A stretch of 64,000 nt of DNA from Psococerastis gibbosa (taxonomy: Eukaryota > Arthropoda > Insecta > Psocodea > Psocidae): NCBI GenBank assembly GCA_963971405.1, contig OZ020490.1:2294001-2358000 (forward strand), written 5' to 3'. Every line of letters begins with the position of its first letter. The stretch's first letter is position 1. The position numbers were made by a program, and so were the translations under genes. Positions 1 to 64,000 of the stretch are shown here, one piece after another. The notes under the pieces are model-generated. The model did not search any database, was not told the DNA's origin, and saw nothing but the letters and a program-made list of their open reading frames with translations.

Positions 1-380
1 CCCCCCGCATTTTGTTAACATTAGTAACGTCTACAATATATGTGAATTTAAAAGAAATCGTTGGAGCCGTTTTTGAGATTTTTTTTTTTTTAGACGTTTT
101 TGATAACCCCCCCCCCCCCCAATTGAGTTAGCCCAAAATAAAAATAAATAGTCTCGAGGCATGATTTTTGTGAACCTACAAGCAAAATTTCATCAAAATC
201 TGCCGAGTAGTTTGCCCGGAAATTGATGAGCAGACAGACAGAGCGAGCGACAGACAGACATTTCGTAAAAACTTTTTTGGGTTCCTGGTACCTCAAAACG
301 TGTAATTCGGTTGAAATCTCGGAATCGAAAATTTCGACCATCACAAAGCTTTCCTTATACTACGTATAAATTGGAAAGCA
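1..380 (-). mobile_element. Helentron-like repeat, copy A (cut by window edge)
   Basis: Minus-oriented copy of the ~0.8 kb family best seen whole at 11,937-12,784. It shows the conserved blocks for the G-run, the (CAGA)n-like stretch and the terminal GGAAAGCAA. The distal half lies outside the window. No coding capacity; short ORFs across it are chance frames. Confidence 0.8.
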
Positions 381-808
381 ATATATTATACAAAAAGGGG
401 GCTTGTCCCCTTGCCCCAGGCTCTGACAAGGTGTTTTACCTATTGAGACGGCAGCCAATGTTCGACTTCCTGAAAATTCTTCAAAACTTATGATATCATG
501 ACCCCCTGAGCCTATAACCTTTTCAAAGTGTTATATATATATATGTATGTATATCGATTTTAGGAAACCCTGTAACTTCCGCAGATATCCGATTCTGATG
601 AAACTTGGCACAAACATTTATCATATACAATTGTCTTTATCGAGTTCGCTAACCAGCTAGATCCGCCGCTTTGTTTCAAGATGGGGACAGTTTCAAAACC
701 TAAAAATTCAAATCTCAGTTACTATTGGTCGCAGTGGAATGGAATAAATTGTGACTGAAAGCCCGTATTATTCTCTACGATAGTGGTAATCAACACTTTT
801 AATGGCAA
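381..808. other. No gene seen; short (TA)n tract
   Basis: Single-copy-looking AT-rich DNA with a short TA microsatellite around 531-553. It lies directly upstream of the candidate exon at 809 and could contain its promoter or 5'UTR. I see no convincing core promoter element. Confidence 0.4.
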
Positions 809-1085
809 ATGAGCGATTTCATGATGGCGTCCGGTCAAAGTGAAAATAATGTGATACTTAAGCAAAAGTTCAAGGTTTCAACAGAAATGAATAAAAAGGA
901 GGTTATTGTTCACATTTCAGAGGAAAAGGGGGTTGAAGGTGCGCCAATACGGCCTGACTTGAAGCCCGAACAAAAAAGTGCTGAAAGTTCGTGTGAACAA
1001 AGTCCGAAAACTGGGCTAAGCGCTCATGTTACTGAACAGCCCGAAGCGCGAAATCCGCGGGGTCTTGTATCAAATTCTGAGCGAG
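809..1085 (+). CDS. Candidate first coding exon, unknown protein
   Basis: An open frame from ATG 809 (alternative in-frame ATGs at 821 and 824) encodes about 92 residues rich in Ser, Glu, Lys and Pro, with no domain I recognise. The frame runs into a good splice donor, GAG|GTGAG, with the junction after 1085; beyond it the composition stops looking coding. The exon would end in phase 1. The calcineurin A exon at 59,602 begins in the matching phase, but its family N-termini end in a conserved (D/E)RVV block that is absent here, so joining the two is only a possibility. Unlike nearly everything around it, this stretch has no second copy in the window. It could still be a chance ORF: no transcript or homolog supports it. 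Confidence 0.35.
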
Positions 1086-1558
1086 GTGAGATTTGTTCGT
1101 GGGGTAATTTTTTCTTACGGAAACAATGGGCTAAACCAGCGGTACTCAACCTTTCTTTTTTCGGGGCCAGATTGGCAGTTTTGCCTTCTCGAGTGGGCCG
1201 TGGGCAGGAGGAATTTTTTTAAATATTCGTTATTGAAGTTCGCAACGGTTATTATTAGATGTAGAAATAGAACATAAAATATGGTAATTATAAATATAGG
1301 TAAGATGGCGTGACCAAAGTTTAGCAGACGACTTCTCTCACCATGTTGGACAACATAATAAACACATTGTTTTTTTTGGGAGGGGGGGTGATTTAAAATT
1401 AAATATTTATTGAAATAAACAACATTATTAAAATATCCCCCCCAAAAAAAAAATTAAATTACTTCAGGCGTGGGCCGCATGAAAGAAGCTCCGCGTGCCG
1501 CAGGTTGAGTTCCGCTGGGCTTTTCAGTTTCTTGGGTTTGGTTAGATGTTCGTTAGGC
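1086..1558. other. Noncoding, nothing recognised
   Basis: If 809-1085 is an exon this is the start of its intron. It contains a T/G homopolymer near 1,370-1,390 and a C/A run near 1,436-1,455. No repeat family identified. Confidence 0.4.
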
Positions 1559-1761
1559 GTGCACTAAAAGATGATGAGATTTTTGTTTTAAGGAGACTAT
1601 TGTGTAGATACTTAACTTATCTATTATAAATTAAGTTATAATAATGGAAGAGACTTATTATTGATGTCTGCTATCATATTATAACTTAATTTATAATAGA
1701 TAAGTTAAGTATCTACATAATAGTATCCTTAAAACAAATATCTCATCATTTTTTAGTGCAC
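1559..1761. mobile_element. Palindromic MITE, ~203 bp
   Basis: Starts GTGCACTAAAAGATGATG and ends with its near-perfect complement. The arms are about 90 nt and carry only a few mismatches; the spacer is around 1,644-1,670. A transcript across it would fold into one long hairpin. No ORF. The superfamily is not clear because I see no decisive target duplication. Confidence 0.85.
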
Positions 1762-2149
1762 AGATGAAGAAAAGATGACAAGTGGAATACACGCTTAAGG
1801 GTTTAAAAGCTATAAATCGGACGACCCCAGTTTGTTCTGGTACTAGGTCTAGGCTTATAGGTATTTACTGTATGTCTTTTTACAACCACGTTTGGAGCAA
1901 GTTCTTTTTATGCATTTTTAGAATAAGATTGTTTAAGTTAAGCGTATGTATTTTGGAAATTGTATTGTTTTTGGACGTGGGTTAGGCAGAAAAAGACTTT
2001 TTAGCCTTAAGTTTCGCCCTGTTAATATAAGACGTTTATTATTATTATTATTATTATTATTACAAAGTCGAATTTCATGGCAAATCGAACATAGCACCAT
2101 AAATGAGATGCCGTAAGGTTGAAGAAATTCCGATTTACATTAATATACA
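1762..2149. other. No gene; (ATT)n microsatellite
   Basis: An ATT trinucleotide run at about 2,036-2,061 ends a stretch that looks like the tail of an old retroelement. A 67-residue ORF here has no coding features. Confidence 0.5.
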
Positions 2150-2270
2150 TAGTATGTAGCCAGTACTATCACCGTTTGGCCAGTATTTGAAGGCTTGATA
2201 AAATGCTAGGTTAGGCCCACGGGCCTTACAAACCTGTGGCCAAACAGTGTTAGTACCGGCTACATAAAAT
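2150..2270. mobile_element. Hairpin MITE fragment (TTGGCCA type)
   Basis: Inverted arms pair around TATGTAGCC...GGCTACATA, each containing TTTGGCCA or TGGCCAAA and AGTACTATCAC/GTGTTAGTACC. Related by arm sequence to the elements at 29,254-29,420 and 46,188-46,336. Confidence 0.65.
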
Positions 2271-2682
2271 CATCTATGCAACAAATGAAAATGTATGTAA
2301 CTAACTAAATGTATAAAACAATGTAGCAGGTCCTGATCGCGTACGGGCTGCTAAAGCCCAGCGCTAATAATTTTTATGAAATTATATTGGATGTGCTTGT
2401 GTATTGTAATATATAATTGATTGATTGATACTGTACTTACGATAGAATTAAAATTAAAAGTAGCATTTCTTTTACCTCAATTATCTTCTCACTTATGACT
2501 CTATGATATATTACATGAGAAATTTGACTTTGTCCAGTAGGGTATCTGATTGTCTCTTCTGGCGATGGTTGGATTGAATGTTCGAGCGTTTTTACTTTAT
2601 GTAACAAAATTCCTGGGGCTAAAGGCTGGTTTGTAGTTTTATGGCAGACGCGTTGAGTTTTGTTACCATTATTGAGTCAGTA

Positions 2683-2885
2683 CATGTAGAGTAGTGGTAC
2701 AGACTCTGACTTCCACCCGAAAGGTTGTTGGTTCGAGTCCTCCACTTGCTACATTTTCTGGCCATGCTTCGGAGGGCATGTAAAGCAGGCGGTCCCGGGC
2801 CTTCCTAATTGAGTGTAAGAGGGGGCTTTATTGCCCTAACTCCGCTAGGTTGGCTTAGTAATAGAACATAAATGTCAATATTTAT
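2683..2885 (+). mobile_element. tRNA-derived SINE, full-length copy
   Basis: The head contains a pol III A-box-like TAGTGGTACAGACTC and a B box GGTTCGAGTCC 30-40 nt downstream. A conserved body follows (GGCATGTAAAGCAGGCGG; GTGTAAGAG...CTAACTCCGCTAGG), then an AT-rich tail ending near TCAATATTTAT. Other copies: 6,952, 19,584 (minus), 26,955 (minus) and 59,273, plus tails at 23,641, 47,475 and 55,727. Confidence 0.85.
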
Positions 2886-3503
2886 CTATTCACCTTTGGT
2901 GAACGGTGGCATGTAGCATAAGGTGACCAACTGCACCCCGGGAGGTACACACAATTTTTATTTGTTATATTTTCAATTAAAAATACCGAACAAAGTGTGT
3001 GTAGCTGGTAGCAACGCAGCAGTACATACAGTATGTAGAAACATAGGAAATTATTGTGTACACCTTATAAGGTAATTTTAACAGCACGCAATGAGTGATG
3101 CTGTTTCCCGTAGAATAGAACATTGTGCCAGTTATGTTGTTTTACCAGCAATTAATTACACTATTCATTTCAAGATAGCCTAGAGCGCCTCTCAGTAGTG
3201 TGTTTTGCTGAATAACTGTTTGTTGTTTTTCAATTTCGGACTTCAGCCGTGGTCAGAGGTTCAATTAGTTAGGAAAGCATTTACAGTCCATGCAAAATGA
3301 GAAAAGTATGGACTTGGATCGTTCTGGACCTGTGCGATACTGTAAAAAAATTAATTGCATCCCCCTGTTGTGCCTTATTATGCATTTTCTATGTGCAGAT
3401 ATACTTATAAGAACGCATTTAGGGCTGTTTTGTTCGAATGTTGTTTACAAAACTAGTAAGCTCTTGATTGTGTCATTGTTCATGCCTAAAAAACAATTTT
3501 AAT
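2886..3503. other. No gene or repeat recognised
   Basis: AT-rich sequence with a chance 70-residue ORF (3,290-3,502) that lacks coding character. Confidence 0.4.
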
Positions 3504-4284
3504 GTTTTGAGGTGCCAGGAACCCAAAAAAGTGTTTTTTACGAAATGTCTGTCTGTCTGTCTCTTCATTGATTTCCGGGCAAACTACTCAGTCGATTTTG
3601 ATGAAATTTAGCATGTAGGTTTACAAAAATCATACCTCGGGACAATTTTTTTTATTTTGGGCCAATTCAATTTTTTTTTTTTGGGGGGGGGGGGGGTTTA
3701 TTCTCAAAGAACGCCAAAAAAACGTAAAAAAAAATTATTTCTCAAAAACGGCTCCAACGATTTCTTTTAAATTCTCAAATATTGTAGTCGTTATTAATGT
3801 TGACAAAATGCGGGGTAGCTTGCCCCTTGATAGTTTGCTTCTGGGGGTAAAAAAATAAAAAAATAAAATTTTATTGAAAAATGACTAGCAAATAATTTTT
3901 CTGCGAAACCTTTTTATCGATGATTTCTACCTTCAGGCATGTTTTAGGTGTTAAAATGAGCAACGAAACCGGATAGGTTGCTTTCCCAAAAAAATATTTG
4001 GTTTGGCACAAAAATTTATTTTTTGTAAAAATGATAGAAAATTCGCGCTCAAATGCATTGCGTGCCCTGCCATTATTGCTGTGTGGTAATTAATGTGTTG
4101 GACTAACCTATCTAGAATTTATCTCACTTCCAGTGACGTCAGTTGGACGACCGCCCCCCCCCCCCCCCCGAGACATCGGAAATTTAACAGCTGAAAAATT
4201 ATTTACCGTGAAATTACTCATATTCTCTATCTACTAATGTTGATAAATTGGAAAGCATGTTCGAGTAAACTCGGACCGGTTCTT
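3504..4284 (+). mobile_element. Helentron-like repeat, copy B (5'-truncated)
   Basis: Plus-oriented copy lacking roughly the first 65 bp (no TTGCTTTCC start) but with an intact right end, CGGACCGGTTCTT. It has long G (3,684-3,700) and C (4,155-4,169) runs where other copies also carry them. Confidence 0.85.
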
Positions 4285-4543
4285 TTAAAATTTTTTTGTT
4301 TTTGTAATAAGTTAGTCTTTTTTGTATTAGTTGTTAAGTTACTTTATATTGAGTAATTCGTCTTAGTTTGAGGGGCCCATCACGGGAAAATCCTAACGGT
4401 GTCCCTCTTGACTACTAATACTAAAATTTGTATACTTTTTCATATAAGAATGATTTCCTTTACTTCACTTTACTGTCGGTATTAAATGTAATAAGGGCAT
4501 AATTATACTTTCCGTGGTGACCGCAATACTTAAGACATAGTAC

Positions 4544-5055
4544 GTTTTGTAAAAGCACAGCGTCTAAGATGGCTGGGACCAATGGCGAATCCACAGGGCG
4601 GGGGGGAGGTTGGGGGGTTATGACCCCCTAAATGAGTAAATTCATTTGATATTAAAAAAAAAAATAGAAATTGAATAAAACTAAAATTTTGAACCAACAA
4701 ATTACCTTTTAAACTTAGATACAACTTGGGTCCCCCGCCCCCCCCCCCCTTAAATTTTCCGCTGGATCCGCCCTTGGCTGGGACACCTTGAAAGATCGTC
4801 AGAGAACTCCATCCCGAAGAAAATGTACAAAGGAAGCATGACGGGAAAGGGGACTCTTCAGGGAAATGCACGAAATCGCTTGGAAGGACGAACTAGTAAT
4901 TGACCGCCGCGGGTCGGGAGTTCTCCCAGATCGTGGAGGTCTGTTTCTTGTTTGTCCTTAGATGGTACAGCGTCGTACAAAACCGAGATGACTGTAGGAG
5001 TGTTGTCGAGCAGGCCAAAGCTCATCAAGGGCTGTACAGTCAGAAGAAGAAGAAT
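4544..5055 (+). pseudogene. LINE reverse-transcriptase C-terminal relic
   Basis: Translation in broken frames gives the conserved C-terminal block of RTE/CR1-type non-LTR elements: an RWLGHLER-like segment, then IPKK, and near 4,985-5,045 a DDW-S-V-QAKA-QGLYSQKKK-like end followed by (AAG)n. Frameshifts and stops make it dead. A hAT-like MITE (4,580-4,776) splits the GHLER codons; removing the insert restores the motif. A related 3' end lies at 28,618-28,780 on the minus strand. Confidence 0.7.
4580..4776. mobile_element. hAT-like MITE with 8 bp target duplication
   Basis: The ends CAATGGCGAATCCA and TGGATCCGCCCTTG form imperfect TIRs. The flanking octamer GCTGGGAC occurs at 4,572-4,579 and 4,777-4,784. 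The 8 bp duplication, CA...TG ends and small size fit a non-autonomous hAT element. The interior holds G- and C-rich runs next to each end. Confidence 0.85.
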
Positions 5056-5363
5056 GCAATTCGGGAATTTTCATAACTTGGAGTGACTTGGACTAAACTG
5101 CTTTTTACTCCGTATGACGTAACGAACCCCGTTCACCGCAACATTTTTTATGGTGAAATACTCGTATATCATTTTGCTTGATTTCACGGCATAATTGCAT
5201 GTTATAGCCGCGTTTTACGACATGTGTGTGTGTGCCTCGCGTGCCTGTATGTCATGTTTGCTTCATAGGTTTTTATAATGTGCTGTAGGTGTAGGACCCA
5301 TGTAAATATACGGGAATGTAATGTTATTATGAGCGGGGGTAGATGAAGAAGGTTAGATTGCAT
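5056..5363. other. No gene recognised
   Basis: Unassigned sequence between the LINE relic and the SINE, with a (TG)n-like stretch near 5,222-5,235. Confidence 0.4.
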
Positions 5364-5372
5364 CTGGGCATT

Positions 5373-5732
5373 GCCGATGGCCATACCATGTTGATACCAT
5401 AGAGCATGTTTCAAACTGCGGTAAACTTGGTAGTGTGCACAGAGTTGGCAGGGGAACATGATTACGCGCTGAGACTATACCTATCAGTCTACGTGCGTGT
5501 CGAGTCCTGGTCACCTCCGATTTAATCGTATGACTTGACCATGTTCTCCAAGTAGTTCAGAATCCACTATAATCAGGAGGTCCACCCTGTCAGTCAACTT
5601 CCATTTCCCCGAGGTGAAAGAGTCTGCCCTTAGGGTGCCTCAAGTTAACAAATAGACTCAGTCCCCCCGCCAGACTGACATGGTTGCTTAAAGCAGAAAT
5701 GCTGAAAAGCAGGCGTTGGAAACAACAACAAC
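5373..5732 (+). mobile_element. 5S-rRNA-derived SINE, full length
   Basis: Begins GCCGATGGCCATACCATG, close to the start of animal 5S rRNA. A later block, CTTGGTAGTGTGCACAG...GGGAACATG, resembles the 5S region around its internal control element. A ~230 bp body (GGTCACCTCCGA; CACTATAATCAGGAGGTCC; CCCCGCCAG) ends in an (AAC)n tail. The flanking duplicate CTGGGCATT occurs at 5,364-5,372 and 5,733-5,741. Confidence 0.75.
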
Positions 5733-5745
5733 CTGGGCATTGCCC

Positions 5746-6000
5746 TTAGGCGCGGTTTCCACCGACCTCGCATTGCAGAATGCAAATGACATTGACGGAA
5801 ATGTTTGTTTTCCTCTATGCCATAGTTAAAATTGATCAATGATTATACAGTAAATTCACAAACAAACTAAAATTAAAAAATGGCATCATGGGATATGTTA
5901 AGTACAAACATTTTAATAGCTTCCTATAAAAAGAAAAACAATCATTTCCGTCAATGTGATTTGCATTCTGCAATGCGAGGTCGGTGGAAACCCCGCCTAA
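5746..6000. mobile_element. Long-TIR MITE, ~255 bp
   Basis: The ends TTAGGCG...CGCCTAA open inverted arms of about 60 bp that share CCACCGACCTCGCATTGC and TTGACGGAAATG. It abuts the right target duplicate of the SINE at 5,373. A chance ORF spans each arm. Confidence 0.85.
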
Positions 6001-6175
6001 GTCTCGAATGTCTGTTACCACTTCGCCGTATTTGTATTTAGCCCTAGCCTTACTAAGTTGTTATAGAGTTCTGTATAGGAGAGATGGCACTTTGGCTTCA
6101 TGCCATACATTTATTTTTTAATTTCTGTGGCCGTCCGCTTATGCTGATGATGTTGTAGAATCTTCTAATGGACAG

Positions 6176-6409
6176 GTAGACTCGTATCTGTACTTTGTTA
6201 AGTCATGCTTTCGCCGGTTTCATTGCGTCAATCGTAAGCTTGTCTCAGGTTGTCCATTATCGCTTGTAGCCGGTGTAGGCTGACATCGAGAACGTATACC
6301 AGTTTGCCAATGGCCAAAAATAATGTCCGAAATCCATAGGTTCGATGGCATTGGACAAGGGACCACTGACCTATGGGCCGCTATGGGTAGGCCTGGGGCC
6401 ATAAAAAGT
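6176..6409 (-). repeat. Family 3 dispersed repeat
   Basis: Minus copy of a ~240 bp repeat with the blocks TTGTCCATTATCGCTTG, GCCAATGGCC and GGACAAGGGACCA. It has no ORF, TIR or recognisable pol III box, so its class is unknown. Copies: 20,693, 27,455, 30,830 (diverged), 33,560/34,480, 36,678, 53,790, 54,005 and 61,352. Confidence 0.8.
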
Positions 6410-6951
6410 AATAAAAAAACTAACTAACTAAAAACGGATAAGTAAAAATACAGGTAAATCATCAAGGCAGAGGTTTAGCAGAGAATGAGTATTGTATATT
6501 CAAATCAAATCAAATACATATTTATTTCAATTTTTGCAACAAGACAAGTATACATAAAATTATAAATAATGTACAAAATTAAATTTAAATACGCTAAATT
6601 AACTTAAGTTATATGACATTTAATACTATACAATTAATTATAACCAGCCCAACTGTGTTTCCACGTGCTTTTAGAGTGTACGTTAAATTTATAACCTCGG
6701 TTTGACGGTTGGAAACGGCACCAATTGGGTAACTCCTGATTGGTTGAGATTCAGTACGAGGTGACGGAGTGACTCCCACACCGAGGAAAAAGGTATTATG
6801 TAGGTTACCCAAACAATCGGGGTGGCTTGTAGATTATGGGAAAAAGACCAAACTGCCAATATGTATCAGGAGCTTGATGGGCCGCAACAGATATCGCTAT
6901 CTTGGGCAGGTCCTATAGACATAAAAAAGACAGAAGACAGAACTCAGGTCA
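6410..6951. other. No gene; A-rich LINE-like tail near 6,500
   Basis: CAAATCAAATCAAATAC followed by TTTATTTCA near 6,500-6,530 looks like an antisense LINE 3' tail. The rest is unassigned. Confidence 0.35.
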
Positions 6952-7148
6952 GGACATGCAGCGTAGTGGTACGGACTCTGACTTTCACCCGAAAGGTTGT
7001 TGGTTCGAGTCCCTCACTACCTACATTTTCTGACCATGCTTCGGAGGGCATGTAAAGCAGGCGGTCCCGGGCCATCCTAGTTGAGTGTAAGAGAGGGCTT
7101 TATAGTCCTAACTCCGCTTAGTAATAGAAACAATAGAAAGTCCTTATT
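6952..7148 (+). mobile_element. tRNA-derived SINE copy
   Basis: Same family as 2,683. The A-box-like TAGTGGTACGGACTC and B box GGTTCGAGTCC are both intact. It ends near AATAGAAAGTCC. Confidence 0.85.
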
Positions 7149-7589
7149 AGAAGGCGATTTTTCACGTTCTTTATCACATGGCCGAGATCACCGTCAGCTG
7201 CAACTCGACTTCTGTATCCATTAGTCTCAAGACCTCGGTATTAGGGACACGATCCCACCAATATGTGCGCAGCATTCGTCTTCAACTTAAGAGTTTGCAA
7301 ATGGCAAGCTTCCGGCTTAAAATAATTATTTATTTGGGCAAAGTCGGGGGCCAAAAGAGGATAGGGCAGTTTTCGCTACAGTGAGTAACTGGGTGTTATT
7401 TGTAACGTTAGTTGTTATTGAGGAGTTTTGAGTAGTGACACTTGCTGACGTTGTGCCAAACGGATGGTTTAACTCATCCGTTGATTGATAACTCTCCCTT
7501 TTGCTCCTTTTATCTTCTGGGGTTTTATAGTTTACGACTATGTGAGTCACCTTCACGAGGCCTTACAAATCTTCTTTAAAAATTGTCTA
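7149..7589. other. No gene recognised
   Basis: Two 68-76 residue ORFs overlap on opposite strands here. Neither has recognisable motifs or splice context. Confidence 0.35.
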
Positions 7590-7775
7590 GTTGTTTCTAA
7601 CGCCTGCTTTCAGCATTTCTGCTTTTAAGCAAACTTGAGGCACCCTAAGGGCAGACTCTTTCACCTCGGGGAAAGGGAAGTTGACTGACAGGGTGGACCT
7701 TCTGATTATAGTCGATTGCGAACCACTTGGGTAACATGGTAAAGTCACACGATTAAATCGGAGGTGACCAGGACC
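7590..7775 (-). mobile_element. 5S-type SINE, 5'-truncated
   Basis: Contains the 3' body (GCCTGCTTTCAGCATTTC; GGGTGGACCTTCTGATT; GGAGGTGACCAGGA) in reverse orientation and lacks the 5S-like head. Confidence 0.8.
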
Positions 7776-7785
7776 TAAGACTGCA

Positions 7786-8060
7786 GTTTCGACCTCCTGG
7801 GGGGGGGGGGGTAAAGCTGTGAGTCTGGCCTTGCTATGTTTAATGTGTCTCGGCTTGTTAACTTGGTCTCGTGACTGACGCAGCTATCTCAGCAAGGGAA
7901 AGATTACGAAAAGGAGGCGAACCGAGTTACAAGAAGTCAAAGGCAAAGTGCTAAGCCCAACCGGTTTCGGTTTCGACCTAGGGGGAGGGGGTGGAGCTAT
8001 GAGTCTTGCCTTACTGACGCGATGTTAAATGTGTCTCGGCTTGTTAACTTGGTTTTGTAA
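7786..8060 (+). repeat. Direct duplication, ~190 bp apart
   Basis: The block TTTCGACCT + G-run + TGAGTCT(G/T)GCCTT + TGTGTCTCGGCTTGTTAA occurs at about 7,788-7,872 and again at 7,972-8,055, each with a long G tract at the same place. Further G runs lie at 8,120-8,160. Confidence 0.7.
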
Positions 8061-8194
8061 GCCGGCGGTATAGGGTTGCATGCTTCAAAATGAATAATTA
8101 CTTTTTGGGGGAGGTTATGCCGGTGGGGGGGGGGGTGTTTTTTTGGGCGGGGGGGGGGGGATAGTAGTGGACCGTATTTAACCAAGTGGAAGCT

Positions 8195-8400
8195 CTTTAA
8201 TCATAATTCCGGGTTAAATGACACGCGAACCGGATTAGCTTTCCAATGCTTTTGAGATATTACCCAGTGTTCATTCCACAACCCTCCCCGCCCGATTTGT
8301 CGGGTAATTCCGTGGTTACATTATACAAGGCATTGCCCTGACAAAGGCAGCAGCTCGGCACTTCGCTCAGGGTTCCCCTTCTGCCAGGACGCGTTACCTC
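8195..8400 (+). repeat. Isolated unit of the 9.5-10.1 kb tandem array
   Basis: Carries TCATAATTC, AAATGACACGCGA, GCTTTTGAGATATTACCC and GGGTAATT in the same order as the array units at 9,530-10,105, separated from them by about 1.2 kb. Confidence 0.65.
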
Positions 8401-8559
8401 TTAAATGTATATCATATCGTTAGACATTAAGGGCAGGTCCCTCTGCGATTGGAAATGTCGCGGTAAGGAACACTAGATGGTATTTATTATGATTACATGC
8501 ATCATTGTCTATGGGCTAGAGTGATGCCATCTACTGTCTTATATAGGAGAGATCAGTGG

Positions 8560-8890
8560 ATATACTGAGAGATTGGAGGGATTGTGTCCCTAATACCGAG
8601 GTCCTGAAGCCGAGTTGCTGCTGTCGGTTAAGGAACGAAAACTAACATACTTTGGCCGTGTGATGAGGAACGAAAAGTATCGACATCTGCATGTAATAAT
8701 CTAAGGGCAGGGAAGGACTGAGGGTTCCCGGTAGAAGAACATCCTGGTTGAAAAATCTGAGGCAGTAGTTTGGCAACAGCACGACTTTTCTGAGCAGCAG
8801 TCCAATTAGCCATGATGGTCGCCAATCTTCGATAGAAGTGGCATTTAAAGAAGAAGAGGATGGGAAAGATGGGGCATTTGAGCAGGTCAA
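8560..8890 (+). pseudogene. LINE reverse-transcriptase C-terminal relic
   Basis: Reads in shifting frames as EVLK...RKL-YFG-VMRNEKYR-L, then G(R)RRTSWLKNLRQ(W/F)FG, then AMMVANLR(R)...KKK. This is the typical C-terminus of an RTE-like endonuclease-RT element. The matching downstream segment recurs at 44,818-44,960 (plus) and 48,575-48,625 (minus), and the upstream segment at 38,170-38,345. Confidence 0.75.
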
Positions 8891-9529
8891 AAATATTTTT
8901 TGAATCCTGGCGCCACTTTTTCAATGGTTGGTCATAGGAGGCGTGGCATCAGTTGGGCTCAGAATTCATAAAAATATTCTGACTCCCTCGAATGTATACC
9001 ATCCGAGCCCCTACACCTCCATATGATTTGCTTGCGGAAGCAGGGGACCAATAGAAGATCCGCCATATTTTGGCCTCACATTTTCGCGCCAAATGAAACT
9101 CAATAGTTATCTTATGGTACCTAACCCAAGATTTTTAAAACTAAAAAAAATGTTTCTTTATTAAATATTTAGGCAGTCTAACTTCACTATTATGATAAAT
9201 ATGCTTTCCCAAGATAGCTGAAAATTATATGGCTTAAAAATAAACAATAGCATCAAGAAAGTTCAATCATCCAAAACAGCAACTGTACTGCACCCTATGA
9301 AATTTCAAATGTAGCAAATGCAAAATTAAATTATAGGCAATAATAATAGGGCAACAAAAAGGCATTTTCTCTTAGTTTTTAAATAAAATACAGAATACCC
9401 CCTGCTGTGAGCCTAAAAAATGGCGGAAGTGAAATGACCATGCGACACTAGCGCCAATGGTTCTTCTAGTGTATTATATAAGTTCTTTGGTACCATCACT
9501 CCCTTATAGAACTGTAGTGCCACCTATCG
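8891..9529. other. No gene recognised
   Basis: AT-rich, unassigned. No ORF with coding character. Confidence 0.35.
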
Positions 9530-10105
9530 GCCTGTCATTAATTTGAATCTCCATTAATGATATTTCGGGGTATTAGCTTTAAAATGCTTTTGAGATATCA
9601 TCCGTTCATCCCCTGGCTGCCCCCTCTCCTCAATGTTGGGTAATTTCATGATTGTATTGTATAGCACTTATAATTTCTTGTCTTTGAGCTGCAGCGACGC
9701 CGCCTATCGGCAGGGTTTCCCAGGCACATTTGTAGGAATCTCTACTTACTCATAATTCGGGCTAAATGACACGCGGATAGCTTTGAAATGCTTTTGAGAG
9801 ATTACTCGTTCATCCCCTGGCTGCTCCTCATCCCCTGGCTGCTCCTCAACCCCTGTTACGCTGGGTAATTTCATGATTGTATTATATATGTATAATTTAT
9901 TGTCTTTGAGCTGCAGTGATGCCGTCTATCGGCAGAGCTTCCCGTTATACTCGTAGGAATCTCTATTTAATCATAATTCGGGCTAAATGACACGCGATTA
10001 GCTTTGTAATGATTTTGAGATATTTCCCGTTAATTCCCCTTCCCTAGCCCCCTCGCGCCCTCTCCCCTGGATTTGTTGGATAATTTCATGATTATATAGG
10101 CATCA
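9530..10105 (+). repeat. Tandem array, ~218 bp unit, ~2.7 copies
   Basis: TAATTTCATGATTGTA recurs at about 9,643, 9,864 and 10,080. Each unit also carries GAATCTC, AAATGACACGCG, ATGCTTTTGAGA and GAGCTGCAG. The second unit has a short internal duplication of CATCCCCTGGCTGCTCCTC. Confidence 0.8.
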
Positions 10106-10246
10106 ATTGGGGGGAGGGGGGCATTGTTTTCCCATTTCATATAATTGGCGGGATAGTCAATCTATACTTGTTAAGCTCGTTGGCTCGCATTACACCGTAT
10201 ACTTGTCGGGCTGCAAATTTATACTGGCAGCAGCAGCTATTGACTA

Positions 10247-10636
10247 TTAAGAGTGTACAGCCCGTAGGAAATTGGCAGCCCGAAATGTAATACTTTTTAT
10301 TTTTTATTTAATTAACTAAGCATGTTATTAAAGATTTGGTTCATCAAAGTTGTGGAAGACTACTTCATGCATCATATAATAAGGTATTTTTAGTTTTCGA
10401 AATTGTAGTTTTTTTATAAAATCGATTATACGTGAAAGTTATATTTTATAAAATATTTGCATGTTTCTGAAAAAACTACAATTTCGAAAATTACAAATAT
10501 CTTATAATATGATGCATGAAGTAGTCTTCTACAACTTTGATGAGGCAAATCTTTAATAACATGCTTAGTTAGTTAAATAAAAAATAAAAGTAATCAATTT
10601 CGGGCTGTCAATTTATTACGGTCTGTACACTCTTAA
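10247..10636. mobile_element. TTAA-ended hairpin MITE, 390 bp
   Basis: Starts TTAAGAGTGTACAG and ends CTGTACACTCTTAA. The arms pair over most of the length, including TGCATCATATAAT and TACTTCATGCATC. TTAA at both ends suggests a piggyBac-type target. Sequence-related to 20,290-20,692 and 32,507-32,896. Confidence 0.85.
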
Positions 10637-11079
10637 GGATTAGGCTAATCCTGATTGGTAGACCGCCGTTACTGAGGGGTAGAAAACTGGGCTACGAACC
10701 GGTAGATCGGGGTTCAAAACTCGACACAAAAGGCAAAAAAATCCGTTGGGCCTTTGTTCACTGATCCCTAAATGGGTACTTTAGTCGAAATGTCAAGTAA
10801 ATAACTCTTATTTAAGAGAATAAGATAAATAAAAAATGCAACTCTTGGTTTGCTCTAGCTAGCTCTTGCTTCCTCCTTCAGTTAATCCATGAATGCCTTC
10901 TTCGGCCTGTTGGCCCTGTTGGTTGCCCCCACTGTGCCCTTAATGATGGCTTGTACCAGATTTTCGAGTCGAAGCAAATTCACTACCAATTTCGCTCTTC
11001 TACTTATTATATGAGGAAGCAGCTGTCTCTCTTCTTCAATAGTCTCTACCACTAACATTCCGTAACTAAGTTGTTTAGT
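10637..11079. other. Possible tRNA-like SINE fragment, otherwise empty
   Basis: GGGGTTCAAAACTC near 10,711 resembles a B box, with an A-box-like GAGGGGTAGAAAACTGG about 40 nt upstream. A conserved secondary structure is not obvious. The remainder shows nothing. Confidence 0.3.
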
Positions 11080-11936
11080 CTTCGTTGGTCGGGGTTAACT
11101 CGTTGAGATTTGTTTTTACTTTCACATATTTTCGAAATACGTTAAATTGTTGGATAATTTTTATGTATGTTGGGAGTCTGTTGTAGTGCGTTAGTCCTAC
11201 GTACTTGGCCTGTCGTTGTATGCAGGCACGTAGCCAGGGAGAGGGGGCTGAAGCCCCCCCCCCCCGCGAAATGTAAAAAAGAAAAAAAATGAGATTATTA
11301 TTGTAAATGAGTGAAATGAGTTTTTTGTATATATTATTATGGAGCTGATTTATTAATAAAAGTAATTTTTACATTCAATATTCTGTGCTTGGAAGAGATC
11401 ACACATTTTTAATTTTTATCCTTGCATTGTTCAGTTTGATGTTCCACCTGTAATTTTTTTCTCCCTCTAAAAGCACTAATACTGTGTGTTTTTGCATGTA
11501 AATTCATAGCCCCCCCCCCACGAAATAAAATCCTGGCTACGTGGTTGGTTGTATGTATGTCAGTCTCGTGAGTCGTGAGAGATACTTGTAGTGGTATTTT
11601 GTGTTTGTCTTTAAGTATGTGATATTGCTTTTATGATGTATAACTGTTTTATTGTGGATATTTTAGCTAATTCATGGAGCTCTTGGCTTGGGAAAGTATT
11701 TTCTTTTTTATGTATGACTTTTAGTATTTTCCTTTGTGTAATATTTACTCTTTCAATCACATTTTGGTAAGCTCCGCCCCATGCTATAATCCCATAATTT
11801 AAGTTAGCACTAATGCATGATAGACACTGGTTAGCTGTGTCATTCAAGATCTGTCTTAGTTGGTAAAAACTTTAAAATGTGCTCTTCCCATTTAATTTTA
11901 CTATTGAATGTTATTCCAAGGTATTTTCCTGAATTT
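11080..11936 (-). pseudogene. LINE RT C-terminal relic with nested MITE
   Basis: On the minus strand the translation shows KYLGITFNSKIKWEEHI near 11,935-11,880. A 78-residue open segment with NYGIIAWGG follows, typical of the RT thumb region of jockey/CR1-like elements. After the MITE at 11,223-11,547 comes GLTHYNRLP-IK, the usual C-terminal block. Frameshifts and the insertion inactivate it. It directly abuts Helentron-like copy C. Confidence 0.75.
11223..11547. mobile_element. hAT-like MITE, 325 bp, 8 bp duplication
   Basis: The ends CAGGCACGTAGCCAGG and CCTGGCTACGTGGTTG are imperfect TIRs of the common CGTAGCCAGG hAT type. The octamer GTTGTATG flanks it at 11,215-11,222 and 11,548-11,555. 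C runs lie just inside both ends. Removing it rejoins the LINE reading. Confidence 0.92.
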
Positions 11937-12784
11937 TTGCTTTCCAATTTATACGTAGTGTAAGGAAAGCTTTGTGACGGTCCAAATTTTTGATTCCGAG
12001 ATTACAACGGATTTACACGTTTTGAGGTCCCAGGAACCCAAAAAAGTGGTTTTTACGAAATGTCTGTCCGTAGCTCTGTCTGTCTGTCGCTCTGTCTATC
12101 TGTCTGTTCATCGATTTCCGGGCAAACTACTCGGTCGATTTTGATGAAATTTAGCATGTAGGTTCACAACAATCATACCTCGAGTCAATTTTTTTTATTT
12201 TGGGCTAACTCAATTTGGGGAGGCTTTATACTCAAAAAACTAAAAAAAAACGCCTAAAAAAATTATTTCTCAAAAACGGCTCCAACGATTTATTTTAAAT
12301 TCACATACAGTATATTGTAGTCGTTATTAATGTTAACAAAATGCGGAGGGTCACTTGCCTCTTGATAGTTTGCTTCTGGGGGTAAAAAAAATAAAAAAAT
12401 AATAAAAATGACTAAATTTTAATGAAAAATGAATAAAAATTAATTTTTCTGCGAAACCTTTCGATCGATGATTTCTACCTTCAGGCATGTTTTAGGTGTT
12501 AAATTGAGTAACGAAACGGGTCAGGTTGCTTTCGCAAAAAACTATTTAGTTTTGTGGAAAAAAAGTTTTTTTTGTTGAAAAAATGATAAAAAATTCACGG
12601 TCAAATGCATTGCGTGCCCTGCCATTATTACCTCCAGTGACGTCAGGTGGACAACCCCCCCTCCCCTCCCCGAGATATCCGAAATTTAACCATAGCAAAA
12701 TTATTTACCATGAAATTACTCATTTTCTCTATCTACTCATTGATGAATTGGAAAGCATGTTCGAGTAAACTCGGACCGGTTCTT
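11937..12784 (+). mobile_element. Helentron-like repeat, copy C (most complete, 848 bp)
   Basis: The left end, TTGCTTTCCAATTTATACG, begins a subterminal hairpin (GCTTTCC...GGAAAGC with inner TTATAC/GTATAA arms). The right end carries AAATTGGAAAGC, an inverted copy of the left terminus, then a short hairpin (CGAGT-AA-ACTCG) and GGACCGGTTCTT. Inverted subterminal repeats plus a right-end stem-loop and no evident target duplication are the architecture of Helentron-derived non-autonomous elements. There are no TIRs at the very ends and no ORF. The class is inference; that it is a repeat family is certain. Confidence 0.8.
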
Positions 12785-13263
12785 CGTAATTGTATTCGTA
12801 GTGTTTGTCGTACTTGTGGCTTCTTTGCTGCACTCTTTCATTCGTCGTCACGTGGTTTCTCCAGGTAATAATCCGAAGCACCCGTCTGTACACCACATTT
12901 CGAACGCTTCAAGCCTCTTCAGTTCCTTATCAGCTATGACATAAACAGATGTGACAGTAAAACATGTCAGATTTTAGAATGGTGATTTCCTATTAGCACG
13001 TTTGCGACTGAATTAGTGACACACTATGGATAGCCTAGTTCTCCACGACCAAAACAAACTTGGGTTTAATGCTATTAGAAGCCTTCTTAAAAACTATGGC
13101 TTTGATGTTACCGCTGTTGAATGAGGTAATAATCCGGTCGTGCCATTCAGTTTTACGCTGTGACTGTCTGCTCAGGATTAAATAAATGAAGGAAATAACC
13201 TACTGTATATCTTCTTTTACAATATACAATATACCTTAGAGAAGTATGGGATACAATGTCTCG
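12785..13263 (+). other. Single-copy-looking spacer with a 32-residue ORF
   Basis: The ORF at 13,026-13,124 (starting MDSLVLHDQNKLGF) looks more protein-like than most short frames here, and a GAG|GTAATA donor-like site lies directly after its TGA. GGTAATAATCCG occurs twice (12,866 and 13,125). I cannot support a gene. Confidence 0.2.
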
Positions 13264-14042
13264 TTGCTTTCCAATTTATACGTCGTATAAGGAAAGCTTT
13301 GTGACGGTCGAAATTTTCGATTCCGAGATTTCAACGGATTTACACGTTTTGGGGTCCCAGGAACCCAAAAAAGTGTTATTTACGAAATGTCGGTCTGTCT
13401 GTTCGTAGATTTCCGGGCATTGGCATGTAGGTTCACAAAAATCATACCTCGGGACCATTTTTTTATTTTGGGCTAACTCAATTTGGGGGGGGGGGGGGGT
13501 TTATTCTCAAAAAACTCCAAAAAAACGTCTAATTTTTTTTTCCACATATATTCTAGTCGTTCTTAATGTTGATAAAATGCGGGGGTCGCTTACCCCTTGA
13601 TAGTTTGCTTCTGGGGGTAAAAAAAAATAAAAATAACTTAATTTTAATGAAAAATGACTAAAAAATAATTTTTCTGCTGAACCTTTCTATCGATAATTTC
13701 TACCTTCAGGCATGTTTTAGGTGTTAAGTTGAGTAACGAAACCGGACAGTTTGCTTTCCAAAAAACCTATTTGCTTTTGCGCAATTTTTTTTTTTTTTGA
13801 AAAAATGATAGAAACTTCACGCTGAAATGCATTGCCTGCCCTGCCATTATTACTGTGTTGTAATGTGTTTTAAATATATTGAGGCTACCTCACCTCCAGT
13901 GACGTCCGGTGGACACCCCCCCCCCCCCCGAGATATCCGAAATTTAACCATAGGAAAATTATTTACCATGAAATTATTCATTTTCTCTCCCTACTAATTG
14001 ATAAATTGGAAAGCATGTTCGAGTAAACTCGGACCGGTTCTT
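13264..14042 (+). mobile_element. Helentron-like repeat, copy D
   Basis: Both ends are present (TTGCTTTCC...CCGGTTCTT). It is shorter than copy C because of internal deletions, one removing part of the CAGA-rich segment near 13,400. G and C runs sit at the usual two places. Confidence 0.85.
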
Positions 14043-14079
14043 ATGAAACTGGGCTAAGTCAAGCTAACGCCTGTTACAA

Positions 14080-14540
14080 TGACCGATTGACCTCTTCGGT
14101 CGCCTCTGAAGGTAAGTACTTGTGTTGAGTTACGACTCGTCTCCGATCACATGGTGCGTAGAGACTCTCAGAAGTACATACACGCTACCACGTTGCCACC
14201 GAAGCTGGATTAAGCAATAGGGTATTTAAACTGTGTTGTAAATCATTGCATTAGGGCTCCAAACAAAATAGTCTCCGTCTCCGATCGAATGGTTTGTCGA
14301 GACTCGCACAAGCACATGCACGTTGCCACCGAAACCGATTTAAGCAATAGGGTATATACTGTGTTCTACCTCTTCTTTTCGTGTCCGAGGTAGTAGAGAA
14401 TCCAAGTTTCTGGGTCCAGTGTTCTGCCAACTTGACACCATAGCCGCTGCAAACTTATAGGTCGTGAGTGTATTTGGTCTCTTCTCGGTGTTGAAGGGAT
14501 ACTGTGTTGTAAATCATTGAATTAAAACACCAAACAAAAC
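14080..14540 (+). repeat. Duplicated ~140 bp repeat (CTCCGATCGAATGG type)
   Basis: Two units at about 14,140-14,245 and 14,280-14,370 share CTCCGATC, AGAGACTC, CACGTTGCCACCGAA and TTAAGCAATAGGGTAT. AAATCATTG(C/A)ATTA and CACCAAACAAAA recur near 14,515. Partial relatives lie at 21,640-21,720 and 50,470-50,580. Confidence 0.7.
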
Positions 14541-15170
14541 AGTGAGATGCTGCTGTAGAATAATAAACTGCAGCCAATTTCGAGCCAAGGAAATAAGCAG
14601 TTCAAGATATTCAAGATGCAGCACCACAGCAGGGTGCTCTGATTTGTGGCAAAGTTCAAATAACATTGGGGGGGGGGGGGGCTTGGGGGTGGGTGGAGGA
14701 CGGCGAGGGGGGGGGGATGGATGGAGCAAGGGGGGTTTGAAGCACTCTGCTAACTTATTAAATCTTGTCGAGTACTGTACTGTGTAGTTGTGTCTCTTTG
14801 ACTTTATGGTCGCATGGCATACGGACCGAGTGTTCCAAACCACTCGCGAACACCCCATTTGCCTCGGTTATTGTGTAGTACTTTGAAATTTGATAAAATA
14901 TTTGAGACCGTAGTCGGACTCAAACTTTCTGGTCAATCGGGTCGAACTCAATATTTTTATGGAAATTAAATTACATTTGATGGAAATAAATTTATTAGAA
15001 TTTTAAAATAAGATTTAATTTTCTTTTTTAGTTTGAGGTTTTAGGTGGGGGGGGGGGGGGAGGGAGATAATAGAATTCACCTCTGTGTAATTGGAAAATA
15101 ATTATTCACGTGTGTGGCTCAAGCCGAATGGTTCGGTCATACCTCTTTGAAACACGAAGTCTTGATTCTG
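14541..15170. other. No gene; G-rich tracts
   Basis: Contains G-rich sequence at 14,667-14,735 and 15,046-15,065. Overlapping frames through it encode only glycine/proline runs. Confidence 0.4.
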
Positions 15171-15720
15171 TGGATAAGTTCCATAATTGAACCCATACCC
15201 AAGCAAAAATCGTGCCGACCTTGGCGTCAGGTTGGCAGAATACTGGCCCCAGAAACTAGGAGTCTCTACCTCTGACATGGAAAACTGTGCGAACGACAGA
15301 GATTGCTTAAATTATGAATTGGAAGTCCCTTGACACCTTGGTTGGTAATAAGGGAGTTGAAGACTCACATGAAGTGCCAAAGACGGATTGCTGGTCGAAC
15401 AAGGTGGGACCAATGCCTAAATGACAGCATCAGACACGACCTGCTAGTGGATTCCATAGAGAGAAGAATGGAGAACTAGCAGCTGCAATGGTTCGGCCAC
15501 GTCCAAAGGATGGACGAGAACAGGACGGTTGGCGGAAGCAAGGCCACATGGTAGAAGACTATCGGCAGATCGAGGGCAACCCTCGAGGAAAGGATTGAAC
15601 TACTTGCTGGAGCAATAGGGAAAACAATGGCCGAGCTCAAGGCGTTAGCGTCCGACCGAGCCAAGTTCAGGAAATGGGTTCGGGGCGCCTCCCACTAAGG
15701 GGGAATAGGTAGAAGAAGAG
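15171..15720 (+). pseudogene. LINE RT C-terminal relic with intact 3' tail
   Basis: Translates in pieces as RRQRRIAGRTRWDQ..., then IERRMEN-QLQWFGHVQRMDENRTVG, then LEERIELLAGAIGKTMAELKA, ending in GGNR(RRR). These are hallmarks of an RTE-like LINE 3' end. Two in-frame stops are visible. A 155 bp truncated copy of the same family, with a 15 bp target duplication, lies at 26,470-26,624 on the minus strand. Confidence 0.75.
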
Positions 15721-16269
15721 TTGAAGCACACGGAAGATGTACTGTTAATCATTCTTGTCGAGTGCTGTATGTACAGTTAGGAAATTACATATGTTAAGCC
15801 GGTTGACTTTGACAGATTGTGACAAAGGGTTGCTCTGTGAATATTGGAAAGGGAGATAATAATTAAGGAGAATTTGTGGGCTTTTACGAAAAGGGAGAGT
15901 GTCGTATAGGGGAAACGACGCCGACACAATTATTATTATTATTATTATTTAGGGTTTTTATTTTATTATCGACCTAGGCCTGGTTGTAGAATCGTTTATC
16001 GCGAACAAACCACGCATCGAACGCTACTAGAGACACCTGATCTGCCGAGTCACAGGCTCGGTTAAGGCTTCTTCTTCTTTACTAATGGCAAATTTTGGGA
16101 ATGAACGAGTCTATACCCGCCTGCACAAGCCTTCTCGCCGAACCACAAGCTTTCGTGATTCAACGACGCGTGGTTTGTGAACTTCGGGCGAGACTCGGCG
16201 AGCCACGCTCCTTGGGAACTAGGCTAAAGAGACGGGTTGTAATACCAGTCAGGCTCTCCTACTGTACAT
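15721..16269. other. No gene; (ATT)n tract
   Basis: (TTA)n microsatellite at about 15,929-15,950; otherwise unassigned. Confidence 0.4.
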
Positions 16270-16434
16270 CAGGGACGAATGACGAATCCAGCCCATTTTA
16301 GAAGGGGGGGGGGGGTAGTTGTGGGTCATAATAGAACAAACATATGTATAGTGTCGATTAAATTGGAGAGTAATAAATTAACCCACAATAGATTTGGGGG
16401 GGGGGGGGGCAGCTACCCCCTGTATCCGCCCATG
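16270..16434. mobile_element. hAT-like MITE, 165 bp
   Basis: Flanked by CTGTACAT (16,262-16,269) and CTGTACGT (16,435-16,442), a 7/8 match. The ends CAGGGACGAAT and ATCCGCCCATG are weak TIRs. The interior, with GTTGTGGGTCATAATAGAAC between two G runs, recurs at 57,905-58,045. Confidence 0.65.
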
Positions 16435-17306
16435 CTGTACGTACATACTGTATGTCTCACTGAAATGTGCGAACTTCCTGGTTTGGACTTTGGAGATCTG
16501 AGCATCAGGGGAGGGTTATGAGAGCCGATGGGTTTTGGCAGGTAGCAAACCCACCGGAAGTTACGAAAACGCAGTTCATTTCCGGTTGCCGCCATCTAAA
16601 GGCTTTTTACTTCTACTTTGCCAACTTTGAGCTTGCTCCCTGTAGGGGTCCACGACATGGTTATTCATGAAGCATTCCTTTTGAGGCAGCTTCTTTTTGT
16701 GATGATTTGGCAGAGTTGCTGTTGGCGTTTGGTCGAGAAGTTGGATTTATCACTTATTAGTCCGAGAGCTCGCACCAAATTTTTGGGTAAGGTATTTGAG
16801 GCAAGCTGTAAACTTGTCACATACCTCTCCTATTATACCCCAATTTCGGAATTGCAGACCTGGCTGGTGAGCAGCGGGGCTAAATCAACCCCTGTTTTGT
16901 TTTAAAATGTTAATTTTTCCAAAAATATATTTGAGGCAATAAAGTATGATATTATATTACAGTACAAAACCGCAGAGTCTAATTCAGAAGATTTGGCATA
17001 TGTAAGAGAAACCCGTGCACTTTTGTGCTTCACGCCAGCTTCCGAAATCGACAAGTAATCTTCCACCTAGCCCTATGAATGAATGAATAATTATATTGAA
17101 ACACACTATGGCTACAATGGAAAAGACGTCGGCAAATCACGACTGTGTGAATTGTCCCGCCTGTCCATGTGTACCGGGCCTAAGAAACCTACCTGGCGTG
17201 GGTCACATCCGCACATGAAAAGTCTCAGTAAGGGATAATTTACGGCATACTGTACAGAGTGCCCCCGACATCTTCCATTGCATGATGGTACTGTGAAATA
17301 TTCCTT
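16435..17306. other. No gene recognised
   Basis: Two plus-strand ORFs (67 and 95 residues) overlap here. Neither shows domain motifs, and I see no splice-site or homology support. Confidence 0.3.
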
Positions 17307-18164
17307 TTATCATACGTAGTATACGTAGTAAGCTTTGTGACGGTCAACATTTTCGACTCCGAGATTTAAACGGCTTTACACGTTTTGAGGTCCCAGGAAC
17401 CGAAAAAGTGGTTTTTACGAAATGCCTGTCTGTCGCTCTCTCTGTTCATCGATTTCCGGGCAAACTACTCGGTCGATTTTGATGACATTTGGCATGTAGG
17501 TTCACAAAAATCATACCTCGAGTCAATTTTATTTTTATTTTGAGCTAACTCAATTTGGGGGGATTTTATTTTCAAAAACTCCAAAAAGCGTCTAAAAAAA
17601 ATTATTTCTCAAAAACGGCTCCAACGGTTTCTTTTAAATTCACATATATTATAGTCGTTATTAATGTTAACAAAATGCTTGGGGTCGCTTGCCCTTTGAT
17701 AGTTTGCTTCTGGGGGTAAAAAAAATAAAAATAACTCAATTTTCATGAAAAATGACTAAATAATTTATTTTTGTGGAACCTTTCTATCGATGGTTTCTAC
17801 CTTCAGGTGTTCAATAGGGTAACAAAAACAGAAAGGTTGCATTCCCAAAAAAATATTTGCTTCTGTGCAAAAAATTATTTTTTGAGAACTTATGGAAAAT
17901 TCACGCTCCAATAGATTACGTGCCATGTGTGTGTCATTGTTACTACTGTTACAATGTATTGGTCTGTTCGTTCCAGAATATGCAATTATGTTTTAAGGTT
18001 TTTTTTTTTTACTATATTGAGGCGGACCCCCCCCCCCCCTCTCTCTCTCTCTCTCGGGATCTGAAATTTAACCATAGGGAAATTATTTCCAATGAAATTA
18101 CACATGTCATATCTACTAATTTATAAATTGGAAAGCATGTTCGAGTGAACTAGGACCGGTTCTT
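17307..18164 (+). mobile_element. Helentron-like repeat, copy E
   Basis: The left end is altered (CATACGTAGTATACGTAG in place of TTGCTTTCC). The right end is intact at CTAGGACCGGTTCTT. It contains a (CT)n tract at about 18,039-18,056. Confidence 0.8.
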
Positions 18165-18434
18165 TTATTTTGGGCTAACTCAATTTGGGAGGTTTTATTC
18201 TCAAAAACCTCCAAAAAAATTATTTCTCAAAAACGGCTCCAACGATTTCTATTAAATTTACATATATCGTAGTCGTTACTAATATTAACAAAATGCATTG
18301 GTTCGCTTGCCCCTTGATTAAAGTGATGGTGGCTCCAACGATTTCTATTAAATTTACATATTTTGTAGTCGTTACTAATGTTAACAAAATGCATTGGTTC
18401 GCTTGCCCCTTGATTCAAGTGATGGTGGAAAGTT
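18165..18434 (+). mobile_element. Helentron-like fragment E2 with internal duplication
   Basis: Begins exactly where copy E ends, with the family's internal TTTATTTTGGGCTAACTC block. It covers only the middle of the element. Within it, about 100 bp from GGCTCCAACGATTTCTATT to CCTTGATT(A/C)AAGTG is tandemly duplicated (about 18,233-18,331 and 18,332-18,428). Confidence 0.8.
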
Positions 18435-18482
18435 AACACGCAGGAACGTTTGCAAGGACATGGGAAGGAAGGGGCTTAAATT

Positions 18483-18995
18483 AAATAGAAAGAATTGTAG
18501 ACAATAGACACTCGCACACTTTGCTCCATGTCAGCTGTCTGTGAAAGGAATTCCAAAACGACGGCCTTCTCTGTTTTTATTTTTATAAGCGTTAGCAAAT
18601 AATGTAAATTCACAAACAATCAAAAAACCTACTAAAATATTTCGGTTATAGTGAGGAGGTTACCTCTTCAACCAAAGTTAATTTAATGTCACGATGTATA
18701 CAGGTACAGTATGTACCATAAAATACTTTAATATAAAAAAAACTTACTAAATAACAATCCCATATTCGCATCGAGTGGAAGAAAAATTGTTGACAATAGA
18801 CACTCGCACACTTTACTCTACGTCAGCTGTCTCCAGGGCGAAACGAATTCCAGGGCAACGGTCTTCTCTGTTTCTATTTTTTACAAACGTTAGCAAAGGG
18901 ATATTCCAAAAAATTCCTCTGCAGCTTTTCTCTCGTGTGTAAATTCACAAACAATCAAAAAAACCTACTAAATAACAATCCCATTTTCGCATCGC
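18483..18995 (+). repeat. Tandem duplication, ~290 bp unit
   Basis: Both units open with GACAATAGACACTCGCACAC and share GTCAGCTGTCT, CTTCTCTGTTT and GTAAATTCACAAACAATC, ending in ACAATCCCAT(A/T)TTCGCATCG. The second unit is shorter. Confidence 0.8.
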
Positions 18996-19583
18996 TATGC
19001 ATGTTTTATTTTTAATTTTCATATTTTTGGCCCGTGGCGCTGTATGCTTCCATTTAGACTCAATTTTAATGACGGTTTATGTACCGTACGTAATGATAAT
19101 GGTTGAGCATACGTATTTCACTGTAAATCCATCCTCTTGTATTTCCTACGGGCATTGCTGGCAACCTAAACTTTCTCTCGAATTTCAGTAGAATTTCTCT
19201 CTGGCGGGATTTTTAATGAAATGCTTGGGATTTATGCATGGTGAACTTTTGATTTTTTTTCCATAGCTTTTGGGTTTCTTTCTATTTAGTTATTTATTTA
19301 TTTAGTTTTTGTAACTTGCAGGGTGCTATTTTTTTACTGTTGGCCTTTGTTATGAATGTAGTCCTAAAGATCAAGATACAAAGAGGTAGCTGCTCCCTCA
19401 AAATTTAGTAAGTCGATTATCTTATTATTTATATACATAGCCTATTTGTAACAATTTTTATCACTTATCTAATAGGTTACTTGATAATTTTTGAAAAACT
19501 ATTTTAATGCATTAGTAGATTTATTTTATGTACCACTTAAAATTATTATTTTCCTTAAAAGCGTTATTTAGTAAAAATTTTGT
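18996..19583. other. No gene recognised
   Basis: AT-rich; one chance ORF (18,997-19,191). Confidence 0.35.
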
Positions 19584-19770
19584 TACATTACTGAGCCAAC
19601 AGAGAGGAGTTAAGGCTATAAAGCTCTCTCTTACACTCAACTAGGAAGACTCGGGACCGCCTGCTTTACATGCCCTCCTAAGCATGGCCAGAAAATGTAG
19701 CAAGTGTGGGACTCGAACCAACCACCTTTCGGAGTCTGTACCACTACGCTACATATACTGTATAATAGGG
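19584..19770 (-). mobile_element. tRNA-derived SINE copy
   Basis: Reverse-oriented. The B box reads GGTTCGAGTCC on the minus strand, the A-box-like segment is near 19,740-19,755, and the AT tail is at the left. Confidence 0.85.
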
Positions 19771-20289
19771 AAAAATATGAATTTAAGTTGGATTGTTAAG
19801 TATGGGGTAGCATCTGGTCAGTCTTCTTCAATAGCAGTCTTACATTCATCATGTGGTCCCTTCTGTAACAAGAATTGAATATCTTTGTATTGAGTCATAA
19901 TATGAAACAATAGGCGTTAAGTCAATAAATAATTAAACAAATGAAGCACTTAAAAATAACCTAGAAAAATGTACCTATAGAATCATGAATACTAATGTAC
20001 CTATAGAATCATGAATACTAATATACCTATACTCGTAGAATCATGAAAAGAACACCGGCTGTCTAGTTCCACATCATGTCCTCCACATGTAAGCATCGGT
20101 CTACGAGGTGGGTGCCCCTTTAGCTTACTTCTAAAAGCTGTCATTTCTTCCACCTCCCTAATGTTCACAACACATTTCAAACCTTTTCAGTTTCTTATGT
20201 GATGTAGCCCAGGTTTCACATCCGTATAATAAAACGCTCTATCCGCAGGTTTAAAGTAACTGCTTCCTGATGCTTAGATATTTATTTGT
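19771..20289. other. Short tandem repeat, no gene
   Basis: About 2.7 copies of a ~25 bp unit (CCTATAGAATCATGAATAC) lie at 19,973-20,047. Nothing else recognised. Confidence 0.5.
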
Positions 20290-20692
20290 TTAAGAGGACA
20301 AGCTACGTATAAAATGATCACCCCAAAATTTGTTGTTTTTATCGTCTTTTTATTTTTTATTTAATTAACAAAGCAAGGCATTAAAGATTTGGCTCATGGA
20401 AGTTGTAGAAGACTACTTCGTGCATCATATAATCGGGTATTTTAACTTTTCGGTTTTGTAGTTCTTCCAAAAATCCCAGAATACGCATAATAGTAGTCCA
20501 TTCTGGTATTTATGAAAGAACTAAGGTACCAAAAATTTAATATTTCCTATTACATGATTCATGAAGCAGTCTTCTACAACTTCCATGAGCCAAATTTTTA
20601 ATGACTTGCTTTGTAAATTAAATAAAAAATAAAATGTCAATAAAAACAACTAATTTTGGGGTGTTATTTTTCTACGTAGCATATCCTCTTAA
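20290..20692. mobile_element. TTAA-ended hairpin MITE, 403 bp
   Basis: TTAAGAGGACAAGCTACGTA pairs with TACGTAGCATATCCTCTTAA, and the arms pair through GTAGAAGACT and AGTCTTCTAC to a centre near 20,475-20,515. Family 3 sequence begins directly at its right end. Confidence 0.88.
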
Positions 20693-20937
20693 GGACTTTT
20701 TATGGACCGAGGCCTACTTATAGCGGCTCAAAGGTCCCTTGTCCAATGCCAACGACCCCATGGATTTCGGACATTATTTGTATTGTTTCCGTATGAATTT
20801 TTGGCCATTGGAAAACTGGTATACGCTCTCAACTTACACCGGCTACTAGCGATAATGGACAAGCTGTGACAAGCTTACCATTGACGCAATGAAACAGGCG
20901 AAAGCATGACTTGGGCAATTACAGATACGAGTCTTCC
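20693..20937 (+). repeat. Family 3 dispersed repeat, reference copy
   Basis: The most complete copy. Ordered blocks: TTTTTATGGACC, GGTCCCTTGTCCAATGCC, CATGGATTTCGGACATTAT, TTGTTTCCGTATGAA, TTGGCCATTGG, CACCGGCTAC and GCGAAAGCATGACTT. Confidence 0.8.
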
Positions 20938-21927
20938 TGATGCTTAGTCTTATGTTTCACAGATTCGAGGATCTTGGATTTTTCATTGAATGCCACTTTC
21001 ACTTCCTGATGCTTTATAGTCTTTTGTTTCACAGATTCCAGGATCTTAGATGTTTCATTGAACACCACTTCGCTTATGAATCCGACAGTTTATTTCACCT
21101 GCTGAGCTATTGTCTTCAGCTATATTTAAAGCTCCCATGTAGAACTCTAGAACAGCTAATTGTTGTATGCAGAGCCTGCAGAATTTGCCAACAATATAGC
21201 TTTTATTACGCTGATAATAATGCTAATAAATTCAGTCTATACACAAGGTTGTGCGCGCAAGTATTTTTTTACTGCTGTGACAATTGTCGTAATTGTTGTA
21301 AACAAAGGTGATAACTATAATTTAAACAGTTCAACGCTATTATTAACATTTTGTCTAATAATACTACAGCTTTTAACACGTATTAAATATTTGCATGTTG
21401 CCTTTATTGACGTCTTCGTTACGTCAGCGTCTGTTCAGGCTACGGTACGAGGGACTTTTTTTTATTTTTAAATTAGGTACTGATAAGATAATGGGGCTAT
21501 TTTTAACTTAATTCCTACTGCTTACCCCTATGGATCACCCAAAAAAGTTTGATTTATATATTTGTATTTACTTTAATACTTTGCTTTGTTTTCTTTTTTA
21601 TATAAGGTTAATCGCATAGAAACAATTTAATGAATGTATCCGATTGACCTCTTTTGTCGCCTCAATGAGTAAATTAACACTTGTGCTGAGTTACGACTCG
21701 TCTCCGATCGCTTTTCAATCAGCAGAGGCCAATTTCATACTTTGTACTAGGAGGAATTTTTGAGTTTTGGTGCCGGTTTTTCCTTTAAGTGAAGTTATAG
21801 GTGAAATAAATTTGAGAATTATCAAATTCAGGGAAAATTATAATTGTAAAAATGAAAAAAAAAAAACTTATAATACGGTGTATGAAATATTCCTCTGCCA
21901 GCAATTAAACGGGCCAAATCAAAACTT
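20938..21927. other. Local duplication; no gene
   Basis: A ~65 bp direct duplication (CTTCCTGATGCTT...TTTCACAGATTC...TTTCATTGAA) lies at about 20,934-20,998 and 21,003-21,068. ORFs through it are low-complexity Phe/Leu/Cys frames. Confidence 0.5.
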
Positions 21928-22759
21928 AAGAACCGGTCCGAGTTCACTCGAACATGCTTTCCAATTTATCAAAATTAGTAGATAGAGAAAATTAGTAATT
22001 TTATGGTAAATATTTTTCCTATGGTTAAATTTCACATATATCGAGGGGGGGGGGGGGGGTTGTCCACCTGACGTCACTGGAAGTGAGGTAAATTCCCGAT
22101 AGGTCAAACAAACACATTAATTACCACACAGCAATAATGGCAGGGCATGCAATGCATATGAGCGCGAATTCTCATCATTTTTTTCAAAAAATAATTTTTT
22201 GGGCAAAACCAAATATTTTTTTGGGAAAGCAACCTATCCGGTTTCGTTACTCAATTTAACACCTAAAACATGCTTGAAGGTAGAAATCATCGATAGAAAG
22301 GTTTCGCATTTTTTAGTCATTTTTTCATTAAAATTTAGTTATTTTTATTTTTTTACCCCCAGAAGCAAACTATCAAGGGGCAAGCGACCCCCCGCATTTT
22401 GTCAACATTAATAACGACTACAATCTACGAGAATTTAAAAGAAATCGTTGGAGCCGTTATTGAGAAATAATTTTTTTAGACGTTTTTTTGGAGTTTTGAA
22501 AATAAAACCCCCCCCAAATTGAGTTAGCCCCAAAAAAAAAAAATGGTCCCGAGGTATGATTTTTGTGAACCTACATGCCAAATTTCACTCAAATCCACTG
22601 AGTAGTTTGCCCGGAAATCGACGAACAGACAGACATTTTGTAAAAACCACTTTTTTGGGTTCCTGGGACCTCAAAACGTGTAAATCCGTTGAAATCTCGG
22701 AATCGAAAATTTCGACCATCACAAAGCTTTCCTTATACTACGTATAAATTGGAAAGCAA
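21928..22759 (-). mobile_element. Helentron-like repeat, copy F
   Basis: Complete minus copy (832 bp) from AAGAACCGGTCCGAG to TTGGAAAGCAA, with both subterminal hairpins. Confidence 0.88.
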
Positions 22760-23037
22760 AAAAATAACTTAAATAAAAAATATAAACCAACCTCTTTTAA
22801 GGCGATCCAGACGATCAACGGTAAGCCCCCTCTTAATGCATTCTGTTTGCGTCGGTTGCAAAATTATATGCATTTTCGTCATTGTGTAATATCTACCCAT
22901 TCATTTACTATCTGCATACATATAGTGCATAATTCTGTAACCCTCAATGCACTCTCAGTGAGGTAGGATACATTCACAGTATAACGTCGGTGCTCACACT
23001 AAGTAAGTATTCATGTAGTAACTACGACCTGGGTCAA
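22760..23037. other. No gene recognised
   Basis: Unassigned sequence. Confidence 0.3.
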
Positions 23038-23247
23038 CACTACGGTAAGAAAATTTTTCGTGTGGGATACTGCACACCGTTTTGCATTGGAACATGGGAG
23101 CGGCGCCTTACTGCATAACAATAAATACCGTTTAAGAATGCTAAATTTAGTTATGCCGTAAGGCGGCACCCCCATACCTCTATGCATAGCAGTGTGCTAA
23201 TATTTCTCACGAAAACTTTTCTATGCGTAGTGAGAGCGGCAATGACG
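23038..23247. mobile_element. Diverged hairpin element
   Basis: The arms (CACTACG...TTTTCGTG...CGCCTTACTGCATAAC and its approximate complement GTTATGCCGTAAGGCGGC...CACGAAAA...CGTAGTG) are about 85 bp each with scattered mismatches around a short AT-rich centre. Confidence 0.7.
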
Positions 23248-23369
23248 GTCCCTTGAAACTTTGTTTCTTCAATAAGCAGTGTTTTATTCCCTTGAATAGC
23301 GGGTGGAACTGTGCCTTTGTGTATATTGGGATGAGTTCATGGCATTGCGTGTGGAAAAAAATTTCCCTT

Positions 23370-23640
23370 TTCTCTTTGTGTAGTAAGTAGCTGAGCTTCT
23401 GTAATGCCTTATGGCCTCAGAGGCGAAGGCGAGAAAATGCCTTATCTGTACCTCCTCGTGGTGAAGATGGAAACCCGTAATGGCAGCTGTGCCGGGATAA
23501 GCGAAGAACACAGTCTTTTCTGTGTAGGGCACTCTTTTATCCTGGGGTTGGGAAACTGGCCCCAAAGGCGGAGGAACTCTATGGAAGAGTCGACGGCATA
23601 AAGATGCGGAAGGCAACGGGAAACCACTGCATTACAATTC
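23370..23640 (+). mobile_element. SINE-like element (GGCAACGGGAAACC type)
   Basis: Ends with GAAGGCAACGGGAAACCACTGCATTA. It starts around AGCTGAGCTTCTGTAATG and contains CCTCCTCGTG(G/A)TGAAGAT. Related to 48,660-48,890 (minus) and to the 3' part of 31,120-31,533. Several frames are open, but the pattern is that of a short retroelement. Confidence 0.6.
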
Positions 23641-23770
23641 CCTAATTAGTATACCTTAGTTAAGCAGGGCGTCCCGGGCCTTCCGAGTTCATTGTAAGAG
23701 AGGGCATTACAACCCTGACTCCGCTAGGTGGCTTAGAAATAGAACAAAAAGTCACTATTTGTTTATTTAT
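23641..23770 (+). mobile_element. tRNA-derived SINE, 3' part
   Basis: Contains GGCGTCCCGGGCCTTCC, GTAAGAGAGGGC and CTGACTCCGCTAGG. The head is missing and replaced by the preceding element. Confidence 0.75.
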
Positions 23771-24010
23771 TAGTTACTTTTAAATCGATGGGGCAATACA
23801 GCAAAAAATCACACCAAAATGAGAAAAATCATATTTTGCGGTTGGTCATTAGGTCGTGAAGGGCCGCCCAATTACCAGAAAATACGAGAACTGCCCAGCA
23901 AAATCACTTCTTCTCCCTAAACTACCTCAATTCACCTTCCAGCTCACGCTCGGCCTGGATCGAAAGTAAGGGAAACTAACTGGCAATAGGGGAAGAATCC
24001 GTCCCCTTGA

Positions 24011-25015
24011 CCCTATACTACCTACCCCTTACTGCTGGTTAACTCCTCCCCTCTTACTTTTTAGAGAGAAGTTACCCTTTTCTAAGTCTATGGGGAGGAC
24101 TCTGTTATGTGATGGCGTGTCTAATAGATAGGTAGAGATGCTCGAGGGTAGGGAGTCGACACTGATTTCGCGCCAAAATTTACAGGTCTACTTACCACTA
24201 CTTAACTCCTCCCTCTTACTTTTTATAGAGACTTTACCCTTTTCTAAGTCTGTGGGGAGGTTGTTGTTACGTGATGGCGTGTCTATTAGGTTGGTAGAGA
24301 TGCTCTAGGGTGGAGAGTCGACACTGATTTCGCGCTAAAATTAACAGGTTGCGATCTACGTACCGTCCTACCCCTTACAGCTACTTAACTCCACCCAGCG
24401 TACTTTTTATAGAGGCTTTACCCTTTTCTAAGTCTGTGGGGAGGTTGTTGATACGTGATGGCGTGTCTATTAGGCTGGTAGAGATGCTCTAGTATGGAGA
24501 GTCGACACTGATTTCGCGCCAAAATTTACAGGTTGCGATCTACGTACCTTCCTACCCCTTACAGCTACTTAACTCCACCCAGCGTACTTTTTATAGAGAC
24601 TTTACCCTTTTCTAAGTCTGTGGGGAGGTTGTTGATACGTAATGGCGTGTCTATTAGGCTGGTAGAGATGCTCTAGTGTGGAGAGTCGACACTGATTTCG
24701 CGCCAAAATTTACAGGTTGCGATCTACTTACCTACCTACACCTTACAGCCCGCTTACTTTTTATATAGACTTTACCCTTCTCTAAGTCTATGGGGAGGTT
24801 GTTCTTACGTGATGGCGTGTCTGATCGATTGGTAGAGATGCTCGGGGGTTGGGATTCGTCACTGATTTCGAGTCAAAATTTACAAGTTGTCTGCCTAACT
24901 ACTAAGTACACGGGGAGGATGCTCCTTCATGGTGGTGTGTCTATTAAGTTGGTAGAGAACCTGGAGGGTGGCGAGTCGACTCTGATTTCCCGCCAAAATT
25001 GAAAGTTTACTACCT
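24011..25015 (+). repeat. Satellite-like tandem array, ~184 bp unit
   Basis: GGGGAGG starts lie at 24,092, 24,253, 24,438, 24,622, 24,792 and 24,912, spacings of 161, 184-185, 184, 170 and 120. Each unit carries TTTACCC, TCTAAGTCT, GATGGCGTGTCTATTAGG, TGGTAGAGATGCTC, GTCGACACTGATTTC and CGCCAAAATTTACA. The central three units are the most similar to each other; the outer ones are shortened and diverged. Confidence 0.9.
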
Positions 25016-25490
25016 TCCGACTTATGGGTGACTATGTCGTGCGTAATAAATTGTAGAGATAAACTTATTGAAATATTTTAAGAAGGTCCACCCTGGCGTC
25101 CCTATTTTCTAAGTTACACTAGGAAGCTACTTATGAATTTTATAATGTGGGGTTTCCCTTTATTGTGCATTCGTTATTATATAGTCATTGAGGAAGAAGA
25201 ATATGCGTTCATGTTCTTTGAAATCACACACCAACTGGACTCAGCAGCAAAGTATACGGTCAACACCCCTCACTACTATAAGGGGCTTCAAAGCGCACAG
25301 TTTTCTTAGTTTCTCTGAGAAAATATGTACGTGTACGCCCTTTGAAGGGTCAGGTTGGATCTTCTTACGAGATTTAATTAAGTATGGGGAAAAGTGTATT
25401 GTCCTCTATTTACATGTGCGTGCAACATTTTTCGTTGATTGAAATGACCGTTGAATATGTATATTAAATTTGACAACCTTCCAGCCGAAA

Positions 25491-25870
25491 GATTCATAGC
25501 CATTCATACAAACAAGTACATGTAAAGAGTTTTACCACCATCCCATTATAAGATTATCTATTCCGCGTGTGTTTTTGATGAACCCTTGGAAGGGAAAGAC
25601 GTTTGCGAGGGGCTGGCAGTCAATGCTGTCGGCAGCATAGTAATGTCTCCTTTTATTTAACCCAGAAAGCCATTTATTATTAGAAGATGTTCGTAGCAGG
25701 TATACAGAGCTTTTCCATCGTCCCTCGTAGATTTTCTAGGCCACGTGTACTTTTGACTTTGGACGAACCCGCGGAGGGAAGACGTCGGCGAGTGCCTAAC
25801 AGTTAGTGTTGCCTGCAGCATACTAATGACCTGTTTTATTCTCTCCAGAAAACCCACTTATTATTCTACA
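25491..25870 (+). repeat. Tandem duplication, ~190 bp unit
   Basis: Two diverged units share CCATC(C/G)C, TTTTTGA, GAACCC...GGAGGGAA, GACGT, GCAGCATA(G/C)TAATG and CCATTTATTATT or CCACTTATTATT. ORFs across it are chance frames. Confidence 0.65.
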
Positions 25871-26320
25871 TTTTTCTGTTGGCGCTGAACCCAACGCTTC
25901 TTGTTTATTTGAAGATTTTCAATTGTTATCACTAAATCCTTGTAAATAACAAGGAGTCTAGAAAATTAGCAGTCCAAAAGGCAAAATCTGACACTTTTTT
26001 ATTTCTTTTGTTTAAGAGGACATGCTGCAAGTGTTTACTAAAAAAACTGCAGGGGTGGCCAATGTCAATGGTGTGGAATTTGACATTAATATTAAATAAT
26101 TTTGTTGTTTTATTTTTTTTTAGGTAAGTTGTTGATGTTCCAGAGTCACTTTATATTATTGAAATTTCCTTAAAAAAATCGACTGTGATGATGGGTAAGT
26201 TATATAGTGTATAATTAGGTTAAAAAATGGCATATTTCATGATATGCAATATCAATTAATTAATATTAACTTTTACAGTTGTCCTACCACCACACTAATA
26301 CCCAAAATAATGCACTAATT
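25871..26320. other. No gene; end of a TTAA hairpin MITE
   Basis: TTTAAGAGGACATGCTGC near 26,011-26,029 is the terminus of the 20,290/32,507 MITE family without its partner arm. A similar orphan end, TTAAGAGGATAT, lies near 27,194. Confidence 0.5.
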
Positions 26321-26727
26321 CCCCAAAATTGTGTTAGCCCAAAATTAAATTTTTTTTTTTTGAACCTACATGCCAAATTTCATCAAAATCCACCGAGTAA
26401 TTTGCCTACAATCGACGAACTGGAGGGCAGATATTTCGTAAAAAATATTTTTTTGGTTCCTGGAACCTCTTCATCCTCTTCCTTCTTAGGGGGTTGCCCC
26501 GGACCGATTGCCTGTATTCGACCCAGTCGGGTGCTAACGTCTTTCGCCCATTGTTTTTCCTCTTGCTCTGGCGAGTTGTTCAATTCATTCCTCGAGGGTT
26601 GCCGATGGGTCTTCTACCTTGTGGGGTTCCTGGAACCTCAGAACGTGTAAACCAGTTGAAATCTCGAAATTGCAAATTTCGACCATCGCAAAGCTTTCCG
26701 TATACTAACGTTTAAATAGGAAAGCAA
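26321..26727 (-). mobile_element. Helentron-like repeat, copy G (partial, with LINE insert)
   Basis: Contains the terminal third of the family, ending AAATAGGAAAGCAA. It is interrupted at 26,470-26,624 by a LINE fragment. Confidence 0.8.
26470..26624 (-). mobile_element. 5'-truncated LINE insertion with 15 bp duplication
   Basis: The direct repeat GGTTCCTGGAACCTC occurs at 26,455-26,469 and 26,625-26,639. The insert on the minus strand matches the 3' end of the LINE at 15,560-15,720 (GTAGAAGAC...CTCGAGGAA...GGGCGAAAGACG...) and ends in an A/G-rich tail. This is the footprint of target-primed reverse transcription. Confidence 0.88.
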
Positions 26728-26954
26728 TAAATAAATAAGTCATTATGTTGGGTGCAACCTTTTGTCCGAACCCCGGCTTTGTTCCTAATAAGGTGGCCTA
26801 AAGGTACTAAAGAGCTAAATTTTTAATACTAATTACTAAATACTATTACCTACTAAAAGTAAAAAAGTAAAAAAGTAAAGTAAATTCGTGTCGGGGTGGT
26901 ACTACCCGTGGTACAGGAGTTTTCAGGTTGCATCAACAGCCTCCTGTTTAACCT

Positions 26955-27121
26955 ATCGACAGTCAGGGAAGACTGCCGGGACCGCCGGCTTTACATGCCC
27001 TCCGAAGCATGGTAGTCAGAAGATAAATAATTGTACCACTAGAAAATTTTGGCATTCGGGTGGGACTCGAACCAGTCACCTTCTGGATGATAGTCCGAGT
27101 CGTTACCTCTACGCCATTCTG
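26955..27121 (-). mobile_element. tRNA-derived SINE, rearranged
   Basis: On the minus strand the B box reads GGTTCGAGTCC. The body is interrupted between the B box and GCATGTAAAGC by about 50 bp of unrelated sequence. It borders a telomere-type repeat run. Confidence 0.7.
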
Positions 27122-27150
27122 ACCTAACCTAACCTAACCTAACCTAACCT
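27122..27150. repeat. Interstitial telomere-type repeat (CCTAA)n
   Basis: Five perfect CCTAA units plus CCT, i.e. TTAGG on the minus strand, the ancestral arthropod telomere repeat. It sits directly at the 5' (head) side of the minus-strand SINE. Confidence 0.9.
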
Positions 27151-27454
27151 ACTAAAATTAGTTATCTCATATTGAGTATTGACCATTCCTCGTTTAAGAG
27201 GATATTACTTGTTACTTCAGCAAACGCCCGTCTTTGGCTCCTCAGCCATTTGACGCCGTGCCTCCGAATACATCCGTGACTCGAAGTGTTCGCCATTTTG
27301 GTTGATTTCTTCATTTAGTGCAGGTTAGTGGGCCACATGGTCTGCAGTGTCTTCCTCCAGCGAGCACAGGGGGGCACATTGGGCTGTCGTCGGTCGACCA
27401 CCCCGATTTTGTGCAGATGGTTGAAAATTGAAAATAATGTCCTGAAGTACGTTT

Positions 27455-27620
27455 TTATGAATCCCCTGTCCAATGCCAACGACCCCATGGAATTCGGACG
27501 TCCTCGATGTCAACCTACACCGACTACAAGCGATAACGGTCAAGCTCTGACAAGCTTAACATTGGCCCAATGTAACAGGTGGAAGCATGACTTATACTTA
27601 AGCAAGCACAGATACGAATC
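27455..27620 (+). repeat. Family 3 repeat, internally deleted
   Basis: Contains CCAATGCCAACGACCCCATGG and the 3' half, but lacks the TTGTTTCCGTATGAA segment. Confidence 0.75.
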
Positions 27621-28480
27621 TTTTGCAAATGGTAGTTCAGCAGATATTGGTAGCAAATTAAATGAAAACTGAAATAAAACTTGGATAAACATACCATAAC
27701 TTTGTTTATAATTGTTCTTCTCCCGGCCATGGGTTCTCCTTCTTTCTTCTTTTCTTACATACTAAATTTTACATACGGTTGGCCACTATTCCAGTGGAGG
27801 CTTGGGTTCCTGGGGGTTCCTCATTCCTCATCCGTTTCCTCCCTCCCCTCTCGCCGCAGACTGGAGGATCCCATCAGCGAGCCCTCATGTCGGCCTCCGA
27901 CGTTCACTCCCTCATTTCATAAATTGCGGTTGTCAATGAATAATAAGTCCCTTTTCAAAAAAATCACTCTTTAGTCAAAGAAAAATTGCCGATCTCTCTT
28001 TTCAAATCTCAACAAGAAATGTCGTGTCACCAGACAAATATTTGAAAATAACATTTTGGCGGAAAGTTATGGGGGTTTTACTTTACTTTCATTTACCAAG
28101 AGGGAAATCACTGTAAAGTATCTATTTGATTTTAGAAATCAAATAAATACCACAAAACGACTTCACGTCGTTACAAAACCGATTAATCTCGGGGTGAGTA
28201 ACTGAGTAATATCTAGGTTCCAAATCCACTTAAAAGGTAAGATTATCGGATGTATTGTGAATGCGTCTATAGCCACATTGATTTTACAGCAGTAACTTTT
28301 GAAATTGTATATATACAAGTTTCACCATGATAATTTCCATGCTTTTCGCATAGGTTAGGCTTTTAACTATAACGTAGATTTATGTTGCTTTGTGGCAGAA
28401 CATTATTAATGAGATACGCCCTTTTGTCAATGTTATTTTATCGTATTGCTCACCATAAAACAGTTTGAGTTAGGTCCATT
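27621..28480. other. No gene recognised
   Basis: A C/T-rich segment at 27,715-27,900 has an open plus-strand frame (27,681-27,974) without recognisable domains. The rest is AT-rich and empty. Confidence 0.35.
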
Positions 28481-28860
28481 TCCATATACGTCAGCCCACC
28501 ATACGGCCTACGTCTAAACTCAGTGGCTGAGCCTCAATGGACCTACATACTTGCTTGTAACTGGCTTTCATTGAGAAACCGATGTACAGAGTGCCCTGCT
28601 TATAAATGAATCCGTACGGATATGCCTTCTTCTTCTGGCTGTACATCCCTTGATGAGCTTTGGCCTGCTCGGCAACACTCCTCCAGTCATCTTGGTTTTG
28701 TACAAGGCTCCACCATCTATGGACTCCCAACTCGCGAAGGTCAGTTTCAAATTCATCTTTCCAGCGTTTTCGAAGATTCGAAAATGTGTCCTGTTACGTA
28801 TTCTTTAAATCTCTCTGTACATATCCTGTCATAGACTATTTTTTACATTATACATTTTGA
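28481..28860 (-). pseudogene. LINE RT C-terminal relic
   Basis: From about 28,775 to 28,618 the minus frame reads KRWKDEFETDLRELG, then W-SLVQNQDDWRSVAEQAKA, then QGMYSQKKK. It is the same 3' end as the LINE at 4,985-5,045 and the usual C-terminus of RTE-like elements. Sequence beyond both sides is noncoding. Confidence 0.75.
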
Positions 28861-29253
28861 TGTAGTTCTCCATTAATTGACGTCTGCGTGTTGTAGCTTA
28901 AGATGAATGGGCCCACACATGTCTGGTTTACATAACGCGAAGGCTGTTTAAGATGACCCAATTGTAGTCTGTAATCCCGATACTATTCTCTATTTATTCG
29001 ACCTATTTTCAATGGGTGGCAGCAGTTTTTTGTCGATTCAATAGACATGTAACAGCTGTTATCTATTGAAGGTGAAGACATTACAATCGTCGTACCATTG
29101 TTTTCCGATATATCGAACAGTTCATGGACTGTAATGCCAAGTTTTAGAAACAATTATTGTAGTATCGGTCTGTTTTTTAAAGATATTTTACACAATTAAA
29201 ATAAATTCCCGGGAACCATTTATCAAAATTCAGATGACATATAAAGCATACGA
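28861..29253. other. No gene recognised
   Basis: Unassigned AT-rich sequence. Confidence 0.3.
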
Positions 29254-29420
29254 AATGTTCCTCTTTTTTTATACACAGTATATCTCCACACAACATCAAT
29301 TGGCCACAGTTTTGGAACTCCTTCGACCTGACATCCTCAGTGTCCGTTATTGCTTAGTAACTGTGGCCGATTCCTGCTAGTGACGGCCACACAATGTACA
29401 TCAAAATGTATAGGAGCATT
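29254..29420. mobile_element. Hairpin MITE (TTGGCCACAG type), diverged
   Basis: ATGTTCCTCT...CATCAATTGGCCACAG pairs imperfectly with CTGTGGCCGATT...TGTACATCAAAATGTATAGGAGCAT. Same family as 46,188-46,336. A half-element (GTTGTGGCCAATCGGTGTTAG) lies at 29,830-29,856. Confidence 0.7.
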
Positions 29421-29554
29421 TCGTCTTATTAATGGCTTTACGATCAATATTTCTTTGAAATTTGGACTTTGTTCAAAAAACTGATACCCCCGTACGATTT
29501 GCTCGAAAGTTGGGAACCCCTACTAAGAGTTTTTGGTGATAAGCCGAATTTCGA

Positions 29555-29640
29555 AATGAAATGAAAATCGTCTTTATTTTCAGGCGAGCTTTAGCCCCGA
29601 AGGGCTACTCTTCCAGCTAACGTGCACAATTTTTTTTTTG
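29555..29640 (-). mobile_element. LINE 3' end fragment
   Basis: Contains CGTCTTTATTTTCAGGCGAGCTTTAGCCCC. The sense version of the same tail, GGGGCTAAAGCTCGCCGAATATAAAGACG, is at 50,911-50,943, which defines a shared LINE tail. Confidence 0.6.
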
Positions 29641-29878
29641 TTAACATTAAAACAATTTTTCACATGAAATAGCTACTGTAGAGCTGTTAGAAGTATCGCA
29701 TCCCTCTGAAGAAATACTCTACATTTTGATATATGATGGTATTTACAGTAAAACTGATTTGCTACAATTTTCCAACTCCTTCCCTCGGTCGTACTCACCA
29801 ACCGTTTTTTCCTGAAATCAATTTCGATAGTTGTGGCCAATCGGTGTTAGAAAGAGGCACATACCATGTTATTAAAAT

Positions 29879-30213
29879 GCCAACGGCCATACCTTGTTCA
29901 ATCCACCACAACAGAGCACGTGAGAAACTGCAGCAAACTTGTTAGTGTGCACGGCGTTGGCAGGGGAACATGGTGTAACATGATAACGCGTTGAGACCAT
30001 ACTAAATGCGTGTGAATTTACTATGTTCCCCAAGTGTTATGGAATCCACTATAATCAGGAGGTCCACCCTGTCAGTCAACACCCCTTCTCCTCCCCGAGG
30101 TGAAGCCCTTAGGGTACCTCAATTTAATGAACAGACTCACTCCCCCCGCCAGGCTGACAGGGTTGCTTAAAACAGAAATGCTGAAAGCAAAGCAGGCATT
30201 GGAAAACAAACAA
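29879..30213 (+). mobile_element. 5S-rRNA-derived SINE with target duplication
   Basis: Starts GCCAACGGCCATACCTTG. The flanks ATGTTATTAAAAT (29,866-29,878) and ATGTTATCAAAAT (30,214-30,226) are a 13 bp duplicate with one change. The body matches 35,640-35,996 with small deletions. Confidence 0.85.
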
Positions 30214-31119
30214 ATGTTATCAAAATTCGCAAAAGGTATGTGATATTTCTGACAGCTCTACCGAGGATATTTTACAAGATTTTTTATTTTTTTCGTTTGA
30301 AAAACTTTTCCCCTCATATTGGCTATTAAAATAAGTTCTGACCAACTTTACATGTGCGCAATATTACCATAACTCCATCCGAATTTTACATACTGTTTTT
30401 AGATCCCCCCCCCCCCCCTACATGATGCCTCTGCTCGACGAAATAACTCCATTTAATACTTTTGCTCGTTTCTTTTCTTTCTCCTAACCCGACGTTTGAC
30501 CGTGCATAATTGAAGAAACCACCTCAAAGAATAATGCTTAATAGCTTCCTTCCACTTGAACTGGTTTTTTCCTTTCTCTCGCGGCCCTTTGTGACATAAA
30601 TTCATTTTTTCGAGACTGTTACTGAGAGATGATGAGACCTTTTTGTTTTTGCTTTATTTCTGCGAAAATGGTGAAAGTTTAAAAAACCTGCTTAGTTAAA
30701 AAACCTGTCTAGTCTAGTTCTTAGAGGTGTATGCTTATAGTACTAAGAAACAGAAGGTTGCCTTTCTTTAGGACTCGTTCCCGCACTTCGTTATGTCGAG
30801 CTAACGCCAATTGCAATGTCGATGGTTAGCATGTCTGGGCTCTGACCCATCTTGTAGCCGGTTTGGGTTGACATAGAGTTTGTCAATGGCTAGAAATTCA
30901 TTAGGAATTTATACCAATAATGTAAGAAAACCGATGGGGTAGTTGGCAGAGCAAGGTTCAGTGGTCCATACTACATACTGGCCAAGGTCCTTAAAGTTCA
31001 TCAACAATAATACAAAATACCTTCCTAAGAGCACATTGATGATTGATTATTGAATTTGATTTTTATACAAAACGATTTGGGTGATAGTCCCGAGGAAGGA
31101 GTTCAACTGTGGTGGTAGG
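30214..31119. other. No gene; diverged family 3 trace
   Basis: A C run lies at 30,405-30,418, and a diverged minus family 3 copy around 30,830-30,990 (TTGTAGCCGGTTTGGGTTGACAT; GTCAATGGC). Otherwise unassigned. Confidence 0.45.
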
Positions 31120-31533
31120 TGGCAAATAGTGTGTTAGTGTTAGGGCTGAACTGCAGGCTACTAGTGGGGTCACAGGTGGCGGATAGTTAAAGGCCATCAG
31201 ATATGATGGTTAGCTGCGAATAAGATGAATAAGCAGTCCCCGACCAAGCAGTACCGAGTGCTGGGGTCCGGTTAAAGATCCCCCACCTAGCTCCTTGGAG
31301 CTAGGGCATGGGCACCCTTTTGTCCATGGGAGAGAAAAAGCTCCCTAAAGGCGGAAGAATTCAACAGAGGAGTCAACGGCATAAGGATGCAGAAGGCAAC
31401 GGGAAACCACTGCATTAAAGGTCCTTCGGGGCATCCCTTGTACAATCATCATGAGCGAAAAGTTTAAAACTTATCGCTCAAATGATCGCCAATCTTCAAC
31501 GTTGAAGGGGCACGAGAAGAAGAAGAAGAAGTG
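31120..31533 (+). mobile_element. Composite non-autonomous LINE/SINE with (GAA)n tail
   Basis: The 5' part has GGGGTCCGGTTAAAGATCCCCCACCTAG. The middle has AAGGCAACGGGAAACCACTGCATTA. The 3' part, GATCGCCAATCTTCAACG...GGGCACGAGAAG(AAG)n, corresponds to the last codons of the RTE-like LINE seen at 8,810-8,870. It therefore looks like a short element borrowing a LINE 3' end. Confidence 0.65.
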
Positions 31534-31545
31534 TGTTAGTGGCAG

Positions 31546-31585
31546 TGAAAAGTGCATGTCATATATATATGACATGCACTTTTCA
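31546..31585. repeat. Perfect 40 bp palindrome
   Basis: TGAAAAGTGCATGTC + ATATATATAT + GACATGCACTTTTCA reads identically on both strands. One arm is repeated directly afterwards (31,587-31,603). It lies just downstream of the LINE/SINE tail. Confidence 0.97.
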
Positions 31586-31639
31586 TATGACATGCACTTT
31601 TCACAAAATATGAATATAAAATATAACAAAATGTAGAGG

Positions 31640-32506
31640 GGCCTTTCTGCTGATTTAAAGGCTATTTTGACGGCTTTACAATCGATATTTCCTGTGAAAA
31701 TTGAATTTGTATAGAAAAAAATCCCGCAGTAACATTTTAAATAACTGAAGCTTATCAAGTAGACCGTAAGAATTATCATTGTTTGTACGTAGAGCAGACT
31801 GGCAGGAATTTCAAAGACTGTATCGCGGAGCATTAATGGTGGTAGGTAAATTGTAGTAAGTAAGTAAATTATATATTACATTTTATACATTTTTCATTTA
31901 AAATGTCAACCCCAGCCCAGTCTACCGTTATAGAGAGACTTGTATCGTTGGGGTAAACACTATGGAAAGGCTTATAGGTTAATAAGAATAAACCTTTTTT
32001 TAATGGGTTGGCGCTAAGTAAAGATATTTTTCGTTTTTCACTGTATGGTTCAGGAAGAATATACGTTTCTTTATCTACATTCTCTGCGTATTCGACTTTC
32101 TAGTTTTTGTTTTATTTTTTCGTTTTTTTTATTGGATTAGATGGGCTAACCGTGTTTGCTGCAATAAAATTGAGGCTCAGACTGCCTGTGTGTGTCAATC
32201 GGGAAAATAATATTTTATTATTATTTCTTTGTTCAGTGGTGATAAAATTGATGTTGTAGAGGTGAAAGTTGAAGCCATGGCTCACTGTGTTATCTGATTG
32301 GCTGGCGCTTTCTCTTCGCACTTGGGTTTTAATTTAGCGGACAAAGTTAGCAGTTTTATCGGTTGGCTTTGTTTTCTTTAGGCAACTGCAGTGGCGATAA
32401 TTTATTGTTTCTACGGAGCGTAGCGATGAATGGCATGGTCCAAAATTGTACTGTCTCTATTTCAGATGGGTGGGAATGTTAATTGATCGAGGTAGTTAGG
32501 CCTTCC
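31640..32506. other. No gene recognised
   Basis: AT-rich. A minus ORF (31,471-31,833) crosses the palindrome and lacks coding character. Confidence 0.35.
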
Positions 32507-32896
32507 TTAAGAGGATATGTCACTTAGAAAATTGGCACCCCCAAAATTAAATACTTTTCATTTTTTATTTAATTAACTCAGCAAGTTATTAAAAATTTGG
32601 TTCATCTATGTTTAAGACTTCGTGCATCATATAATCGGGTGTTTTTACTTTTCGGTTTTGTAGTTCTTTCAAAAATCCCAGAATACGTGTATTTTTAGTC
32701 CATTCTGGTATTTACAAAAGAACTAAGGTACTAAAAAATTTAATATTTTCTATTGCATGATGCATGAAGTAGTCTTCTACAACTTCCATGAGCCAAATCT
32801 TTAATGACTTGCTATGTTAATTAAATAAAAAAATAAAAAGTCAATAAAAACAACAAACTTTGGGGTGCTCATTTTCTACGTAGCATGTCCTCTTAA
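32507..32896. mobile_element. TTAA-ended hairpin MITE, 390 bp
   Basis: Starts TTAAGAGGATATG and ends CATGTCCTCTTAA. It is closely similar to 20,290-20,692, including CGGTTTTGTAGTTCTT and AAGAACTAAGGTAC around the centre. Confidence 0.9.
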
Positions 32897-33109
32897 CGTT
32901 CATCTGTATATTCTTGACAACAGGACTACAGGGTACTTTTCTAAGCATACTCTTAACCTCACTACTGCTCTACGATCGAGGTTTCCTGTATAATAGTCGG
33001 CTTTGTTTAAAAAGTAATAAATAAGTAAATATTTTTTATTTATTTATTATTATATTGGGGTACAGGTGTTACCTGTGTGTACTTAAGCCTATTGGCCTAT
33101 TGTGCCCCC

Positions 33110-33490
33110 TACAACAAAGTATCTACATCACTTTCTCGAGGCCTATCTCCGTCAGGAGAGCCAGGATCTTGAGGGGATTCAGAAGTGGTAGGTCTTTTAC
33201 ATGTAACTGCAAGCTTCCCGAGCATACTGCTCTTCTTCGTGCGATTGCATCGCATCGCATCGCAGGTCCTCCGCACCTTCATTACAGAATCTGCAAGACT
33301 ATAGTTGTCTCCCCAAGAGACTTTAGATATTTAACCCCAGGACCAAAGACGCCAAGGCCTGTTCTTGGTTTTGTACTTCCTAGCCTAGAGCTATCAGTAA
33401 ACCACTTGATTGTGTGACTATTGAGAATTCCTGCTGATTCGCAGCATTCTTTCATTGTCCCTAATATAGTTTCGAATTCCCTCCTAAAAC
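33110..33490 (-). pseudogene. LINE relic with RNase H segment
   Basis: The minus strand reads IKWFTDSSRLGSTKPRTGLGVFG, the start of an RNase H domain as found in jockey/I-type LINEs. It continues into CNEGAEDLRCDAMQ..., the Cys/His region at the C-terminus, so most of RNase H is deleted. Stops interrupt it. The 120-residue plus ORF here is its antisense shadow, and GCATC repeats at 33,246-33,262 are a local expansion. Confidence 0.65.
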
Positions 33491-33559
33491 AGTAAAACAG
33501 TATTTTGGGTGGATTCTATCGCTTGGCATATGCAGGCAGTGGAAGGACGAGCCAAAAAC

Positions 33560-34560
33560 CTTGACTCAGCTTGTCCATTATCACTTACAGCAGGTGTACG
33601 TTGCAGTAGAGGGAATTTTTTTGCCAATGGCCAAAAATACATACGGAAACAATACAAAGAACCGGTCCGAGTTTACTCGAACATGCTTTCCAATTTATCA
33701 ATTAGTAGTTAGAGAAAATTAGTAATTTCGTGGTAAATAATTTCCCTATGGTATAAATTTTCGATATCTGGGGGGGGGGGGGGGGTCTACCTGACGTCAC
33801 TGGAGGTGAGGTAAATTCTAGATAGGTCAGACCAACACATTACCACACAGTAATAATGGCAGGGCACGCAATGCATTTGACCCTGAATTTCTCAAAAAAA
33901 AATTTTTTTTCCACAAAACCAGAAAGTTTTTTGCGAAAGCAACCTGGCCGGTTTCGTTACTCAATTTAACACCTAAAACATGCCTGAAGGTAGAAATCAC
34001 CGATCGAAAGGTTTAGCAGATAAATTACTTTTTAGTCATTTTTCATTAAAATTGAGTTATTTTTATTTTTTTACCCCCAGAAGCAAACTATCAAGGGGCA
34101 AGTGACCCCATGCATTTTGTTAACATTAATAACGACTACAATATATGTGAATTTAAAAGAAATCGTTGGAGCCGTTTTTGAGAAATAATTTTTTTAGACG
34201 TTTTTTTGGAGCTTTTTGAGAATAAAACCCCCCCAAATTGAGTTAGCCCAAACTAAAAAAAAGTGGTCTCGAGGTATGATTTTTGTGAACCTACATGCCA
34301 AATTTCATCAAAATCGACTTAGTAGTTTGCCCGGAAATCGACGCACAGACAGACATTTCGTAAAAACCACTTTTTTTAGTTCCTGGGACCTGAAAACGTG
34401 TAAATCCGTTGAAATCTCGGAATCGAAAATTTCGACCATCACAAAGCTTTCCTTATACTACATATAAATTGGAAAGCAATAATGTCGGAAATCCATGGGG
34501 TCGTTGACATTAGACAAGGGACCAATGGGCCACTTTAAGTAGGCCTAGGTCCATAAAAAG
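33560..34560 (-). repeat. Family 3 repeat split by Helentron-like copy H
   Basis: The left part, 33,560-33,656, ends ACGGAAACAATACAAA. The right part, 34,480-34,560, resumes AATGTCGGAAATCCATGG. Compared with the uninterrupted copy at 20,693, the junction is seamless apart from a run of T (minus strand), which gives an empty-site comparison for the insertion. Confidence 0.85.
33657..34479 (-). mobile_element. Helentron-like repeat, copy H (complete)
   Basis: 823 bp from AAGAACCGGTCCGAG to TTGGAAAGCAA, inserted in family 3 without a target duplication beyond one or two ambiguous T residues. Confidence 0.88.
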
Positions 34561-34621
34561 TCATACATTACAATAGCTTATGGCTATGCACCTCCATTTT
34601 ATTTCTGTTGGGTTTTCTGTA

Positions 34622-34903
34622 AGGCACTATATACCCGGGTATTGTCATCCGCCATTTTTTATCCTATATTTTCTATATGGTAAGTATTGTAATTATTTTT
34701 AAGAAATGTAAAAGATTGAAAATACGAAAACACGTTTTATTATTATTTTTTATTAAACACTACCCTAATTATTAGGACGTTTTTTAAATAAAAATAAATT
34801 AACAACGATAAATTTTCTAATAATAAATGGGTAAACTCCCAATGCTTGGCTTATACACCAGACTTATAATGGATAAAAAATGGCGGATGACATATAGTGC
34901 CCT
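34622..34903. mobile_element. TIR element (GGCACTATAT type), ~280 bp
   Basis: The left arm has AGGCACTATAT and GTCATCCGCCATTTTTTATCC, separated by a 9-10 bp insertion. The right arm, GGATAAAAAATGGCGGATGACATATAGTGCC, is the complement without it. The interior is AT-rich and noncoding. Confidence 0.8.
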
Positions 34904-35425
34904 ACTTTTCTGCATTGCTATTTAATATGTGTATTATAAACGGTCCATTTCTCATTATTGGTTCACATGCAATTTGCCCCCTCACATTGCACAGTCAGCA
35001 ATTTCATTTTTCTTGGCAGCAACTCCAATTGGGTTGGGTTAATAGTCGGAAATATATATATAAAGAAAAATTGGCACTGTTATTTTGCAAATTTTATTTT
35101 TATTATGAAAAGTTGCATTGTTTGGGGACGTGTAAACATTGCATATTACCGTTAAGTAGACTGTTTGCCGCTATTTATGTGGAGGGGCTATACTATTAAT
35201 ATCTTGTTTTGTTTTTCCGTTTCTATTTTTATCTGTTTCACTTCACTGCATTTTTTCGCGTCTTTGTTCGATAGCCTATTACAGTAAGTACGTTGCAATT
35301 TTTTTTTTAATTTTGTGGCCCATTATATACCATTATTGAGTATCAATATATATTATTTCTGGGGGGGGGGGGGGGCGGCAAGATCGCCTATAAATATTAA
35401 CTTCTCTCCACAGGCATAGAGTTCT
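34904..35425. other. No gene recognised
   Basis: AT-rich with a G run at 35,361-35,376. Two overlapping chance ORFs. Confidence 0.35.
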
Positions 35426-36059
35426 GAGCTGGCCGGTCTTATTATGCCAAAGTGAACCAAGCGCCATTGATGTGATTCTGAGTAATTCAACTTTGAAGTT
35501 TGAGGCTCTCTGTAGTCGACCCTATATTATCTCCTAATAGTATAAATCCTTAATAAAATCCTGCAACCTACGACTTGGAGCACTCTGGCAGAACGTTCAG
35601 TATATTTTTCTGTGCTAGGATATGCACTTAGTTAAAAATGCCAACGGCCTTACCGTGTTGATTCCATTAGAGCAGAACATGTTTCAAACTGCGGCAACTT
35701 GGTAGTGTGCACAGCGTTGGCAGGGGAACCTGGTGGGACATGATAACGCGCTTAGGCAGTATAAGTCGAGTCCTGGTCACCTCCGATCTAATCGTGTGAC
35801 CTTACCATGCTCCCCAAGTGGTTCGGAATCCACTATAATCAGGAGGTCCACCCTGTCAGTCAACTCCCCATTCCCCGAGGTGATAGAGTCTGCCCTTTGG
35901 GTGCCTCAAGTTAACAAACAGACTCACTCCCCCCGCCAGGCTGACAGGGTTGCTTAAAGCAGAAATGCTGAAAGCAGGCGTTAGAAACAACAACAACACT
36001 TAGTTAAAAATTTCACAATTTGGCGCTTGGTTCACTTTGGCATAAGACCGGCCAGCTGA
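35426..36059. mobile_element. TIR element interrupted by a SINE
   Basis: The ends GAGCTGGCCGGTCTTATTATG and CATAAGACCGGCCAGCTG, continuing with GCCAAAGTGAACCAAGCGCCA and its complement, form ~40 bp arms. Without the SINE and one copy of its duplication the element is about 262 bp. Confidence 0.85.
35640..35996 (+). mobile_element. 5S-rRNA-derived SINE, reference copy (357 bp)
   Basis: The perfect 15 bp duplicate CACTTAGTTAAAAAT flanks it (35,625-35,639 and 35,997-36,011). The head, GCCAACGGCCTTACCGTG, and the block GGCAACTTGGTAGTGTG...GGGAACCTGGTGG resemble the start and the control-region half of 5S rRNA. The tail is (AAC)n. Borders are exact. Confidence 0.9.
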
Positions 36060-36677
36060 TGTTGAATTCTTCTAAACAAACATTGCTGACATATATTACA
36101 TCTGACAAATTATGTATTACAACAAATCATATAAGTCAATTTCGTAATCAATTTCCTATTTTGGAGAGGGGGGGGGGGCTGGGCTGAGCTTTAGCATTGC
36201 GTCCCTCCCTTCGGTTAAACCTTTCCTTAAGTTGGGCATTCTTGTTCCAATGTGTAGTCCGACTTAGAAGGACTGCTAGTTGGATGGTCGACTCCGCTCA
36301 CGCTCCTACTTGCTATTCAACAAGCGATCCATCTTTAGTGCTAGTCTCTTTATTACGCGATTGTGTACGTCGCTCACGAGCTGAAAAATGTATCGAGTGC
36401 AGTCCACGCAAAATATGATAAGCGAAAAATGGCAGCATTGTGCGTGATGAGCCCCATCGTTTGAAAAGAGAAATAAAAAGAGCTGGGTGAATAAATTATG
36501 TGTTGATCGCGTGAACTATTGTGACACGAAGTTGCTAAATATTATTAATGAGGATGATCACAAAAACTACCCCAGAATGACAACTCCACTTTTGCTGAAA
36601 AAAGTTCATTCATTTCCAAAAACGATACTGTCATGCGTGATTGTGTAACTGCTGAACAACGCCTTGTAGTGTTCTGA
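36060..36677. other. No gene recognised
   Basis: A plus ORF at 36,197-36,418 has no recognisable domain. G run near 36,167. Confidence 0.3.
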
Positions 36678-36885
36678 AGGACTTTTTATGGACTTATATT
36701 GGTCCCTTGCCCAATGCCAACGACCCCATGGATTTCGGGCATTATTTGTATTGTTTCCGTATGATTTTTTGCCCATTGGCAAACTGGTATACGTCCTCGA
36801 TGTCAACCTACCCCGGATACAAGTGGTATTGGACAAGTTAAGACAAGTTTACCATCGAAGCAATGTACAGATACTAGTCACGCCT
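36678..36885 (+). repeat. Family 3 dispersed repeat
   Basis: Contains GGACTTTTTATGGACTTA, CCCCATGGATTTCGGGCATTA, TTGTTTCCGTATGA and CAACCTACCCCGG. Confidence 0.8.
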
Positions 36886-37042
36886 TATAGTAACTGTACG
36901 TCTTTTTTGGCCACTGGCAGACCATGGGGGCATGGAGGTAAATTGCCAAATTGGACGACTTTGAACAGATCCTCCCCTCCTCACTGAATCTGTCGCGGAA
37001 GTAGGACCTCTAGATGTCCCGACTCATCCAACTAGACCACTC

Positions 37043-37357
37043 CAGGGGCTCCCAAACTTTTTTGTCCGTGGACCACTCGATTATTTTATGATTTTCCGTG
37101 GACCCCCATGGCTGTGATAGGAAAATCGTTAAATTCTAGGACCAAGATCAAGTAGCTTGTGCCTAGAATTGCGTGCTAATATTTGATTAAATGTAGAGAA
37201 CTGGTATCGGGCGGATTTTGTTGTTCAGTGCCATTTTATTTCTAATTTCCAATAACTCAGCAGTTTTATTTTCTTAATTCTTACTTTGCTCCGTTGACCA
37301 CCAGATATATTTCTGTGGACCACCGGTGGTCTATAGACCACAGTTTGGGAACCCCTG
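37043..37357. mobile_element. hAT-like MITE (CAGGGGCTCCCAAACT), 315 bp
   Basis: The ends CAGGGGCTCCCAAACTTT and AGTTTGGGAACCCCTG are near-perfect TIRs of a well-known hAT type. GTGGACCAC and GTGGTC motifs repeat inside each end. The flanking 8 bp no longer match, so it is old. Confidence 0.82.
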
Positions 37358-37620
37358 AACGAGACTTCCAACAATCCTACAAGCCCATTCACGTTCCGAT
37401 ATCGGATTAAACTTTGGAGGTTTGACCACAAGTGGGACTACAAATCGGAGCGTGCGAATACTCAGCTTTAGCTCTGGTAACTCTGTCAACCTGGACTATA
37501 GTAGATGAACTTGTAGTCGGAGCCAGGCCACAATTTGGGTCCATAAATCCGCCAGTCGCACTAATCGAGCCCCACTGCTTCTGCGAATCTCGCTATGGCA
37601 TCTGGTTGGACTACTGGAGC

Positions 37621-37906
37621 TAGGGTTGCCAGATTTACAAAACATAAAAACCGGACAGGGCACAATGGGCCATTCATTCTACTATATCTAGTGTAAAATT
37701 TTCTAAAAAAAGGCAATTTTATCTAGTCTTAAATTTAGTGAATTTTGAGTTTCTATCATAGTAGCTAGTGTCAAATTCTTTAAATTACTTCGTTCAATCC
37801 TCCAGAAAAAAAGTCCAATTTCAAGCGAAAAAACCGGACAAAGCATTGTCCGGTCAAACATTTATTTTTTCACCTGACGAAAAACCGGACACCTGGCAAC
37901 CCCCTA
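37621..37906. mobile_element. TIR element (GGGTTGCCAG type), TA duplication
   Basis: TA + GGGTTGCCAG at the left and CTGGCAACCCC + TA at the right. Inside, AAAACCGGACA recurs near both ends. A TA target suggests a Tc1/mariner-like or similar source, which I cannot decide. Confidence 0.75.
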
Positions 37907-38169
37907 ACTGGAGCCCAGCCGTCAGTAGCAACAGTGCACCCTAGATGTTCGAGTATCATTCCTCCCTGTAGCGTATTCACTCAACAACCTTCTGTATCAT
38001 ATACACGGTCATTGGGGTCACAGAACATAGCAGTAGCAGGATGCACAGTGCTCAGATCATTTACTTTGACAAGTTTCTGTAGCAAATCAGAGATTCCTAC
38101 AGCAAACCCTGGGTTTCCGTAAGCTATGGCGATGGTTATTGAGAACAGAATAGGAGTTTGAAATCGGAG

Positions 38170-38345
38170 TATACGGAGTATAATCGGACGTGCCCCTAAT
38201 TCTAAGGTCCTGAGACGGGATACAGAAGCCGAGTTTGTTGCGGCTGACGGTGAAGAAACGGTCTCTAATATATTTCGGCTATGTGATGAGAAGTATCGCC
38301 TTCTGTATGTAATAATCCAAAGGAAGACAGAAGGACTGAGAGCTC
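38170..38345 (+). pseudogene. LINE RT relic
   Basis: Reads in broken frames as KVLRRDTEAE..., (R)KRSLIYFG-VMR-EKYRLL-VIIQ(R)KTEG. It is the same RTE-like segment as 8,590-8,710. It is followed by AT-rich sequence ending in an (ATTG)n tail (38,404-38,440), just before the BEL/Pao element. Confidence 0.65.
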
Positions 38346-38440
38346 TCAAATGTACATATTTTCTAAATTGTATATTTTGTATTGTATTTTTAATTTCGAA
38401 TATATTGATTGATTGAGTATGATTATATTATATTGATTAA

Positions 38441-38755
38441 TAGTAATGATTACTATAGGAATAAGGTGACCGTACCTGGCGACGCCTGTAACACTATTGC
38501 AACACTCACCCTTGTGGTCGGCTATTGACGATGAGAGGCCTCTCTGTGCTCTGCCGCTCCTTGTGTGCTTCTTATCTTGTGTCTGTGATTACGTTAGTCA
38601 CTAGGTACGGGTACGGATTATGATATTAAATACGATGATGAAATAAAGTTATAGGTAAGAAAACCGAAATCACTGCCGAGTGCTCTGATAGACAGTTTGC
38701 AACTAAACTTGTGTATCTGGTGTCTGCTCGCCTACCGCATGTATAGACTTGTCTA
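38441..38755 (-). repeat. 3' LTR of BEL/Pao element
   Basis: On the plus strand it runs TAGTAATGATTAC...GACTTGTCTA. Terminal TAG...CTA are inverted repeats, instead of the usual TG...CA. It is bounded on the outside by the ATTAA duplication and on the inside by a purine-rich tract (minus strand). Confidence 0.94.
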
Positions 38756-38775
38756 TGCTCCCCCAGCGAAAAGGG
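38756..38775 (-). promoter_or_regulatory. Candidate polypurine tract
   Basis: On the minus strand the sequence just upstream of the 3' LTR ends GCTGGGGGAGCA, a plausible plus-strand primer. It is placed by position; the core is short. Confidence 0.55.
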
Positions 38776-38925
38776 ATGTACACACCAGACAGAGAAACTG
38801 TTATGAACTACTCCGATCATACAGTATGACACAATATATATATGCAATAATAAATTCTTCTCAACAATATATGAAAATTAAAAAAAAATAATATGATCTT
38901 AAATTCAAGTCCATACAATTATATA

Positions 38926-41900
38926 CTAGACAGAGGGAACTATCGCCAGATTTCGCGAAGCCCTCTTGACCACCGTGCCATTAATGGAGCGCACCTCTAC
39001 AAGCCTAACATTTCCTATCAAGCCAGGCAGCGTTTTTACGACCACACCCAGTGGCCAGGTGCCAGGCACCGTAGCAGCATCTCGAATCCAAACCAACTGA
39101 CCGATTTTTAAATTGTTTTTAGTGGCTTGTGGCCACTTATTCCTCTGTGCTAAGGAATGTAACACTTGCTGGTGCCACACACGCCAGAAACGCAAGTAGA
39201 TAGATCGTAACCGATCCCATCTCTCGGTAGGTGTACGTAACTCTTCAGTTACGATGAACGGAGCTGACGCCATTGGTCCACCGCATATGAAGCTGGATGG
39301 ACTGATCAAGCTTTCGGGATTCGGATCAGAAGTACTATAAGGCCCTAAGTAAGGCTTAGAATTCAGAAGGCTTTCCACCTTAATGAACAGAGTGAGGTAT
39401 TGTTCATATAGCATATTGCTAGTCAACAACTTTTTAAGGGTAGCTTTCGCCATTTTGCACATCGGTTCCCAACCCCCGAGCCAAGCTCCATATGGTACGA
39501 TGTGGGATACCTGTATACCTCTCGTGCACAATTCAGAAAGTATTTCATTTTTGTTCTCTTCAAGAAAACAGGCGTATTCCTGCAACAGTTTGCCACCTTT
39601 GACAAAGTTACCCCCGTTATCAGAAACAATCTTCCGAGGCAACCCTCTACGTGCCACAAAACGATCCAGAGCGGCTAAATAATCTTTTGTAGACATGCTA
39701 GTGATTGGCTCTATGTGACAGCAACGAGTGGCCATACACACAAAGATCAAAGCCCATATTTTAGTGGTAGCAGAATTTCGCCGGATGGACACTTTCATAG
39801 GATACCAACCGAACGCATCGACTCCAACTTCATCCCTAAAAGGATGGCAAGGGGTGACCCTAGAACTGGGGAGTGTGCCTTGAATAGGAGACGGAAACAC
39901 AGGATTGTATTTCGCACAGGTTAGGCAAGAATGAATTATAGAACGCATTAAAGAACGTCCCGAAATAATCCAGAATTTCTGCCTGCTGAGGCCTAGGCTT
40001 AATGAAGGCCCTGAATGTATAGACAAGTTATGGTGGTATCTGCAGATCAACGTAGACAGATGACATTTTTTAGGTAGAATAATGGGATGTGCAACATTGA
40101 ATGCAATATCAGAAGTTAGAGGCAAGCGACCCCCCACCCTCATAACACCGTCGGCGTCTAAGAAAGGCGTAAGTGTCAATAACTGTTTAGAAATTTGACC
40201 TCTCTTCAACTTGCATATGTCTTCACGAAAGCTATATTGTTGCTGTGCTTTTACTAATACAATAGTTGCTGCCGTAATTTCACCTACGTTGGGTGAATAG
40301 AGGGAAGTCTGCTTGCGACAGATAGCAATGAAACGTAAAACATACGCAACAGTGCGGCATAATTTTGAAAAGGAAGAAAATCGTTCTATCACTGAGCAGA
40401 AGAACGGTTGTACTGTATTACATGTTGCCGTTAGTACGTGAATGTCACGCTTTATTTCTGATAAATCACTATTATCAGAAACATTGGCGTTTATTTTTAA
40501 ATTCTCCGGAAATAGACTAGAACGCAAAATTGTTGGCCCATTGAACCAGAGTTGATTGTTTATTAGGCTTTCCGGGTCTAGACCACGTGTTATCGCATCA
40601 GCACTATTTTCTGATGAAGAGCAATGAAGAAATGAAACAGTAATATCCCGGCATAACTCCAGAATATTGGACACGCGATTACCTGCATAAGTTTTCAGTT
40701 TATGAGGGGGAATTTTCAGGTAGGCTAATGCTATGGTAGAATCGGACATAATAAAATATGACTGTATATTGTACGGTAGTTGACCACTAACAAACCATTT
40801 CAGAACTCTACAAGCAAGTTCAATGGATGCTAATTCTAGTTGAGGTATAGTTCGATTTATACGTTTTGGACTTAGTTTACTTTTGGCATAGAGTATATTG
40901 CTTTGATAGTTTTGTGTAATCTCATCACGAGAAACTAAATAAGCACAGGTAGAAAACCCCAGAATGGAGGCATCTGCGAATAATACTAGCCAATGAGTGG
41001 CATTGGTAAACGTTATGCATCGAGGAATTCGAATATTAGACAGTAGGTGCATTTTAGACGTGAAGTTCAGCCATTTTGACTTAAGGTGCTCAGGTAGAGT
41101 ACAGTCCCAACCTAAGTCAGAGTGATGGTGCCATAAGTTTTGTACAAATGTTTTTAACCAGAAGACCACTGGCTGAAGTAAACCCGAGCTGTCAAATGTC
41201 TTGGCTATATAGCTTAGGCAAGTGCGTCTAGTGACGTCACCAGAAAAATTATAAATTTTGAAACAGAAATTATCTGAGACTGTTTGCCATTGTAGTCCTA
41301 ATACAGCTGTTTCTTGACTAGTATTAAGATAACCAGAGTCAGAATCTAAGGAGTGCACTGGGTTGCCCAGTCTTTCAGAGGGCAGACCTTCTAACACCTC
41401 TGGGCAATTGCTTACAAACTTACCAAGAGGGAAGGCCCCTAAAGAAAGTAGCTCTGACAGTTCGTGTCGTAGCGAAATAGCTGACTGAATAGACTTTGAA
41501 CCAATAAAGAAGTCATCACAGTAGGCATACTGTAATATAGCTTGTGAAGCATTTGGATGTGAAAGATTATTTTCGATCGCTAATTGTTTAGTACATCTGA
41601 GGGCAATAAATGGACTACACTTCAGACCATAAGGTAAGTGATTTAATTTGCACTCTGTTATTTTCCCTTCAGGCGACGCTCGCGGAGAACCGCAAGCGAG
41701 TTCTAGTCGAGCTAATATGTGTATTTTTTCAGAGTCTTCATGTGTAATTTTAATATTTCTGAAAAAGGTCTCAATATCTGCTGAAAAACATACAGGAAAT
41801 ACACGGGTAGCTAGTATAATATAGTTTAAGTCTCTTTGTAACTTTGGACCACTATACAGTACTGAATTAAAGTTAGAGCTATCTTTGTTAGCTTTTAGAG

Positions 41901-42438
41901 TTCCATCGAAAACTAATTTAGCTTTTCCAGCGCTATTGTATTTAACGATTTGCGAAAACAGAAAATTATTAGACTGGTTACTGAACGATATTTGATTTTT
42001 ATTCAGATAATCTTGTAGGGCAGACTGATAAGTAGAGTAGTCTTTAGGCGACTTTAAGATACGTTTTTCCATTGAGTGAAAACTGGCCATGACACGTGCA
42101 CGGTTGCAGGCTAGTGTTTCTGTAGGCGTTTTTATAGGTAAAGCAACTATAAACCTACCATCTAGATCACGAGAGTGTGTTTGTAGAAAATGGTTTTCAG
42201 CGAATACATCATCAGGATTCGGTATTTGGCACTCATTTTTAGAGTCAGGAACACATTCCTGCTCAAAAAATCTTTCCATTGATTGTTCAAGAGAGTTAGT
42301 GTGTGCTAAAAGTGACAGAGGATTATTAGTTTGCTTTGGTATAGTGGGAATGCTCCCTAGAATTACCAACCCAAAACGTGTTTGCAGGGCACGTGGATTG
42401 ATATCAGAGAATTTTGACTTAAAAGGTAGGACCTGCAT
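38926..42438 (-). CDS. pol: BEL/Pao pol: reverse transcriptase, RNase H, integrase
   Basis: 1,170 residues from the first ATG after the gag stop. Residues 17-28 are the conserved tail of the retropepsin-associated region. RT covers about 100-350, with FSADIETFF (Asp221) and a YCDD active site (306-309; YVDD is more usual). The Pao-type connecting region follows. RNase H has LFADAS (Asp489), PQLELAS (Glu535), MSDST (Asp566) and NSADAITRG (Asp614). Integrase has an HHCC region near 802-842 and DDE residues Asp874, Asp940 (IVSDNGGNF) and Glu991 (GGWEPM). The C-terminal DUF5641-type domain ends at 1170. No frameshift or stop. The protein makes and integrates cDNA in virus-like particles. The ATG may be fortuitous if expression is by readthrough of the upstream TAA. 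Confidence 0.95.
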   Translation of the reverse strand: MQVLPFKSKFSDINPRALQTRFGLVILGSIPTIPKQTNNPLSLLAHTNSLEQSMERFFEQECVPDSKNECQIPNPDDVFAENHFLQTHSRDLDGRFIVALPIKTPTETLACNRARVMASFHSMEKRILKSPKDYSTYQSALQDYLNKNQISFSNQSNNFLFSQIVKYNSAGKAKLVFDGTLKANKDSSNFNSVLYSGPKLQRDLNYIILATRVFPVCFSADIETFFRNIKITHEDSEKIHILARLELACGSPRASPEGKITECKLNHLPYGLKCSPFIALRCTKQLAIENNLSHPNASQAILQYAYCDDFFIGSKSIQSAISLRHELSELLSLGAFPLGKFVSNCPEVLEGLPSERLGNPVHSLDSDSGYLNTSQETAVLGLQWQTVSDNFCFKIYNFSGDVTRRTCLSYIAKTFDSSGLLQPVVFWLKTFVQNLWHHHSDLGWDCTLPEHLKSKWLNFTSKMHLLSNIRIPRCITFTNATHWLVLFADASILGFSTCAYLVSRDEITQNYQSNILYAKSKLSPKRINRTIPQLELASIELACRVLKWFVSGQLPYNIQSYFIMSDSTIALAYLKIPPHKLKTYAGNRVSNILELCRDITVSFLHCSSSENSADAITRGLDPESLINNQLWFNGPTILRSSLFPENLKINANVSDNSDLSEIKRDIHVLTATCNTVQPFFCSVIERFSSFSKLCRTVAYVLRFIAICRKQTSLYSPNVGEITAATIVLVKAQQQYSFREDICKLKRGQISKQLLTLTPFLDADGVMRVGGRLPLTSDIAFNVAHPIILPKKCHLSTLICRYHHNLSIHSGPSLSLGLSRQKFWIISGRSLMRSIIHSCLTCAKYNPVFPSPIQGTLPSSRVTPCHPFRDEVGVDAFGWYPMKVSIRRNSATTKIWALIFVCMATRCCHIEPITSMSTKDYLAALDRFVARRGLPRKIVSDNGGNFVKGGKLLQEYACFLEENKNEILSELCTRGIQVSHIVPYGAWLGGWEPMCKMAKATLKKLLTSNMLYEQYLTLFIKVESLLNSKPYLGPYSTSDPNPESLISPSSFICGGPMASAPFIVTEELRTPTERWDRLRSIYLRFWRVWHQQVLHSLAQRNKWPQATKNNLKIGQLVWIRDAATVPGTWPLGVVVKTLPGLIGNVRLVEVRSINGTVVKRASRNLAIVPSV

Positions 42439-42444
42439 ACCTTA
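42439..42444 (-). other. In-frame UAA between gag-protease and pol
   Basis: The reading on the minus strand is CTG-TAA-GGT-ATG: the gag stop, one codon, then the pol ATG, all in one frame. The stop falls inside the conserved stretch that follows the retropepsin LLGG motif and precedes the TRFGLVILG block, where related elements read straight through. It is either a recent nonsense mutation or a recoding site (readthrough or termination-reinitiation). Confidence 0.9.
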
Positions 42445-44199
42445 CAGTATGGCAAGGGTGGATTCCCCGCCCAAGAGTACCTCTATCCGTTTTTCAACGA
42501 ACGGTTGCGGATCGGCTAACGGTAAGTTGCTGATGTAACGAACAAAGTCTGGTTGAACCTGTACATTAGGTAAAGTATCCGTTATTTTCTGGACAACATA
42601 AGCAGAAATCTGCCGGAATGCAGTTGGACTGACTCGAGATTGCAGGTTAAGATTGACATTACCAATAGATTGTTGTTGAATATTACCAATACCCGCAATT
42701 GACAACTTATTCCTACGGGAAATAAATAAGCCCAATTTGTTAGCACAACTTAAAGAAATTATATCTTCTGTAGAACCAGTATCTATTGCACAAGTTACAG
42801 TGTGAGTGTAGCCTGATTTATCAGTAAGAAAAGCTGATATCGTACCTAGGACCTTAGCACTGTCAGATTGACAGGTTAAGAGCGTAAGGTTGTTTTGAAT
42901 AGGCTTCTTATTCTCTACTGTTTGAGTACCGTACCTTTGCGGACAGAGTAAAGAATTATGTGTGACTGATGCACAAAAAAAGCATTGACGCTTACTTTTA
43001 CATAAAGTGACGTCACAATGTGAGGTAGACATGCAAGCTGGGCACCTTTTAGAGGTGAGAACCCAGTCGGTACGTTGCTGCACGTCCATAGACAAGAATG
43101 CAGAACATCTGGAAATTTTATGCCCATCAGAGGAGCAATAAACACAATTGACGACGAATTGCTGTTTAAAATTGGCCGGCTTGGAATTAGCAGGCTTAGC
43201 ATGAAGAGCCCTTGCATGAGAGAATGGCTTGACATGTTGAAACTTGTGACCTTCAGGTGTAGGCACCGAAGATGCTGATGTACTTTTTTCAGACTCAAGG
43301 AGCTGATGTGTATTAACTTGCTTAGTGACAAAAGAAATTAAGTCATTAAACTGTGGAATGCTACCCGAAGCAACATGTTGTTCGAACAGCTTACGTGTTA
43401 AAGGATCAAGATTTTTTGACGCTATGGTCAGCAACAGAAAATCGGCTAAGTCCGTAACAGAACTAAGACCTTTCAAGGCCGTGATATAGTCTTGATGTAC
43501 GGTTAAGAAACTTTTTAAAGTATCAGTAGTGGCTTTTTTGGCCGGTACGAAATTCAAAAGTTCATGTGCATAAGTAGATGCGAGAGTTCTGGGACAATCA
43601 TAAGCGTCCTTTAGCGCCCGGACGGCACTAACGTAACCCGTATCGCTTAGCGGATAATTACCAACTAAGGCCAACGCATCACCAGACAGGGAAGACTGTA
43701 AATAAAAGAATTTTTCAGAGCCTGTAAGATTAGGATGTTTGTCATAAACGGCATCAAATAATTTTATAAATCGGCTAAATTCTTTTATATTCCCTGAAAA
43801 GACTGGAACTTGAATATTAGGCAACTTAATGCCAGAGCTTTGCTGCTGTGCAGGTATCGGTGTGCTCGGTGCAGCGTTGCGACTTGCACGGGACAGATCC
43901 AATGACTCGTAATACTTGACTTCTATTGTCTCAATCATGGAGTCAAAATCCTTTACACTTTTGATAATGTCAAGGCGGTCATCAGGGTCTGGTACAGAAG
44001 CATTAATGACACGTATATCTCTTTGAATTTGCGTCAGTTCCCCCCGCAAATTGTAAGCAAGGTCCAGTTTCGCTTTAATTAGTGCCACTTTGACTCGGGA
44101 GTAGTTCACAACAGCGTCCCTAACCGTTGTGAGCCTCAACGACAAATCATCTAGCTCGGCCTTCTGAATCGCTAACAAGTCTTGAGCAGAGAGAGCCAT
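42442..44199 (-). CDS. gag: BEL/Pao gag-protease polyprotein
   Basis: 585 residues. The N-terminal third (about 1-115) is charged and helical. Residues 125-300 fit the DUF1759 capsid-like region of BEL/Pao gag (VFSGNIKEFSRFIKLFDAVY). Three CCHC-type zinc knuckles follow at 352-365, 386-400 (one residue longer) and 406-419 for RNA binding. The aspartic protease of the DUF1758 type has its catalytic DTG at 473-475 and LLGG at 575-578. The start is chosen as the first ATG after the leader; the leader from the 5' LTR to here is about 105 nt. Gag packages the RNA and the protease processes the polyprotein. A 138-residue antisense-frame ORF within it is a shadow. Confidence 0.94.
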   Translation of the reverse strand: MALSAQDLLAIQKAELDDLSLRLTTVRDAVVNYSRVKVALIKAKLDLAYNLRGELTQIQRDIRVINASVPDPDDRLDIIKSVKDFDSMIETIEVKYYESLDLSRASRNAAPSTPIPAQQQSSGIKLPNIQVPVFSGNIKEFSRFIKLFDAVYDKHPNLTGSEKFFYLQSSLSGDALALVGNYPLSDTGYVSAVRALKDAYDCPRTLASTYAHELLNFVPAKKATTDTLKSFLTVHQDYITALKGLSSVTDLADFLLLTIASKNLDPLTRKLFEQHVASGSIPQFNDLISFVTKQVNTHQLLESEKSTSASSVPTPEGHKFQHVKPFSHARALHAKPANSKPANFKQQFVVNCVYCSSDGHKISRCSAFLSMDVQQRTDWVLTSKRCPACMSTSHCDVTLCKSKRQCFFCASVTHNSLLCPQRYGTQTVENKKPIQNNLTLLTCQSDSAKVLGTISAFLTDKSGYTHTVTCAIDTGSTEDIISLSCANKLGLFISRRNKLSIAGIGNIQQQSIGNVNLNLQSRVSPTAFRQISAYVVQKITDTLPNVQVQPDFVRYISNLPLADPQPFVEKRIEVLLGGESTLAIL

Positions 44200-44281
44200 A
44201 GCATGTAAACAGCTGCGAGCTAGACACCAGAAAATGAAACGGAAATTTTTGATATAAAACGTAAATAGACTGTAAAACGCG

Positions 44282-44299
44282 TAATTTAATGAAGGACCA
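44282..44299 (-). promoter_or_regulatory. Candidate primer-binding site
   Basis: Five bases inside the 5' LTR the minus strand reads TGGTCCTTCATTAAATTA. It starts with TGG as expected for pairing to a tRNA CCA end. The first nine bases fit the end of tRNA-Tyr as I remember it, but pairing does not extend further, so primer identity is uncertain. Confidence 0.5.
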
Positions 44300-44304
44300 A
44301 CTTA

Positions 44305-44619
44305 TAGTAATGATTACTATAGGAATAAGGTGACCGTACCTGGCGACGCCTGTAACACTATTGCAACACTCACCCTTGTGGTCGGCTATTGACGATGAGA
44401 GGCCTCTCTGTGCTCTGCCGCTCCTTGTGTGCTTCTTATCTTGTGTCTGTGATTACGTTAGTCACTAGGTACGGGTACGGATTATGATATTAAATACGAT
44501 GATGAAATAAAGTTATAGGTAAGAAAACCGAAATCACTGCCGAGTGCTCTGATAGACAGTTTGCAACTAAACTTGTGTATCTGGTGTCTGCTCGCCTACC
44601 GCATGTATAGACTTATCTA
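44305..44619 (-). repeat. 5' LTR of BEL/Pao element
   Basis: Matches the 3' LTR over all 315 positions except one. On the minus strand it starts TAGATAAGTC and should carry the promoter. A TATTTAATA stretch about 100 nt in is a possible TATA-like element. Confidence 0.94.
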
Positions 44620-44624
44620 ATTAA

Positions 44625-45324
44625 TTGAATATTGACCAAGAATTTAAAGAAATATGTTCTTGAGGAATAAACATAGTGTTTCGTTTATTTTCATTGCTGG
44701 TTATGTTCAATTTGAATGGAAGTCCCATTGGTTGTAACGGTTGTCACATATTAATTAAATTAAAGAATAAGTCTTTCTATGATTTTAAGACTGTCTTTTG
44801 CTCCCGGCAAAAGAAGAACATCCTGGTTGAAAAATCTGAGGCAGTGGTTTGGCAAGTGCGCGACTTCCCTTTTTCAGAGCTGCAATGTCCAAGGTCCAAA
44901 TTGCCATGATGATTGCCCATCTTCCATAGAAGAGGCATTTAAGAAGATGAGTGGCATTCGCTAGGTCGAGAATTATTAATGAATAAACTGGCATTTATTG
45001 CATAGTCTGTAGTTAGCGCTTTAGAAAAGTAGCTTATTCACAGTTATTACCGGGGCTTGATTAAGAAACTTTAGAAGCATAAAAAGTTGGGATTAAACTG
45101 TGTCGAGTGACTGAGGCTATAGTTAATAGTTATATTGCTGTGTAGGATAATTACTTGTAAAGTTTTGTAATAAAATCGGTCATAAATCAAGAGGTTTTCG
45201 CGTAAGTTTCATTAAAATAGTAATTAATTGTACGTAACGATGTTATATCTTGGATTAATGGGTATTACGTGTTATTATAGTGTTTTGTAATATGTGTTAC
45301 TGCCAATTTACTGGTATGTTATTG
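44625..45324. other. LINE 3' end at 44,818-44,960, otherwise empty
   Basis: 44,818-44,960 reads SWLKNLRQWFG(K)...LFQSCNVQ...AMMI, the RTE-like LINE end also seen at 8,735-8,870. The rest is AT-rich and unassigned. Confidence 0.6.
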
Positions 45325-46090
45325 CTTTCCGATTTAGACCGAGTATAAGGAAAACTTTGTGATTTTCGATTCTCGGGATTTCACTGGATTTACAAGTTTT
45401 GATGTCTCAGGAAACCAAAAACGTGTTTTTTTTTCTTTTTTTTTCGAAATGCATGTCTCTCTGTTTGTTTGTTCGTCGATTTGTGGGCAAACTACCCGGT
45501 GAATTTTCTTGAAATTTGGCATGTAGGGTCACAAAAAACATACCTCGCGACCATTTTTTTTTTATATTGTGGGCTAACTCTATTTTGGGGGGTTTCAGCC
45601 TAAAAAAAAACGATAAAAAAAACTTTTTCTCCAAAACGGCTGAAACTATTTTCTTTAAATTCACATATGAATGAATGAATGAATGAATGTATTAAATATA
45701 GAACAATTTAAATACAATAATTGTAAAGCCCCAAATGAAGACCTATAACAATTTACCCTACTCTAAAACAAAAGAAAAGAAAAATTCAATTAGACTTAAT
45801 CTAACTTATTAAACTACACTTACTTATTAATAACAGATCTCTCGTAAACACATAACAGTCTAGTCCACTATTTTAAATAAAGATTCCACCTCTTCCCGTC
45901 TCATCATTGTAGTAGTTATTAATTTTTACAAAACACAATAGGTCGCTTGCCCTAGTTCAGTGCTTTGGGATAGGGAATTTCAAGACAACCTAAGTTTAAC
46001 CCTAAGAAAATTATTTACAATGGAAATATCATATTATTTATCTCGGTAAATTTTATAATTTAATAGGAAAGCATGTTTTAGAATATGTGT
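45325..46090 (+). mobile_element. Helentron-like repeat, copy I (diverged, interrupted)
   Basis: Starts TTGCTTTCCGATTTAGACC. It is the oldest-looking near-complete copy and lacks a clear CCGGTTCTT end. A LINE-like insertion with a (GAAT)n run occupies about 45,668-45,905. Confidence 0.75.
45668..45905 (-). mobile_element. Retroelement insertion with (ATTC)n tail
   Basis: Plus strand (GAAT)n at 45,668-45,687, i.e. an (ATTC)n tail on the minus strand. This is followed by A/T-rich sequence that is absent from other copies of the host repeat, which resume at ATTGTAGTAGTTATT. Confidence 0.6.
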
Positions 46091-46187
46091 ACTCTCCAAT
46101 GTGTTTAGAGGCAACCGGAGGGGGAAACCTTATTTGTTAGAAATCATAATTCCCGGGATAGTATAAGGTGGTATAAATTAGAAGAAA

Positions 46188-46336
46188 TGTTCCTCTACAT
46201 TTTGATGCAAATTGGCCACCACTAACACCAATCGGCCACAGTTGATTTGTACACAATAATGGACAGGAGTTCCAAATCTGTGGCCAGTTGGTGTTAGTGA
46301 CTGCCACATACTATGTATCAAAATGTAGAGGAATAT
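46188..46336. mobile_element. Hairpin MITE (TCCTCTACATTTTGAT type)
   Basis: TTCCTCTACATTTTGAT pairs with ATCAAAATGTAGAGGAA, and CACTAACACCAATCGGCCACAG pairs with CTGTGGCCAGTTGGTGTTAGTG, leaving a loop around 46,240-46,275. Confidence 0.85.
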
Positions 46337-47474
46337 GTTGCCGAAGGTAAGTCATAAGTTAATTTCGTCTTGTATTTTCCCATTGCCCCCCCCCCCCCCC
46401 TCCCCCCTATACCTCACTGATGTTGGTCTGCTAAACTGCCAGAGAGTACTTTGGGGAACGAAACTACCCAAGAACCGTCAATAACAGTTCGCCTTTGCTT
46501 ATCTTCGAAAAGTTCCAGTGTTTACTATATACTGTGTATTACGGTGTACTTTGTAAAGAGATAACCCCCGGCTAGAAGTTCAAACTGTAACGATAGTAAT
46601 CTATTTGAATGGTGGTGTTGAGATTTTTAAATTTTGGCGGGAACTTGGGTAATGTGCTAAGTGGTGCCAACTATTCTGAAGAAAAATGTGGAGCGGTGTT
46701 TACGGTTGAACTAGTCGCGGAGTTGTTTAATAGGACGTTGACACTTTTATTTGGCTTTTGTGGCCCCGATGGCCTTGGCGAGGCACTCCCCCCCCCCACT
46801 CCTTTTTGTTGTATTTTTTTGAAGTGAAAACCTTCTTGACACTTTTGTTGCTGATGGGTAGACCTGTATTTTGAGTTACGTGTAACGCTACTATCCTTAA
46901 CACGTCTTTTGTCTTTATAGTAAATCCTTTGGCCAATTGGTCATTGGAGGTATATATAGGAGACATGGAGCTTTTTTTTTATTTTTTATTTTTAGGATGC
47001 CTTCTTCGAACAGTCAAAGTACGTCTTCCCCATACTTATATTTATAGAGAGGCATACTTTCGTATGTATATAATGCAACGCTCTGATTGGAGGGGCGTAT
47101 TGGAATTATTACTAGACTACTAGACATACTACCGATTGGAAAACCTAACAATTATCTTATAATCAAGTCTACGTTAAGCATTTAAGTAAATTTGTGGGAA
47201 ACACACAGAATAAGAGGCAACGGAGAAATGTAGACACATTGCGACAGACTATTCCAATAACGCATTTATAACAAATATGGCCGACTCTCTAATGAATCAG
47301 AGGTATTTATCATATTGTTAATTCAACTAAAAAATTGAATAAGAAAGAAAGAAAAAAAAACGTAATTTCAAATTGGCCATTATATTTATTTTACATATAT
47401 CTCATTCATTTGCACGGGGCTAGAGTGGATACTCTATAATGGTTTATTATATTTAATTATTATTTTAAATAATA
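46337..47474. other. No gene recognised
   Basis: C/T-rich run at 46,386-46,407 and a C run at 46,790-46,798. ORFs at 46,609-46,827 and 46,727-46,966 overlap on opposite strands without motifs. Confidence 0.35.
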
Positions 47475-47640
47475 TCTTAGTTGAGTTTAAGAGGGTGCTT
47501 TATAGAGCCCTAACTCCGCTTGTTTCGCTTAGGAATATAAGTCAACAAAAAGTAATTTATTTTGAAAATGAAAATGAAAATGAAAATACGACTTTATTGT
47601 AAACAAAACAAAAGGCGAACAATAAGACTATAAAGTCTTG
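47475..47640. mobile_element. tRNA-SINE tail (+) followed by LINE tail (-)
   Basis: 47,475-47,545 matches the SINE 3' part (GTTGAGTTTAAGAGGGTGC, CTAACTCCGCTTG). 47,564-47,610, (GAAAAT)n followed by CGACTTTATTG, looks like an antisense LINE tail. Confidence 0.55.
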
Positions 47641-48017
47641 TTTTCATGCTAACCTTAAAAACCAGAAAAAAAAACATTGTGAACTATTATAACTTAATTA
47701 AAATTAAATAGAGAAGAAGGAAACAGAGGAGTAGTAAAAAAGAAGGATAAAAGATATAGGGGCGGGGGGGGGGGGGAAATCCATTGTCATCACCATTACA
47801 GGACCGGAGAGAGTCTAAGCGTTATTTTATTATATACATGGTGGGAGTTGCCTATAGTCGGAGTCGATCTGGAAAAATCACGCCACATGATCCAATTTGA
47901 GGAGAAAATGGTAGCAAATTACTAGTTATGTTCGGTTGAGCTGGGGGGAAAACAGTAATTGGCCCCCATAAGATCAATAATAGCGTTGGAGATGACGAAA
48001 TAAAAGTGCGCGGCGCA

Positions 48018-48370
48018 ACGGAATGGGGCCGGGTCAGCGAAGCTGTTGACAGCAGTGCATTGAGATGCTGACCGTAAAGAATATCACACAATGACTGCTG
48101 CAGAGACTCTTAAGTGAGGGATGCGACGCACTGTTACTGCAGGAATCTGCCTAGTGTAACGGAATGAGGCCGGGTCAAAGTCAGCGAAGCAGCTGACAGT
48201 AGTGCATTGAGATACTGACCGTAAAGCTTATATCACACAACGACTGCTGCAGAGATTCTGCAGTGAGTGATGCGACGCACAGCAGGAATATGTCTAGTAC
48301 AGCGGAATGAGGTCGGAAGTCACTGATACTGTTGACAGCAGTGCATTGAGATGCTGACCGTAAAGAACAT
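48018..48370 (+). repeat. Tandem array, ~142 bp unit, ~2.5 copies
   Basis: GGAATG(G/A)GG starts at 48,020, 48,161 and 48,304. Each unit shares GTTGACAGCAGTGCATTGAGA or a variant, TGCTGACCGTAAAG, ACTGCTGCAGAGA and GATGCGACGCAC. Confidence 0.85.
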
Positions 48371-48574
48371 CGTAAAGGTTATGTAAACATGGAATAGCTG
48401 ACTCAATTTCAGTTAATTAACAGCCTCACGGATTGTGATGTTGAAAAAAATTCGTAGAAAATGCAAGTTTTCAAAGAAACAAACTGTTTACCTTAGTAAT
48501 TTACGGGTATATACTCCATAAAATCAGATTAATGCACTTTATCGTGTTTTTTTTTAATTTACCCCTCCCCCCCA

Positions 48575-48890
48575 CCCTTTTAATGGCTCTTCTATCGAAG
48601 ATTGGCGATCATCATGGCAATTGATATCATAATGACTATGCTATTGTAATGTAGTTATTTTCCCCTTCCCTTCGGGGCCAGTTTCCAAAGGACAATAGAG
48701 TGCCCTGCACTGAAAAAACGTTTTTTTTTTTTTTTTTGCTTATCCCGGCTCAAACTGGGTCCCATATCTGTTCAGTCGCCACTACGCGCTTCTATCTTCA
48801 TCACGAGGAGGTACAAAATAAATAAGGGATTTTAGCGTCTTCGCCTATGAGACCATAAGGCGTTACACAGAAGCTCAGCTTCTTCGAAGA
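48575..48890 (-). mobile_element. LINE 3' end and GGCAACGGG-type SINE relatives
   Basis: 48,575-48,625 is the complement of the ATGATCGCCAATCTTCGATAG LINE end. 48,660-48,890 is the reverse of the element at 23,370-23,540 (CTCATAGGCGAAGACGC; CCTCCTCGTGATGAAGAT; GCCGGGATAAGC), with a T run at 48,721-48,737. Confidence 0.6.
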
Positions 48891-48959
48891 CTTTGAATGT
48901 ACCCAGTAATGTTAACTACAATTAAATATTATGCTCCCTACTAACTTATTTTTTGTTTA

Positions 48960-49145
48960 GCCGGCCGCCATACCAAGTTGAATCCAGCGGACCAGAGCAG
49001 GTTCAAAGCTGCAGATAACTTGGTCATGTGCACAGCGCCGGTAGGGAAACATGGTAGGACTTGTCCTGGTCACCTCCGAACTAATCATGTGACTTCACTG
49101 TGTTTCCCAAGTGGTTCGGAATCCACTATAATCAGGAGGTCCACT
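48960..49145 (+). mobile_element. 5S-type SINE, 3'-shortened subfamily
   Basis: The head GCCGGCCGCCATACCAAG and the body are present up to AATCAGGAGGTCC, then it diverges to CTATCCTATGGGC. The copy at 58,917 shares this head and break, which defines a second subfamily. Confidence 0.8.
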
Positions 49146-49179
49146 ATCCTATGGGCTGGGGCATAGGACAGTCAAGTCG

Positions 49180-49440
49180 GGGTCGTTCTATGGGCCCAAA
49201 AATGAGGCCTAAGTCGTTATTAACCCGACGAACACTACTTACTAACATACTAACTTATTTATATTTCCTATATTATTGTTTGGATTTCCTATTAACTATT
49301 ATTATAATTAGTATTAACAATAACAGTTGTTCCGGACCCATCACGGGCTACGGCCTATCGGGTCCACAGTATTTTTTGTCTCTCAAATGTACATATAGTA
49401 TGATTATATTATATTGATTGATTGATATTGATTGATTGAA
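49180..49440 (+). mobile_element. Probable LINE 3' end with (ATTG)n tail
   Basis: Ends in ATTGATTGATTGATATTG. The tail, and CTCAAATGTACATAT before it, resemble 38,342-38,440. No coding segment left. Confidence 0.5.
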
Positions 49441-49859
49441 ATGTACCCAGTAGGGCTAGGTGGACCTATGTGGATTTCCCCCCCTTGGCCAGTCTTTGAG
49501 AGCTCGCCTGTAATACCTACCCCCCAAATAATGTCGATGCTGCCTATGTGTCGCATCTTCGGCTTTTGAGATCTCTCCTTGGATACGTACAGTATATATC
49601 TGGGAATCGAGAGGGTGGGACCCCGAGATACAGAGCGCCGCGGGGGGGGGGGGGGGGGAGTTAAAAGTCGAAACAAGGCGGTTGTTCCTGTGGAGAAGAG
49701 ACTTCGAATGGTTCTTTGATATTGTTCGCCGCCGCAAATTGACCTCAATTCCCTGTTCTGTCCGGGTCAGCAACTGGGTCTTCTTAGTTTGTTTGGCAGC
49801 CGGCAGCGTGTGGGCTAATGCGCATGACACTATAATAACTTTTGTGTGAGACAGGCCAA

Positions 49860-50235
49860 TGTTCTAATACACTTAATAATAGATGTGGTGTTGCTGTGTA
49901 TATCTGCAACGCATAGCGGGCGGCCCTTTGTTTTCAATTGTAACGGAGATATGGGTCATAAGACTGGCTGTGGCGCAGTGGCTTATACGCCCGGTTTTGA
50001 CCATGAAAGTTTTTGGTTTGAATCCCATAGGAGGCAAATTTTTATCTGTTTGAGAATTGAGACTATTATGTAAACTATATATTTAATACCAGATACTGTG
50101 TTGCTTTGCATTCCCGTAGCGCATAGCAGGCTGGCCTTAGTTTACAAGAGCAATGGAGAAATGGCTGTGGCCCAGTGACTAGGGCACTGGGTGTTGATCG
50201 TGGAATTCTTGGTTCGACTAATTTTTCGGTCAGCA
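49860..50235 (+). mobile_element. Second tRNA-like SINE family, two tandem copies
   Basis: Units at about 49,885-50,040 and 50,098-50,225 share GTTGCT(G/T)TG, GCATAGC(G/A)GGC, GGAGA(A/T)ATGG and GGCTGTGGC(G/C)CAGTG, an A-box-like element. GGTTTGAATCCC or GGTTCGACTAA, a B-box-like element, lies about 45 nt further on. Confidence 0.55.
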
Positions 50236-50469
50236 TTTTTTGGTTTGGTTGAATGAATGCCAGACTTATACAAAGTGCCCCCAAGGGAGAAGACGGGTAA
50301 GATGTCGTCGAGGTGGATCTGGCGACCCTTGGCGTCGATGAGTGGCGAAGGAGAGGGAAGGCTGGCGTGAAGTGGCAAACCAGACGATAATCCTTCGTGG
50401 ACCGTAGCGCCAAGAAGTAGTAGGTGTAATGTTTTGGACCTTTTTTTTTTGAAGAGCGATTATAAACAA

Positions 50470-50985
50470 CACGGCTCCGATTGAATGGTGTGTAGAGACT
50501 CGCACAAGTACTAGCATGCTACCACCTTGCCACCGTAGCTTTTGATAAATTCCACGTAGCCGAATAAGCGATCTTCTCGATCTCATATAAACCGCGGCCC
50601 ATCTCTGCAAAATGGGCTCCATCAGTTTTGGTTGGCCGCTCCCCAAAACCACCCCCACCCACCCTCCCCAATACTGCACCAACCTCATCTCCGTCGTCTC
50701 ACAACTCAATAACGAACCCCCCCCCCCTGCTCCCCCCCCCCCCCCGTGTAAATGGAGGGCCGATAAAGCTATTAAAATATCCAAGGGGCAACCGACTGAA
50801 TAGTTATTTGTGCTTCTAATACGATCGGGTCATTCTACAGTTTAAGGACGTCTTCGAAATAAATGCGATAAAGTGTACTAGTGGGCCTTTGTAAACCAAA
50901 ATAGGTTAGCTTTGGGGCTAAAGCTCGCCGAATATAAAGACGTTTTCATTCATTCATTCATTCGTTGTTACTTCTACGATATACT
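50470..50985. other. CTCCGATT repeat, C-rich tract and LINE tail
   Basis: 50,470-50,580 resembles the 14.1-14.4 kb repeat (GAATGGTGTGTAGAGACTCGC). 50,643-50,745 is C-rich. 50,905-50,966 is the GGGCTAAAGCTCGCC LINE tail ending in (CATT)n. Confidence 0.6.
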
Positions 50986-52144
50986 GTATATTTCCTGATA
51001 ACGTTGATTTAGAACAATTTAGAGTTGTGTGGGAGTCCGTGTAGTTTCCGCACCATTTATATGAGAGAAGACTAACATTTTTATTATTAAGTTTGTGACA
51101 GTTCGCTATTGTTATGTGTTTACACGTGAACATATTATCACGTAGTTCTTCGTGAGGAATGCAATAATTGCTTCGGGTGAAGTTTAATTTTATTAGGTAT
51201 TTGTACCTATTTACTTGGTATGTTTTGAAATACTTCCTTTAATGCAGAGGGAGTATTGCTTTCCTGTCAGACGCTGGCAGTCTCTGCCCCTTTGGCACTA
51301 AGTTTTAGGCATATTTATGGAAGACCCGGTGGCGACTTCCTGAATGGCCGTCTGGTCTGATGCCCAAAAGTGCTAAAAAATTCTGCTGCTCTGATATTTT
51401 TGACAGCTCTGATATTTTTGACAGCTCTGATTTATATTTCAAGAGATATTTGATTTTTTCACTTAAAATGCTCTCCCCTTCCGATTGTTTCTTAATAAAC
51501 ATTGGCCCACCAAAGAATGAAAGCCACTCTGCGTTATTGATTTAAAAAAAAGTGTCTGACACAACCAAAAATGGACCCCGATTTCCGAAAAACAAAGTTG
51601 CTTATGAGAATAGTGAATTTCGCCTGAAGTTCCGTTCTGAAATGAATGGGGGGCACTCCGTAAACTGCTTAATTTAAACTCTTGGTTATAAGAGCACTTT
51701 CTACCATAATAAAATTTAAAATTATGGCGTGGGTGGATTAAAAAAAAAAAAAAACTGGCGCGAAGAATAGTCTGGTGCCACGTTGTGCATTCCGAGCACG
51801 CAAACTTGCTCACCCCTCGCTAATTAGACTTCTCCCTCCACTTTGCTCCATCCCCCCTCCCTGTTTTCCAGTTCCGGCTGAGGGTAATTGGGCATCTTCC
51901 CTTAACGGTATTGGCGCGGAGGGATAGAACTTCTTGCAACCCTTTCTTAGGGCTGGCTGCTCTAGAGTTCCATAGGAAAGCTGAAACATTTGCTACAGCC
52001 AAAATATTTCATGTACCACGTCTTTACATATTCATGGAAGGCTTGGCAGTTGGAGCCCAAAGTTAAAAAAAAAAAAGTGTGTGCTTGTGATAGTAGTGAA
52101 AATTCACCAAACTATAGAGAAGCTGTTTATGGAAACAAAACAAA
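50986..52144. other. No gene; short tandem repeat
   Basis: A 17 bp unit (CTGATATTTTTGACAGC) repeats about 2.5 times at 51,390-51,431. ORFs here show no family signature. Confidence 0.4.
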
Positions 52145-52380
52145 GGCAATGTTGCCAAAAATGGCTTCCTTTGATTGGGGGCATATAGCACCCATAATTA
52201 ACTTATAGAGAGGGGCACAGTATCACTTTTAGTTTATTTCATTCTATTCACGACGTAATAGCAGCTGGTCTGGTTCATTTGAATAAAAAGTAGGCTTTCA
52301 GGATAATAGCGGTTATTTGATGTTTAGCCTATCATTTGGGTTTAAATTATTTTCAACTAAAGTTGATTTAAATTAAAAAA
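52145..52380 (+). repeat. Dispersed repeat, copy 1 (pair with 54,285)
   Basis: Shares TGCCAAAAATGGCTTCC(T)TTGATTGGGG, CACCCATAATTAA, TTATTTCATTC and ACGACGTAATAGCAGCTGG with 54,295-54,510 in the same order. Confidence 0.7.
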
Positions 52381-52434
52381 TTGTAGCGGGAACGAATACT
52401 CTCCCCAAGCTAACCAACCAGACAACAATTATTT

Positions 52435-52530
52435 TTGGTTTGGGACCTCAAACCGTGTAAATTAGTTTAAATCTCGAAATCGATCATTTCGACTATCAAA
52501 AAGCTTTCCTCATACTAACGTAAATACTAT
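52435..52530 (-). mobile_element. Helentron-like terminal fragment
   Basis: GGGACCTCAAACCGTGTAAAT...CATTTCGAC...AAAGCTTTCCTCATACTAACG matches the left-end region of the family in reverse. Confidence 0.7.
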
Positions 52531-52984
52531 AGGCAAAAAAGACGACGGCAACTAGTGCGTGCGGAATCGTCTGTGTGTACTGAGTCATATAGCTAGTCTC
52601 GTCCCTGATCATGTTTTGAGTTTGACTGTATAGTACGCGCTCTATCGCATCAATCTCCATGGTGGCCCGTTAATCTCGCAAAGTGTTGGGCCTAGTTATA
52701 CGGTCATAAGTGAATTCCCCGCAGTACTCTTTCATTACTTAGGCATCACGTAATTATTTCTGTTCAGGTCAAGGCCTCATGCAAATTTCTCTACGCGCCT
52801 ACACTATCTACTAATTTAGCTTTAGATAACAAAGTTTGCTCCTTTCATTAGTGATTAGTGGAAGAGTCTATACCTCATTATGAGGCCATGGATACCATGG
52901 GAATACCCATTTTTTTAGGGAGCTTTACATGGCTCTAGGCCTACTGACACAGTACCTAGTACATTATATTGCAGTATTATATAG

Positions 52985-53230
52985 TATACAAGCGGTTCCC
53001 GGCGCAGCCTTCGACTGCTGCCTCCACCACTTGCGCCTGCCGCGGGCGGCAGCTCGGCCTTCGGTCTCGCGGTCATTGCTCATGTAAATTAATTGTGGTG
53101 GGTGTTGTCATGGGTGTCGCCTCGGGAACTTTCCGTGCTCGCAATCGTACATCCTCAAGCCTGGCTGCTCTTACTTTACCTTACTCTTACTTTATGCACA
53201 CTCCAAAACTCTTTGAACACTAAATTGAAC
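52985..53230 (+). other. GC-rich segment, possibly part of a LINE
   Basis: CGCAGCC...CTGCCGCGGGCGGCAGCTCGG is a local GC-rich inverted repeat, unlike its surroundings. It is followed by GGGTGTCGCCTCGGGAAC. It could be the body of the LINE whose tail is at 53,570, or a CpG-rich regulatory stretch; I favour the former. Confidence 0.35.
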
Positions 53231-53239
53231 TTGAATTTG

Positions 53240-53694
53240 AACTCAATTTGTAGGTTAGGTGTCGGGATAAACGAAAATCAAACTGGTAGCGATGGTAGCG
53301 CATTGTAAAACATGTCCAATGTAAAACATTCCAAAATCACACACAACACACACGCAGCACCAACTATATAAACGAAAATTAAAATGGTAGTGATGGTAGC
53401 GCCAACTGTCGGGATAAACGAAAATTAAAATGGTAGCGGAGTCTGCCGCTAGATGTCGGTTGATGTCGGTCGGCCGGATCCAATGTAAAATATTCCAAAA
53501 TCAACAACTACTTAAACTACTAAAATTAATTATAAAAACATTCTCCAGTGGACCAGATTGTTAACTTAAACCATCCTCGAATCTCCTTGAACACACACAA
53601 AAAAAAAAAAATCATCATAATCGGTCCAGTCATTTGAGAGGAGGCCCCTGACATACACGCGGTCAGTCGAAATATATATATTAAGATAATATAT
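53240..53694 (+). mobile_element. LINE 3' end with ATATATAAGATA tail
   Basis: AATCGGTCCAGTCATTTGAGAGG...CATACACGCGG...ATATATATATTAAGATA is the usual 3' end of an insect LINE. Upstream, TCGGGATAAACGAAAAT(C/T)AAA and GGTAGCGATGGTAGCGC recur two or three times between 53,260 and 53,440. Confidence 0.6.
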
Positions 53695-53789
53695 GTATAA
53701 ACACTAACATTAAATTTAAGTTTGGTTGAAGAGGTAACCTCGCTTTAACCGAAATTAGTGAACCTAGCCCTGAAAAAAACCCCCTTGAT

Positions 53790-54225
53790 TTTTCCGACTT
53801 TATTGGAATTGTTTCCGTATGAATTTTGGCCGTTGACAAACTGGTAAACGTCCTTGATGTCAACCCACACCGGCTACAGTCGGCAATGGGCAAGCTGAGA
53901 CGTGCTTTGCATTGACACAATGTAATAGGCGTTAGCGTAACCAAGTTTGTCTATGGGTCTGGCTTATGTAGGTATTACAATGACTTGTATCAGTGAAATC
54001 ATGTTTACGCATGTTGCATTGTGTCAATCATTTAAGCTTGCCTCAGCTTGTCAATTATCGCTTGTAACTGGTGTGGGTTGACATATCGAGAACGTGCATC
54101 AGTTTGCCAATGGCCAAATATTAGTACTGAAGCAATTCCTATAGTAAAAATCCATGGGGTCGTTGGCGGTGGGCGACGTTCAATGGGCCGCTGTAAGTAG
54201 GCCTACTTCTATAAAAACCCTATAA
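53790..54225. repeat. Two family 3 copies in inverted orientation
   Basis: 53,790-53,945 is plus and 54,005-54,225 is minus, separated by about 60 bp, so a transcript could form a ~150 bp imperfect hairpin. The blocks are those listed for 20,693. Confidence 0.75.
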
Positions 54226-54284
54226 ATAGTTCTCTGAACTGAAATAATTTTTTTTCGGATGGACTACTTTTCTATAGCAATAAT

Positions 54285-54510
54285 AATAAAAAAATAATGT
54301 GGCAAAATGGCCTCCTCTGATTGGGGCACTTCCTTCAAGTAGCGCCCATGATTAAGTTATGATTTCATTCATTTTACGACGAAATAGTAGTTGGCTTTGA
54401 TGATCTTCTAAATTATAATGAAGTCGACATTAAAATTAAAAACTGTTGGACTACTTGCTTATCATGTGGGCGGAGATTATCAACTAAAATTACTGTTAAT
54501 TATTAAAATA
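54285..54510 (+). repeat. Dispersed repeat, copy 2 (pair with 52,145)
   Basis: GGCAAAATGGCCTCCTCTGATTGGGG...CGCCCATGATTAAG...ACGACGAAATAGTAGTTGG. Unclassified. Confidence 0.65.
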
Positions 54511-55194
54511 TTTATGGTGGGGTAGAATCCTCTATCCAATTCAAAAAATCAACAATCAGAGCGAGGGTTCTCGATAAGTTAATCATGGGCGGTAAAATCG
54601 GGAATTGACAACCCAATCACAGCTGGCCTTCAGCTATAGGCTGGATGGCCAATCATGCATGCAGTATTGGTATAAATTGTGTAACAATTAATCCATATTG
54701 TAAACTGTTATTTTTCGAGGAATATATTTTACTTTACTTTACTATATGAAAATTGTCGATTGTGCCGCAATAAAACAAACTTCTTACTGTACAAAAGCCG
54801 ATTAATTAGATGAACTGTTTACAAGTGTCTGTAGGGTATTTTATCAGTCGACGGGACGTGGAAAAGTTACCGTGAGAATTTCTATAGGAGTTAGAGCTAA
54901 CCGCAGAAACCCCATGTCCCCTATAGTGTACAAACTAACCGACATCTTACTTAAATGTCACCAGCACACTTCTGTTAACTGACAGTTTGCGGTGGCTGCA
55001 TTTACACTTGGAATTCTGTCTGTTTGGGGTGTTTCTGCGGTCTTACCTGTAGGCTTAGCATCAGTAAATTTGTTACATTTGTTAAACAGGAAATAAACTA
55101 TTTTATTGCATCATTAAATTTGTCACATTTATTAAACATAGGAAATAAACTATTTTATTGCATCAATTTTTCGTGTCTCTCAACTTCTATAAAA
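54511..55194. other. No gene; short duplication
   Basis: AAATTTGT(T/C)ACATTT(G/A)TTAAAC plus GGAAATAAACTATTTTATTGCATCA is duplicated at about 55,066-55,113 and 55,116-55,165. The ORF across it is not gene-like. Confidence 0.45.
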
Positions 55195-55310
55195 ATAACC
55201 GGTACGAGTGAACCCGTGCTTCCCTATTTATCAGTATACAGTAGGTACTGAGATAGATAATGTAATTACATGGTAAACAATTGTCCTAGGGTTAAATGTC
55301 GGTTGCCTCG
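55195..55310 (-). mobile_element. Helentron-like right-end fragment, diverged
   Basis: AACCGGTACGAGTGAACCCGTGC...TATTTATCAG...ATGGTAAACAATTGTCCTAGGGTTAAAT is the family's right end in reverse with many substitutions. Confidence 0.65.
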
Positions 55311-55357
55311 ACTTTCCCTATCCCAAAGCAATGAATTTATAAATTAATCGAATTTCA

Positions 55358-55650
55358 GCGTTTGTTAGTCTGTTTCATAATCAGAGGGATGCTAAGGACA
55401 GACTTCTTCACCTCAGGGAGAAGGGGAGTTGACTCACAGGGTGGACCTCCTGATTATAGTGATTCCTAACCCCTTAAGGTCAAACAATTAATTCGGAGGT
55501 GACCAGGACTCGCACGCACTTGGACTGACTTGTATAGTCTCAGCGCGTTATCATGTCCCACCATGTTCCCATGCCAACACTGTGCACACTACCAAGTTTC
55601 CTACAGTTTGGAACAAACTCTTTTCTGGTGGATTTAACTTGGTGTAGCCT
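55358..55650 (-). mobile_element. 5S-type SINE, near full length
   Basis: Reverse copy: the body at 55,385-55,520 (GGGTGGACCTCCTGATTATAG; CGGAGGTGACCAGGACTCG), then the 5S-like part (GGGACATGATAACGCGCTGAG and CTTGGTAGTGTGCACAG as complements), ending near 55,650. Confidence 0.82.
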
Positions 55651-55726
55651 TAGACAGGTTACTGCAAAGTCAGATTCCAACAAGAAGCATTGTGTTTACA
55701 CAAGCTATGTCATGACATGTAGTATG

Positions 55727-55865
55727 TACATTTTCTTGCCATGCTTCGGAGGGCATGTAAAGGAGGCGGCCTCGGGCCTTCCTAGTTGAGTGTAAGAGAG
55801 GACTTTATAGCCCTAACTCCGCTAGGTTGGCTTAGTAATAAAACCAAGAAGTCAATATTTATTTA
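55727..55865 (+). mobile_element. tRNA-derived SINE, 3' part
   Basis: TTGCCATGCTTCGGAGGGCATG to GTCAATATTTATTTATT. The tRNA-like head is absent. Confidence 0.8.
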
Positions 55866-56228
55866 TTTAGCTATGCCTTGTATTATTACCTTATCTTACT
55901 CAAAATTCACCATTAGTCAAATATCACATTTGGTCTGCACTTGATGGGCACCCCGCCGCACTGCATGATGGTAAATTAGGTATTGTTCAAGCTCAACTCC
56001 ATTACCTATAGGGGTGCCCTTTTCACCCCCGAACAATCAGATTATTATTGAAAGGAAGGACGGGCAGGGAGGGGGGGGGGGCAACCTAGGGGTGGCAAAA
56101 CAATAGAAGGGAACGGGATCAGGGAAGCGCCATGCAATTTTACACCTCATTTTGCTTCAATACTGCAATATTACGAGCCAGTGGGGGAATCTTCTTTCGA
56201 GAGCGAGACAATAACGTTGGTGGTTGTT

Positions 56229-56848
56229 GGTCTTCACCGTGTTGGTGTTATCGAGTTAGATGTGCTATCCAAGTTAACACACAATCGAGAGTGGACTTCG
56301 GGAGTGAGTTATCATGCTATATCGAAACTATAGGGGTCTACACAGTGTTCGTGTTGTCGAGTTAGATGTGCTATCCAAGTTAACACACAATCGAGAGTGG
56401 ACTTCGGGAGTGAGTTGTCATGCTATATCGACAGAGTAAACAACGTGGTAGTAGTCAGACGTTCGTGGCACGGGTTTAAAGAAAGAAAGAAAGAAAGAAC
56501 TCTATTCTAGTGCCACATTTGTTTATATTTTTTGGTCATTTTGGTTATTATAATTTTTAGTATTTACGGTAATTGCTTTTGACATACAGTAATAATAATA
56601 TATACTGTAATAGATAATACAAATAAATTTAAATACTACAAAATTTTAAACGCGTGTTTCAAGTCAATCGACAAAAACAAAGATGGCAAAGATCGCAGCG
56701 CTAGCTAAATAACACGTTAACCAACTTGAAAGCGCGTTTAGGATATCACGCTGGTTAGCTTGGTTATCGGGTTATCGGTGTGTTAACTTAACTTGATATA
56801 ACACACTTAACTAGGCATAACTCGATAACACGAACACTGTGAAGACCC
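56229..56848. mobile_element. TIR element with duplicated left end
   Basis: The right end, TAACTCGATAACACGAACACTGTGAAGACCC, is the complement of the left end at 56,334 (GGGTCTACACAGTGTTCG...). A second left end lies at 56,229 (GGTCTTCACCGTGTTGG). The first ~95 bp of the element are thus tandemly repeated, including GATGTGCTATCCAAGTTAAC and GAGAGTGGACTTCGGGAG. The core element is 56,334-56,848. (AAAG)n lies near 56,479. Confidence 0.75.
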
Positions 56849-57894
56849 GTACTATTCCTTATCCCTGTTTAGTTAGGGTGGATTCTAATATGGTCCCTAC
56901 AACCCTATTGTTCACTTTATGTACCCAATTGCCGACATTCGCCTCTATATCAAATGCCTGATTCGACAAACTCTCAACGTCCCCATAACTTATATCAATC
57001 CGTGTTTTATTGTGAGCTATTGCTCCGTTTTTATTTTTTACCAAATATATGACATGTTTCTTACTCAACTATTATTTTGATTTTCGACAATATTGGTTGG
57101 GTCTCGTTTTACGTTTTACTGCGCCTTCTCCTCATGCAGGGTCGGCGGCACGACAGCAGCGTTTCCACACAGTCCTGTTGTGTGCTTCCTCGGTGGAGAG
57201 CCCCAAACTTGTCATATCTTCGGCGATCTTTCTTCTCAGTGTAACTTTCGGCCTACCTGGTGGTCTTCTTCCTTGTATCTCCAGTTTCATTGCTTATTTT
57301 TGTCATTATTTTAGCAGTTTACCATTTTTGTTGTTATCATTTTCCATGAAACTGATTATTCGTAACAGTTCTGTCGCCTATCAGTTTCACAGAAAACCCC
57401 GGCTGCACCAAAACTAAAGAAAAACATCCTCGTAGTACTATGTATGAAATAGCCCTCTGCCAATTGAACAGATCAAATCGTTGTAACTTTAATATTAAAT
57501 TATATTAAAATTAAAAACTAACCTACTTTGGGATGTTCCAGGGTGGCTGGCCAATATCTACTGTCAGCTTTTTATTTAAGTTACTGTTGGAGCGTAAGTT
57601 TCATACATTAAACATTGAGTTAATGCAGTAATGTACATGTACAATACATGTATAAAAGATTGTATTATCTCGGTAAAGAGGTCCCCACAGGGCACTGGGT
57701 AACCTGCAATGCGACAACATTGAAAATAAGGGCACCTATGAATAATAAAACATGCACAGGGTGTCAAATAAATAGGTAGTGACTTTTCTAGCTGCATTTA
57801 TAGACCAGTTTAATAGAGTTTTTCCCCCCACATCAAAATTCACCATTATAAGTGAGAAAATGAATGAATGAAAAAGTATTTTGTCAAAAAATCG
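56849..57894. other. No gene recognised
   Basis: ORFs at 57,049-57,417 and 57,093-57,314 overlap in different frames and show no domain. ATGAAATA(G/T)CCTCTGCCA near 57,444 recurs near 21,880, a small unclassified repeat. Confidence 0.35.
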
Positions 57895-58045
57895 ACGACC
57901 TCATTGGGGGGGGGGGGGTTAGTTGTGGGTCATAATAGAACATACAAGTGTAACGATTACATAGCGTAATAAATTAACGTACAACAGATTTAATAAATTT
58001 CGGGGGGGGGGGGGCAGTTACCCCCTCTCCCCCTGTATTTGTCCA
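57895..58045. mobile_element. hAT-like MITE remnant (relative of 16,270)
   Basis: G-run, GTTGTGGGTCATAATAGAACA, TAATAAATTAAC, ACAACAGATTT, G-run, CAGTTACCCCC...CCTGTAT occur in the same order as 16,300-16,425. Outer ends are degraded. Confidence 0.6.
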
Positions 58046-58180
58046 TGGGACTGACAGACATTTAGTAAAAACCACCTTTTTGGTTCCTGGGACCTGGAAA
58101 AGTGGAAATCCGTTGAAATCGAAAATTTCGACCATCACTTACGTAAAGCTTTCCTTGTACTAACGTTTAAATAGGAGAAC
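58046..58180 (-). mobile_element. Helentron-like terminal fragment
   Basis: Covers the left ~130 bp of the family in reverse (CAGACATTTAGTAAAAACCAC...AAATCCGTTGAAATC...AAAGCTTTCCTTG). Confidence 0.75.
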
Positions 58181-58644
58181 AAAAATATAACGTTGCCATG
58201 AAATGTGTAGTGTCAAAATGCTCATGGTAGACTGTTGCATGTTTACTTAAGGGTTTACGTGACCTAGAAATGTGCAGTATTGAGTATTCGCCACGCGTCT
58301 GATCGCGTTTCATGCTGCTGTTCTGCTTTTTTAATGTTTGAAGTGTTTTTTGAAAGGGTTATTTAAAAGGGTTTCAATTAAAACCCGTAAAGGGGTGTTG
58401 CAGCCTTTCGTTTGAAGGTTATCGTCTGCTGTTAAAAATGTCACTTTGTTTACGACTGTTTTATTAACATTCTTTGCCCTGCTTTGGGTAACTGTTTTTG
58501 TTTTTATGTATTTTCTGTGGAGTATTGTGGTAACCCTGCGAATGGTGTATCCATTTGACAACCTTTGCCATTTCATTTGACATTTCCCCTTACGTTTCAC
58601 CAATATCGGCCTTACTGAGCTTATGGCTGGGCGCCATCGATTTC

Positions 58645-58915
58645 TACATTTTTATATATGAGGAGGCTGTTTACAAACATGGCCAACTCCATGTTGTAGA
58701 ATTTTTCAGGAGAGTGGATTTTCTGTTGAAAATTGCATTAAGTTTATAGCTAACCATAGACTTCTCAGAGCTTCTGTGCGCAATCTGGCTGCATTTGTCA
58801 CTTTATTTTACAACGTGCAGGCGGACATTAATATTTTCTGCAAGGTCGGATCAAAACCCCATTTTGTAAAAAAGTGGAGTTGGCCACGTTTGTAACCAAG
58901 CTCCTCATATCTTAT
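58645..58915. mobile_element. Inverted-repeat element (ATATGAGGAG type)
   Basis: ATATGAGGAGGCTGTTTACAAACATGGCCAACTCC pairs with GGAGTTGGCCACGTTTGTAACCAAGCTCCTCATAT, about 35-45 bp arms around a ~180 bp centre. Its right edge touches the SINE at 58,917. Confidence 0.75.
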
Positions 58916-58916
58916 A

Positions 58917-59111
58917 GCCGGCCGCCTTACCAAGTTGCATCCAGCGGACCAGAGCAGGTTCAAAGATGCAGATAACTTGGTAGTGTGCACAGTGCCGGTA
59001 GGGAAACATGGTAGGACTTGTCCTGGTCACCCCCGAAATAATCGTGTGACTTCACTGTGTTTCCCAAGTGGTTCGGAATCCACTATAATGAGGAGGTCCC
59101 CTGTCCTATGG
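58917..59111 (+). mobile_element. 5S-type SINE, 3'-shortened subfamily
   Basis: Head GCCGGCCGCCTTACCAAG. It runs to GAGGAGGTCCC, then diverges to CTGTCCTATGGGCCC as in 48,960. Confidence 0.8.
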
Positions 59112-59272
59112 GCCCACACCGTGGCCTGGGACTGTCCAACCATACTACTACTATATATCTTATGCCATCGAATTTAGTGATGCGGCAGCCTGTTGGACGG
59201 ACTTGGAGGACGTAGCAGCAGCTACAACTCGCGAAGAATAGTGTCATACCGGTGTTAGAGTGAATACGTCCA

Positions 59273-59485
59273 GGGCATGTGGATTAATGGTACAGACTCC
59301 GACTTTCACCTGGAAGGTTGTTGGTTCGAGTCCCACACTTACTACATTTTCTAGCCATACTTCGAAGGGCATGTAAAGCTGGTGGTTCTTCCTAGTTAAG
59401 TGTAAGTGATGGCTATAGTAAAGGCTGTGTAGGCCTAATTCCGCTATATCTGCTTAGTAATGTAACAAAAGTCAATATTTAATTA
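59273..59485 (+). mobile_element. tRNA-derived SINE copy
   Basis: A-box-like TTAATGGTACAGACTC, B box GGTTCGAGTCCC, body TTCGAAGGGCATGTAAAGC, and an AT-rich tail to about 59,485. It lies just upstream of the calcineurin exon. Confidence 0.82.
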
Positions 59486-59601
59486 TTTATTACGTGCCGA
59501 GCGCACCTGCGGGATGCGTTATTGGCCCTTTTTGGGCAACAATGTCGTAGCATAATAATTGCCAATTAAAACTAACCGTATTTTCCTTCTTTTTGTTGCA
59601 G

Positions 59602-59805
59602 GTGTACCTTTTCCTCCTAGTCATAAGTTAACAATAAATGAAGTGTTCGACACACGGACGGGCAAACCGAAGCCCGAAGTTCTCAAGGAACACTTCATCC
59701 TGGAGGGGAGGATAGACGAGCCTGCGGCCCTTAGGATAATCAATGACGGGGCGACGTTGCTGCGCTCCGAGCGGACTATGATAGATATAGAGGCACCTGT
59801 AACAG
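59602..59805 (+). CDS. CanA: Calcineurin A (PP2B catalytic subunit), internal exon
   Basis: The 204 nt exon has a strong pyrimidine tract and acceptor (TTTTTGTTGCAG|GT) and donor ACAG|GTAAGC. It encodes 67 full codons from [10 protein letters not shown] through [14 protein letters not shown] to DIEAPVT, the N-terminal part of the phosphatase domain just before the CGDIHGQ metal-binding motif. It begins with two bases of a split codon and ends with one, matching what I recall of the vertebrate gene (after ...DAPVT|V). Calcineurin A with regulatory subunit B dephosphorylates targets in response to calcium-calmodulin in the cytosol. The preceding exon (ending in a short (D/E)RVV segment) and the following exons are not recognisable in this window; introns are therefore long. 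The ORF open upstream to 59,559 is read-through into the intron. Confidence 0.95.
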
Positions 59806-60179
59806 GTAAGCCAAGTATTAATAAGTATGAAAGTTGTGTTTGCGGTGATTGTGGCTATGCCGCGAGAGTTACACTTGTAATTTATAGACCAGGCTAAAGA
59901 TCTTGGGCGGGCCTTTTATTTGATATGCGACATGACACCATTTGTATTTTAAAATTTGGCGATAAACTGGCCATTTGAGCCTCCGAAAAAGGAAATTAAG
60001 AATAACTGGGCAAAGCTCATGAGATATGGCTTTCGCTGCCTTCTACTTGTGAAACCGATGGTACCCGTAACCTACAAGTGGTCCTGATATTAGTGCCAAT
60101 ATGGAATTTGTCGTAACCTTCCGATATGTTTGAGAAAAATCCACTATAACTCGTCCACCATAATAACTCATACTGTATG

Positions 60180-60900
60180 TCTGTTTCAATTGTCGCAAAA
60201 TTAACTATTTGATATGCTTGAAAAAATCAGCCTCTGCCAGGTACCACCACCGTCATTCCTTGACTGACAAGCCAACCACATTACCCCATAACTCATCCAA
60301 TGTAACTAACTGACAAGTTAGTTTCAACTGTCGCAAAATTAACCATTTCATATGATTGAGAAAAATCTGCCACTGACTGGAACCACTACCGCCGCTTCGT
60401 ACCTTCACTGTCAAGCCAGCCACTTTACCCATTGACTTATCCAACATAACGGGTGAGTCAGTTTCAAGTGCCGCCAAATTAACCATTTGACGTGTTTGAG
60501 AAAACCAGGCTCCGAAACGACCACCATCGTACCTTGACTGTCAAGCCAGCCACTGGCACTTTACCCCTTGACTTATCCAACAAACCAACCACTTCACCCC
60601 ATAACTCATCCAACATAAGTGGCAAGTCTTGTTTCAATTGTCGCCAAATCAACCATCTGACATGTTTGAGAAAAACCAGGCTCCGAAACTACCACCATCA
60701 CACCTTGACTGTCAAACCAGCCACTTTACCCCTTGACTCATTCAACGTAACAGTTTCAAGTGTCGCAAAATTAACTATTTGACATGTTTGAGAAAAACTA
60801 GGCTCCAAAATGGCAACCTTCGCAGCTTGACTGACAAACCAACCACTTTACCCCATAACTCATCCAACATAACTCGCAAGTCTGTTTCAATTGTCACAAA
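60180..60900 (+). repeat. Intronic tandem array, ~120-170 bp unit, 5-6 copies
   Basis: AACCATTTGACGTGTTTGAG and variants recur at about 60,206, 60,342, 60,480, 60,650 and 60,770. Each is followed by A-rich and CCACCATCG..CCTTGACTG(T)CAAGCCAGCC, then TTACCCC and ACTCATCCAAC. Frames through it on both strands are open by repetition and are not genes. Confidence 0.9.
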
Positions 60901-61351
60901 CCTGGCAAACTTGAGAAATATTTTTCCCTCTCCCCGTTCTGACACGTAGCTCTGCATCTCAATTGGCTACCCTTCTCCCCTACCCGTACCACCCAACACG
61001 TAAATCCTTTTATATGAAACATCCCGTTCCGAATGGGGCTCTCGCAAATATTTTAGCATTATAATGTAATTTACATGTTTCCCTTATGGCCAAGTGTAGG
61101 TGCCGTACGTTGTAAGTATGCCATTTATGGGTTCAGTTGATTTATATGTGCCTTATACGGTGCAGAGGCCTTAGGTTCAAACACAGTGTTAAAGTGGTGT
61201 GTTTATGTTTTCTTGTGTTGTTTTTATATGGGCGTATTGCTTTGTGTTTTTTTTTCTTCTGGGATTTTATTGTAATGATGGGTTCGTTGGATTATATTTG
61301 AAATATGTGTGACTTTAATGGGATGTTAACTGTCAAGTTTCCTGTAATGGT
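60901..61351. other. Intron, nothing recognised
   Basis: Presumed calcineurin A intron. T/G-rich; no ORF. Confidence 0.4.
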
Positions 61352-61435
61352 AAGCTTGTCTCGGCTTGTCCATTATTGCTTGTGACTGTGTTGGGTTGGC
61401 ATCGAAGACTTGTACCCTCTTGCCAATGACCAGTA
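61352..61435 (-). repeat. Family 3 fragment
   Basis: AAGCTTGTCTCGGCTTGTCCATTATTGCTTG...CTTGCCAATGACCA. Confidence 0.65.
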
Positions 61436-61439
61436 GTAG

Positions 61440-62040
61440 TATAGAAAGGGCGGTTCTGGCACAAAATCCCAGCTATCCCATCTATCCCACCCCGTCGTGC
61501 TATCCCCCGCGGGTGGTCTATCTATTTTTGTGTGTTATCCCTCGTGGGTGGTCTGAGGTTCTGGCACAAATCCCACCCCCCGTCGAGCTATCCCATCTAT
61601 CCCACCCCGTCGTGCTATCCCCCGCGGGTGGTCTATCTATTTTTGCGTGTTGTCCCTCGTGGGTGGTCTGAGGTTCTGGCGCTTACCCCACCCCCTGTCG
61701 AGCTACCCATCTACCCCCCCCCCCCCGTCATGCTACCCCTCGTGGATGGTCTGAGGTTCTGGCGCTTATCCCCCCCCCCCATCGAGACCCGTGGGTGGTC
61801 TTTCTATGGCACTATGATTGTTTTTTTTTTTGTATAATTACTAATTTGTGAGACACAGAGTTATATTTTTTTTATTTTTTTTATTTTTTATTTTTTTTTT
61901 TAATGGTGTTAATTGAATTAAAACATTTCTTTCTTCTTCTTTCTTCTTCGTGGGTGGTCTTTGTACCCCGCCGTGCTTATCCCGTTGTCTATCTATCTCT
62001 GTACCAGGTGGGTGGTCTATGACGCACCCCCCCCCCTCCC
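61440..62040 (+). repeat. GTGGGTGGTCT minisatellite
   Basis: A compound array of CCCACCCCGTCG(T/A)GCTATCC, CGTGGGTGGTCT and GAGGTTCTGGC(A/G)C units, with one ~124 bp higher-order unit nearly exact (about 61,465-61,575 against 61,589-61,695). C runs and a T-rich stretch (61,867-61,903) break it up. The GGGTGGTC motif continues to 62,010 and reappears at 63,329, directly before the second leader block. Confidence 0.85.
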
Positions 62041-62072
62041 CGTACAGCGTACATCTAGAATGTTCCAAATGT

Positions 62073-62180
62073 GTCGTTACAAAAGGCATCGCCTTGGGTT
62101 GAGGAGCTTAGTTGAAGCCAAACCTTCATTCAAGACTCAAGTAATACCACTTTATAAGTAAAATTGTATAATCTTACAAC
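62073..62180 (+). promoter_or_regulatory. Shared leader block A
   Basis: GTCGTTACAAAAGGCATCGCCTTGGGTTGAGGAGC and the following TTAGTTGAA are almost identical to 63,338-63,381. Then AACCTTCATTC, TAATACCACTT and a divergent end lead to the ATG. AAGGC-ATC-GCCTT is a small hairpin. It probably holds the core promoter and 5'UTR; which base starts transcription is not visible. Confidence 0.7.
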
Positions 62181-62486
62181 ATGACATCTCTATTCAATAA
62201 AGTTAATGCCATCAACCAAGTAGCCGGGCCTACCATACCAATGCGAAAACTAGTGATTGGAGTTAAATACCTAATATTGAAAATAGTGCAAATCGAAAAA
62301 ACAGAATATGGACCAGCTGTAAAAGTCATACTGCGAGGATTGGAAAAAGAAGTCGTGGAATGTTTTGTGCCTCAACAATATCTGCCAGCCTTTCAACAAA
62401 GTGAAGTTACTCCAGGAGCTGAGATGTATCTTATCGTTTCAAGCCATCGGGGAAAAAATAGTGTCAACCTACAGATCATAGAATGA
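62181..62486 (+). CDS. Small conserved-looking protein, 101 aa, intronless
   Basis: The ATG is well placed (AACATG) 108 nt after the start of leader A. The protein has a beta-rich pattern with a TEYGPAV turn at 41-47, FVPQQYLPAF at 62-71 and a final beta segment ending in NLQIIE. No signal peptide or membrane segment. I do not recognise a named family. The strand-turn layout recalls small OB-fold-like proteins that recur in arthropod genomes next to mobile elements, but that is an impression. An uninterrupted frame, a shared leader with the zinc-finger gene downstream and TGA followed by AT-rich 3' sequence support a real gene or a recent copy. If functional, nucleic-acid binding is the first guess. 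Confidence 0.7.
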   Translation: MTSLFNKVNAINQVAGPTIPMRKLVIGVKYLILKIVQIEKTEYGPAVKVILRGLEKEVVECFVPQQYLPAFQQSEVTPGAEMYLIVSSHRGKNSVNLQIIE

Positions 62487-62754
62487 ATATTTCATGATGT
62501 ATTATTATTGTAAACTACAGAAATAATGTAAATATATGAATAATTTCTATATATATTTTGTTCTTGTTTTATTAATTTCATAACTAGTTTTAAGCTTACA
62601 GTTAGATGATGATGAGTATTAAAAACTAATGTTTGAAAGAAACAAGCTATTGCTTCAGTCATAATCGAGTACTTGAACGGTGAAGGGTTATCATAATCAT
62701 AGACTATGAAATGATGTAAATCAAATAATTAAACGAGTACATTAGCTAATTTTA
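62487..62754. other. 3' flank of the 101 aa gene
   Basis: AT-rich. TTTAATAAATC near 62,753 and other AATAAA-like strings could serve for polyadenylation. Confidence 0.35.
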
Positions 62755-63240
62755 ATAAATCTATCCGAAGCATAGGTTTATGGGAAGTATTGATTTGGTA
62801 AATAGTTAACCGTGTGCAGGTTCAAACCTGTTGTGAATCACCAGGTGCATATAACTCTGTACAGCCGTCTAATGGTTCAGACAAACAACACATTAATAAA
62901 TCTACCCCTCGCGGACAGTCCATTGTAAGCTAAAGTGATTTTTGTTTTCGTAAATCTATCCAACACTTAGGTTGAAGGGAAGTATTGATTTGGTAAACAA
63001 ATAACAGGGTGCAGGTTCAAACCTGTTGTGAATCACCAGGTGCATCCAACACTTAGGTTGAAGGGAAGTATTGATTTGGTAAACAGAGTGCAGGTTCAAA
63101 CCTGTTGTGAATCACCAGGTGCATATAACTCTGTACAGCCGACTTATGGCTCAAACAAACAAGCCATTAATAAGTCTACCCCTCGCTGACAGTCCATTGT
63201 AAGCTAAAGTGATTTTTGTTTTTGCATTAGTTGCAATCGA
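62755..63240 (+). repeat. Tandem repeats between the two intronless genes
   Basis: GAAGTATTGATTTGGTAAA plus GTGCAGGTTCAAACCTGTTG plus TGAATCACCAGGTGCAT occurs three times (about 62,788, 62,971 and 63,067). GACAGTCCATTGTAAGCTAAAGTGATTTTTG occurs twice (62,915 and 63,189). AGGTTCAAACCT is palindromic. Confidence 0.88.
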
Positions 63241-63337
63241 TCGTTAGAAAATGAATGGTGTCTTAACAACATATTATCCGCTTCGTGATGGACAATCTAT
63301 CCCTGTACCCTTACCGTCTATCCTTCATGGGTGGTCG

Positions 63338-63439
63338 TCGCTACAAAAGGCATCGCCTTGGGTTGAGGAGCTTAGTTGAAACCGAACCTTCATTCGCGTA
63401 ATACCACTTCAGTGTAGTGAATTTGTGTAATCGTACAGC
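63338..63439 (+). promoter_or_regulatory. Shared leader block B
   Basis: Homolog of leader A with the same distance and order of blocks. Here CCACTTCAGTGTAG contains TCAGT, an arthropod initiator-like string, about 30 nt before the ATG. Preceded by CATGGGTGGTC, the minisatellite motif. Confidence 0.7.
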
Positions 63440-64000
63440 ATGGAATCGAAGAAAAGGAAACTGAACGCGAGGGAATATGTGTGTAGAATATGTGCTGTGA
63501 GTTTCACACTAAATTGCAATTTAAAAAGACATGTCATAAACAAACATGGAGTTAGTATTATACCATGCAAAAAATGTAAAGCCACATTCACATGCAGAGA
63601 GGACCTATCTCATCATATATTGCAGCGGCATACATCAGCAAATCACGGGATGGAAATTGTACAAACTCGCCCAAAACTGACATCTGCTGGGAATGGAGAG
63701 GACTGCAAGGCATGCGGGGGCAAAATCAACAACTCCAGTCCACTTACAGTTCTGTGTAAAGAATGTTCATCTATCTTTTCGTGTAAGTATGAGAATCCTG
63801 TATCTGTTAAAACCCTTGAGTGTAAATATATTTGTGAATTCTGTTCGGTCCCTTTTGCTCGGAAGTATAGTTTGAAAGTCCACATATTAAGCATACATAT
63901 TATTAATTGTTTGAATTGCAAGAAATTGTTTATGAGGGAAGATTTTACTAATCATAAGAATAATTGCACAATTATGAGCGGGGGAACACTATCTAACGAG
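63440..64000 (+). CDS. C2H2/zinc-ribbon protein, intronless, 3' end outside window
   Basis: Open from ATG 63,440 through the last base (187 codons, no stop). N-terminus has a basic KKRKL stretch that could be a nuclear signal. C2H2 fingers lie at 15-36 and 43-64 (both C-x2-C-x12-H-x4-H). A CxxC...CxxC zinc-ribbon-like pair follows at 89-92 and 106-109. A third C2H2 finger is at 132-153 and a CCHC-like finger at 157-176. The fingers lack TGEKP linkers, so this is not a typical KRAB- or ZAD-like array. It shares its leader with the 101-residue gene upstream but no protein similarity. The downstream part, which could carry an enzymatic domain, is not visible. DNA binding is inferred from the fingers only. 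Confidence 0.82.
   Translation, partial: MESKKRKLNAREYVCRICAVSFTLNCNLKRHVINKHGVSIIPCKKCKATFTCREDLSHHILQRHTSANHGMEIVQTRPKLTSAGNGEDCKACGGKINNSSPLTVLCKECSSIFSCKYENPVSVKTLECKYICEFCSVPFARKYSLKVHILSIHIINCLNCKKLFMREDFTNHKNNCTIMSGGTLSNE

Follow-up and report, generated by a model that had tools for sequence, protein, structure and literature searches.

Two intronless genes coding for unrelated proteins stand near the end of a stretch of the Psococerastis gibbosa genome, and a homologous leader runs up to the start codon of each. Why two such genes should have a leader in common, and what carries them, probably inside a host gene, is the question that this locus raises. The stretch, here called the window, is 64,000 nucleotides long and corresponds to C15:2294001-2358000; window positions are counted from its first base, and searches covered the genome (409 Mb in 68 contigs). 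A first-pass annotation made from the letters of the window had suggested a multigene mobile or virus-derived element, with a repeat lying by chance before both genes as the alternative.

A leader pair in front of two unrelated genes

Leader A (62073..62183, forward strand; core 62082-62116) runs to the ATG of a 101-aa gene (62181..62486, forward strand). Leader B (63337..63442, forward strand; core 63346-63380) runs to the start of a gene termed polB. The leader copies are ~80-110 bp long; A and B are 95% identical over the first 59 bp, ungapped, with similarity extending to both start codons, and the two homologous blocks are thus found where the annotation had placed them. The core, described there as almost unchanged between the blocks, is a 35-bp sequence, of which the window holds exactly two copies at 0 mismatches, compared with 0.00 expected from 100 shuffles.

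The two proteins had been called unrelated, which agrees with our finding that the 101-aa ORF and the ORF from 63440 have no Pfam family in common. The second had been read as a zinc-finger gene: the fingers stand, and its limits do not, since the window cuts off all but the first 187 codons (63440..64000, forward strand), which encode the C2H2 zinc fingers, of a polymerase gene that continues to C15:2361420. Its product of 1326 aa comprises the fingers, a weak EndoVII-like stretch (21.8 bits, below the Pfam cut-off of 23.6) and a family B DNA polymerase. No direct Pfam DNA_pol_B_2 match was obtained for the 1326-aa protein; its polymerase part shares 39% identity over 426 aa with a protein encoded in the same genome, which matches PF03175 (DNA_pol_B_2) at 6.4e-22, and its predicted membership of family B is by way of this relative. 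The model of the 101-aa protein, folded alone, has low confidence (pLDDT 47) and an OB-like strand order. The protein may be a replication partner, perhaps one that binds single-stranded DNA. Scans of IMG/VR with the 101-aa protein, the leader core and the major capsid protein (MCP) returned no matches. Polymerases from another type of element in the same genome (L033-L035, L039-L043) were considered as possible intermediates; a neighbouring ORF matches the 101-aa protein at just E 0.023 over 32 residues, and this match was set aside.

A complete Polinton/Maverick, probably in a host intron

Both genes belong to an element of 14,737 bp (C15:2355435-2370171), which starts at window position 61435 and extends beyond the window end. 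It is flanked by a 6-bp target-site duplication, ACCAGT, with the left copy at 61429..61434 and the other immediately after the right terminus (C15:2370171). The left terminal inverted repeat (TIR), of ~1.86 kb, occupies 61435..63295 and begins with the terminus AGTAGTATAG; the element termini read AGTAGT. Compared with the inverted right copy, its first ~1.62 kb are 98.6% identical and the next 252 bp 95% (L031 433-2053 and 2044-2295 versus L032). Each element end has a leader and a 101-aa gene, both inside the TIR. In the left TIR, a minisatellite with GGGTGGTC repeats (61471..62040) precedes them, and repeats with units of 51-144 bp (62750..63222) lie in the inner part, 3' of the 101-aa gene. 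The inner limit is marked by the truncated first codons of a 233-aa gene (63251..63295, forward strand), of which the complete copy is found at the right end (L032:2741-3442, minus strand). A minisatellite had been reported ahead of each ORF; the array before the 101-aa gene was confirmed as a part of the TIR, and beside leader B there is one further GGGTGGTC.

After polB, the opposite strand carries genes for a capsid protein, a 231-aa ORF, a protease-like ORF and a PLA2-domain protein. These are followed on the forward strand by a packaging ATPase, a 232-aa ORF and the integrase (INT), then by reversed 165-aa and 233-aa ORFs and the second 101-aa gene. The capsid gene encodes a double-jelly-roll MCP (PF21738, 3.4e-90). 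The integrase matches PF00665 rve (41.7 bits, cut-off 32.6) and retroviral integrase chains at E 1e-4 and weaker. The ATPase matches Pox_A32 (24.2 bits, cut-off 22.8) and has a Walker A-like motif, GPSGCGKT, and the protease-like ORF is weakly adenain-like, with a Peptidase_C5 score of 17.1 bits, below the cut-off of 21.3. The 231-aa ORF beside the capsid gene, in the place of the penton, had no family match of note, and searches of PHROGs and NCBIfam added little except matches to EndoVII and transposases. Matching 6-bp flanks also occur in five of six other end pairs of the first locus set (L006/L007, L009/L010, L011/L012, L015/L016 and L017/L018), the sole mismatch being L002/L003, a palindromic copy.

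The gene set, the long TIRs and the 6-bp duplications identify the element as a Polinton/Maverick. We consider it very probable that it is a recently active one, an integrated virus-like DNA element with the leader on its 101-aa gene and polB, accompanied by a derivative lineage with two left arms. The suspicion of a mobile or virus-derived element was therefore well founded: terminal repeats, polymerase, integrase and capsid gene were all found just outside the window. Further ORFs with the same leader, which the annotation had also proposed to look for in the adjacent sequence, were not found within the element.

The element probably lies within an intron of a calcineurin A gene. An exon at 59595..59807 (forward strand; residues 13-83 of the ORF at 59559), upstream of the insertion, matches PP2B/calcineurin A chains at E 1.5e-21, and a metallophosphatase match downstream on the same strand, at C15:2400027, is weaker (E 1.4e-4, one internal stop). 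Together they support the intron location proposed earlier.

The leader within and between families

Within the element the leader is confined to two genes. Leader A scored 120 against the polB region and leader B 120 against the 101-aa region, and similarity was at the level of shuffled sequence upstream of the nine other gene starts (MCP, 231-aa, protease, PLA2, ATPase, 232-aa, INT, 165-aa and 233-aa; the PLA2 comparison covered 101 bp). A leader common to all gene starts was thus rejected. Leader B lies outside the TIR, at the polB end only.

Genome-wide, 496 copies of the core were found at ≤3 mismatches, and none of the reversed control. Such a number might suggest an ordinary dispersed repeat that landed before two genes by chance. 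Nevertheless, the 101-aa start codon lies directly 3' of the leader in 20 of 20 leader loci; these are a biased set, the top-scoring 20 of 40 scored, and all correspond to leader A of the window element. Among them the core is not a repeat that mostly lacks an ORF. As a diverged sister family also has the leader in front of both genes, the chance repeat offered as an alternative by the annotation is largely contradicted, and we regard it as very improbable.

In that sister family, whose genes are arranged differently, the leader block precedes the 101-aa gene (L097) and polB (L098), and an inverted 101-aa stub adjoining polB in L098 also has the block, minus its first ~15 bases. The block conserved between families runs from GTTGAGG (62098 in leader A) to the ATG. 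On the 5' side of GTTGAGG, identity between families is no better than that of shuffled sequence (62 versus a mean of 68.5), and leaders A and B of the window family are alike over 24 more bp there. At 73 of 82 aligned bases, the leader is not significantly better conserved between families than the 101-aa gene is at its fourfold sites (28 of 36; Fisher p = 0.15), and on the 3' side of that gene the similarity over the first 150 bases is just as high (124 of 137 aligned). For these reasons, selection on the leader is unproven.

The leader could also be a signal for replication or packaging, recognised for instance by the polymerase or its zinc fingers, and abut two start codons by chance. Both TIRs contain it, close to the termini at which protein-primed replication would begin; this is consistent with such a role, as are the 24 bp common to A and B beyond the inter-family block, which look as if copied or homogenised. 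Against it, the conserved block reaches an ATG in all five leader copies used for the inter-family comparison (four at start codons of the two genes and one at the 101-aa stub lacking the first ~15 bases of the block), and leader B lies beyond the TIR. A signal of this kind is therefore unlikely, though it keeps some weight. Most likely, since the same block precedes both genes in the differently arranged sister family, the leader is a shared promoter or 5' untranslated region of a replication module, which would switch both genes on together. We read the likeness of A and B as a sign that the leader cassette may sometimes be re-copied or homogenised between the 101-aa gene and polB.

Abundance and age of the family

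The family has been active very recently. All 150 scored matches to the 101-aa gene (150 of 377 candidates) are 99-100% identical and none has a stop. For the MCP, at least 83 matches are 99-100% identical, one with a stop, and at least 20 belong to a sister class at 92%; for the integrase, at least 84 are 98-100% identical, four with a stop, and at least 46 belong to a class at 93-94%. Five DNA haplotypes of the 101-aa gene, differing at ≤4 positions, were found among 39 arms. Both ends have the same haplotype in nine of 11 element pairs, the exceptions being C1:3435570 and L015/L016. Five elements having both MCP and INT are 14.6-15.2 kb long.

Palindromic derivatives with two left ends

Many elements carry four leader cores in the order A-B-B'-A'. 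They consist of two arms in mirror image, each with a 101-aa gene and polB, around one shared junction. The 150 polB starts listed fall into three groups: 29 inverted pairs with less than 20 kb between the partners (58 starts), 52 single starts that have a capsid gene on the other strand within 7 kb, at the usual spacing in 51 cases, and 40 single starts with no capsid gene among the matches listed. A capsid gene is listed between the partners in three of the 29 inverted pairs, which are hence not of the simple form.

Flanks were compared in 18 palindromic copies with both sides readable, namely 17 of the 29 pairs and the short copy C2:27730423. End stretches had been taken for 20 of the 29 pairs; C1:41009488 was excluded owing to a gap at its right flank, and the others were missing one terminus. 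The 6-bp flanks match in ten copies (C1:5878331, C1:27841435, C19:20484278, C19:15610655, C2:33278141, C2:27730423, C21:3774793, C3:45386566, C3:45528827 and C13:14295015), nine at different sequences and the last in a run of C. These duplications indicate that the palindromes themselves integrated. In the other eight (C1:158539, C1:3435570, C1:25645554, C2:26390267, C2:41909704, C13:1810408, C13:1871063 and C14:4289383) the flanks do not match, so that some palindromes arose or changed after insertion, or are misassembled; the flanks of C2:41909704 agree at five of six bases, and C14:4289383 adjoins a gap. The hexamer CATTAG is common to the left flank of C13:1810408 and the right flank of C13:1871063, 60 kb apart, which points to exchange between copies or misassembly.

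The centres of four of the 20 were obtained, and all four share one junction, consisting of the polB 3' end, 71 bp of the capsid 3' end and then a satellite absent from the complete element. The L092 centre is a perfect palindrome of 3475 bases, all paired save the central base. In L093 and L094, uneven satellite separates arms whose identity is 99.9% (851 bp) and 99.5% (1140 bp), respectively, and L095 has identical 957-bp arms, uneven satellite and a 200-N gap in its centre. Capsid sequence beyond the 71 bp and integrase sequence are absent from the four centres; the gene content of the remaining palindromic copies was deduced from the junction and the match lists. The ten palindromes whose flanks match are 6.4-15.4 kb long, with seven at 13.5-15.4 kb; beside the sizes of the complete elements, this is compatible with a packaging limit without proving one. 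In some palindromes the two ends are of different terminus types (AGTAGTATAG and AGTAGAGTAG), indicating that arms also recombine.

Genome-wide counts were 239 for the derivative junction, 135 for the native polB-MCP junction (sister copies included) and 198 for the polB start, with reversed controls at 0 each. On C1, C2, C3 and C12, where the exact matches are listed completely, 45 of 90 polB starts lead to the derivative junction, 32 to the native junction and 13 to neither; conversely, a polB start lies at the expected distance from 45 of 92 derivative junctions and none there from 47. The first 100 derivative junctions listed include 27 inverted pairs (54 junctions) with less than 3 kb between the partners.

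These data bear on whether the palindromic copies are mobile units at all. They might instead reflect errors of assembly, or recombination between elements that had already inserted, as the differing flanks in eight of 18 copies, the crosswise CATTAG on C13 and the runs of N in L095, L063 and L069 could suggest. Neither origin sits well with ten copies whose flanks match, nine of them at different sequences, with the same junction in every centre read, or with the presence of that junction 239 times. Mobile palindromes are thus preferred, and we hold artefact or later recombination to be quite improbable.

The mirror form, with two right ends, seems to be rarer. The sister element L096/L097 has a mirrored right arm at its left (101-aa, 233-aa, 165-aa and part of INT), joined to the rest at polB codon ~1220. 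Inverted 233-aa pairs number seven among the 57 sister-class rows listed, and two more were seen by eye in the window family. Beyond L096/L097, this suggests eight more such places (six of the sister class, two of the window family), and both forms, two-left-end and two-right-end, seem to exist. A simple complementary two-part system in which all sister elements have two right ends was dropped, given just seven inverted pairs among those 57 rows.

A possible origin by fold-back replication

The derivative lineage may have arisen by replicative fold-back. During DNA replication, a displaced strand would fold back and be copied into a mirror-image duplex. Such a duplex would have two identical integrase-competent ends and could integrate, leaving 6-bp duplications. 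One founder derivative would then have been amplified, giving the single common junction, and amplification would borrow the integrase, perhaps also the capsid, of complete copies. A fold-back origin would account for the palindromy, the common junction and the duplications alike. Dependence on complete copies for capsid and integrase is implied by gene content alone. Interference with complete elements is possible, as is RNA silencing via read-through hairpins.

A broader reading is offered tentatively, at somewhat less than even chances. The genome may harbour a society of virus-like elements, in which complete Polintons coexist with a palindromic two-left-end lineage that has two replication modules, each made up of leader, 101-aa gene, leader and polymerase, has lost and borrows capsid and integrase, and holds more polymerase genes than the complete elements; the rarer two-right-end forms would retain capsid and integrase but little of the polymerase. 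Such a society would amount to a heritable equivalent, integrated in a host genome, of snapback defective interfering genomes, or else to an early two-part virus.

Comparison with known systems

Palindromic left-end defective genomes of adenoviruses come from a linear DNA virus with protein-primed replication and join one of its ends to an identical copy in mirror orientation. To our knowledge, these are known from virus stocks and not as an amplified integrated family. Adintoviruses have a Polinton-type gene set with integrase, and a PLA2 domain is one of their traits. The window element resembles them in both respects, a likeness of gene content. Snapback genomes of AAV, described in the available text of PMC8235507, occur in 5' and 3' forms as DNA packaged in AAV particles, and they likewise involve palindromic joining of two copies of one genome end. 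Unlike that DNA in particles, the forms reported here are integrated in the host genome, spread and in many cases flanked by target-site duplications, and the derivatives often have an open polymerase gene in each arm (compare PMC8235507).

Intact vertebrate Mavericks, as presented in the available text of PMC8097293, have 6-bp duplications, an (AGT)2 end motif and lengths of 12.7-24.6 kb. The window element resembles them in its PolB, integrase, ATPase, MCP, TIRs, 6-bp duplications, (AGT)2 ends, size range and intronless ORFs (PMC8097293). In contrast, its TIR is ~1.86 kb long compared with 46-1447 bp, a whole gene with its leader lies inside both TIRs, zinc fingers are placed N-terminal to polB, and a paired leader and a palindromic derivative lineage are present; none of these traits is named for vertebrate Mavericks in that text (PMC8097293). 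In the open-licence literature, among the titles and openings of abstracts listed, no description of promoter-sharing, palindromic or non-autonomous Polintons of this sort was found. The window element is of a known kind with a notable shared leader, and the palindromic lineage makes it a novel form.

Although Polintons are thought to be integrated viruses, their virions are difficult to capture, as are their replication intermediates. A leader found in two families before a pair of unrelated replication genes offers a handle on the timing of the genes of the element. Palindromic copies with target-site duplications would record fold-back replication products in the genome; they would also show that the integrase accepts DNA bearing two left ends, making the mode of Polinton replication testable. 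Should the palindromes be mobilised in trans, a host genome would allow the dynamics of defective interference to be studied over evolutionary time.

Sequence flanking the insertion

Immediately 5' of the Polinton/Maverick insertion lie tandem repeats of 122-140-bp units (window 60179-60873), and further upstream a short minus-strand ORF (window 57132-57290) has, as judged by eye, the look of a non-LTR reverse transcriptase tail.

Related elements and derivatives in the genome

A separate type of polB element was found in the P. gibbosa genome (loci L033-L035 and L039-L041; C1:10058027, C19:31437538, C1:5845483). Its polB lacks the N-terminal zinc fingers present in that of the window element, and an adjoining ORF displays a weak, short likeness to the 101-aa protein (E 0.023).

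The centres of four palindromic copies (L092-L095, e.g. C1:41013338-41016812) are made of a ~155-bp satellite that was absent from two stretches of the complete element. TTAGG-like motifs, similar to the arthropod telomere repeat, are abundant in it. At many derivative junctions (e.g. C2:17079938/17081094) an exact polB start is missing at the expected distance; these are perhaps even shorter palindromic derivatives.

Some copies have flanks in common. Two palindromic copies 60 kb apart (C13:1810408 and C13:1871063) have one flank, CATTAG, in common crosswise, the kind of pattern that misassembly, or an exchange of sequence from one copy to another, would leave. Two further copies ~27 kb apart, C2:7920537 (L014) and C2:7947790 (L013), carry an identical 30-base left flank, and the pair therefore probably reflects a segmental duplication later than the insertion.
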